Positions 1 through 32,466 of a stretch of DNA of 32,466 nucleotides are shown piece after piece; positions within the stretch are counted from its first letter, which is position 1, and every line of letters starts with the position of its first letter. The notes below the pieces were generated by a model that saw nothing but the letters and a program-made list of their open reading frames with translations, made no database searches and was not told the DNA's origin. The stretch is from a virus. The stretch is taken from positions 1 to 32,466 of IMG/VR virus record IMGVR_UViG_3300043640_000116. The stretch is one strand, 5' to 3'. Made by a program: the position numbers and the translations under genes.

Positions 1-2091
1 ACGCCTGAGATTGCACAAGCCGCCGCCGATGGCCTCAAGGGTGCTGGTGGTAGCGTCGCCCGCCTTACCGCGCTCATTACCGCTGGCAAGGTAAGCGCAA
101 AAGAATTCTTCAATGCCGTCATCTCTCAGGTTCCCGAGCTTGGTGAAAAGCTGACGCGCCTTGCACCTACCATCAGCGGCGCGTTCGCCGTGTTGAACAA
201 CAGCGTGGTGAACTTCCTTGGTAAGCTGGATCAGAGCAGTGGTGTGAGCCGTGCTTTCGGCAGCGCCATTATCTTCATCGCTGACCACATTGATGCGTTC
301 GCAAAGGGCTTGACCATTCTTGGCATTGCGCTTGCAACCTACTTCGCACCCAGCTTTATCCTCGGCATTGCAACCGCGTTCAAAGCGCTTACCGCTGCAA
401 TGCTGGCGAATCCTTTCACGGCCATTATCACGCTCATCGCTATCATTGTGTCCAGCCTTATATTGTTCAAGGACGAACTGGCCGCTCTCAGTGAGCCTAC
501 CAAAACCGTTATCATTGACATCGCCAAGTTCCTGGATAATGCCGTCGGCATGTTCTACGGCGCGGTGAACGTGATCGGAGAGGCATGGTCGCACCTTGGT
601 CCTATCCTTGGGCATTACATCATCGAGACTGCCAACATTGTTCTTGGTGGAATTCAAAGCCTGATTGACGGTAGTGTGGATCTACTCAATAAATTCAGCA
701 CGTCGTTAGGTGGTGCGGGAACCATTGCGCCGCCCAAGATAGTGCTGGACGATCCTTACAAGGACGCGTTGAAAGATACGGGTGAGGCAGCCGGTAAGGT
801 GTATGCCCAAAGCTTCGGCACGGGCTTCCAGGATCTTGCGAAGAGTGTGCTTAAGCCCAAGGGTGCAGCCGGTGGCGCGGGCGCGAACCTTGACAATCCG
901 CTGGGTAAGCAGGTCGTCACGTTGTCGCAACAGCAACAGAGCAGCTTTGACGCCCTGCTTAAAACGCTTGACCCTGTTCGTAGCGCAATGGTGGAAGTAG
1001 CCAAGGCACAACAGCTCATCAACCTTGCCATGCAAGCCGGTGTTATCACCACGGGTGAAGCTGGTAAGCTGCAACAGTTGCTCGCATTGAAATACAAGGA
1101 TCAGCTGGATCCCCTGCGAGCAGTGAACGTGGAACTTGACCGTCAGACTGCACTGCTCCGCTTGAACAATGACCAGCGCGATGTCCAAAGCCAGCTCTTT
1201 GATCTCACCAAGAAGTTGCGCGAGCAGGGTATTATCCTTGACGCCAGTGAAACCAGCGCTCTCACCAAGAAGCTTGAGTTGCTGCAACAGGTGAACAAGG
1301 AGAGCAAGATACAGGATCAAATTCTCCAGGATATTAAAGGTCCGGCTGAAAGCTATGCCAACACGCTCAAGGTATTAAACCAACTGCTCGCGGACAACGT
1401 AATCAGCACGGTTCAATATAATGAAAAGTTGCTCGACAGCCGCATTGCGTTCCTGGACACTCAGACGGATGCAGCCAGCGGGTTCGAACGTGCTGGCCTT
1501 AAGATGCAGAAGTCAGCGGACGATCTTGCTACCACCATGGAAGAAGGCTTGACGGACGCGGCCAATACCGCCGCCGATGCGCTTGCCAACTTCGCTATGA
1601 CTGGCCAGCTTAACTTCAAGCAGTTGGTGAATAGCATACTCAGCGACATCACCCGCCTTGCAGCCAAGTCCGCAACCAATAGCCTGTTCGGTGGATTGTT
1701 CGGCGGCGGTGGTGGAGGCGGTGGCGGTGGTGGCTTCGGCGGATTGTTCAGCGGCCTGTTCGGTAGCGGTGCGCCCGCTGGTAATGCTATCGGTCCTACA
1801 CAGCAAGGCATCTTCGGAAGTTTGTTTAGCTCGCTTGGCTTTGCCAACACTGGGAGCTTTACTGTCGGCGGAACTGGTGGACCTGATAGTCAGATGGTTA
1901 GTTTCCGTGGATCGCCTGGAGAAACGGTAAGTGTGAACAAGCCTGGATCCGGTGCTGGTGGTAACGGCAACCAACCGAATATCAACTTCTATGTAAGTAC
2001 GCCGGACGCCAATAGCTTTAATCGTAGCCAAGGACAGCTCATGGCTCGCGCACAGGCAAGCATGACCCGCGCTCAACGGAGGAACTCGTAA
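1..2091 (+). CDS. Tail tape measure protein, C-terminal part (5' partial)
   Basis: The reading frame is open from base 1, so the start lies upstream; only the last 696 codons are here. A long hydrophobic stretch at about window codons 106-157 and helical, Gln/Leu-rich sequence afterwards fit a tape measure protein, which sets tail length and helps DNA entry through the host membrane. The C-terminal part (around bases 1530-1760) has the pattern of the lambda tape-measure C-terminal domain: a helix with TMEEGLTDAANTAADALAN, then a hydrophobic segment and repeated GLFGG units. A run of about ten glycines is encoded near 1702-1740. The following tail genes support the assignment. The stop overlaps the next start by one base. 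Confidence 0.85.
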   Translation, partial: TPEIAQAAADGLKGAGGSVARLTALITAGKVSAKEFFNAVISQVPELGEKLTRLAPTISGAFAVLNNSVVNFLGKLDQSSGVSRAFGSAIIFIADHIDAFAKGLTILGIALATYFAPSFILGIATAFKALTAAMLANPFTAIITLIAIIVSSLILFKDELAALSEPTKTVIIDIAKFLDNAVGMFYGAVNVIGEAWSHLGPILGHYIIETANIVLGGIQSLIDGSVDLLNKFSTSLGGAGTIAPPKIVLDDPYKDALKDTGEAAGKVYAQSFGTGFQDLAKSVLKPKGAAGGAGANLDNPLGKQVVTLSQQQQSSFDALLKTLDPVRSAMVEVAKAQQLINLAMQAGVITTGEAGKLQQLLALKYKDQLDPLRAVNVELDRQTALLRLNNDQRDVQSQLFDLTKKLREQGIILDASETSALTKKLELLQQVNKESKIQDQILQDIKGPAESYANTLKVLNQLLADNVISTVQYNEKLLDSRIAFLDTQTDAASGFERAGLKMQKSADDLATTMEEGLTDAANTAADALANFAMTGQLNFKQLVNSILSDITRLAAKSATNSLFGGLFGGGGGGGGGGGFGGLFSGLFGSGAPAGNAIGPTQQGIFGSLFSSLGFANTGSFTVGGTGGPDSQMVSFRGSPGETVSVNKPGSGAGGNGNQPNINFYVSTPDANSFNRSQGQLMARAQASMTRAQRRNS

Positions 2092-2702
2092 TGGCTGATG
2101 GATTTGATGAAGTACGTTTACCGGAGGACATTGAACGTGGCAGCCAAGGCGGTCCTATGTTCAAGACCACCATCATGGATTTAAGCAGCGGCTTTGAGAA
2201 GCGTAATAGCGACTGGAGCGAGCAGCGTTGCAGCTACGACGTAGGCTATGGCATTATGACCAAGGATGATTTCAGCTTGGTGCTTAAGTTCTTCTATGCC
2301 CGCAAAGGCCGCGCCCGTGGCTTCCGCTTCAAAGACTGGAGCGACTTTGAAATGCCTAAGCAGGACATCGGCACGGGTAACAACGTACTCCAAGACTTCC
2401 AGCTCTTCAAGACATACGAGGATGATGCCGCCAGCTACGATCGCGCAATACGCAAGCCTGTTAACGGCACGGTAAAAGTATATAAGAACGACGTGCTCCA
2501 GACCACTGGCTACACCGTGGCCTATGATACCGGCATCGTTCATTTCAATACGCCGGTTGTGCTGGGTGTAGTGGTAAGCGCCGAATGTGAATTCGATGTG
2601 CCGGTGCGCTTTGACAGTGACAAGATGGAAGTAAACGTGCAGACCTTCGAGGCTGGCAGTATTCCGCAGATACCTATTATTGAATTGAAGATACGGTCGT
2701 AA
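2091..2702 (+). CDS. DUF2460 family distal tail protein (GTA gp12-like)
   Basis: A 203-residue protein that I recognise as DUF2460: N-terminal FDEVRLPEDIERGSQGGP, then the characteristic SDWSEQR and a FFYARKGRARGFRFKDWSDF segment. In gene transfer agents and related siphophages this protein forms the distal tail ring joining the tube to the hub. Its position directly after the tape measure and before DUF2163 matches the standard order. It starts on the last base of the tape measure stop codon (TAATG), implying translational coupling. Length is typical of the family. Confidence 0.88.
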   Translation: MADGFDEVRLPEDIERGSQGGPMFKTTIMDLSSGFEKRNSDWSEQRCSYDVGYGIMTKDDFSLVLKFFYARKGRARGFRFKDWSDFEMPKQDIGTGNNVLQDFQLFKTYEDDAASYDRAIRKPVNGTVKVYKNDVLQTTGYTVAYDTGIVHFNTPVVLGVVVSAECEFDVPVRFDSDKMEVNVQTFEAGSIPQIPIIELKIRS

Positions 2703-2703
2703 C

Positions 2704-4509
2704 ATGAAAACCATTTCCATTGATCTCACGGATCACTTAGAAGGCGAGCTCACCAGCCTTTGCACTTGCTGGCATTTGACGCGCCGTGATGCTACCGAGT
2801 TCTTCTTCACCGACCTAGACAGGGACATAACTATTGATGGTGACACATACCTAGCGGCCAGCGGCTACAGTCGCAGCGCCATTGAGAACGACAGCACCTT
2901 GGCAGTGGACAACCTTGATGTGCAGGGCTTCCTTGACGATGACAGTATTACCGAAGAAGATCTACGCGCCGGTCTATTTGATTACGCCGCTGTAAATATA
3001 TTCAGCGTGAATTACGAAGACATCAGCATGGGCATTCTCAAGCAGCGCCGAGGCTTCCTGGGTGAAGTGAGCATGACCAACATTGGCATCTTCAAAGCCG
3101 AGTTGCGCGGTATGAGTCAAACTCTCAGCCAGCGTGTCGGTGAATTATATAGCCCGCAATGCCGCGCCGATCTTGGTGATACGCGCTGCAAGGTTCCACT
3201 GGTTCCGGATTTGTTGCAACGCTCAACAGCCGTTACCCTTGGGCAAGTGTATCGTGTCGCTACTGATACCGGCGCAACCGGACAGGCACAGTATGAGAAC
3301 CGCATGTACGAAGTTACCACGGCGGGAACCACAGCGCCGACCGAACCTACCTACGACACCACTGTCGGCAATCCCACCACCGAGCCAAGCCAAAAAGCCA
3401 CGGCCATTTTACGCATGACCGGCCAGCCAAGCAACGGCCAGTTCATCACCATCGGCAGCAAGAGCTATACCTTTCAGACTGTGCTTACGAACGTGGACGG
3501 TAACGTGCTTATCGGCGCTACCTTCGGCGACAGCTATAACAACCTCCTTGCGGCCACGACGCTGGGAGCTGGCAGCGGCACAACCTATGCCGCGCTTACC
3601 ACGGCACACACCACAGTTGATTTTAGCGGCGCACCTTCGACGGGTGTGCTCACGTTAACAGCCAAGACAGCGGGCAGCGCTGGGAATGCTATTGCGACCA
3701 CTGAGACCTTAAGCAATGCAACTTTCGACAATGCCCAAACACACCTAGCGGGGGGAACAGACGGCGCGGTTCTAACGGCACGAGAAGCCTGGATGCGTAA
3801 TGCGGAAATAGTTCATGTGGACAATCGCAGCACGTTCGGCATCACTGTTGTTGAACCACGCGCCGTCGACGACTGGTTCAATGGCGGCGTTGTCATATTT
3901 GAAAGCGGTGATAATGACGGCCACGTTATTGAAATCCGTAACAGCGACGTCGGTGACAAGGCGAGCAGTGTGCTTACCATTACCGGCCAGCCGAGCGATG
4001 GACAGGTGTTCACGGTGGCGGGTAAGACGTACACCATGCAGAACACTCTCACGAACGTGGATGGTCATATCCACATAGGCGCTAACACCACGGCCACAGC
4101 TATTAATATATTGCGCGGTCTTACCTTAGACGTGACCAATGGTGGCAGCTATGCAGTAGCCATGACCGCGCATACGCTGGTTGACTTCCTCACGGCGGGC
4201 GGTAATAACATACTGGTGCGTTCCAAACTTCCTGGCAGCGCCGCCAATGGTTACGGCACAACTGAGAACCTAAGTAATGCCAGCTTCACCGGTCGGACGC
4301 TTGCCGGTGGTAGCGATCAGGAGATAACCGTGTTTCTACCGCTACCCTTCGCTGCACAGGTGGGAGATCTTTTGCGCTTGTATCCAGGGTGTGATAAAAA
4401 TGATAGCACTTGCCGAGACGTATTTAATAACATTCTCAACTTCCGTGGGGAGCCTTTTGTTCCCGGCCAAGACGAGATCATAAAGTATCCAGATGCCAAG
4501 TCGGGTTGA
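2704..4509 (+). CDS. DUF2163 / phage BR0599-type tail hub protein with two inserted repeat domains
   Basis: A 601-residue member of the DUF2163 (GTA gp13-like) family, which forms part of the tail hub. The N-terminal domain (about 1-200) contains FLGEVS, the region around ELRGMSQTLSQRVGELYSP and the CRADLGDTRC cysteines. The C-terminal family signature lies near residues 555-590: GCDKNDSTCRDVFNNILNF followed by FRGEPFVPGQD. The usual family length is about 270-300 residues. The excess comes from two related domains of roughly 118 residues, at about 236-353 and 421-539, placed in two different loops of the parent fold. Starts one base after the DUF2460 stop; its end overlaps the NlpC/P60 gene by 17 bases. 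Confidence 0.87.
   Translation: MKTISIDLTDHLEGELTSLCTCWHLTRRDATEFFFTDLDRDITIDGDTYLAASGYSRSAIENDSTLAVDNLDVQGFLDDDSITEEDLRAGLFDYAAVNIFSVNYEDISMGILKQRRGFLGEVSMTNIGIFKAELRGMSQTLSQRVGELYSPQCRADLGDTRCKVPLVPDLLQRSTAVTLGQVYRVATDTGATGQAQYENRMYEVTTAGTTAPTEPTYDTTVGNPTTEPSQKATAILRMTGQPSNGQFITIGSKSYTFQTVLTNVDGNVLIGATFGDSYNNLLAATTLGAGSGTTYAALTTAHTTVDFSGAPSTGVLTLTAKTAGSAGNAIATTETLSNATFDNAQTHLAGGTDGAVLTAREAWMRNAEIVHVDNRSTFGITVVEPRAVDDWFNGGVVIFESGDNDGHVIEIRNSDVGDKASSVLTITGQPSDGQVFTVAGKTYTMQNTLTNVDGHIHIGANTTATAINILRGLTLDVTNGGSYAVAMTAHTLVDFLTAGGNNILVRSKLPGSAANGYGTTENLSNASFTGRTLAGGSDQEITVFLPLPFAAQVGDLLRLYPGCDKNDSTCRDVFNNILNFRGEPFVPGQDEIIKYPDAKSG
3409..3762 (+). repeat. Inserted domain copy 1 within the DUF2163 protein
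   Basis: Protein-level repeat, residues about 236-353 of the hub protein. It opens with MTGQPSNGQFITIGSKSYTF, continues with LTNVDGNVLIGA, AGSAGNAIATTETLSNATF and ends LAGGTDG. It matches copy 2 in the same gene motif for motif. It interrupts the family's usual segment between TTVGNPTTEP and DGAVLTAREAWMRN. Confidence 0.8.
3964..4320 (+). repeat. Inserted domain copy 2 within the DUF2163 protein
   Basis: Protein-level repeat, residues about 421-539: ITGQPSDGQVFTVAGKTYTM, LTNVDGHIHIGA, PGSAANGYGTTENLSNASF, LAGGSDQ. It sits between the EIRNSD strand and the EITVFLPLPF strand of the parent domain, a different loop from copy 1. The domain type (TGQP-DGQ, ITIGGKTYTF, LTNVDG) is one I associate with many unrelated phage structural proteins; its function is unknown to me. 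Confidence 0.8.
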
Positions 4510-4915
4510 TATTGTCAATGAAGCGCGTACCTATATCGGAGTTCCATGGCGTCATCAAGGCCGGACTCGGAAGGGGCTGGATTGCATTGGTCTCTTGGTG
4601 GTTGTGGCTCAGAAGCTGGATCTCACTGTTCGTGACGTTGTAGGTTATGGTCGCCGTCCTGAGGGCTTCAACTTCACCGCCCGTTTCAAAGAGGAGATGG
4701 AAGAGATACCGCTCCGTGATATTAAGCCAGGAGATGCCGTAACATTTGCAGATGATAAATTCGTTTGTCATGTTGGCATCGTAACGGAAAAATATGGCAA
4801 GGTGCATATCATCCATGGCCATGCAACGCGCCGCCAAGTTCTTGAAGAAGCATACGAAGGGGAGTGGGAACGTAAAGCCCGCAAAGCCTTTCGTTTCCCT
4901 CAGTTGGAGGATTAG
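4493..4915 (+). CDS. NlpC/P60 family tail-associated peptidase (GTA gp14-like)
   Basis: A 140-residue cysteine peptidase of the NlpC/P60 superfamily. The catalytic Cys is in GLDCIGLL (about residue 31) and the catalytic His in CHVGIV (about residue 95), followed by a polar residue in IIHGHATRR. ARTYIGVPWRHQG at the N-terminus is typical of phage members. Such proteins sit at the tail tip and cleave peptidoglycan cross-bridges during DNA injection. The start lies inside the end of the DUF2163 gene (17-base overlap), and the large tail-tip gene begins four bases after the stop, matching the gp12-gp13-gp14-gp15 order of gene transfer agents. Confidence 0.9.
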   Translation: MPSRVDIVNEARTYIGVPWRHQGRTRKGLDCIGLLVVVAQKLDLTVRDVVGYGRRPEGFNFTARFKEEMEEIPLRDIKPGDAVTFADDKFVCHVGIVTEKYGKVHIIHGHATRRQVLEEAYEGEWERKARKAFRFPQLED

Positions 4916-4918
4916 TAG

Positions 4919-7900
4919 ATGGCTGTTCTTGCAATCGCTGCAATCGGCGCGGGACTTGGTAGCACGGTAGGCTTGACGTCTGTCGGCTGGCTGGTCGGCA
5001 GCTTAATCGGTAACATGCTGTTCGGTCCTAAGCCGCCCTCCACCACTGTAGAAGGTCCCCGCTTGGGCGATCTCACCGTAACGAGCAGCACATACGGCGC
5101 ACCCATTCCCTACGCATACGGCACGGCACGTCTTGCCGGTAATATCATCTGGAGCAGCGGCATCCGCGAACAGAAGAACGTTACCAGCCAGCGTTCAGGC
5201 GGTGGTAAAGGTGGCGGCAAGAAAGCGACGCAGACCACCATCACCTATACTTATTTCTGTAGCTTCGCCGTGTGCTTTGGTGAAGGCGAGGCCGATGGCA
5301 TTATCCGCATATGGGCAGACAGTAAATTAATTTATGATGCGGGTAGCGGTACTGATGTAAGCAGCAACATGGAAGGCCTCATCTTCCGCTTTTACCCAGG
5401 AGATGAAATCCAAACTCCTGATGGTATTATTGTCGCGGACAAAGGCGATAACAACGTACCGGCTTTTCGTGGCCTCACCTACATCGTTATTGATAACTTG
5501 CCGCTGGCTAACTTTGGCAACCGCATTCCCAACATTACGGCGGAGGTGGCGTTCAAACAAGCCACGCCGACATTCCCCGTATTGACATGGACGCCTATCA
5601 ATAGCGCCGTCGCGGGAACCAGCACCAGCGGCGCAAGCATGGCGGCTGACCCTAACCGTGGCATCATCTACACTGGTAAGTTCACAGGCAGCACGGGAAC
5701 CTTAGCGTTGCGCCGGATGCAGTATAACAGCCTGAACGAAGATCGCGTGGTGCTGGACAGTGATATATTTGTTGATAGCGCCGTGGCAGATTTTAGCGCA
5801 TTCAGTAACTTCTTCTGTGGACGCGACGGCTATATTTACGGCAACGGTACAGGCGGCAACAGCAAGAAGATCGTGCGCGTTGATCCCAATAGCTTCAAAG
5901 AGGTAAGCCACTTCGGCAGCTCAAGCAGCGGCACAAGCAACACACCAGTTCGCTTTCCGGCGCTGGGTAATATGGGCATGGCCAGCGCATACGGTCCTAA
6001 TGGCCGCGTTGACTTCCTTATCACTGGCGGCTTCTTCAATCAGGTTGGTGTTCTTAACGCCGCTACGATGACCTATGTATGGGGTGACGGCAAGTCCACC
6101 GACGAACCGCGCTTGCTGGGTATTGTAAGCGGTGACATCTATGACGGCCAAGGCACTGCATACGTTATCGGTGGCGGTACGACCGGCGGACCTGGAACCA
6201 GCGCTACCATCGGCATCTATAAGTTCACCATTGATGCTATAGCTGCATACGATGCAACCTACAGCCTTGTGAGTACCGGCGTCCAGTGGGAAAAACTGGC
6301 CACGCTTAACGCCGCTGACGTAATCCCCACGGCTTCTTTCGTGGCCGGTGGTGTATGCCTTGGCCGTGACCCAAGTGACGGCGGTTTACTTATCGCGACC
6401 ACCGATGACGCTGGCGCACACAGCACCATGTTCAAATGGACAGAGGCTGATGGCATTGTGTGGAAGACGGAAGTGCCGGACTTCTATAACGATACGGTGA
6501 GCGGCATACCAAGCCTGAACCGTATGAACGGCGTGAACTATAGCTGGATCGGCGGCACAGGCACAACCCCGCGCACCATCGACTTACGCACTGGCGAGCT
6601 TACCATCGGCACATCTATCGTCGGCTTAGGTGCAAGCTATCCGCAAATGTTTGATGCTACCAGCAACAGCATTCTTTTCCGGAGCGGAACGGGAGTGTGG
6701 AAAAAGGTATTCCTTGGGCGAGCAGCGGCGGAAGGAGATCAACTGGGAGATATCGTAGTTGACATCTGTCGTCGTGTAGGCTTGGGCGAAGCAGACCTTG
6801 ACGTAAGTGAATTAACGGATATCGTTCCTGGCTTTGTGGTGGGACGCCCAGGAAGCGCACGGGATGCACTGGAACCACTCACCCAAGCGTTCTTCTTTGA
6901 CGGCGTAGAGAGCGATTACTTACTTAAGTTTGTTAAGCGTGGTGTTGAATCAGCACTGACCATTCCGCAAAGTGAGCTTGGCTATGTGGACGATGAGACC
7001 GGCGAATGCTGGCGTGAAAGCCGTACTCAGGAAGTTGAACTGCCAGAGCGTGTGAACGTAATCTACATGGAGCAGGATAACGACTACCAGCAAATGACAC
7101 AGTTTGAAAAGCGTGTGGCGTTGCCTAACCCTACCATGTCCAGCAAGAACCAAACGAACCTAGAACTGCCTATAGTATTGAACGCGGATATTGCCAAGCA
7201 GATCGCTCAGAAGTGGCTGTTCACCAGTTGGATCGAGCGCGTAAGCTATGAATCTATTCTCTCATGGCGTTACTTGTTCCTGGATCCTACCGATGTCGTA
7301 ACGATTGAGTTGGATAACGGTAATACCTTCCTTAGCCGCTTAGTAAAGAGTGACATCGGCGCGAACCTTGCTATCAGTACGAACTGGATTGCCCAAGATG
7401 CAGCCAGCTACGACAGCACGGCGGTCGGCAGCCAAGGCAGCGGATTCCCTGTTCAGGTTCCTCCTGGCAGCGCGTTCACCCGCCTGTTCCTGCTTGACAT
7501 ACCGTTGCTCCGTGACGTGGACGACACTGGCGGCATAAGCAGCCGCGCCTATTACTTCCAGGGTGGCTTCGGTCAAACTGGCTGGCCTGGAGCGTTGCTG
7601 TATAAGTCGCAGGACAATGTTAGCTTCTTGGAGGCCGGTGAAAGCGTTACTGAGGTTGCATGGGGAACCATCCCGACCGCCTTACCCGCGCCGACCAGCC
7701 CGTTCGGCACTGACGAAATAAATACCCTTGATGTATTCATGACCACAGGTGCAGATCGCCTTGAGAGTGTGACCACGCTTGAAATGTTAAACGGCGCTAA
7801 CGCTGCTCTCATTATTAATTCCACTGGCCAGCCTGAGGTCATCCAGTTCCGTGACGTACTTGAGAACGACGATGGCAGCTACACTCTCAGCTATTTGTTA

Positions 7901-8437
7901 CGCGGTCGTCGCGGCACAGACACCTTCTGTGGTGGCCACGTTAACGGAGAAACCTTTATCCTCCTGGAGACTGACACGGCGGAAGCTGTACTCCTTGGGC
8001 TGGCAGAGCTCAACGCTGTGCGCTACTACAAAGGCGTCGGCTTCGGTACGCTGTTCGAGAACGCTGATCTGGAAACCCGCACCAATACAGGCCGCGACCT
8101 TAAACCTTATGCGCCGGTAAACGCCAAGGCTACAATCGTATCTGCCGACCTCGTGTTAACGTGGGATCGTCGCACCCGTATGAATGGCCAGTTGCTTGAC
8201 AGCGTGGGAGATGTGCCGCTTAACGAAGCCACTGAGAGCTATAGCATTGACATTTATAACGGAGCCAGCATTGTACGCACTCTCACTGCAACTTCAGAGA
8301 CAGTGACATATACTGGTGCTAACATTACCACCGACTTAGGTGGCATACCGGCAACGCTGAAATTCGCTGTCTATCAAATCAGCGCGGTCGTAGGTCGTGG
8401 CTTTGGCTACATTAAGACGGTGGACGTAACTTCTTAG
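4919..8437 (+). CDS. Large tail-tip / host-specificity protein (GTA gp15-like) with a propeller-like insertion
   Basis: 1172 residues. The N-terminus (1-216) is the usual start of phage tail-tip proteins: a hydrophobic, Gly-rich segment, then STYGAPIPYAYGTARLAGNI, a Gly/Lys loop (94-103) and YTYFCSFAVCFGEGEADGI. The conserved tail_3-type domain resumes near residue 600 (GDIVVDICRRVGL, then SARDALEPLTQAFFFDG) and runs through LRGRRGTDTF. The C-terminus (about 1060-1172) looks like a fibronectin/Ig-type beta domain. Residues about 217-600 are foreign to the core and contain repeated short beta units (for example DPNRGIIYTGKF, GRDGYIYGNG, NGRVDFLITGGF, GQGTAYVIGGG), resembling a beta-propeller. 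The protein likely forms the central tail tip that contacts the host. Confidence 0.85.
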   Translation: MAVLAIAAIGAGLGSTVGLTSVGWLVGSLIGNMLFGPKPPSTTVEGPRLGDLTVTSSTYGAPIPYAYGTARLAGNIIWSSGIREQKNVTSQRSGGGKGGGKKATQTTITYTYFCSFAVCFGEGEADGIIRIWADSKLIYDAGSGTDVSSNMEGLIFRFYPGDEIQTPDGIIVADKGDNNVPAFRGLTYIVIDNLPLANFGNRIPNITAEVAFKQATPTFPVLTWTPINSAVAGTSTSGASMAADPNRGIIYTGKFTGSTGTLALRRMQYNSLNEDRVVLDSDIFVDSAVADFSAFSNFFCGRDGYIYGNGTGGNSKKIVRVDPNSFKEVSHFGSSSSGTSNTPVRFPALGNMGMASAYGPNGRVDFLITGGFFNQVGVLNAATMTYVWGDGKSTDEPRLLGIVSGDIYDGQGTAYVIGGGTTGGPGTSATIGIYKFTIDAIAAYDATYSLVSTGVQWEKLATLNAADVIPTASFVAGGVCLGRDPSDGGLLIATTDDAGAHSTMFKWTEADGIVWKTEVPDFYNDTVSGIPSLNRMNGVNYSWIGGTGTTPRTIDLRTGELTIGTSIVGLGASYPQMFDATSNSILFRSGTGVWKKVFLGRAAAEGDQLGDIVVDICRRVGLGEADLDVSELTDIVPGFVVGRPGSARDALEPLTQAFFFDGVESDYLLKFVKRGVESALTIPQSELGYVDDETGECWRESRTQEVELPERVNVIYMEQDNDYQQMTQFEKRVALPNPTMSSKNQTNLELPIVLNADIAKQIAQKWLFTSWIERVSYESILSWRYLFLDPTDVVTIELDNGNTFLSRLVKSDIGANLAISTNWIAQDAASYDSTAVGSQGSGFPVQVPPGSAFTRLFLLDIPLLRDVDDTGGISSRAYYFQGGFGQTGWPGALLYKSQDNVSFLEAGESVTEVAWGTIPTALPAPTSPFGTDEINTLDVFMTTGADRLESVTTLEMLNGANAALIINSTGQPEVIQFRDVLENDDGSYTLSYLLRGRRGTDTFCGGHVNGETFILLETDTAEAVLLGLAELNAVRYYKGVGFGTLFENADLETRTNTGRDLKPYAPVNAKATIVSADLVLTWDRRTRMNGQLLDSVGDVPLNEATESYSIDIYNGASIVRTLTATSETVTYTGANITTDLGGIPATLKFAVYQISAVVGRGFGYIKTVDVTS

Positions 8438-8448
8438 GAGTACATAAC

Positions 8449-8802
8449 ATGAGCGCTAAAACAGACACGATCCAATACGATAAGTCCGCTAAGATTGTAG
8501 CTGGACAGGATACCAGTGACGTCGTAGATCTGGAAGATACCCTGCTTGCCGGTATCTTTGTTCCAACCGGCTTCCAAGGTACTCGGGTTGATGTACTTAT
8601 TGGCCAGAGCAATAACGTGGACAGCTTGCAGCAACTCGTTGATGAAGAGGGCGACCCCGTTGGATTTGATATTGGTAACGACGGTGTTGCAATAACGCCG
8701 GACAGCCTAAGCAAGTTCGCGATGGTGCGCTTCTTCGCGTTGCAAAGCGACAGCACCGAAAATGCTGACCGTGTAATTGATATCGCAAGGATCAAGCGCT
8801 AA
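8449..8802 (+). CDS. Conserved phage tail-region protein, unknown function
   Basis: 117 residues, acidic, mostly predicted beta strand with no signal peptide or membrane segment. The sequence (YDKSAKIVAGQDTSDVVDLE, then GIFVPTGFQGTRVDVLIGQS) resembles small beta-rich proteins encoded after tail-tip genes, possibly a chaperone-like or decoration component of the fibre. An AGGAG at 8436-8440 sits upstream of the start. Its stop overlaps the next start by one base, so it is probably translated with the receptor-binding gene. I do not recognise a named family. Confidence 0.75.
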   Translation: MSAKTDTIQYDKSAKIVAGQDTSDVVDLEDTLLAGIFVPTGFQGTRVDVLIGQSNNVDSLQQLVDEEGDPVGFDIGNDGVAITPDSLSKFAMVRFFALQSDSTENADRVIDIARIKR

Positions 8803-9983
8803 TGAATAAACTGCTCCGACAGGAAATAATCAATGGTGCTTCCGCTGGTGGCGGTGGTGGTGTTGCGCCTGTGTGGAACCTTACCGGCGATGAGCTGGAT
8901 GGTGAAACAGTTGGAGCATTCGGCGGCTTAACCCTGGACGTTACATTTGACAGTGGAACAGGAACCTTTGAACTTGCAAGCGGTGGCTTGCCCTCTGGCA
9001 TAAGTCTCGTAGGTGATGAGCTTACTGGTTCCTTTGATGCCGAAGGTGCATTCAGCTTTACTCTACGCGCCATTGATGACAGCACTGGCGCACATGCGGA
9101 ACTTGCCTTTGGAGGAACAATAGCGGCAGCGCCGGACGTCCCTTTGTTAGACGCCTTAAGTGGCGTGGCATCGGCGGCATACTCCTTGCGCTTGCTGTCG
9201 GCGGACTATACTGGCGACTGCATTAAGGTACGCCGTAGCAGTGACGACGCTGAGCTGGACATTCCTATCGTGGATGGCTGGATGGATGAAGACGCACTCT
9301 TGGCGCATTGTGGCGCGGGTGACGGCTTCATAACTGTGTTCTACGACCAGTCTGGTAACGGTCTTGACCATACGCAAAGCAACGCCGCCAAGCAACCTCA
9401 GATCGTGGATAGTGGTGTTGTGTGTGACGGCTTTCTATGTGACCCAAGCGCCGTTTCTTTTATGCGAGATGAGGGCGCAAGCTATAATAATTATTTTACT
9501 CGCAGCGCATATACTTCATGCCTATGCTTTAAGCCTACTGCAATCACCAACCACAATAAGAGTCAGGTGGCATGGGGTGACGGTAGCGCATGGGCTGGCT
9601 TGCCGGTATATAGCACGAATGTCGACAATGGTAACGGTCCTCCATACGCTGTGGCCATGTGGCATGAAGGCGATGCCGCCGCTGACCAGTATTGCATCCA
9701 GCCCTTCGCCGCGTTGAACGAAGTGCTTGGCAGCATTGGCATCTATGGCAGTAACCAGTTCGCCCATTACTTAAACGATAACGACTTGGTTACGCTGGCC
9801 GGTACTGACATCTTCGCTGGTGCAATGAGCAGCGACCCCGCCTTCCCCAGCCGTGGAAACAGCGGCATCGCTGGAAGCTACTATGAACGTATTATGTTCA
9901 AGACGGCGATTGACGATAACGATGTAAACATAATCGGCAATAGTTGGAATGCCGCTTACGGTATGCCATGGAGTGACATCTAA
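8802..9983 (+). CDS. Putative receptor-binding/fibre protein with an arabinofuranosidase-B-like domain
   Basis: 393 residues. Residues about 20-108 look like a putative-Ig (He_PIG-type) domain: GGLPSGISLVGDELTGSF followed by FSFTLRAIDD. From about 112 on, DALSGVASAAYSLRLLSADY, IKVRRSSDDAELDI, HCGAGDGFITVFYDQSGNG and the later NIIGNSWNAAYG match a pattern I know from phage fibres annotated as alpha-L-arabinofuranosidase B catalytic-like (a concanavalin/LamG-like fold). In phages this part most likely binds, and perhaps trims, host glycans; hydrolase activity is not shown by the sequence. Starts on the last base of the previous stop codon. Confidence 0.7.
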   Translation: MNKLLRQEIINGASAGGGGGVAPVWNLTGDELDGETVGAFGGLTLDVTFDSGTGTFELASGGLPSGISLVGDELTGSFDAEGAFSFTLRAIDDSTGAHAELAFGGTIAAAPDVPLLDALSGVASAAYSLRLLSADYTGDCIKVRRSSDDAELDIPIVDGWMDEDALLAHCGAGDGFITVFYDQSGNGLDHTQSNAAKQPQIVDSGVVCDGFLCDPSAVSFMRDEGASYNNYFTRSAYTSCLCFKPTAITNHNKSQVAWGDGSAWAGLPVYSTNVDNGNGPPYAVAMWHEGDAAADQYCIQPFAALNEVLGSIGIYGSNQFAHYLNDNDLVTLAGTDIFAGAMSSDPAFPSRGNSGIAGSYYERIMFKTAIDDNDVNIIGNSWNAAYGMPWSDI

Positions 9984-10705
9984 TGACCAGTAACCTAAAC
10001 CTAGATCAAGTTGCCAGTAACCAGACGCAGAAGGAAGTGACCATCAACACGGCCACTAACCAGATTGACCTTGCGATGTGTGCGACCACAGCCGTAAGCA
10101 TGGCAGCCGGTAACGTCACACTCACCAGCACACAGATGCAGCGAGCAAGCGTCTTTAGCGTAAGCGGCCAAACAGCCAGCCGCGACCTAACCATCGGCGC
10201 GGTGGCGCGTGGTATATTCGCCGTGATCAATACCGATGCCACTTACCCCGTCGTCGTTAAGCGTGGCAGCACCAGCGTAAGCGTAGCGGCAACCGAGAAG
10301 GCAATCTTCAGCACCGACGGCACGACAAACAGCCTTGTCAAAATTGGTGGCGTGGCAGTAACGACCAAGAATTACAACACAGGGTTTTTCTTTCCTGGGT
10401 TGCCGACCGCCAGTGGACGCGTCGGTATGCACGTTATCGCGGAGGCGGGCGGCGTCAGCTTTCCTTCTGGCTTGGGCAATAGCCGCGCTAAGGCTAAGAC
10501 CGCCAGCACAGGCACAGCCACGTTCGATATCCAGAAGAACGGCGCAAGCGTAGGCAGCTTGGTCTTCACCACCAGTGCGACAGGCGTCTTTACATTCGCA
10601 AGCACCACGGCATTCGCCCAAGGGGACCTCCTGGAAATTATCGCTCCGGGATCTCAGGATGCGACGCTGGCTGATATCGCTGTAACCATTCAAGGCACAT
10701 ACTAG
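9983..10705 (+). CDS. Tail fibre/structural protein, unknown
   Basis: 240 residues, Ala/Thr/Ser-rich and beta-rich. The N-terminal NLNLDQVASNQTQKEVTIN is a pattern common at the start of phage tail-fibre or minor structural proteins (similar to DUF2793-type N-termini). The C-terminal portion (about 160-240: ATFDIQKNGASVGSLVFT, GDLLEIIAPGSQDATLADIA) looks like a small beta-sandwich module widespread in phage fibres. Overlaps the receptor-binding gene by one base, so it is probably a partner in the same fibre complex. Confidence 0.7.
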   Translation: MTSNLNLDQVASNQTQKEVTINTATNQIDLAMCATTAVSMAAGNVTLTSTQMQRASVFSVSGQTASRDLTIGAVARGIFAVINTDATYPVVVKRGSTSVSVAATEKAIFSTDGTTNSLVKIGGVAVTTKNYNTGFFFPGLPTASGRVGMHVIAEAGGVSFPSGLGNSRAKAKTASTGTATFDIQKNGASVGSLVFTTSATGVFTFASTTAFAQGDLLEIIAPGSQDATLADIAVTIQGTY

Positions 10706-10716
10706 GGGAGACAATT

Positions 10717-11184
10717 ATGACTTGGCAAAAAGGCATTAAACCGGCGGACTTAAAGTTCTACAAGATTACACGGTTCAGCCCAGACACTTGTGGTTGTGTG
10801 TTGGAGTTCGCATGGGACAGCCGTTCTAGCGAAGATGGCCGCAAGCACTTACCGGCGGACATCGTCCATGCCTGTAAGCACCACGAGCACCATGTAAAAG
10901 ACGGCAAGAAGGTGGAAGAGCACCACCACGAAGTCTTCGCCGAGAACCGCCACAAGAATGAAGTGCTGGCGCATGTGCTGGAGAACCTTGATGAAGAGCA
11001 TGTTGAAATTGTAAAAGATACAGCCAACAATGATATGCGCCAGTTTAAGAAGCACCCACGTTGGAGCTTCAACGACAAGCGTGAACTGGTAGTGGAACTG
11101 GATGATGTGGCGGCTGGCCATTGCAAGGAGATAGCGTCTCAGGTCGGTAAGCAATTCAAGACACGGAAAACTCACATCAAGTAG
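10717..11184 (+). CDS. His-rich conserved phage protein, unknown function
   Basis: 155 residues beginning MTWQKGIKPADLKFYKITRF, with a CGC pair near residue 27 and an unusually His-rich central stretch (about 47-90: HACKHHEHHVKDGKK, VEEHHHEVFAENRHKN). The C-terminus is basic. I associate this type (N-terminal RFSPDTCGCVLEF, then His/Ala-rich helix and ENRHKN) with uncharacterised proteins next to GTA-like tail genes. Metal binding is possible but is an inference from composition only. It has its own strong AGGGGAGA ribosome binding site at 10704-10711. Confidence 0.7.
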   Translation: MTWQKGIKPADLKFYKITRFSPDTCGCVLEFAWDSRSSEDGRKHLPADIVHACKHHEHHVKDGKKVEEHHHEVFAENRHKNEVLAHVLENLDEEHVEIVKDTANNDMRQFKKHPRWSFNDKRELVVELDDVAAGHCKEIASQVGKQFKTRKTHIK

Positions 11185-11192
11185 GAACCACT

Positions 11193-12434
11193 ATGTCAAA
11201 GGTACTACAAGGCAGTTTTCCTTCATCGCCGTTCACTGGCCTCACCACGGCAAGCACCTCCTATTTCTTTAAGATGGGAATGGGATCCTGTAACAGCACG
11301 ATAACAACAGAAGCACAGCAACAAACCATTGAACGCTTCGGCGGTACTTATAGCCGCATGGGTATTCACATAACCGCGAACAGCCGCCTGACGGCTGGGA
11401 CGTTGCGTAGTCGCAAGAACAATGCTAACGGCAACCAGTCCGCCAGCATTGTCGCCAGCACGACAGGACGCTTCGAGGATGCAAGCAACACCGATACCGT
11501 TGCCGCCGCTGATACCTTTGGCGCTGCAATGACGAACGGCACAGGCAGCGCGGCGCTCTCAGTGAATCATGTCTATTGTGCCTATAGTGCAACCGGCGCA
11601 CACCGTTCACATATCAATGTGGAAGGCACAAGCACCTTCCCCGCCGCTGCATCGGCCAGCACTTTATATCGCACACAGCCGATGGGAGCGATGTCCGCTG
11701 CAATGGCCACAAGCGATACGAACATATGGGTTCCCAACCGAGCGGGCGGTAGCTTAACAAACTTCTCAGTCTTTGCGTCTGCTAACACGGCGACCACCGA
11801 TAGCACGGCTGGCGTCCGGTTGAACGCGACCACGGCTGGAAATAATGTTGTGACTATACCGCTGGGAACTACCGGCGAGTTCGAAGATACGACACACAGC
11901 GACGCTATTACCAACAGCACTAACTATGCCTTCTATGTTCTTCGCAGCACCGGCACAGGCAGCATTACCATCCGTCGTATGTCCTGTGTGTTTACCGGCA
12001 CGGGAAATTATAGCGATGTCGGCAGTGCTCTTTGCAGTAGTTTAGCCCGCTCGCTTAACGGCACAAACTACAGCCGCATTCTAGGACACCTGACGCTCGA
12101 TACAACGGAAAGCAACATGCAAGTTCGTATGCCGTTTGATGGTCGTGCTTCCAACCTACGAGTGCATTCCAGCACAGTGAATTCCATCACAACTATCAAG
12201 CTCCGTAAGAACGGGGTGGACGGCAACCAAGCAGTGAGTTCACCATCCAGCGGGAGTGGAGTCTATGAAGATACAACGTCGCATGATGATTTCGTGGATA
12301 CTGATCTACTATCACTTAGCTGGACTTCTGCCAGTGCAAGCAGTAGTAACTTCGGCGACGCGCAACTTTACCTAACGCCGCCGCCCGTTATCGGTGGTGG
12401 AGGACAGCAAGGTCTATTGCAAATTATCTGTTAA
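11193..12434 (+). CDS. Structural/fibre protein built from three repeated beta domains
   Basis: 413 residues rich in Thr, Ser, Ala and Asn, with no signal peptide. Three homologous modules are visible at about 50-135, 186-268 and 318-410. Each has a strand ending in R-K-N or similar, then GNQSAS / GNNVVT / GNQAVS, then the signature GRFEDASNTD / GEFEDTTHSD / GVYEDTTSHD, then further strands. This suggests a trimeric fibre or capsid-decorating protein. Function is otherwise unknown. It ends the tail module; the next gene starts the lysis cassette 18 bases downstream. Confidence 0.72.
   Translation: MSKVLQGSFPSSPFTGLTTASTSYFFKMGMGSCNSTITTEAQQQTIERFGGTYSRMGIHITANSRLTAGTLRSRKNNANGNQSASIVASTTGRFEDASNTDTVAAADTFGAAMTNGTGSAALSVNHVYCAYSATGAHRSHINVEGTSTFPAAASASTLYRTQPMGAMSAAMATSDTNIWVPNRAGGSLTNFSVFASANTATTDSTAGVRLNATTAGNNVVTIPLGTTGEFEDTTHSDAITNSTNYAFYVLRSTGTGSITIRRMSCVFTGTGNYSDVGSALCSSLARSLNGTNYSRILGHLTLDTTESNMQVRMPFDGRASNLRVHSSTVNSITTIKLRKNGVDGNQAVSSPSSGSGVYEDTTSHDDFVDTDLLSLSWTSASASSSNFGDAQLYLTPPPVIGGGGQQGLLQIIC
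11340..12422 (+). repeat. Three diverged protein-level repeats in the fibre-like gene
   Basis: Repeat units at about 11340-11597, 11748-11996 and 12144-12422. The shared core is a basic/Asn segment, then GN(Q/N)xxx, then G-x-(F/Y)-E-D-(A/T)-x-x-x-D. The DNA of the copies has diverged, so these are old duplications rather than recent ones. Confidence 0.7.
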
Positions 12435-12452
12435 CTTAACAAGGGGGAGATT

Positions 12453-12776
12453 ATGAAAGGCAAAGGTTTTATGTATAAACTCAAACGCGCTTGGCTAGAA
12501 CGCTTCTGGACATTCGAAGCATTTAATGGCGGCTTCATTTTCATTCCATGGGGATGGGGATTTTTCTACTACGGTTTTCCATGGACGGTTGACGTACCGA
12601 CGATGCTGGTGCTGGCTCAGAAGCCTTCGTTCGGCTACAACTATGCTCTCATGAGCCTTGGCCTTGTTCTCATGGTCTGGGGTTTACGCAAGCTGCTTGT
12701 CAACCGCGTCAAGCAAGCCGCCGCCATGCAGACGATGGTTGAGGAAAGGATGGCTGACGATGCTGTTAAACCTTAA
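12453..12776 (+). CDS. Small membrane protein, holin candidate
   Basis: 107 residues with two hydrophobic, aromatic-rich segments: GGFIFIPWGWGFFYYGFPW (about 27-45) and ALMSLGLVLMVWGLRKLL (about 66-84). The termini are charged (basic N-terminal KGKGFMYKLKR and a mixed-charge C-tail). Two-pass topology, small size and position directly before spanins and endolysin fit a holin, which would form the membrane lesions releasing or activating the endolysin. I do not recognise a named holin family, so the call rests on context. Preceded by AAGGGGGAGA at 12441-12450. Confidence 0.6.
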   Translation: MKGKGFMYKLKRAWLERFWTFEAFNGGFIFIPWGWGFFYYGFPWTVDVPTMLVLAQKPSFGYNYALMSLGLVLMVWGLRKLLVNRVKQAAAMQTMVEERMADDAVKP

Positions 12777-12999
12777 GCTCGGTCTCATCCTCGCCGCCGT
12801 ATGCGCGGGGTTGGTGACAGGCGCTTACTTCCTTGGGCGATGGGATGGTAGCGCTTCCTGTGACACGCGTCACGCAACGGCACAACTTAAAACGAATGAG
12901 AAAGTGAGGGAGGGGTATGCAAAGATCGATAAACAAAAGCCTAGCGCTGGCGACGACGCTGGTATTGCTAAGTTCCTGCTCGACCACGTCCGTCAGTAA
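12760..12999 (+). CDS. Rz-like inner-membrane spanin (i-spanin)
   Basis: 79 residues if started at the ATG at 12760, which has AAGGA at 12746-12750 nine bases upstream; longer in-frame starts would sit deep inside the holin-like gene and add a non-membrane leader. One N-terminal membrane segment (LGLILAAVCAGLVTGAYFLG, about 7-26) is followed by a charged periplasmic helix (AQLKTNEKVREGYAKIDKQ). A lipoprotein gene starts inside its 3' end in another frame, the classic nested Rz/Rz1 layout. It is shorter than lambda Rz, so membership is inferred from topology and context. Confidence 0.6.
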   Translation: MLLNLKLGLILAAVCAGLVTGAYFLGRWDGSASCDTRHATAQLKTNEKVREGYAKIDKQKPSAGDDAGIAKFLLDHVRQ

Positions 13000-13165
13000 C
13001 CCCGCGCCGGAACCATACTTTCCGTCGTGTGCTACTATTAAGGACGCCTTACGCAAGGACGCACCAGCTCAAGTGAAATACGACTGGATGGAAGTGGACG
13101 GCGTAATGTTAAAGCTGGACAGCTTGAAGAAGGACAAAACTAAGTTCGGAGACTGCAAGTTATGA
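12917..13165 (+). CDS. Rz1-like outer-membrane lipoprotein spanin (o-spanin)
   Basis: 82 residues with a clear lipoprotein signal: basic start MQRSINK, hydrophobic ALATTLVLL and lipobox LSSC with the lipidated Cys at 21. The mature part begins with a Ser/Pro-rich linker (STTSVSNPAPEP), as in Rz1 proteins. It starts inside the i-spanin gene in a different frame (83-base overlap) and has GAGGG upstream. The pair would fuse inner and outer membranes at the end of lysis. The mature domain is longer than lambda Rz1. Two further Cys residues (about 37 and 80) could form a disulfide. An outer-membrane spanin implies a Gram-negative host. Confidence 0.68.
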   Translation: MQRSINKSLALATTLVLLSSCSTTSVSNPAPEPYFPSCATIKDALRKDAPAQVKYDWMEVDGVMLKLDSLKKDKTKFGDCKL

Positions 13166-13692
13166 AATGGCTTCTCGTATCCCTTGGCCTTATGGTCTCA
13201 CCCGCTGCACCTGTGGCCGCGCCGCCCGTCACATGTCATCAGACGTGTGTGGTTAGTGAGCAGGGTTACGAGCTGGTCAAAACGTTCGAAGGCTACATGC
13301 CCTTCCCCTATAAGGACATCGCCGGAATAGATACGGTGGGTTATGGGTATGTCATTCTTCCTGGCGACAAGTTTACCTACCCTATGCTACCACCTGACGC
13401 CGACAAGCTGCTTAAGAAGACTATGGCCAAGTTCGAACGCGATATAAATAAATCGGTGGTGGTAAAACTAAAGCAGAACCAGTTCGACGCGCTTGGCAGC
13501 TTCACCTATAACGTAGGCAGCGGAAGCCTTCGCAGCTCCACTTTACTAAAGAGAGTTAATCAAGGTCGAGATATGGACATTCCAGCTTGCTTCCTTATGT
13601 GGAATAAGGCCACTATTAAGGGCGTAAGGCAGCCAGTCAATGCCTTGACTGTGCGCCGCAAAACTGAGGCAGACCATTATATGTCTCGGTAG
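13162..13692 (+). CDS. Secreted GH24 endolysin (T4-lysozyme-type muramidase)
   Basis: 176 residues. The catalytic triad is visible with the standard spacing: E43 (KTFEGY), D52 (YKDIAG) and T58 (DTVGYGY), an E-8-D-5-T pattern. The lysozyme core continues through QFDALGSFTYNVGSGSL (about 110-126) and ends with RRKTEADHY. It cleaves the glycan strand of peptidoglycan. The N-terminus (KWLLVSLGLMVS, then PAAPVAAPPVTC) is a Sec signal or signal-anchor-release segment, so export may not need a large holin hole. Cys25 and Cys29 follow the hydrophobic segment. The start overlaps the o-spanin stop by four bases (ATGA). Confidence 0.9.
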   Translation: MKWLLVSLGLMVSPAAPVAAPPVTCHQTCVVSEQGYELVKTFEGYMPFPYKDIAGIDTVGYGYVILPGDKFTYPMLPPDADKLLKKTMAKFERDINKSVVVKLKQNQFDALGSFTYNVGSGSLRSSTLLKRVNQGRDMDIPACFLMWNKATIKGVRQPVNALTVRRKTEADHYMSR

Positions 13693-13749
13693 GTTTTTAG
13701 CGGTATCTTGTTATCATGGTGATTAACATAAGTCCCACCGGAGAACGCC
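13693..13749 (+). promoter_or_regulatory. Short intergenic gap with an imperfect dyad
   Basis: The 57-base gap after the endolysin contains TGTTATCA-TGG-TGATTAACA (13709-13728), an inverted repeat with one extra T in the right arm. It could be an operator or a weak mRNA hairpin. No convincing promoter hexamers or U-tract are visible. GGAGA at 13740-13744 is the ribosome binding site of the next gene. Confidence 0.25.
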
Positions 13750-14073
13750 ATGCCGCCAAAAGAAAGTATCGAGGAGAAGCGTGTGCGTGAAATTGCAGAA
13801 GAGCAGTTTTATGATCTTCTTCAGAGCCGCCAGTTTACGGACCTGATTGATAAGATCGTTGACCGTAGTGTCAAGCGCACTTTGGAAAGCCTCGGGTTGG
13901 ACATGGCAGACCAAAAAGAACTCCGTGAGATACGCAAAGACTTTGAATACCTACGCGACTGGCGCTTACTGTGGCGTCTAATTAAAAATAAAGGCATCCT
14001 CACCGTCATCGGCATGGTTGTCGCGGCGCTTGTTATATGGTGCGTCGCCGGATTCAAAGGCTCCTTCCACTAG
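13750..14073 (+). CDS. Tail-anchored membrane protein, possibly a second holin or antiholin
   Basis: 107 residues. The first ~80 residues are highly charged and helical (ESIEEKRVREIAEEQFYDLL, then a basic stretch ending RLLWRLIKNKG); residues 83-101 form a single C-terminal membrane segment (LTVIGMVVAALVIWCVAG). A cytoplasmic coiled-coil-like domain with a C-terminal anchor directly after the endolysin suggests a lysis-timing or superinfection role, but the sequence does not prove it. Similar small proteins with this topology occur in alphaproteobacterial phages near lysis genes. Confidence 0.65.
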   Translation: MPPKESIEEKRVREIAEEQFYDLLQSRQFTDLIDKIVDRSVKRTLESLGLDMADQKELREIRKDFEYLRDWRLLWRLIKNKGILTVIGMVVAALVIWCVAGFKGSFH

Positions 14074-14076
14074 AGA

Positions 14077-14106
14077 AAGAACGTTCCTCGGTTGGCTTTC
14101 GTTCTT
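14077..14106 (+). other. Hairpin between lysis and replication modules
   Basis: AAGAACG (14077-14083) can pair with CGTTCTT (14100-14106) around a 16-base loop, right after the membrane protein stop. There is no U-tract, so it is not a standard intrinsic terminator. It may be a processing site or only chance. It marks the boundary between late and early genes. Confidence 0.25.
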
Positions 14107-14126
14107 ACCTTGGGCAGTTTGAATAG

Positions 14127-15653
14127 ATGCCCTACGCACATAAAACAATTCCCTTTAAGCACCAGGAAGAGTTCTTCGAAAGAACGCGCGACCTCACCAG
14201 CCATGCCGTTTTCTGGGAGCAGGGTACAGGCAAGACCAAGGTAACGATAGACACCGTCGCCTGGAATTATCTGCTCGGTAAGATTAACGGTGTGCTTATT
14301 ATTGCACCCAGCGGCGTACATAGTAATTGGATCCTGGATGAACTGCCCGCGCATTTGCCCAAGGAGGTAGCGATGGTCAGCCGGACCATGATCTACCGGA
14401 ACAAAAGCAGCGGCACAGTATATCATCGCAAGGAGCTCGCTCAAATTGTCAAGGCTCCTGGGTTAGCATGGCTGGCCATGAACTATGATGCCTTCATCAC
14501 ACAGGCCGGACGGCAAGCGGCATGGGACTTCCTCCGCGAGCGTAAGGTGTTTTATGTTCTGGATGAAAGCAGCCGCGTTAAAACACCCAGCGCCAAGCGG
14601 ACGCGCACCATTGTAAGCAGTGGTAAGTATGCCAAGTTCCGCCGGATCCTGGATGGTACGCCACTCACCAATGGACCGTTTGACATATACAGCCCGCTTG
14701 AGTTCCTGGAGGAAACCTTCTGGAAGAAGTTGCAGCTCGGCAGCTTCACCATGTTCAAAAACTACTTCGGCATATTCAAACAGATAGAACTCCGCAAGAA
14801 GCAGGGCGACCCCGTTGATGCCGCGCCAAAAACATTCCCTCAGCTCGTAAGCTTCCAACGCCTGGACGAGCTAAATAAAATCATCGACCCTATTAGCAGC
14901 CGCGTATTGAAGAAGGACGTGCTGGATCTACCGGATAAAATATACCAGAAGCGCTACTTCACCATGACGACGGAACAACAGCGCCTCTACGATGATCTTA
15001 AAACCAAGTTCGTCACATGGCTTAACAGCGGCGAAGTCATTACTGCCAACCTTGCTATCGTACGCCTGTTGCGCTTCCAGCAGATCACATGTGGCTACTT
15101 GCCGGTGGATATACTGGTGGACATTGAGAGCGGCGACAAGAGCCGTGAATGGCGTGAGATTGATGCCGTCAACCCGCGTATAGAATTATATAAAGAAGTG
15201 GTGGAAGACACCCACGGTAAGATTATCACATGGGCGCGGTTCACGCGGGACATTGACAAGATCATGGAAGCCCTGCAAAGCATGGGACGCAAGCCGGTAC
15301 GTTACGACGGCCTAGTGAGCGAAGACCAGCGCCTTATGAACAAGGAAGCGTTCCAGCACGGCGACGCCACAGACTTCGTCGGCAAGCCTAGCGTGGGTGG
15401 AACCGGCATTACCTTAACCGCTTGCGACAAGACCATCTACTATAATAACAGCTTCAAGCTCATGGAGCGCTTGCAGTCGGAGGATCGCAACCACCGCATT
15501 GGACAAAAGAATAATGTGGTCTACACCGACCTCCTCGCGGAGAGTAGTATTGACGCGCACATACTGCGTTCCTTGGGCAAAAAGCTGGACATCAGTAACA
15601 CTGTTCTCGGTGATGAAGTGGTCAAAGACTTGAGAACGTGGTTCTCTGCATAA
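14127..15653 (+). CDS. SNF2-type superfamily 2 DNA helicase/translocase
   Basis: 508 residues. Walker A is EQGTGKTK (G33-T37), motif Ia is LIIAPSGVHSNW, motif II is LDESSRVK (D146 E147) and motif III is LDGTPLTNGPFD. The C-terminal RecA-like half carries GGTGITLTACDKTIYY and motif VI QSEDRNHRIGQ (R454 and R457), which is diagnostic of the SNF2/RapA group. Such phage proteins translocate on double-stranded DNA and are thought to act in replication-fork remodelling or recombination. About 500 residues is normal for the compact phage form. It opens the block of DNA metabolism genes, 53 bases after the lysis region. Confidence 0.92.
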   Translation: MPYAHKTIPFKHQEEFFERTRDLTSHAVFWEQGTGKTKVTIDTVAWNYLLGKINGVLIIAPSGVHSNWILDELPAHLPKEVAMVSRTMIYRNKSSGTVYHRKELAQIVKAPGLAWLAMNYDAFITQAGRQAAWDFLRERKVFYVLDESSRVKTPSAKRTRTIVSSGKYAKFRRILDGTPLTNGPFDIYSPLEFLEETFWKKLQLGSFTMFKNYFGIFKQIELRKKQGDPVDAAPKTFPQLVSFQRLDELNKIIDPISSRVLKKDVLDLPDKIYQKRYFTMTTEQQRLYDDLKTKFVTWLNSGEVITANLAIVRLLRFQQITCGYLPVDILVDIESGDKSREWREIDAVNPRIELYKEVVEDTHGKIITWARFTRDIDKIMEALQSMGRKPVRYDGLVSEDQRLMNKEAFQHGDATDFVGKPSVGGTGITLTACDKTIYYNNSFKLMERLQSEDRNHRIGQKNNVVYTDLLAESSIDAHILRSLGKKLDISNTVLGDEVVKDLRTWFSA

Positions 15654-15731
15654 AAGACAACTTACTCACTTTCATTTCAATTTGAATCGGCATAGCGTTA
15701 GAAGACTAAGTACACACAAGGGGAGAAATAT
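15654..15731 (+). promoter_or_regulatory. 78-base gap with a TTCAA-T-TTGAA palindrome and strong SD
   Basis: Contains the perfect 11-base palindrome TTCAATTTGAA at 15676-15686 and an AAGGGGAGA ribosome binding site at 15718-15726. TTGAAT at 15682 could be a -35 element, but I see no good -10 hexamer at the right distance. A promoter or operator is possible; evidence is weak. Confidence 0.25.
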
Positions 15732-16277
15732 ATGGCTGAGGCCGCACACGATTACAGCGCATACATGGGTAGCGCTGATGAGCAAGCACTTGATAAATTA
15801 AACGTGCTTGCTGAAGAACAACACTTAGCTGAGAAAGAGGTGCTGGCCTGTGAAGAAGCACTTAAGGCAGCACAGGTGAAGCTCCGAGATATAGCAGAGC
15901 ATAAGCTCCCCGAATATATGGATAGTCTCGGGTTAGAAATCTTCAAGACCAAGAAGGGCTTGATGGTTAATATCAAAGAAAAAGTTCGCGCCAGTATCAG
16001 CGCTGACAATAAGCCCAAGGCGTTTAGCTGGATGGAAGGTAATGGCTTCGGCGGCTTAATTAAACGCACTGTCATAGTAGGCTTTGGCCGCGATCAAAGC
16101 GCCCAAGCAAAGGAGCTGACCGATAAACTAAAAGAAGAATATCCAACCACCAGCTTTGAACAAAAGGTGGAGACCAGTACCCTACAAGCATTCGTCCGCG
16201 AACAGCTTGCAGCGGGCAGCGATATTCCTGTGGACATCTTCGGTGTCTTCCGCCAGCGTATTTCAGTTATTGAATAG
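15732..16277 (+). CDS. Conserved phage protein with N-terminal coiled coil, unknown function
   Basis: 181 residues. The N-terminal third (about 15-60) is an acidic heptad-like helix (AEEQHLAEKEVLACEEALKA). The remainder is mixed alpha/beta with KTKKGLMVNIKEKVRASISA, GNGFGGLIKRTVIVGFGRD and a C-terminal STLQAFVREQLAAGSDIPVD, LFGV-like end (VDIFGVFRQ). I recall similar proteins among phage replication genes without a known role. The architecture (coiled coil then small beta domain) resembles Mu Gam-like DNA-end-binding proteins, but I do not claim homology. It sits between a SNF2 helicase and an SSB-like protein, so a DNA transaction role is likely. Confidence 0.75.
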   Translation: MAEAAHDYSAYMGSADEQALDKLNVLAEEQHLAEKEVLACEEALKAAQVKLRDIAEHKLPEYMDSLGLEIFKTKKGLMVNIKEKVRASISADNKPKAFSWMEGNGFGGLIKRTVIVGFGRDQSAQAKELTDKLKEEYPTTSFEQKVETSTLQAFVREQLAAGSDIPVDIFGVFRQRISVIE

Positions 16278-16374
16278 CGTCCACTTGCTCTAGTGTGGGA
16301 AGTCCTTCCGTGCCGGTGGACTATAAAGTGATCGGCACTTAACGATGAACTCTATGTAGAAGGTATATACAACT
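16278..16374 (+). promoter_or_regulatory. 97-base intergenic region with a GTGCCG/CGGCAC dyad around CTATAAA
   Basis: GTGCCG (16310-16315) and CGGCAC (16333-16338) form a perfect 6-base inverted repeat separated by 17 bases, and the spacer holds CTATAAA (16321-16327), a -10-like sequence. Just upstream is GGAAG-TC-CTTCC. This could be a promoter overlapped by an operator, or an mRNA hairpin. No clear -35 element is seen. Confidence 0.3.
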
Positions 16375-17211
16375 ATGGCTAATCCAAAAGAAGGCAACAA
16401 AGCAGTTGCAAAGGTGGAAGACAAAGCTAACGCGGTTGTCGTCGCCGAAGACTATGGTCAATACGCTGGTGCTGGTTTTGAAGGCCACACCAAGGAAGAC
16501 TACGCTGTCCCCTTCATCAACGTGCTGCAAAGTAACAGCCCGCAAGTAGATGAGATTAAAGAAGCGAAGGCCGGTATGTTTATCAATACCGTAACCAACG
16601 ATCTCATTCCAGGCGAAGAAGGCGTGTGCCTTATTCCCTGCCACACCAGCCATATTTATGTTGAGTGGAAGCCGCGTGACAGTGGTGGTGGATTCGTAGG
16701 TCTGCACCAGTTAGACAGCGACATTGTGAAGCAGTGCCGCGCGACCCAGGACTTCGGCAAGTTTAAGCTGGCCAATGGTAACGACCTGATTGAAACCTTC
16801 TATGTGTATGCCGTTATTGCATACGACGACGGACGCACTGAACAGGCTGTGCTTGCATTTAGCAGCACCAAGATCAAGGCTTACAAGAACTGGATGAGCA
16901 AGGCTCGTACTGTGCAGGTCATCCTCCCGGATGGCAAGCGCCAGAACCCGCCTCTCTTTGCTCACAAGTACCGCATGAAGAGCTTCAAGGATCGTAACAG
17001 CAAGGGTGAGTTCTACAACGTGGACATCAACTTTGACAGCGACGATAACAAAGCTCCCGGCGCACGTCTCAGCCCGAAGGACGAATTGTTCCAGACGGCT
17101 GTAGGCTTCGGAAGCATGGTTAAAGAAGGTGCTGTGAAAGCCAGCTACGAAACTCAAGGCAAGACTGGCGGCGCTGAGACCGGCCAGGATGCTGAGATTC
17201 CCTTCGAATAA
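16375..17211 (+). CDS. Phage protein of unknown family with an SSB-like C-terminal tip (putative ssDNA-binding protein)
   Basis: 278 residues. The N-terminal EDYGQYAGAGFEGHTKEDYA followed by VPFINVLQSNSP is a pattern seen in conserved phage early proteins. The middle is beta-rich (CLIPCHTSHIYVEWKPRDSG; FYVYAVIAYDDGRTEQAVL). The last residues are acidic and end DAEIPFE, closely resembling the DDDIPF tip with which bacterial SSB recruits partner proteins. Placement between two helicases and before a terminator fits a highly expressed ssDNA-binding protein. The OB fold itself cannot be shown by eye, so the function is inferred. Confidence 0.6.
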   Translation: MANPKEGNKAVAKVEDKANAVVVAEDYGQYAGAGFEGHTKEDYAVPFINVLQSNSPQVDEIKEAKAGMFINTVTNDLIPGEEGVCLIPCHTSHIYVEWKPRDSGGGFVGLHQLDSDIVKQCRATQDFGKFKLANGNDLIETFYVYAVIAYDDGRTEQAVLAFSSTKIKAYKNWMSKARTVQVILPDGKRQNPPLFAHKYRMKSFKDRNSKGEFYNVDINFDSDDNKAPGARLSPKDELFQTAVGFGSMVKEGAVKASYETQGKTGGAETGQDAEIPFE

Positions 17212-17230
17212 GTTTTCCCTGTTGCTCACG

Positions 17231-17259
17231 AGGGGGAGGGAAACCTCCCCCTTATTTTT
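17231..17259 (+). terminator. Strong intrinsic terminator
   Basis: AGGGGGAGG (17231-17239) pairs perfectly with CCTCCCCCT (17244-17252) across a GAAA tetraloop, a 9-base GC-rich stem followed by TATTTTT. It follows the putative SSB-like gene by about 20 bases and precedes the Dda-like helicase, whose SD (AAGGGGA, 17264-17270) lies just after it. It likely limits transcription from the upstream unit. Confidence 0.9.
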
Positions 17260-17276
17260 CACCAAGGGGATACTGT

Positions 17277-18497
17277 ATGCAATGGTCACCAATTCAAGAT
17301 AAAGCATTACGAGACGTAGACGACTGGTATCGCAACCGGCGCTTCACGCAACAGGTGTTCCGGTTGTTTGGCTATGCCGGTACTGGCAAGACCACACTGG
17401 CTAGACACTTCGCAGAGGGCATCGGCGGTACGGTCAAGTTCGCTACCTACACCGGCAAGGCCGCGCACATCATGGCTACGAAGGGCTGTGCGGGCTGCAC
17501 CACCATTCACAAGTTAATTTACATACCGCGCATGAACAGCAAGAAGCGGCTGTATGAAATTGAAGAGGCGATGGACGCTGAGAAAGCAAAGCCAGAACCT
17601 AACCACGAGCTGCTTGCCAAGTACGCCGCCGACCTTGAGGCGGAGCGTAAGAACTTTGGCCGTCCTAACTTTACCCTTAACCTTGAGAGCGACTTGCGCT
17701 TTGCCAACCTGCTTATCATTGATGAGTGTAGTATGGTGGATAAGCAAATGGGTATGGACCTCCAGTCGTTCGGCATCCCTATCCTTGTGCTGGGTGATCC
17801 CGAACAGTTGCCGCCGATCTTTGGCGCTGGCCACTTCACCAACCAACCGCCGGACATACTGCTTACAGAGATCCATCGTCAAGCTGGTGATAACCCCATT
17901 ATCGAAATGTCGCGGAGGATTCGGGAAGGCTTGCCGCTTGCCTTGGGCAGTTACGGAAACAGCCTTGTCACTGACCGGCGTATTAGCGCCGCTGATGCCC
18001 TTGAGAATGACATTATACTGGTAGGTCGCCGCGCTACTAAACGCGGTTGCGACATGCGAGTAAGAGCATTAAAGGAATTCAAAAGTGAGCTTCCGGTAAA
18101 GGGAGATAGGCTCATTTGCGTTCGAAACAACGGGGAGTTAGGATTACTGAATGGCCAGATGTTCAATGCGGTTTATGATGCCACGGTATTAGGCAGCGGC
18201 GACATCAGCATACACATACAAGGGCAGGATGATCCGAATAATGAATTGGCGGTTACATGCGCCGAGGATTTATTTCACGGTATCCCGCTTGAGAAATGGG
18301 ATCATAGGGATGGGATTGAAGAGTTTGAATACGGTTATGCGCTGACTGTTCATAAGGCGCAAGGCAGCCAATGGAATAATGTTTTGTTGATGGATGAAGC
18401 GGGCAAGTTCCCGAACTATTCTGCCCAAGACAGACGCCGCTGGTTATACACAGCAATCACACGAGCAGCCGAAAGGGTTACGGTAGTACGCCTATGA
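17277..18497 (+). CDS. Dda/RecD-like superfamily 1B DNA helicase
   Basis: 406 residues. Walker A is GYAGTGKTTL (G35-T40), motif Ia is YTGKAAHIM with TIHKLIY following, motif II is IIDECSMVD (D149 E150), motif III is LGDPEQLPPI, and motif IV-type TEIHRQ follows. The C-terminal half contains RLICVRNNGELGLLNGQMF, then YALTVHKAQGSQW and motif VI YTAITRAAERV. This is the set seen in T4 Dda and RecD2-type 5'-3' helicases. It likely unwinds DNA at replication forks or origins, working with the polymerase and ssDNA-binding protein. Compact length matches phage members. Confidence 0.92.
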   Translation: MQWSPIQDKALRDVDDWYRNRRFTQQVFRLFGYAGTGKTTLARHFAEGIGGTVKFATYTGKAAHIMATKGCAGCTTIHKLIYIPRMNSKKRLYEIEEAMDAEKAKPEPNHELLAKYAADLEAERKNFGRPNFTLNLESDLRFANLLIIDECSMVDKQMGMDLQSFGIPILVLGDPEQLPPIFGAGHFTNQPPDILLTEIHRQAGDNPIIEMSRRIREGLPLALGSYGNSLVTDRRISAADALENDIILVGRRATKRGCDMRVRALKEFKSELPVKGDRLICVRNNGELGLLNGQMFNAVYDATVLGSGDISIHIQGQDDPNNELAVTCAEDLFHGIPLEKWDHRDGIEEFEYGYALTVHKAQGSQWNNVLLMDEAGKFPNYSAQDRRRWLYTAITRAAERVTVVRL

Positions 18498-18838
18498 CAA
18501 CACCAACAGAACAAATCCAAGAGAAGCTTCAAGCCGTATTGGAATTAGGTGCAAAAGAAAATGCCAAGATGCTCGCCGCTGAGATACTGGCAATCGTAAC
18601 CGAAGCTCTCAACGGTGACCTTACCCCGCCCGTTAGTTTATGGGTATGGGGTGCAGCGCCCAAGCAGTTAAAAGACCTGTTCGCCGCGCCAAACATACAC
18701 GACGAAATAGGCGGCTGGGTGATAATGCTCACCAAAGATAATCAACACATGGTCAATAGCCTCCCCATAGATCTATCCACGTTTGACGTGGTGACAAAAG
18801 AACTATGGGATGGCGCTACAATACTACTCTTGCACTAA
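18494..18838 (+). CDS. Small protein of unknown function
   Basis: 114 residues, no recognised family. The first ~38 residues are helical (QIQEKLQAVLELGAKENAKM), followed by PPVSLWVWGAAPKQLKDLFA and a beta-rich end (GGWVIMLTKDNQ; TKELWDGATILLLH). Overlaps the helicase stop by four bases (ATGA), so it is translationally coupled to it. It ends 28 bases before the ribonucleotide reductase. Confidence 0.65.
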   Translation: MTTPTEQIQEKLQAVLELGAKENAKMLAAEILAIVTEALNGDLTPPVSLWVWGAAPKQLKDLFAAPNIHDEIGGWVIMLTKDNQHMVNSLPIDLSTFDVVTKELWDGATILLLH

Positions 18839-18865
18839 GAGAGTAGCTAAGGGGGAGATAACATA

Positions 18866-20596
18866 ATGAAGACGGAGAAGAAAATGACTGGTCCACAAGT
18901 ACCCTTTAGCGAAGAGCTACATGCACAGAAATACCGTGGCGAAGGAGAAGGCTTCCGCGAAGCTATGAACCGCATAGCCAGTAACCTAAGAGACGATGAT
19001 ACGCACTACCATGAGTTCCGGGACATACTATTGGAACAGCGCTTCCTTCCCGCTGGCCGCATACAAGCCGCCATTGGCAGCACCCGCCAAGTAACACCAT
19101 TCAATTGTTACGTTAGCGGTACGATCGCGGATAGCTTTGTGGAAGGCGAAGGCTGCATTATGGAACGTGCCACACAAGCCGCCGCCACAATGCGGATGGG
19201 AGGCGGCATCGGTTATGACTTTAGTACCCTGCGACCACGCGGCGACATGATTAAAAAGCTGCAAAGCCGAAGCAGTGGTCCTCTCAGCTTTATGAAGATC
19301 TATGATGCAATCTGCAAGTGCGTTGCAAGCAGTGGACATCGCCGTGGTGCTCAGATGGGTATATTGCGCGTGGACCATCCGGATATCGAAGAGTTCATTA
19401 ACGCCAAACAAAACCAGACCGAGCTTACCGGCTTCAACATTAGCATTGCCATTACGGATGAGTTCATGGAGGCGGCACTTAATAACAAGCCGTTCAACTT
19501 GCGCTTCAATGGCGAAACACACCGCGAGGTTGACGCGGCTGCATTGTGGGAAACCATAATGCGTTCAACATGGGACTGGGCTGAGCCGGGAGTTATTTTC
19601 ATCGACCAAGTGAACAAGATGAATAATTTATACTACTGCGAAACCATTGCCGCGACCAACCCGTGCGGCGAGCAACCCCTACCACCATTCGGCGCTTGCC
19701 TCCTGGGTAGTTTCAATCTCGTGAAATATATGCGTAAGGACAGCGAGGGTAAGTGGTGGTTCAACACCGACCAGTTCACCAACGACATTCCGCATGTAGT
19801 ACGCGCCATGGACAACGTCATTGAGAAGGCTATATTCCCCCTGCCTCAACAGCGTAGCGAGGCTTTCCACAAGCGCCGTATGGGTATGGGCATAACCGGC
19901 CTTAGTAATGCAGCGGAAGCCCAAGGCTGGCCATACGGTAGCAAGCAGTTTGTGGAATTCGAGCAGATGGTGCTCACACTTCTCAGGGACGTAAGCTACG
20001 AAACCAGCGCCCTCTTAGCAAAGGAGAAGGGAGCCTTCCCATTGTTCGACGCTGGTATGTATGCCAATGGCCAATTCATCCGCACGTTGCCAGAGGACGT
20101 CCAGCATATGATCAAGGCGTATGGTATTCGCAACAGCCACTTAACCAGCATAGCCCCATGCGGAACCATTAGCCTTACGGCGGACAATGTTAGCAGCGGC
20201 ATCGAGCCGGTTTTCGCCTACAGTTTTGACCGCACGGTTATTGAGTTCGAAGGACCGCGTAAAGAGACGGTTACGGACTACGGTTCTCGTGTATTTAATG
20301 TCAAGGGTAAGGTGTGTGACGACGTGACCGTGGACGAGCATTTAGCTGTCCTTAAAATGGCAGCCAAGATGGTGGACAGCGCGGTAAGTAAAACGTGCAA
20401 TGTGCCGCCGAGCACCCCTTGGGCGGAGTTCAAGCGTATCTATGAGGAAGCATGGCAAAGCGGGTGCAAGGGCTGCACCACTTTCCAGGTCGGCGGTAAG
20501 CGGGTGGGCATACTAGAAGTTAAGGAAGTCAAGGAAGATGAGCCGGAAGCTATGTGCCGCATAGACCCCGCTACAGGCAGGAAGGAATGCGAGTAG
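18866..20596 (+). CDS. nrdJ: Adenosylcobalamin-dependent (class II) ribonucleotide reductase
   Basis: 576 residues. The redox pair is C81 (PFNCYVSG) and C278 (FGACLLGSFNL). The radical-site motif is N265-P-C267-G-E269. The phrase CGEQPLPPFGACLLGSFNL is characteristic of class II enzymes rather than NrdA. Further family landmarks are MRMGGGIGYDFSTLRPRGD, SSGIEPVFAYS and GCKGCTTFQVGGKR. C-terminal cysteines (CRIDPATGRKEC) are available for thiol shuttling. No small subunit gene is nearby, as expected. It makes deoxynucleotides from ribonucleotides for phage DNA synthesis and depends on host or environmental B12. An AAGGGGGAGA SD (18849-18858) precedes it. No intein or frameshift is seen. Confidence 0.92.
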   Translation: MKTEKKMTGPQVPFSEELHAQKYRGEGEGFREAMNRIASNLRDDDTHYHEFRDILLEQRFLPAGRIQAAIGSTRQVTPFNCYVSGTIADSFVEGEGCIMERATQAAATMRMGGGIGYDFSTLRPRGDMIKKLQSRSSGPLSFMKIYDAICKCVASSGHRRGAQMGILRVDHPDIEEFINAKQNQTELTGFNISIAITDEFMEAALNNKPFNLRFNGETHREVDAAALWETIMRSTWDWAEPGVIFIDQVNKMNNLYYCETIAATNPCGEQPLPPFGACLLGSFNLVKYMRKDSEGKWWFNTDQFTNDIPHVVRAMDNVIEKAIFPLPQQRSEAFHKRRMGMGITGLSNAAEAQGWPYGSKQFVEFEQMVLTLLRDVSYETSALLAKEKGAFPLFDAGMYANGQFIRTLPEDVQHMIKAYGIRNSHLTSIAPCGTISLTADNVSSGIEPVFAYSFDRTVIEFEGPRKETVTDYGSRVFNVKGKVCDDVTVDEHLAVLKMAAKMVDSAVSKTCNVPPSTPWAEFKRIYEEAWQSGCKGCTTFQVGGKRVGILEVKEVKEDEPEAMCRIDPATGRKECE

Positions 20597-21060
20597 TGCT
20601 AATCGGCCAAGCGCCTGGACCAAACACGAATCCAGACGCCGCCCTTTATCCGCAACCCCGCACTAGCGCTGGAGGTAGGCTATGTGAGTTCTTCGGAATG
20701 ACGCAGGAAGCCTACCTCCAGCACTTCACCAGAATGAATCTATTGTATGCTTTCCCCGGACGTGATAAAAGAGATGATAAGTTTCCTACCCAAGCCGCAC
20801 GGCACACAGCCAGTTCAATCAGACCACTGCTAGAAGGCGCTACTGTTATAATGGTCGGGCGCAAGGTTGCAGAAGCGTTCGGATACAGTGAGAAGACCCT
20901 AAACTTTTTTGAATGGAAGACGGACGCGCTAGGTAGATTTCAATTTGCCTGTATTCCTCACCCCTCAGGCCGGAATTTCATCTGGAAAGATAAGCGCAAT
21001 ATTCTCAAGTGTAGGGAATTCCTAGCAACAGTGCGGTCTGCTTTTCTCACTCAGAAATAA
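20587..21060 (+). CDS. Uracil-DNA-glycosylase-superfamily protein
   Basis: 157 residues from the ATG at 20587, preferred over an upstream in-frame start because GGAAGGA lies just upstream and the first strand (RVVLIGQAPGPNT) begins there. Motif 1 is GQAPG (7-11); motif 2 is HPSGRN (125-130), placed as in family 2/4-type enzymes (NPSGLN, HPS). MVGRKVAEAFG (89-99) matches the conserved internal strand-helix. It may excise a base from DNA or recognise a modified base. The usual catalytic Asn/Asp/Glu after the first motif is not obvious (NTNPDAA offers candidates). Overlaps nrdJ by 10 bases and precedes the modification locus. Confidence 0.78.
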   Translation: MRVVLIGQAPGPNTNPDAALYPQPRTSAGGRLCEFFGMTQEAYLQHFTRMNLLYAFPGRDKRDDKFPTQAARHTASSIRPLLEGATVIMVGRKVAEAFGYSEKTLNFFEWKTDALGRFQFACIPHPSGRNFIWKDKRNILKCREFLATVRSAFLTQK

Positions 21061-21176
21061 GTTGTCAATTATCCCCTTAAGCCTATGCTCAATTTAGTTG
21101 TCATCTATCAATTGCATTAAAAAGCAACACTGAGAAGGCGGCGAGGCTATAAAAAACACATAAAGGGGAGCAGAAC
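21061..21176 (+). promoter_or_regulatory. Longest intergenic gap: candidate promoter/operator for the modification operon
   Basis: The 116 bases hold two copies of GTTGTCA-NNN-ATC, at 21061-21073 and 21097-21109, start-to-start 36 bases apart. TTGTCA resembles a -35 element. CTATAAAA at 21147-21154 resembles a -10, as in the other long gap (16321-16327), although no copy of TTGTCA is 17 bases upstream of it. AAAGGGGAG (21162-21170) is the ribosome binding site. Reads as a regulated promoter region; exact elements are uncertain. Confidence 0.4.
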
Positions 21177-21659
21177 ATGAGCGCAAATTCAGTAACCATA
21201 GACGGCAAAACATACACACAGCAACAACTCGCTGATAAACACAGCCTTGCACAGCTCATAGAGCTTTATAACAAGAACGCGAAGAAGCCGGTAAAGGCAT
21301 TCCGCGATAAACCTACCGCCCTTAAGCGCACATGGGCTGTCCTCCAAGAGGAAGTTCCCGCCGCCAAGCCAGCCCCCGCTAAAAAACCTGAGACTAAGGG
21401 TAAAGATAGAGCCGCCAAGCCCAAGGCGTTGAGCGGCAAGATTAAAATGCTCGTGGCCAGCAACCCTAAACGCCAGAACACACTAGCCTATGAAAAGTTT
21501 AAGATGCTGGCTACCATGGACGGCAAAACCGTTGACGACTTTAAGGCGCTGGAAGGCAACTGCCCCGACATTGACCAACACGAATTAGGCTGGCCGTCCA
21601 CTGAACTTCGGTGGTGCATTAAAAAAGGCTGGTGCGAAGTAAGTTCTCCAAAGGAATAA
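21177..21659 (+). CDS. Basic phage protein with an Ala/Lys/Pro linker, unknown (possible DNA-binding)
   Basis: 160 residues in two parts. The N-terminal half (24-57) has LAQLIELYNKNAKKPVKAFR and then TALKRTWAVLQE, a small helical motif I associate with phage and bacterial proteins of unknown role. Residues 61-83 are a flexible Ala/Pro/Lys linker. The C-terminal half (84-160) contains SGKIKMLVASNPKRQNTLAY and ends with WCIKKGWCEV, suggesting a small winged-helix-like fold. First gene after the regulatory gap and four bases before the hypermodification gene, so it may be regulatory or an accessory of the locus; this is inference. Confidence 0.65.
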   Translation: MSANSVTIDGKTYTQQQLADKHSLAQLIELYNKNAKKPVKAFRDKPTALKRTWAVLQEEVPAAKPAPAKKPETKGKDRAAKPKALSGKIKMLVASNPKRQNTLAYEKFKMLATMDGKTVDDFKALEGNCPDIDQHELGWPSTELRWCIKKGWCEVSSPKE

Positions 21660-21663
21660 TCCC

Positions 21664-22557
21664 ATGCGTATCAATGACTTCTACACGTTTCTCAGGAAAC
21701 GTGAAAGCATAAGGCTTGCCAAGTTGCAGGGAAAACCCTTCCCATGGACGGACGACCCCGTGCTGCGAGAATATAAATTTACTAACGTGCGCCGCGAGCA
21801 TGACCGTACTACCCAGGAACTTATCCAGCGGTTTTACAGCAAGCAGGGTCAGACGAGTGACCTACGCACCATATTATTTAATTGCGCCCTGTTCCGCTAT
21901 TTTGGGACGTACGAGTTCGCTACTGCCTTGGGCTGGCAGGACGGGCTTAACGGCGACCATATCAAGAAGCTGGCAGCACAGCGCCTCGCCGCTGGTGAGC
22001 GTGTGTTCACCGGCGCATATATCATCACCAACCAAGGGATTAAAGCGCCCAAGGAAGAGGTGGTGGTTGACATGTTCTTAACCCCGCTGTGGCAAGCCAG
22101 CAAGCGCCTTACCGAGTTCATGCTGTTCACGGAAGGCAACTGGAGCGACACCACCAATGAATTGCAGAAGTTGCAGGGCTTCGGTGGAAGCGGGTTTATG
22201 GCCAAGGAAACATTGCTTGACACTATGCACTGTGCCTTCTGGCCTAAAGGGTTGCCTTCGGACTACGATACGTTCACGCCTATCGGTCCGGGAGCAAGAC
22301 GGGGGATCAACCGTGTGCGGGGAGCACACATTGATTCTCCGTTGAAATTCTCCGCCATGTTGGATATCATCCGGGAGCTGACGGCGGCGCAAAGTGATAA
22401 GCCGGCCAGTATGCAGCCGGACCGCAACTGGCCGGAGGCATGGGGTAAGCTGGCTCCAACGGATATCCAATTCCAGTTGTGTGAGTTTGATAAATATGAA
22501 CGAGTACTGCATGGCGAAGGTAAGCCTCGCAGCCGCTATAAACAGAGGGGAAAATAA
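21664..22557 (+). CDS. 5-hmdU DNA kinase helical-domain / amino-acid:DNA transferase family protein (DNA hypermodification)
   Basis: 297 residues. The hallmark N-terminal block is present: DFYTFLRKRESIRLAKLQG, then PFPWTDDPVLREYKFTNVRR (26-45) and EHDRTT. The C-terminal half has GFGGSGFMAKETLLD (172-186), a helix-hairpin-helix-like turn followed by Asp, and GPGARRGINRV (208-218). This is the all-helical, glycosylase-like fold described for the aGPT-PPlase / HMUDK-helical group in thymidine-hypermodifying phages, where relatives act on 5-(hydroxymethyl)uracil already in DNA. No P-loop is present, so this is not the kinase itself. The next gene is a glycosyltransferase. The exact reaction (base recognition, transfer, or replacement of an activated group) cannot be told from sequence. 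Confidence 0.75.
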   Translation: MRINDFYTFLRKRESIRLAKLQGKPFPWTDDPVLREYKFTNVRREHDRTTQELIQRFYSKQGQTSDLRTILFNCALFRYFGTYEFATALGWQDGLNGDHIKKLAAQRLAAGERVFTGAYIITNQGIKAPKEEVVVDMFLTPLWQASKRLTEFMLFTEGNWSDTTNELQKLQGFGGSGFMAKETLLDTMHCAFWPKGLPSDYDTFTPIGPGARRGINRVRGAHIDSPLKFSAMLDIIRELTAAQSDKPASMQPDRNWPEAWGKLAPTDIQFQLCEFDKYERVLHGEGKPRSRYKQRGK

Positions 22558-22558
22558 C

Positions 22559-23353
22559 ATGGACGTCATTATACCAACTTACCGGCGCACGGGCAGCCAG
22601 CACACCTTCGCCAGCTTAGGACCGCTGTGGCGCGACAAAGTGTTCTTTGTGGTTGACCAGCGCGACTATGACCTTATGGCAAATCAAGAACGCTATAAGC
22701 CCGCCAAGTTTGTCGTCGTACCAGAACACGTCAAGAGCATTGCACAAAAGCGAGCATGGATCCTGGAAACGTGGGAAGCCGAAAGCATTGTTATGATGGA
22801 CGATGACTTGCGCTTTGCCGTGCGTAAGTACGAGGGCTGCGACGCTGGTAACTTTAAGCTGGTGGCAGCAAGCAACACAGCGGTTGACGTTGCCTTATGC
22901 GACCTGGAGGAGAAGCTAAAGACCTATGCTCATGCAGGGTTTAGCGCCCGCCAAGGCAATAACCGCAAGCCGTTAGGTTGGGAGGACAACACCCGCATGA
23001 TGTATGTTCTTGGCTACCAGCCCGCGACCGTGCGTCAACACTGCATCCTTGGGCGAATAGAGACCCGCGAAGACTTTGACTACACCCTGCAATTACTCCG
23101 CAAGGGTTTTCACAATACCATTTGCAATGAGATATGCACCGATCAGAAGTATAATGCCGCTGGTGGTGCAAGCCTTGAACGCACGGTGGATAGTAGTAAT
23201 GCCGACGCGACCAAGCTGGCAGAGCTGCACCCTGGATTCGTTAAGGTAGTGCAGAAGGATTATGTCGGTAGCGTTCAACGCCAGGAAGTAATAGTCCAGT
23301 GGAAGAAGGCAACGGAAGAAGGCAACCAATGGAAAAAGGAATGTTCGGCATGA
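22559..23353 (+). CDS. TET/JBP-associated-type (TAGT) glycosyltransferase, putative DNA hydroxymethyl-base glycosyltransferase
   Basis: 264 residues from the ATG at 22559, two bases after the preceding stop, with AGAGGGGAAA upstream. A GT-A-like Rossmann start (MDVIIPTYRR) is followed by FFVVDQRDYDLM, QKRAWILE and the metal/sugar-nucleotide motif IVMMDDDLRF (DDD at 81-83). Downstream are NTRMMYVLGYQ, then REDFDYTLQLLRKGF. This pattern matches glycosyltransferases that occur beside DNA base oxidases or hydroxymethylases and sugar-modify hydroxymethylated pyrimidines in DNA. With a TS-like hydroxymethylase three kilobases downstream and no TET oxidase visible, hmdU in DNA is the likely acceptor (inference). 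A surface-glycan acceptor is the main alternative. Confidence 0.72.
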   Translation: MDVIIPTYRRTGSQHTFASLGPLWRDKVFFVVDQRDYDLMANQERYKPAKFVVVPEHVKSIAQKRAWILETWEAESIVMMDDDLRFAVRKYEGCDAGNFKLVAASNTAVDVALCDLEEKLKTYAHAGFSARQGNNRKPLGWEDNTRMMYVLGYQPATVRQHCILGRIETREDFDYTLQLLRKGFHNTICNEICTDQKYNAAGGASLERTVDSSNADATKLAELHPGFVKVVQKDYVGSVQRQEVIVQWKKATEEGNQWKKECSA

Positions 23354-24096
23354 AATACGGATTCAGCGGAGCAGAGATATTCTTCAGCGCTGATAAGGTG
23401 TTGAAGAAAATGCCCAAGGCAGCGGCGCAAGCCGAGCACATGAAAAAGCTGGGACTGCAAGTTAGCCCGCGTGTGTTGGAAGTGGCGGCGGATTACTATG
23501 TCATGGAGCGGTTGCTTGAACCAACACCCCGCGCACTTATAAGCCGGACGATGGTGAAGATAGTGCTGGATACGCTGGCAAAGAATGTGCATTGCTACCC
23601 TGCCATTATAACCATGCAGATTGCGAAGCTGGACTGGCGGCAAGAGCTGGCTACATTCCTGGCAACGAAAAGCCCTGCGATGAATCTGGTATTGTTTAAG
23701 CTGTACCCTAAGCTCGACCCGAACGCTTACTGCATGACGCACGGCGACTGCACCCTTGCTAACGTAATGGTGAGCGATGGAGGGCGCATACGGTTGATTG
23801 ATCCGTTGCCTCCTGGCGGTAAAATTCCCGGCCTCAAGGAAGTGGATTATGGCAAGCTGCTTCAATCCTGCCTTGGTTGGGAAGGCTTAATAAGTAAACA
23901 GTCCAGCCCTACCAGCGCCGAACTACTTACCGCCGAGCTGATGATAGGCTTACCATCACAGGACATGCAGAACAAAGCGTGGTTCTGGTGTGGTGTTCAC
24001 CTGCTCCGTATCTTGCCTTATGCAAGTGGTAAGCCGGAAGTGGAAGCGTGGTGCTGGCTTAAACTTAAGGAGTGCCTCAATGCAATTCGCATATGA
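23350..24096 (+). CDS. APH-fold small-molecule kinase, putative anomeric sugar kinase
   Basis: 248 residues from the ATG at 23350, chosen for the four-base ATGA overlap with the glycosyltransferase stop and AAGGA nine bases upstream; starts at 23341 and 23329 are also in frame. The aminoglycoside phosphotransferase signature is clear: HGDCTLANVM (H131, D133, N138) and IRLIDPL (D151), the catalytic loop and metal-binding Asp. The N-terminal lobe is short (KVLKKM could carry the ATP-binding Lys, with VMERLLEP as hinge). In AmgK-type enzymes this fold phosphorylates the anomeric hydroxyl of amino sugars. A nucleotidyltransferase two genes downstream suggests the product is a sugar 1-phosphate (inference). 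Confidence 0.78.
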   Translation: MKYGFSGAEIFFSADKVLKKMPKAAAQAEHMKKLGLQVSPRVLEVAADYYVMERLLEPTPRALISRTMVKIVLDTLAKNVHCYPAIITMQIAKLDWRQELATFLATKSPAMNLVLFKLYPKLDPNAYCMTHGDCTLANVMVSDGGRIRLIDPLPPGGKIPGLKEVDYGKLLQSCLGWEGLISKQSSPTSAELLTAELMIGLPSQDMQNKAWFWCGVHLLRILPYASGKPEVEAWCWLKLKECLNAIRI

Positions 24097-24538
24097 TCTT
24101 GACGGCACACTGTTAGACACAGAGGCAGCCGTCCGCAAAGCGTATGAGCTGGCTGGCTTAATACCACCACCGAACTTCTTCGGACGCCCTGTGAAGGAAT
24201 GGCTTAAGACAACGCCAGCTAACATTGAGCTGCATAAGCTGAAGAATAAGTTCTACATGGAAGAGACGTGGAAAATGGTGGAGCCTCTACCGGCGCTGGA
24301 AATATTCGACCGTTGCCGTGGTGTTATCCTCACTGGTGCAAGCCAAGCCGCCGCCCGTTTTCTATGCGAGAAGTTTCACATCAAGCATACTAAGCTGCTC
24401 ACTGGTCTTTCGGTGCAGAATAAAATTACATGGATGAACCAGGAAGAAGACGCTGGCATATACATGGACGACGACCTTACCGCAATTCAAGCCATAGCTA
24501 GGAACACACGATGGACGATCTTAACCGTATTCAAGTAA
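24080..24538 (+). CDS. HAD-superfamily phosphatase
   Basis: 152 residues from the ATG at 24080, which has AAGGAG at 24067-24072; it overlaps the kinase gene by 17 bases. HAD motif I is YDLDGTLLDT (nucleophile D6, acid D8), motif II is ILTGAS (T85), a Lys is at about 115 (QNKITW), and motif IV is IYMDDDLTA (D130-D132). The short helical cap (20-75) suits small substrates such as sugar phosphates or nucleotides. Placed between a kinase and a sugar nucleotidyltransferase, it may dephosphorylate a sugar-6-phosphate before anomeric phosphorylation (inference). Polynucleotide phosphatase activity is an alternative. Confidence 0.85.
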   Translation: MQFAYDLDGTLLDTEAAVRKAYELAGLIPPPNFFGRPVKEWLKTTPANIELHKLKNKFYMEETWKMVEPLPALEIFDRCRGVILTGASQAAARFLCEKFHIKHTKLLTGLSVQNKITWMNQEEDAGIYMDDDLTAIQAIARNTRWTILTVFK

Positions 24539-25254
24539 TAGTCCCCGCCGCTGGCCAGAGTCGCCGCTTCAAGGAGAAGGGTATTGATAAGCCTAAGCCG
24601 CTTATCAAGTTCTCATATAACAGCGGCACTCGTCAGACCATGTTGGAGCACAGCATTCGCGGTGTTGCCAACCGGCCTATCCATATAGGTTGCCGCCAGG
24701 AAGATTACGAAGACTTCAAAGGTGAGTTCGGTAACTTTGAAAACTTCCACATATACGGCCTGGACACCACACAGGGTCAGGCGCACACAGTACAGAACAT
24801 TTTATACCACGGCAATTTCAAATTAGATAAGCCCGTGCTGGTGGTCAACTGTGATCAAATGTTTCTCTACCCGCTTGATATGTTCGCCCGCCAGTGCGAA
24901 GACTTCGAAGCTGGTGTGCTGGTGTTTGATGGCCAAGAGAACAAAGCCTACAGCTATGTTGACAACTTTCCCATCTTCCAGCGAGCGGAGGAGAAGCAAC
25001 CTATCAGCCCTTGGGCGATTGCCGGTGCATTCTATTTCCGTAGCGTCGCGCTATTGGTACGCGCCCTCAAAGACCAAGAGGATACTTACATAGGTGGGTG
25101 GAGCGTTAAGAGCGGCGAACCGTACCTTAGCCACACATTCCAATTCGTGGATGGTGATAAGCTGGCGGTGCATATGCCCAAGGATAAACTGGTAGGATGG
25201 GGGACTCCGGAACAATTACTGTCGGATCCGCTGGTAACACAAATTAAATTCTAA
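24511..25254 (+). CDS. Sugar-1-phosphate nucleotidyltransferase
   Basis: 247 residues. The NTP_transferase signature is at the N-terminus: VIVPAAGQSRRF (9-20) then DKPKPLIKF (26-34), the loop binding the nucleoside triphosphate and the PKPL that contacts it. The second metal/uridine-side motif is VVNCDQMF (D115). YGLDTTQGQAHTVQN (about 83-97) contacts the base in relatives. It should form an NDP-sugar from NTP and a sugar 1-phosphate, similar in size to MurU or RmlA cores without a C-terminal acyltransferase. It overlaps the HAD gene by 28 bases and ends 18 bases before the next gene. Likely supplies the donor for the nearby glycosyltransferase. Confidence 0.87.
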   Translation: MDDLNRIQVIVPAAGQSRRFKEKGIDKPKPLIKFSYNSGTRQTMLEHSIRGVANRPIHIGCRQEDYEDFKGEFGNFENFHIYGLDTTQGQAHTVQNILYHGNFKLDKPVLVVNCDQMFLYPLDMFARQCEDFEAGVLVFDGQENKAYSYVDNFPIFQRAEEKQPISPWAIAGAFYFRSVALLVRALKDQEDTYIGGWSVKSGEPYLSHTFQFVDGDKLAVHMPKDKLVGWGTPEQLLSDPLVTQIKF

Positions 25255-25272
25255 TGTAACAAGGGGAGAGTT

Positions 25273-25845
25273 ATGAAATCAGAGAAGCTGACATCAGCAA
25301 TACGCTCACGTCTTCTGGAGGCGGTGCTGGACCATAGGTTCGCGCCGGAAGAGGAAGAGAACCTACTGGAGCAGCGTCGTATCGCTGTGGCAGTTTACGA
25401 GGAAGTGTTTCCTGTGGAAACACGCCGCAAGATGCTTGCCCTGCCCGCTGGCTGGCTGGCAACCATTGATTATGTCCATGCACAGTTCAGCGAGGACAGC
25501 GGCGACTATGAACACATGGCGCTCCCCACTGGTGACGGCCTTGAGTGGAGAGCACCCTACGACAAGCAACGCGGCTGCATGATTAAGTATGACGCCGACA
25601 GTGAAATGAGTAAGCGCTTTAAACTGTGGAAGGAACAGAAGCAGTCGCTTTACCTTGCCAGCAAGGAGCTTAAATTTAAGACCAAGTCGGTGCTTGATAG
25701 TTGCACCACTACCAACCGACTCATTAAAGTATGGCCGGAGATACAGCCATTCTTATTGAAGGCAATGCCGGAAACGAATGTGTTCCTGCCCGCGCCTATC
25801 ATAAACGATTTAACAACAGCCCTTAGACTGGAGGAAGCAGCATGA
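25273..25845 (+). CDS. Nmad5-like putative nucleotide-modification-associated protein
   Basis: 190 residues. MKSEKLTSAIRSRLLEAVLD at the start, an acidic/Gln-rich helix, RIAVAVYEEVFPVETRRKML, then LPAGWLATIDYVHAQF (about 56-71) and a C-terminal helix with SKELKFKTKSVLDSCTTTNR and KVWPEIQPFL. The order (helix, VYEEVFP, LPxGWL, beta-rich centre, SxxTTxxLxxxWPE) matches my memory of the Nmad5 family found in phage base-modification loci. Its biochemical role is not known. It has an AAGGGGAGAG SD (25261-25270) and overlaps the TS-like hydroxymethylase by four bases, supporting functional coupling. Confidence 0.6.
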   Translation: MKSEKLTSAIRSRLLEAVLDHRFAPEEEENLLEQRRIAVAVYEEVFPVETRRKMLALPAGWLATIDYVHAQFSEDSGDYEHMALPTGDGLEWRAPYDKQRGCMIKYDADSEMSKRFKLWKEQKQSLYLASKELKFKTKSVLDSCTTTNRLIKVWPEIQPFLLKAMPETNVFLPAPIINDLTTALRLEEAA

Positions 25846-26900
25846 GAACTATCAACGTAAGAAACGTCCACGAAGCACTACCCGAAGGAATGCGCCTCCT
25901 GGCAACACAAGGCTATAAGCGTGAGAGTCGTTACGGTGACGTAATGAAAATCGCCGGACCAGTTACCACCGTTTATCGTAACCCGATGGAGCGTGTAATC
26001 TTCTGGCCTGAACGCGATGCCAACCCATTCTTCCATCTCATGGAAAGCCTGTGGATGGTGCAAGGTCGCAACGACGTTAAGTTCGTAGCGCAATTTGCCA
26101 AGCGCATGGAAACATTCAGCGACGACGGCAAGACCTTTCATGGTGCGTATGGCCACAGGTGGCGCAACTGGTTCAAGCGTGACCAAGTGCTTGAGATTAT
26201 TGAAATTCTCAAAGCTAACAATGCCGACCGCCGTTGTGTGCTGCAAATGTGGGACGCTACCAAAGACCTTAACAAGCAGGGTAAAGATGTCCCGTGCAAC
26301 GTAGTGGCCTTCTTCACTATTGAAAATGGTGCGCTGAACATGGGTGTTATGAACCGCTCCAACGATATGATCTGGGGTGCGTATGGTGCTAACGCCGTAC
26401 ACTTCAGCGTCCTGTTAGAATTCATGGCGGCGGGCATTGGTGTTCCCGTGGGTGCTTACTGGCAGATGTCGTGGGACTACCATGCTTATCTCAACACGTT
26501 TGAGCCGCTGCTTGGCCTTATAGATAAGTCCGCCGACCCCTATCGCACGTTGCCTCGCAGCCCGTACGAAGCTGGAGAAACCATGATTACTAAAGTGGTG
26601 GACGAGCCTATTAAAATATGGCTGGAAGACCTTGAGATGTGGTTCCACGATCCCAACACTGTAGGGCTTCGCAGCAAGTTCTTCCGCCGTGTTGCCACAC
26701 CGTTGTTCCAGGCACATGCCGCCTATAAGCAAAAGGATTATGACGGTGCGAATGAAATCCTCGACCAGTGTTTAGCCGGTGACTGGAAGACCGCTTGTAA
26801 GCAGTGGTTCGAACGCCGCGCACAGGCACGGCTTGCCAAGCACCTTAAAGAGCTGGACGACGAAGCCGCTGGCGCGTCCACCGACAATGGAGGCGAGTGA
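25842..26900 (+). CDS. Thymidylate-synthase-family enzyme, putative dUMP hydroxymethyltransferase
   Basis: 352 residues. Nucleophile C152 in KDVPCNVVAFF; phosphate-binding R130-R131 in DRRCVLQMWD; RSNDMIWGAYGANAVHFSVL (172-191); and SWDYHAY near 210-216. The residue aligned with the uracil-reading Asn of thymidylate synthase is N184 in YGAN, whereas dCMP hydroxymethylases have Asp there, so dUMP is the likely substrate. The RSNDMIWGAYGANAVH version of the motif, rather than the usual TS RSCD-LG-PFNI, is what I associate with phage hydroxymethylases. The expected reaction is dUMP plus methylene-tetrahydrofolate plus water to 5-hydroxymethyl-dUMP. A true thymidylate synthase cannot be excluded. 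The C-terminal 50 residues are charged and extended. Confidence 0.78.
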   Translation: MRTINVRNVHEALPEGMRLLATQGYKRESRYGDVMKIAGPVTTVYRNPMERVIFWPERDANPFFHLMESLWMVQGRNDVKFVAQFAKRMETFSDDGKTFHGAYGHRWRNWFKRDQVLEIIEILKANNADRRCVLQMWDATKDLNKQGKDVPCNVVAFFTIENGALNMGVMNRSNDMIWGAYGANAVHFSVLLEFMAAGIGVPVGAYWQMSWDYHAYLNTFEPLLGLIDKSADPYRTLPRSPYEAGETMITKVVDEPIKIWLEDLEMWFHDPNTVGLRSKFFRRVATPLFQAHAAYKQKDYDGANEILDQCLAGDWKTACKQWFERRAQARLAKHLKELDDEAAGASTDNGGE

Positions 26901-27481
26901 TGGAAAACCCCATGGATGATGGTGGTGAAGCAAACGAACCACGAGTAACGGTAGTGGAACGGGTTCTGGCCGTGCGGGAGGGTGGACACGTGGAGCGATG
27001 CCACACCACTCCAAAGCATGGCGGCTACGACGTAGCGCAACACAGCTATGGAGCGCTTAGTCTGTTGCTGTTGCTGCACCCACGGCCTAGCAATACGCTT
27101 ATCAAAGCGATACTGTGGCATGACGTACCCGAACGCTGGACAGGAGATATTCCTAAACCGGCTAAATGGGCAAGCCCTGCCCTTAATGACGCGGAGAAGA
27201 TTTTGGAGGCGGAGCTGCTTGCACACCTTGGGCTTTTGGGCATTCTCACGGAAGATGACATGGCGTGGCTACATGCTGTCGACATGTTGGATTTCTGGAT
27301 ATGGACTCAAGAGCAAGCACACCTCGGCAACCGAAATGTGGAAGACCTGAAAACAAAAGTCGATGACTATTGGACGCTAGTTTACCACAAACTACCGGAG
27401 CCGGTGAAACAGTTTATCGCCGACTTCAAATTTAAGCGCCTACCAGATTGTGATCAACTATTAAACAGGAGTTTCGTATGA
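26900..27481 (+). CDS. YfbR-type HD-domain 5'-deoxynucleotidase
   Basis: 193 residues. The HD metal-site residues are visible: H48 (VAQHSYGA), H74-D75 (LWHDVPERW), E78 and D83, with a distal Asp near 128-131 (AVDMLDFW). The phrase HDVPERWTGDIPKPAKW matches the HDxxExxTGDxPxPxKY signature of YfbR-type 5'-deoxynucleotidases, which dephosphorylate deoxynucleoside monophosphates. In a phage replacing thymine such an enzyme could remove dTMP or balance dUMP (inference). It starts on the last base of the hydroxymethylase stop codon and overlaps the following gene by four bases, so three genes are translationally coupled. Confidence 0.85.
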   Translation: MENPMDDGGEANEPRVTVVERVLAVREGGHVERCHTTPKHGGYDVAQHSYGALSLLLLLHPRPSNTLIKAILWHDVPERWTGDIPKPAKWASPALNDAEKILEAELLAHLGLLGILTEDDMAWLHAVDMLDFWIWTQEQAHLGNRNVEDLKTKVDDYWTLVYHKLPEPVKQFIADFKFKRLPDCDQLLNRSFV

Positions 27482-28086
27482 CCGGAGTAACACAGAAGAT
27501 TAGCGATTTGCCCAAGGACCGCATTGATAGCGTACCCTTGAACGAAAAATACACTGGCATTAATAAGCCGGTGCAAAGCGCCGCACAAGAAGCACTCGTA
27601 ACCGTGGCCAGCCAAGACGTTGAAGGCTTGCTGGAAGCGGAACGCAATTACGGCGAGAGCTGGTGCAAGCGCGGCGGTGTAGGTGCATTTATGAACTGCA
27701 CCCGCAAATGGGATCGCCTGGAGCAGATGCTTAAGGCTGGCGGCGACTTTGACAAGTACGACATCTTCACCGCTATCGAAGTGGAAGTCAAAGCCGGTGG
27801 TGAAAAGGGTGAAGCAATCCTGGATGCTGTGCGTGATTTGCGCCGCTACCTGTTGCTCGTGGAAGCAAAGATGCTTGCTGTGCTGGGTGACTTACCCCTG
27901 CAACGCGACAACATTGCAGCCGCCAAAGTAAAGGGCAGCTTCCTCACCCGTATCAGCCAAGCCATTGCAGCGGGCGGCATCGTGCCGGAAGCAGCATTAG
28001 CAACCGACCAGACCCGCGCCGTGGATGAGCGGGTTGATAACACAGGCCAGGAAAATGTTCGTGGCTTTACCGGCAAGGATGAGTAG
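27478..28086 (+). CDS. Nmad1/DUF1599-like protein (putative nucleotide-modification-associated)
   Basis: 202 residues, mostly helical. The core at 55-81 (ERNYGESWCKRGGVGAFMNC, TRKWDRLEQ) and 116-126 (DAVRDLRRYLLL) resembles the DUF1599/Nmad1 pattern YGxSW...KxxRL...Dxx.Dl.NY, which has been compared with all-alpha NTP pyrophosphatases. Such a protein could hydrolyse or bind a (modified) dNTP. Acidic residues that could bind metal (E55, D79, D116, D120) are present, but activity is not shown. The C-terminal tail (about 165-202) looks disordered. Overlaps the HD gene by four bases (ATGA). Confidence 0.58.
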   Translation: MTGVTQKISDLPKDRIDSVPLNEKYTGINKPVQSAAQEALVTVASQDVEGLLEAERNYGESWCKRGGVGAFMNCTRKWDRLEQMLKAGGDFDKYDIFTAIEVEVKAGGEKGEAILDAVRDLRRYLLLVEAKMLAVLGDLPLQRDNIAAAKVKGSFLTRISQAIAAGGIVPEAALATDQTRAVDERVDNTGQENVRGFTGKDE

Positions 28087-28088
28087 CC

Positions 28089-28544
28089 ATGTTGATCTAC
28101 GATCCAGACTTGGTTCGTCTTGATAAGTTGTTTAAGCCAGCCAAGAACATAAAGCAGCACAGAGCTAACATAGCTGATGCGATTTATGAATTGTCTAAAC
28201 GTAAAGTAACAGTCAATTCCGACTGGCTTGGCTTTCATCAAATGTTTAAGGCGGTCGACGATAAGATCGTAGTGCTGGTGGTTCCATGGGCAGGGCATTT
28301 TAATTTCTGCATCAATGATAAAGACCGTGAGAAGATACTAAAGTATTATGGACCTGACCGGCTCAGAGTGCTCTTTGCCCGCTTTGAGCCGCAAGGGTTT
28401 ACTTTATTTTCTTATAAGGCTTGGGATCAGTTGCCTGAGGGTAGACCGATGAATAAAAATAAGAACTTCGGACCGTGTCAATTTATACGAGAAGAAGATT
28501 TACGACATGACCTAATGTATAATTCCGAACAGGTGTTCGGCTAG
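28089..28544 (+). CDS. Protein of unknown function
   Basis: 151 residues, no family recognised. Lys/Asp-rich, with a helical start (DLVRLDKLFKPAKNIKQHRA) and a conserved-looking hydrophobic centre (DDKIVVLVVPWAGHFNFCIN, about 57-76). The end is FGPCQFIREEDLRHDLMYNS. No membrane segment or signal peptide. Begins two bases after the Nmad1-like stop and appears to end this operon segment; a 47-base gap follows. Confidence 0.65.
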   Translation: MLIYDPDLVRLDKLFKPAKNIKQHRANIADAIYELSKRKVTVNSDWLGFHQMFKAVDDKIVVLVVPWAGHFNFCINDKDREKILKYYGPDRLRVLFARFEPQGFTLFSYKAWDQLPEGRPMNKNKNFGPCQFIREEDLRHDLMYNSEQVFG

Positions 28545-28591
28545 AAGAGTGAGCAATAGGGAAAGCACAATAACAAAATGAAAGCTACAAC

Positions 28592-30601
28592 ATGCAACTC
28601 CCTCTTCTTGGACCTGAAAGTAACTGGCGAGCGCCACGGTTAAGCGACCTACCTGACTGGTCGTCTGCCAAGCGTGTAGCCATAGACATTGAAACGTGTG
28701 ATCCGTTGCTACGCAAGCTCGGTCCGGGAACCCGACGTGGTGCATATATCGCTGGATATAGTGTAGCCATTGAGGACGGACCGAGCTTCTATGTACCGCT
28801 TAAGCACCTTGGCGGCGATAACGTGGAAGACCCTACGCTGGCGCTGGCATACTTGCGGGACATTGGTAAGAACTTCACTGGCGAGCTGGTGGGTATGAAC
28901 CTGAGCTACGACCTGGATTTCTTGCAGCATGTAGGCATCCACTTCCCACAAAACAAATTCATCCGCGACGTAATGTGCGCGGACAGCCTCATCGATGAAC
29001 TGCAAGATGGCTACAGCCTGGAGCGCATTGCCAACACCCACTTAGGCATCGGTAAGAACGAGGGCTTGCTGAGAGATGCCGCTGGTGCTTATGGTCTTGA
29101 CCCGAAGAAGGAGATGTGGAAACTGCCCGCCCGCTTCGTAGGGGAATACGCCACAAGCGACGCCGACTTACCGCTTAAGATTCTTCGCCGTCAGGAGAAG
29201 CTAATTGACGATCAAGACTTGTGGAATATATGGAACCTTGAAAGCAAGGTGTTACCCGTTCTCGTGAAGATGCGAGCGCGTGGTGTGCGCGTTGACCTTA
29301 ACAAGCTGGCAATCGTAGAGCGCTGGTCAGAGCAACAGGAAACCATCGCACTGCAACAGGTGTATGATGCAACCGGCGTACGAATCCGCGTTGGCGACGT
29401 ATGGAAGGCTGACGCCGTTGCGCCCGCCCTACATGCCATAGGCGTTCAAGTACCGCTTACGCCGAAGACGCGTAAGCCCTCCATTGATAAGCACCTCTTG
29501 GGCAGTATCCCTCACCCTGTCGCCCAAGCACTGGACCGCGCCCGCAAGGTGAACAAGGTGCGCTCCACATTCGTTAACAGCCTACACGAGCACATGATCG
29601 GCGACCGTATCCATTGTACCTTTAACCAGTTACGCGCCAGCCACGACGATGATGAGGAAGAGGGAACCAAGGGCGCGGCCTATGGTCGCTTAAGCTGTAG
29701 CGACCCGAACCTACAACAGCAACCGGCTAACGATCCTGAAATTGGACCGATGTGGCGCGACGTATATATACCCGACGAAGGCGGTGAGTTCTGCTCCATC
29801 GATTATAGCCAGCAAGAACCCCGCATGACGGTACATTATGCCGTTCTCACGAAGATGGGAATCGTAAATGTACGCACTGAGAACGGCTGGGTTAAAGTAG
29901 ATGCCGATGCCAGTGCATTAGCCGCCGCCGAAGCATACCGCAATGATCCAAGCACCGACAACCATCAGATGATGGCGGACATGGCTAACATTAAGCGCAA
30001 GCCCGCCAAGATTATTTTCTTAGGGCTTTGCTACGGAATGGGAGGCGCGAAGCTGTGCCGCAACCTTGGGCTTCCGACCATCATGGCTGTCAAGGATCCT
30101 ATCAGTAAGCAGTTGGTGGACGCCAGCACCCCGCACGGGATGGAACTGGTGGCAGCGGGCGGGCGCAAGTTTGAGGCAGCCGGTGTAGAAGGCCAGCGCT
30201 TGCTTGACACGTTCGATTTGAAAGTGCCGTTCGTACGCGCCTTAAGTAAGGCCGCTGAAAAGTTCGCCAGCAAGAAAGGCTATATCCGTACCCTTGAAGG
30301 ACGCAAGTGCCGTTTCCCCAAGGACGAATATGGGAATTTCGACTGGGTGTATAAAGCACTCAACCGCTTGATCCAGGGTAGCAGCGCGGATCAAACGAAG
30401 AAGGCCATTGTGGAACTGGATGCCGCTGGTTATCCGCTGCAACTGCAAGTCCACGATGAAATCTGCTCAACTGTAACCAGTCAGAAGCAAGCGCGGGAGA
30501 TGGCGGAGATCATGCTTAAGTGCAGCCCGTTACAAGTACCCAGCAAATGCGATATAGAAATGGGAGTGTCATGGGGACAAGCCAAAGGAATAACTTCATA
30601 A
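28592..30601 (+). CDS. polA: Family A DNA polymerase with 3'-5' exonuclease, Leu762 type
   Basis: 669 residues, no 5'-nuclease domain, as usual in phages. Exonuclease: ExoI AIDIET (D32, E34), ExoII GMNLSYDLDF, ExoIII YATSDADLPL. Polymerase: motif A SIDYSQQEPRM (D404), motif B KIIFLGLCYGMGG (K473, L477, Y481) and motif C QVHDEI (D622, E623). At the position equivalent to E. coli Phe762 there is Leu (L477). Leu762 polymerases are known from marine viruses and have been linked to slower or lysogenic lifestyles. This is the replicative polymerase of the phage and would have to accept any hydroxymethylated dUTP made by the nearby genes. The start has no strong SD, unlike its neighbours. Confidence 0.95.
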   Translation: MQLPLLGPESNWRAPRLSDLPDWSSAKRVAIDIETCDPLLRKLGPGTRRGAYIAGYSVAIEDGPSFYVPLKHLGGDNVEDPTLALAYLRDIGKNFTGELVGMNLSYDLDFLQHVGIHFPQNKFIRDVMCADSLIDELQDGYSLERIANTHLGIGKNEGLLRDAAGAYGLDPKKEMWKLPARFVGEYATSDADLPLKILRRQEKLIDDQDLWNIWNLESKVLPVLVKMRARGVRVDLNKLAIVERWSEQQETIALQQVYDATGVRIRVGDVWKADAVAPALHAIGVQVPLTPKTRKPSIDKHLLGSIPHPVAQALDRARKVNKVRSTFVNSLHEHMIGDRIHCTFNQLRASHDDDEEEGTKGAAYGRLSCSDPNLQQQPANDPEIGPMWRDVYIPDEGGEFCSIDYSQQEPRMTVHYAVLTKMGIVNVRTENGWVKVDADASALAAAEAYRNDPSTDNHQMMADMANIKRKPAKIIFLGLCYGMGGAKLCRNLGLPTIMAVKDPISKQLVDASTPHGMELVAAGGRKFEAAGVEGQRLLDTFDLKVPFVRALSKAAEKFASKKGYIRTLEGRKCRFPKDEYGNFDWVYKALNRLIQGSSADQTKKAIVELDAAGYPLQLQVHDEICSTVTSQKQAREMAEIMLKCSPLQVPSKCDIEMGVSWGQAKGITS

Positions 30602-30642
30602 GTCTAGCCGTAAATAATAAACCAAAACCCAGGAGACTGATT

Positions 30643-31080
30643 ATGATTGATACCAGATACATAACCAAGGCGCGGCAACTCGCCCAAGGTAGCCCCGACC
30701 CAAGCACGAAAGTCGGCTGCATCATTGTCAAGCACAGCATTATCCCGCGTGGTGACAACCATGTTGATGTCGGTTACGGCTATAATGATTTAGCGCCAGG
30801 AACGCCGGAAGAATACTGGCAGGATCGTGAATTGAAATATCCGCACGTTGTCCATGCTGAAATCCATGCGCTGCTACATGCTGGCCGCGATGCTCGTGGA
30901 GCACAGCTATATTGCAGCGAGCACCCATGCCTCCAATGCGCTATTGCCATTGCAGCGGCTAAGGTGGCGGTGGTGTGCTGTCCTCAAGAACCGTGGCGCG
31001 ACACACCTGAGATACGTGCAACCATTGAAGGCGCGAAGAAGGTTTTCGCCCGCGCCGGAATCATAGTGCAGTATGTCTGA
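30643..31080 (+). CDS. Deoxycytidylate deaminase-type enzyme (CMP/dCMP deaminase family)
   Basis: 145 residues from the ATG at 30643, chosen because AGGAG (30631-30635) lies seven bases upstream; a longer in-frame start would lie inside polA. Zinc site: H71-A-E73 (VVHAEIHAL) and P95-C96-L-Q-C99 (EHPCLQCAIA). DPSTKVGCIIV (19-29) is the substrate-side strand. It should convert dCMP to dUMP, the precursor needed for the TS-like hydroxymethylase. tRNA- or nucleoside-deaminase activity is less likely in this setting. Overlaps the next gene by eight bases. Confidence 0.85.
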   Translation: MIDTRYITKARQLAQGSPDPSTKVGCIIVKHSIIPRGDNHVDVGYGYNDLAPGTPEEYWQDRELKYPHVVHAEIHALLHAGRDARGAQLYCSEHPCLQCAIAIAAAKVAVVCCPQEPWRDTPEIRATIEGAKKVFARAGIIVQYV

Positions 31081-31474
31081 GAGTGGAATGTGGACGGATC
31101 ACGTTAAAGACGCTCTCTTTGGCTTGCATCCCACGCGCATTGAGAACAGGTGGGAAGGTACACCAGATGTCAATTATATTGAGGGCTGGATAGAGCTTAA
31201 GTTCATTCGTGACCTGCCAAAGCGGGCGGCAACTATCGTACGCATTGACCACTTCACACCTCAGCAAAGAGTATGGCTGCTTGAGCGTAGCCTCGCTGGT
31301 GGTAAGGTGTTCCTGTTGTTAAAGTTGGCTTCTAGCTGGATGATATTTGAAGGGAGGGTTGCGAGCGAATTCGTAGGGCTGGTAGATTACGCCACTCTAA
31401 AAGAGAAAGCAATACAGGTATGGGACAAGACATTAAACAAGACGGAGTTCAGGAAGATAATCCGCTCAACCTAA
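31073..31474 (+). CDS. PD-(D/E)XK nuclease, VRR-NUC/resolvase-like
   Basis: 133 residues. The nuclease core is visible: TRIENRWEGTPDVNYIEGWI with P31-D32, then E41-L-K43 (WIELKF), the PD...ExK pattern of small restriction-like or Holliday-junction-type nucleases. FTPQQRVWLLERSLAGGKVF (about 62-81) matches the helix and strand that follow in VRR-NUC-like proteins. Likely cuts branched or recombination intermediates during replication. An in-frame ATG at 31088 is an alternative start. Its 3' end overlaps the HTH gene by 55 bases in another frame. Confidence 0.75.
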   Translation: MSESGMWTDHVKDALFGLHPTRIENRWEGTPDVNYIEGWIELKFIRDLPKRAATIVRIDHFTPQQRVWLLERSLAGGKVFLLLKLASSWMIFEGRVASEFVGLVDYATLKEKAIQVWDKTLNKTEFRKIIRST

Positions 31475-31779
31475 CCAGTGGGGAGATACTGATTATCTTA
31501 CGTCGGCGCGACGGCCTTACTCAAGACGGTATGGCAAAGAAGATCCGCGTCAATTTAAGCCAGTACAAGCGTATGGAATATGATATGCTTGATGCACCGA
31601 AGATGGAATACGGCCAGCTCACCACACCTGAGCACTGTTATATTCTCCGTCGGCGGGCAGGACGTCAACACAGTCAACTTAAAATAGCCAAAGCGCTCAA
31701 GGTGTGCCGCTGGTGGGTTAATCAAATGGAACGCGGAAAAATACCCTGCGAACCGCTTGCTGCATATTGGGGAATTTAA
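31420..31779 (+). CDS. Tandem helix-turn-helix (XRE-like) DNA-binding protein
   Basis: 119 residues with two similar HTH units. Unit 1, about 18-53: LTSGEILIILRRRDGLTQDG, then MAKKIRVNLSQYKRME. Unit 2, about 67-102: LTTPEHCYILRRRAGRQHSQ, then LKIAKALKVCRWWVNQMERG. Both share L-T-x-x-E-x-x-x-ILRRR-x-G. It may be a transcription regulator or an origin-binding factor, as it lies directly before a primase. The start is inside the nuclease gene with only a weak SD, so the exact N-terminus is uncertain. The stop overlaps the next start by one base. Confidence 0.7.
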   Translation: MGQDIKQDGVQEDNPLNLTSGEILIILRRRDGLTQDGMAKKIRVNLSQYKRMEYDMLDAPKMEYGQLTTPEHCYILRRRAGRQHSQLKIAKALKVCRWWVNQMERGKIPCEPLAAYWGI

Positions 31780-32466
31780 TGTCGGCTATACCACAGACAC
31801 AGGAATCAATTACCTTTCTTGCCCGCTGGAAACCAGAGGGACCATGGATGCTCACCATCATCCCGCCTGACCGTGGTAAAAGCACAACCAAAACTTTCAA
31901 GGCTGGTCAGGAAGCAGAGCTGGTAAAGTTCATTGACCAGTTCCAGGGTAAGCAGAATGTTTACTTTACCGTAAACCCTACGCGCACCATCATGGAGAGC
32001 AAGGCCAAGAAGACGGACATATGCCGGTTGGAGTGGCTGCACATTGATATCGACCCGCGCCTTGGTGAAGCCATTGAAGATGAAAAAGCCCGTGCGCTTA
32101 AGGCGTTGCATAACTTCACCCCGCCGCCGACAGTAATAACGGACAGCGGTGGTGGACTGCAAGGCTTCTGGAAACTGGCCGAGCCGGTGGAGCTGGACGG
32201 TACAGAGGAGATGGCGCAAGAGTACGAAGCCTATAACCAGCAACTTGAAATCCTGCTTGGTGGCGACCACTGCTTTAACGTCGACCGTATTATGCGCTTG
32301 CCGGGAACAGTGAACGTCCCCACAGAAAAGAAGAAGTCTAAGGGTCGTGTGCCTGTTACCGCCGTGATGCTTGAATGGGACGACGAGGCTCTTTACCCGC
32401 TTGACAAGTTCACTCGCGCGGCGCGGGTGCAGACGAAGGAAGCCGGTGCTTTGGGCGGTGGAGCTG
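31779..32466 (+). CDS. RepB-like archaeo-eukaryotic primase domain protein (3' partial)
   Basis: 229 codons are present and the frame remains open at the window end. The AEP metal motif is LHIDIDPR (D90, D92). It is followed by TVITDSGGGLQGFWKLAEPV, the second active-site region, and by CFNVDRIMRLPGTVNVP, which is highly characteristic of RepB/prim-pol-type primases. In phages these are usually fused to a C-terminal SF3 or virulence-associated-E-type helicase, which would lie beyond the window. It should prime replication for the family A polymerase. The ATG overlaps the TAA of the HTH gene by one base. Confidence 0.85.
   Translation, partial: MSAIPQTQESITFLARWKPEGPWMLTIIPPDRGKSTTKTFKAGQEAELVKFIDQFQGKQNVYFTVNPTRTIMESKAKKTDICRLEWLHIDIDPRLGEAIEDEKARALKALHNFTPPPTVITDSGGGLQGFWKLAEPVELDGTEEMAQEYEAYNQQLEILLGGDHCFNVDRIMRLPGTVNVPTEKKKSKGRVPVTAVMLEWDDEALYPLDKFTRAARVQTKEAGALGGGA

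Follow-up and report, generated by a model that had tools for sequence, protein, structure and literature searches.

The window, by which we mean the whole stretch of 32,466 nucleotides of viral DNA that was analysed, contains a run of tail genes in the order DUF2460, hub, NlpC/P60 and megatron, and the hub gene bears two copies of a single domain, designated d1 and d2. The genes, and the successive parts of the hub (residue numbers are those of the hub protein), are arranged as follows.

2091–2702, plus strand: neighbouring distal tail protein (DUF2460; PF09343, 1.9e-69), without a copy of the domain
2704–4509, plus strand: DUF2163/TIGR02218 tail hub gene, 601 aa, bearer of d1 and d2
2722–3195, plus strand: attachment domain, unbroken, residues 7–164, including C153 and C162 (PF09931)
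3208–3390, plus strand: first part of a module of about 60 residues, residues 169–229, missing from minimal hubs and enclosing d1 (from segment lengths across hubs)
3391–3765, plus strand: inserted domain copy d1 at site 1, residues 230–354 (from the repeat, HMM and AF2 model)
3766–3798, plus strand: end of the nested module, residues 355–365, ...TAREAWMR (from alignment with empty-site hubs)
3799–3954, plus strand: core of the oligosaccharide-binding domain between the insertions, residues 366–417 (a separate piece of the 12-hub core profile)
3955–4320, plus strand: inserted domain copy d2 at site 2, residues ~418–539 (from the repeat and spacer length)
4321–4506, plus strand: C-terminal part, residues 540–601, with the last strands, C563 and C570, and the clip segment (PF09356)
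4493–4915, plus strand: neighbouring NlpC/P60 tail peptidase (PF00877, 1.1e-07)
4919–8437, plus strand: neighbouring megatron-like tail protein (PF13550, 5.6e-33; PF23666, 7.6e-21)

The hub and its two repeated segments

A Pfam scan of the hub protein gave matches to PF09931 (residues 7–164, 5e-56) and, in two stretches, to PF09356 (BR0599; 1e-22), the best of these stretches aligning residues 538–590 with profile positions 28–80. The protein also matches TIGR02218 (8.9e-59) and, among solved structures, the hubs of RcGTA (6tba_7A, 6.7e-44) and R4C (9.6e-34). Together these matches identify it, by sequence, as a tail hub of the gene-transfer-agent type. According to the accessible parts of the published accounts (PMC7296036, PMC10276861), the RcGTA and R4C hubs are composed of attachment, Fe-S (two segments, four cysteines), oligosaccharide-binding and clip parts, and the Fe-S role assigned here to the four cysteines of the window hub (C153, C162, C563 and C570, invariant in all nine hubs aligned) is taken from the same accounts. 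The window hub resembles these hubs (Rcc01696; 6tba, 8gtc) in all four respects – attachment, four-cysteine Fe-S, oligosaccharide-binding and clip – but theirs are 296 and 291 aa long and carry neither inserted domain. Since both d1 and d2 fall between the cysteine pairs C153/C162 and C563/C570, neither disturbs the attachment domain, the metal site or the C-terminal clip, and both lie, by analogy, in what corresponds to the oligosaccharide-binding domain of the RcGTA and R4C hubs.

Over residues 231–353 and 419–538 the two copies are identical at 58 of 123 positions (47%; BLASTP 2e-27), and their alignment score of 261 compares with a mean of 43.8 (sd 7.6, maximum 78) over 2000 shuffles. The preliminary description had placed the copies at about residues 236–353 and 421–539, a few residues away from the boundaries given by the predicted fold (230–354 and ~418–539), and every motif it listed as common to the two (TGQPS-GQ, LTNVDG, GSA-N, TTE-LSNA and LAGG-D) was found. 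A domain HMM matches d1 at residues 241–352 (122 bits); no third copy was detected by this HMM among window ORFs of at least 60 aa. The hub gene contains no long DNA repeat (the best is 21 nt at 81%), and d1 and d2 are thus not a fresh duplication. Base composition was considered as a marker of foreign origin and set aside, G+C of d1 (57%) and d2 (55%) giving no clear signature against the N part of the hub (52%) and the window (52%).

A further gene of the tail region (8802–9983) encodes a protein that weakly matches an arabinofuranosidase-type family (PF09206, 8e-7, residues 124–197) and has a putative Ig segment.

Two insertion points and the hubs that lack them

A core profile of 353 positions, built from 12 hubs without inserts, aligns with the window hub in three pieces: residues 1–233, 332–436 (by eye reliable at about 355–413) and 537–599. 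The pieces run on once d1 and d2 are skipped, and hubs with empty sites exist (L002 and L110 among them), which bears out the earlier proposals that the parent fold is interrupted at two distinct points and that the family core is continuous without the inserts.

At site 1, d1 is nested in the module of about 60 residues that precedes the oligosaccharide-binding domain, a module itself missing from minimal hubs. The stretch from the attachment domain to the next landmark measures 26 aa in minimal hubs, about 94 aa where the module is present and 216–224 aa where module and domain are both present (220 aa in the window), and reaches 455 aa in hubs with unrelated inserts; in this comparison 5 of 89 hubs were dropped, and the landmark of L165 is misplaced (78). 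A CBM5/12-like identity was considered for the module and set aside, the Pfam scan of the hub having returned no CBM5/12 match for it.

At site 2, d2 is inserted in a turn of the oligosaccharide-binding domain, between the core strands ...VIEIR and TVFLPLPF. Between the ...E[IV] strand and the GCD motif the window hub has a spacer of 150 aa; of 99 distinct hubs, the remaining 98 have 18–33 aa there (84 of the 99 have 30 aa), a count that leaves out the 20 of 119 hubs in which the pattern used found no landmark. The window hub thus shows a clean gain of 120 residues. Consistent with this, PF09356 is unbroken (1–80) in L110, L106, L002 and L008 and split by d2 in the window hub. A wider hub alignment split the d2 gap of the window and was not used for the site 2 counts.

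Among the matches listed, site 1 is filled by the domain in 8 of 119 distinct hubs (the window, L036, L106, L107, L108, L109, L200 and L201), a proportion that is over-estimated because the hubs were retrieved by their similarity to the window protein. Site 2 is filled in the window hub only, again among the matches listed (99 distinct hubs with both landmarks).

These lengths bear on whether the two segments might simply be integral to the DUF2163 fold, a reading to which we attach almost no credence. No support for it was found; the 220 aa of the window at the first site compare with 26 in minimal hubs, the second site holds 18–33 aa against 150, and the RcGTA and R4C hub chains are 296 and 291 aa long. 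The preliminary description had named a single integral domain of all DUF2163 proteins as the outcome that would overturn it; this is excluded, most hubs lacking both segments and d1 being predicted to fold on its own.

Other, unrelated inserts occupy the same hub region in L002, L004, L006, L008, L129 and L149, that of L008 being Laminin_G_3 (3e-18). Unrelated inserts across hubs mark the region as a general insertion hotspot.

Fold, kinship and spread of the domain

Modelled alone from 95 sequences (itself and 94 other copies), d1 was predicted by AF2 with pLDDT 96.7 and pTM 0.89 as a series of strands, a main helix (46–58) and further strands; a single-sequence model of the whole hub (pLDDT 32) was not used. 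On this model the domain is autonomous, of about 120 residues, and beta-rich with one main helix. Family members are 32–59% identical to d1, and the near-invariant residues (Y27, T28, L33, G38, N52, Y67 and G96) look structural from the alignment, in which no conserved candidate ligand site was seen.

Neither d1 nor d2 has a convincing match to a Pfam, PHROG or NCBIfam domain model, and for the 95 family members no convincing Pfam model emerged (best E 0.0098, among the best 25 of 56 families), while 33 of the 95 match PHROG 28344, a family of unknown function (best 7.1e-8). A Foldseek search of the PDB with the d1 model gave no significant solved structure (12 matches, E 1.6–9.7), and the domain profile, searched against PDB sequences, found nothing beyond two matches at chance level. 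Of the 104 Foldseek matches of the same model in BFVD, 12 reach E <= 1e-3; PhiJL001 gp68, a major tail protein and a major capsid protein are among these.

The highest VIA Z scores are those of sheath insertion domains (6.7–8.3 over 79–103 residues; cyanophage A-1(L) 8.3, Milano 7.9, phiTE 7.4, Mu 7.1); tail proteins of T7-type podophages stand among and below these (6.3–7.4), followed by FliD (5.1–5.7). Matches at Z near 8 may reflect just a common arrangement. Comparison of profiles by hhalign aligned the family with seven sheath domain II sequences over 82 columns (E 2.8e-5, probability 74%), with a common TLTAk-G--GN motif; with one 7-7-1 sheath the alignment covered 21 columns (probability 1.4%). 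The family may be a remote relative, in fold and in sequence, of tail sheath domain II (PF17481; Milano, 7-7-1, Mu), but the Pfam model itself (Phage_sheath_domII) is matched by 1 of 95 members (E 0.017, below the gathering score) and by neither the window hub nor d1, and the family occurs in many hosts that are not sheaths. Likeness to the D2-type domains of FliD and flagellin (Z 4.0–5.7; weak matches of 3 of 95 members to Flagellin_IN, PF07196, best 0.054) is weak on both measures, and FliD and flagellin are not virion proteins. Tail-sheath domain II and flagellar-cap-like folds are the nearest putative kin of the domain.

The domain recurs well beyond the hub. Among stretches carrying the pattern, 13 of 61, 153 of 242 (80 kept) and 4 of 18 encoded it in three scans, and the domain HMM located 125 domain stretches in the 103 ORFs of the collected loci. 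After masking of the domain, 102 ORFs fell into 50 host clusters (blastp, E < 1e-5; L021, a cut copy, was left out of clustering and trees). ORFs were defined from stop to stop; some come from one contig that was retrieved twice, and PHROG 290 or 3287 recurs in several clusters, so truly unrelated folds number fewer than 50. Judged by the longest member of each cluster, the domain lies inside the host protein in 32 of 50, near the start in five, near the end in six and almost alone in seven, counts in which the stop-to-stop definition may overstate the flanks.

Carriers include a tail sheath (L009, PF04984), a tail tube (L013, PF18906), the DUF2460 protein of L109, the megatron of L105, the tube family phrog_290 and the head/packaging family phrog_3287; 10 of 20 further representatives matched no PHROG family at 1e-3. 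The suggestion that this is a mobile domain of phage structural proteins is thereby upheld: it recurs inside unrelated sheath, tube, distal tail, megatron and head proteins. The mark of a mobile decoration domain, the same domain in several unrelated virion proteins, is thus seen over the 50 host clusters. Tail tubes carry the domain at no fewer than two points, namely the N-terminal arm (L013, L055 and the cultured Stenotrophomonas phage Sonora) and a more internal loop (the cultured phage DoCa5 and L094), with the tubes of Xp15 and R26L lacking it. On some contigs (L024, L033, L035, L049, L082, L108 and L109) copies occur in two genes that adjoin each other.

One ORF (L017:619-4992 and L049:1622-6217) holds eight copies, largely in tandem, where the rest of its protein family has a single copy. 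A megatron-like protein on a Planctomycetota contig (L105:3382-6924; PF13550, Rcc01698_C) has two copies near its C-terminus, and a protein from a bacterial genome (L103:5572-7896, Bradyrhizobium contig), which clusters with tail sheaths, has two copies and part of a third.

Bacterial genomes seldom carry the domain; within one class it was present in 3 of 385. Searches of the phage collection by tblastn with d1 and d2, and likewise with a generic query, returned nothing at 1e-3, but a more typical member from L048 found four records (E up to 0.1); the failure of d1 and d2 as queries thus reflects divergence and not absence.

History of the copies and a possible role in adhesion

Trees were built from 105 and from 47 copies (117 columns), with many forks unresolved. 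In both, d1 and d2 group with the L106/L201 copy with support values of 97/88 and 97/86, and within this group d2 is placed with L106; d1 and d2 as sisters are not rejected (p 0.32). A single clade for all nine hub copies is rejected (AU p 0.0035), and there are other hubs whose copies group with non-hub proteins. If the two copies were a native repeat, produced by duplication inside the hub gene, capture from outside would be needless. The supported group and the p value for sisterhood agree with such a history, but the rejection of one hub clade, the kinship of other hub copies with non-hub proteins and the wide occurrence of the domain outside hubs speak against it; we consider it quite unlikely as a general account, and it probably explains solely the filling of the second loop. 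Rejection of one hub clade points to repeated capture: site 1 was probably filled more than once in this way. The close kinship of d1 and d2 indicates that site 2 was probably filled from within the hub lineage. In L108 and L109, where both the hub and the gene upstream of it carry copies (DUF2460 in L109; by position in L108), these copies are not nearest kin in the tree.

Taking these data together, we propose, with a probability of about 0.6, that d1 and d2 are copies of a mobile accessory surface domain that projects outwards and adds weak, multivalent contacts with the envelope. Recombination would carry a domain of about 120 residues into loops that tolerate it, in many virion proteins of phages. 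Given that the homologous hub of RcGTA is trimeric, six copies would be displayed at the tail tip of the window phage; most likely these would project outwards from the oligosaccharide-binding part as accessory surface modules and make contacts, weak but multivalent, with glycans on the cell surface or with other components of the envelope. The adhesive role is modelled on phage Ig-like domains and on the oligosaccharide-binding domains of RcGTA, and the surface exposure of d1 and d2, and with it their status as decoration, is likewise argued by analogy. In the available parts of the respective sources, the RcGTA hub domain is thought to bind oligosaccharide (PMC7296036) and accessory sheath domains are proposed to aid adhesion or stability (PMC9230969). 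Counting against adhesion is the presence of the domain in tail tube and head proteins, where such a role is less obvious.

The same distribution can be read in favour of a structural element, one that would serve as padding or cement between adjacent subunits, or as a shield for the particle, and would be retained because it stabilises the virion. The domain does occur in tube, sheath and head proteins, and cementing is offered as a role of extra sheath domains (PMC9230969, in the part available); most hubs, however, possess the same core and do without the domain, and both hub copies sit between the cysteine pairs, in the equivalent of the oligosaccharide-binding domain of RcGTA and R4C. We see this as a lesser, though real, possibility. 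Slightly more doubtful is near-neutrality, under which loops tolerate the domain, recombination supplies it and it drifts with no defined job. Such a reading would suit the low prevalence (8 of 119 distinct hubs among the matches listed; 3 of 385 genomes of one class) and the lack of a visible conserved ligand site, but an open, well-folded domain has been kept across 50 host clusters at 32–59% identity to d1, and extra coding is costly for a phage. Occurrence in tube and head, with no ligand site seen, leaves room for either cementing or neutrality.

The adhesive surface domain can be extended, tentatively, to a universal virion plug-in: phages would take up the domain time and again, at different loops of hub, distal tail, sheath, tube and head proteins and at times in more than one gene of a genome, and it would provide the same low-affinity, high-avidity sticking whatever the host protein, with capture from outside at site 1 of the hub and intragenic copying at site 2. 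This wider version is conceivable, but we hold it with less confidence than its opposite.

Domains of this kind are already known, as promiscuous Ig-like domains, modules of evolved Dit proteins and extra sheath domains. Phage Ig-like domains are accessory beta domains, exchanged horizontally among head and tail proteins and proposed to bind carbohydrate weakly (Fraser et al. 2006, as reported in the accessible parts of PMC9230969 and PMC10276861). The present family also consists of accessory beta domains that have spread to both head and tail proteins, but it has a helix between strands, is often internal (32 of 50 clusters) and has no convincing match to an Ig-family Pfam model among the best 25 of 56 families, where one of 95 members matched fn3_5 (0.013) and one ScpA_C (fibronectin III; 0.047); the window hub has no Ig-type Pfam match. 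In evolved Dit of lactococcal phages, as far as the available part of the source goes, carbohydrate-binding modules are inserted in a conserved ring protein of the tail tip and aid adsorption. Host protein and domain both differ from ours, and function has been studied in Dit, whereas here we infer it.

The family itself appears to be uncatalogued: a literature search (open PMC; titles and starts of abstracts) returned no paper recognisable as describing it. A sequence family without a Pfam model joins the short list of promiscuous phage decoration domains, and with the domain HMM many virion proteins now called 'hypothetical' could be annotated in part. The hubs constitute a natural experiment, in which the same core carries zero, one or two copies, at two points, alongside relatives with empty sites; the role of decoration domains is thereby directly testable by deletion and binding assays.

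Elsewhere in the window are a gene with a 5-hmdU DNA kinase helical domain (21664–22557; PF18723) and a thymidylate-synthase-like gene (25842–26900), a gene content that suggests a phage with hypermodified thymine in its DNA.

Follow-up and report, generated by a model that had tools for sequence, protein, structure and literature searches.

Phage M6 carries a locus whose product is an amino-acid-derived hypermodified thymidine, 5-NedU, and sugar-decorated hydroxymethyluracil in DNA is known chiefly as base J of kinetoplastids. This form of DNA disguise has so far been elucidated chiefly for amino-acid-derived groups; the locus described here would be its sugar counterpart. In 2022, a core of HMUDK_hel, TAGT, thymidylate synthase-family (TS) and HD genes was noted in pelagiphages of the HTVC023P type, with the HMUDK_hel-like protein named aG/PT-PPlase1 (PMC9599517).

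We analyzed IMGVR_UViG_3300043640_000116, a 32-kb fragment of an uncultivated virus (32,466 nucleotides, hereafter the window), and absences from the record apply to this fragment. The source phage is probably a relative of the Mesyanzhinovviridae, syntenic with Pseudomonas phage M6; a megablast search with 9 kb of the window against phage records returned no match. Eight tightly packed ORFs, all on the plus strand, occupy positions 21664–27481 (Table 1). The functions given to these eight genes in an initial annotation were matched by predicted domains in Pfam or PHROG searches, motifs, and family profiles, and alignments confirmed its DDD motif in TAGT and its C152 and N184 in TS. Its additional label “AADT-type” for the first gene had to be dropped, as this gene encodes HMUDK_hel (PF18723) and AADT (PF18724) is a separate M6 gene. 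It had also called the genes consecutive and overlapping, which is accurate for several junctions with ATGA-type overlaps, others being near overlaps. The ATGA overlap with the TAGT gene makes 23350, not 23299, the most likely start of the APH gene.

Table 1. Predicted features of the island and its neighbors, with positions in the window
Feature	Position	Strand	Basis
UDG-superfamily protein, accessory, M6 gp48 homologue	20554..21060	+	Pfam 2.2e-5
M6 gp49 homologue	21177..21659	+	Iterative HMM
HMUDK_hel (PF18723) protein, 297 aa	21664..22557	+	Pfam 5.5e-43; model pLDDT 88.8
TAGT family glycosyltransferase (PF20691)	22559..23353	+	Pfam 2.9e-14; PHROG_842 8.8e-39; DDD at 81-83
APH-fold small-molecule kinase (HGDxTxxN...DP motifs)	23350..24096	+	Pfam 2e-3; alignment; fold match 1e-4
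Small HAD-family phosphatase (DLDGTLLDT)	24080..24538	+	Pfam 5e-3; catalytic motifs kept in 5 homologues
Sugar-1-phosphate nucleotidyltransferase-like (NTP)	24511..25254	+	NTP_transf_3 1.4e-5; PHROG_3980 2.6e-26; PDB and NCBIfam profile matches
Nmad5 (nucleotide modification associated domain 5)	25273..25845	+	Pfam 1.9e-21; homologue of M6 gp56
Thymidylate synthase (TS) family, probable dUMP hydroxymethylase (C152, N184)	25842..26900	+	Pfam 6.1e-22; 51% to M6 gp58
YfbR-like HD 5′-deoxynucleotidase; ATG start possible at 26900	26897..27481	+	Pfam 2e-6; homologue of M6 gp59
dCMP deaminase, putative dUMP supplier	30520..31080	+	PHROG_174 9e-32

The region is syntenic with M6 and other Mesyanzhinovviridae in the order RNR-UDG-gp49-HMUDK_hel-Nmad5-TS-HD-Pol-dCMP deaminase-primase. 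With the M6 locus it shares the complete core (HMUDK_hel, Nmad5, a TS-family enzyme of the 5-hmdUMP type, and the HD nucleotidase), the UDG-like and gp49-like genes, the flanking replication genes, and their order; a gp49 homologue precedes HMUDK_hel in many M6-like phages. However, the M6 decoration genes (AADT, PLP enzyme, radical SAM, and P-loop 5-hmdU kinase) are absent from the record, which holds TAGT, APH, HAD, and NTP genes instead, and these stand after HMUDK_hel, whereas the M6 decoration genes stand before it. AADT (PF18724) gave no Pfam match in the island, an HMM based on M6 gp51 found none among all ORFs of the record, and the P-loop 5-hmdU DNA kinase (PF18748) had no match in the whole 32-kb record. 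The gene families, catalytic motifs, conserved order, and absence of AADT and P-loop kinase from the record are sequence-level results.

From its gene content, we consider it quite probable that the island yields sugar-decorated 5-hydroxymethyl-2′-deoxyuridine in phage DNA, in place of part of the thymine, with an NDP-sugar that is partly phage-made. We infer each catalytic step, the sugar, the part played by HMUDK_hel, and that DNA is the acceptor, as follows. The dCMP deaminase would provide dUMP, the TS-family enzyme would convert it to 5-hmdUMP, the HD 5′-deoxynucleotidase would trim competing deoxynucleotides, and the polymerase would incorporate 5-hmdU in DNA. After replication, HMUDK_hel, probably base-flipping and HhH-glycosylase-like, would recognize or present 5-hmdU, and TAGT would transfer the sugar onto its hydroxyl. 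The donor would arise by release of the free sugar from a sugar phosphate (HAD phosphatase), phosphorylation at C1 (APH-fold kinase), and conversion of the sugar-1-phosphate to NDP-sugar (nucleotidyltransferase).

TAGT, the only glycosyltransferase in the island, scored 53.9 bits against a cut-off of 27.5 (Pfam PF20691), and its residues D81–D83 are invariant in the alignment. IMG/VR scans with the single TAGT or NTP protein as query gave no usable matches, and TAGT relatives were retrieved with an alignment instead, whereas the NTP sequences aligned were too diverse for such a scan. The genome-neighborhood search proposed with the initial annotation recovered the order TAGT-APH-(HAD)-NTP in at least 12 other viral contigs, and this order stays fixed while the positions of TS, HD, and Pol are permuted. 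Because the gene set recurs, with its order kept, in many diverse viral contigs, it is not a chance assembly. HMUDK_hel retrieved 68 non-redundant loci, 48 of them with a glycosyltransferase (33 TAGT and 15 GT-B).

The donor trio was assigned at the level of enzyme class. The Pfam matches of APH and HAD are under the cut-off for a lone sequence and under the cut-off, respectively; the APH family model matches APH-fold kinases at ∼1e-4, with 5-methylthioribose and choline kinases among the fold matches, and the HAD homologues conserve the motifs DLDGTL, T-G-x-S, K, and DD. PDB sequence searches with APH and HAD found nothing, and an NCBIfam search indicated no substrate for the kinase. The NTP_transf_3 match of NTP lies slightly below the cut-off, and its family profile reaches sugar-1-phosphate nucleotidylyltransferases at 5e-15, with ST0452/GlmU/RmlA matched in PDB and the same enzyme class in NCBIfam. 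The MurU equivalog NF045761 did not match the window NTP and matched 4 of 15 family members weakly. Given the class of NTP and the joint travel of TAGT-APH-(HAD)-NTP, the trio likely makes the donor. The initial annotation was thus likely right about donor synthesis and went too far in calling the pathway self-contained. In bacterial genomes, relatives of APH were limited to three faint ones, which left no host pathway from which to name the sugar.

HMUDK_hel is probably a helical protein that recognizes DNA bases. The best five fold matches of its predicted model were HhH DNA glycosylases or gp46/PUGT, all weak (E 0.18–0.9), and a PDB sequence search found nothing. Unlike the M6 protein, it falls in a glycosyltransferase-linked clade (support 100/93), and grouping it with that of M6 was rejected (AU p 6e-50). 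HMUDK_hel accompanies the glycosyltransferase branch and the amino-acid branch alike. We tentatively suggest a broad, modular carbohydrate branch of thymidine hypermodification, in which HMUDK_hel might be a shared 5-hmdU-recognizing subunit and not part of the kinase, served by interchangeable decorators (kinase plus AADT in one case, TAGT or GT-B using sugars made by the phage or tailored in the other) that could place sugars new to any DNA.

The acceptor base was judged from the TS enzyme, in which catalytic C152 is present and Asn184 occupies the base-selecting position, Asn in dUMP-using enzymes vs. Asp in T4 dCMP hydroxymethylase (PMC5175136). We set aside 5-hmdC as acceptor on account of this Asn. 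Asn184 is common to hydroxymethylases and thymidylate synthases and does not tell them apart. That TS is an ordinary thymidylate synthase, consistent with this shared residue, or that the acceptor is 5-hmdC, the base on which characterized TAGTs work in its glucosylated form (PMC13216743), is highly improbable: Asn was found in every readable core-locus relative and Asp in none, and the closest kin of TS (51% to M6 gp58, 40% to an SPO1-like enzyme) are M6 and SPO1-type enzymes of 5-hmdU phages. By this kinship TS probably makes hmdUMP; its phylogeny does not separate placement with M6 from placement with marine glycosyltransferase phages (AU p 0.65). The initial proposal is supported in that probable hmdUMP synthesis, judged from the kinship of TS and Asn184, is coupled with a glycosyltransferase whose family acts on DNA, and the record shows no amino-acid branch. 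We give very little weight to M6-style phosphorylation or amino-acylation of 5-hmdU with the sugar genes adding to the product. The record is incomplete, so a kinase or AADT could lie outside the sequenced part, and a P-loop kinase-like gene adjoins TAGT in loci L024–L026; however, kinase and AADT lie inside the equivalent cluster in M6, CN1, Sonora, and Bhz59, and across the 68 HMUDK_hel loci the P-loop kinase (8/68) never occurs with a glycosyltransferase (0/68, Fisher 1.7e-5).

The four sugar genes might instead act on a host surface glycan in superinfection exclusion, having landed by chance in a thymidine-modification operon. Phages often carry sugar-nucleotide genes, and other viral contigs have the APH-HAD-NTP trio with no TS, TAGT, or HMUDK_hel in its vicinity, so the trio is not specific to DNA. 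This reading is nevertheless very unlikely, since TS is present in 51/51 and HMUDK_hel in 48/51 non-redundant clusters retrieved by TAGT, both Pfam and PHROG_842 (annotated “beta-glucosyl-HMC-alpha-glucosyltransferase”) place TAGT among DNA glucosyltransferases, and GT-B enzymes not homologous to TAGT fill the equivalent slot. A host-made donor such as UDP-glucose, with the trio modifying the DNA-borne sugar or making a CDP-alcohol head group of the choline or ethanolamine type, is unlikely, though less so. The APH model fits sugar kinases and choline/ethanolamine kinases alike, loci L028–L084 have TAGT without the trio, so that host donors may suffice there, and the modified uracil of Bacillus phage SP-15 carries phosphoglucuronate and glucose (PMC5977210). 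Against it, a glycosyltransferase normally requires an NDP-sugar, and the NTP profile ranks IspD and CDP-inositol types below sugar-1-phosphate nucleotidylyltransferases.

If sugar decoration of 5-hmdU is correct, phages would commonly disguise their DNA with sugar-decorated hydroxymethyluracil, drawing on exchangeable donor pathways, the role of HMUDK_hel would be separate from the 5-hmdU kinase, and such loci would be a source of enzymes for placing new sugars on DNA. It would also account for many “solitary” TAGTs of phage genomes (PMC13216743). The core is shared by a cultured relative, Brevibacterium phage LuckyBarnes, as TS-TAGT-TAGT-HMUDK_hel, which makes this reading testable.

Among known systems, the HTVC023P-type cluster (TS, aG/PT-PPlase1, 5′-deoxynucleotidase, and beta-glucosyl-HMC-alpha-GT) shares four core functions with the window, near PolA. 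The core had already been noted there, but the available part of that account neither describes the APH-HAD-NTP trio nor discusses sugar and donor (PMC9599517). The T-even TAGT belongs to the same Pfam family (PF20691, GT-A type) but adds a second glucose to glucosyl-hmC, whereas the window TAGT is the sole glycosyltransferase of its island and its base is probably hmU (PMC13216743). The RB69 arabinosyl-hmC module likewise comprises phage genes proposed for an unusual DNA-glycosylation sugar donor, although with cytosine as base, another transferase, and other donor genes (PMC6024577). SP-15 resembles the window in its sugars on a modified uracil, phage 5-hmdUMP synthase, and sugar-nucleotide genes but differs in its dihydroxypentyluracil side chain and gene set (PMC5977210). 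The MupP-AmgK-MurU salvage pathway of Pseudomonas combines a HAD phosphatase, a sugar kinase, and a nucleotidyltransferase in a route from sugar phosphate to NDP-sugar (PMC5371407), and the HAD phosphatase, APH-fold kinase, and sugar-1-phosphate nucleotidyltransferase found together in the window match it at the class level only.

We found all eight open reading frames that the initial annotation had placed in the island at 21664-27481, each where it had been drawn, on the + strand and overlapping or closely packed. PHROGs agreed with Pfam for the glycosyltransferase (TAGT) and the thymidylate synthase (TS)-family enzyme. Homologues back the weak calls for the APH kinase and the HAD phosphatase. 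At E ~1e-4, the model of the APH family finds 5-methylthioribose kinase, choline kinase, and CcrZ, all small-molecule kinases, and the HAD motifs are kept across homologues. The APH structure model was of moderate confidence (pLDDT 71.5), and an ATGA overlap probably sets the start of this gene at 23350.

Genes of the island in order, with strand and family matches
Gene	Strand	Pfam	PHROG
HMUDK_hel	+	PF18723, 5.5e-43	
TAGT	+	PF20691, 2.9e-14	PHROG_842, 8.8e-39
APH	+	2e-3 (weak)	
HAD	+	5e-3 (weak)	
NTP	+	NTP_transf_3, 1.4e-5	PHROG_3980 (function unknown)
Nmad5	+	1.9e-21	
TS (thymidylate synthase family)	+	6.1e-22	PHROG_5131, 3e-126
YfbR-like	+	2e-6	

To place these genes in viral loci, we scanned IMG/VR with a TAGT alignment (287 relatives, 80 loci examined, 51 clusters after 95% grouping); locus labels came from HMMs, with spot checks by Pfam. 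TS was present in 51/51 clusters, HMUDK_hel in 48/51, APH and NTP in 15/51, P-loop kinase in 1/51, and the amino acid:DNA transferase AADT in 0/51. Because these loci had been retrieved through TAGT, a second scan was carried out with HMUDK_hel. Its best 80 matches, biased toward relatives of the window, gave 68 clusters only partly independent of one another: 33 had TAGT, 15 a GT-B glycosyltransferase, 8 the P-loop kinase, and 1 AADT, and glycosyltransferase and kinase never occurred together (0/68; Fisher 1.7e-5). Loci L024-L026 are an exception to this mutual exclusion, with a P-loop kinase-like gene adjoining TAGT (L024 7435-7986, L025 7382-8020). A scan with APH (35 clusters) recovered NTP in 28, HAD and TS in 20 each, TAGT in 16, and HMUDK_hel in 14; about 10 clusters had the APH-HAD-NTP trio but none of TAGT, TS, and HMUDK_hel. 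The order TAGT>APH>(HAD)>NTP was constant even where TS, HD, HMUDK_hel, or polymerase was displaced (L027, L133, L193). Proteins of ~415 and ~340 aa flank the trio in L191, L203, L209, and L210, the L191 copies having no Pfam or PHROG match; they are possibly a new transferase.

All core-locus TS relatives readable at window position 184 have Asn there, as does the SPO1-like dUMP hydroxymethylase; T4 dCMP hydroxymethylase has Asp at this site, one column off in the alignment. In the TS superfamily, cytosine-using members have Asp and uracil-using members Asn (PMC5175136). The nearest relatives of the window enzyme are M6-like phage enzymes (51%) and SPO1-like gp29 (40%), a kinship that makes 5-hmdUMP its likely product; the Asn is compatible with plain TS activity too. 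The TS tree left the window's place without resolution. A dCMP deaminase (30520-31080) would supply dUMP.

HMUDK_hel gave a confident structure model (pLDDT 88.8), whose five best PDB matches were HhH DNA glycosylases and gp46/PUGT, a phage 5-PmdU glycinyltransferase, none significant (E 0.18 to 0.9). Invariant in 28 relatives are K130, D186, D200, GPG at 208-210, and C273-E274-K277. The protein is a putative partner of the decorating enzyme, of whatever kind, for which it would recognize or flip 5-hmdU. In the HMUDK_hel tree, the window protein falls in a glycosyltransferase-linked clade (100/93). Grouping it with that of Pseudomonas phage M6 was rejected (AU p 6e-50).

The NTP family profile has sugar-1-phosphate nucleotidylyltransferases as top matches (ST0452 at 5e-15, GlmU, and RmlA), and NCBIfam was concordant (Arch_glmU in 11/15 members). 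AmgK is an APH-fold kinase. The roles of the trio (HAD phosphatase, kinase, nucleotidyltransferase) are those of MupP, AmgK, and MurU, which convert MurNAc-6-P to UDP-MurNAc (PMC5371407). The profile and this analogous role set point to an NDP-sugar of some kind as the trio's inferred product. The HAD gene was not recognized in several homologous cassettes, so its step may be dispensable.

Near HMUDK_hel and TS, other loci carry a sulfotransferase (L017, L019), an NAD-dependent epimerase (L112), or GT-B enzymes (L098, L105); between the two genes lie radical SAM-SPASM genes (L039, L102, L103, L116) and FkbM methyltransferase genes (L039, L102, L103), these four loci also having TAGT or other (GT-B-like) glycosyltransferase genes. 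This diversity indicates that the decoration genes are variable, and among the window's closest HMUDK_hel relatives they are mostly of carbohydrate type. Besides the sulfotransferase, L017 and L019 each hold two or three TAGT genes, a combination that suggests sulfated sugars on DNA. In L085-L088, a methyltransferase-like gene (identified by Pfam in L085) lies immediately upstream of HMUDK_hel and TS, and no TAGT was found near them. L202 (4015-8684) and L220 (5632-10598) combine TS with APH, HAD, an NTP-like gene, dCMP deaminase, and polymerase, L202 additionally with a thymidylate kinase-like gene; neither interval contains HMUDK_hel or TAGT, and this set is a possible further variant.

The window is a linear, uncultivated virus record taken whole, probably a fragment. 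Its polymerase and the Bordetella phage CN1 polymerase share ~60% identity. From helicase and RNR through primase, it is mostly collinear with M6 and other Mesyanzhinovviridae. M6 hypermodifies thymidine to 5-NedU (PMC6449724), and its locus comprises AADT (PF18724), a PLP-fold protein, a radical SAM protein, a P-loop 5-hmdU kinase (PF18748), HMUDK_hel, Nmad5, TS, and HD. The first four, its decoration genes, were not found in the 32,466-base record, which instead has TAGT-APH-HAD-NTP between HMUDK_hel and Nmad5. In phages expected to carry 5-hmdU, a gene for a UDG-superfamily protein accompanies the modification genes (window 20554-21060, M6 gp48, and L024-L027).

In the part of the literature covered, we found no description of TAGT-APH-HAD-NTP in a thymidine-modification locus. 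Pelagiphage work from 2022 noted a core of TS, aG/PT-PPlase1 (HMUDK_hel), and deoxynucleotidase with TAGT (PMC9599517), and solitary TAGTs were flagged in 2026 as possible novel transferases (PMC13216743). Donor genes have been proposed for arabinosyl-hmC in RB69 (PMC6024577), and SP-15 has a modified uracil bearing sugars (PMC5977210). Beside these systems, the island is, on its gene content, a real, recurrent, and new form of predicted phage thymidine hypermodification.
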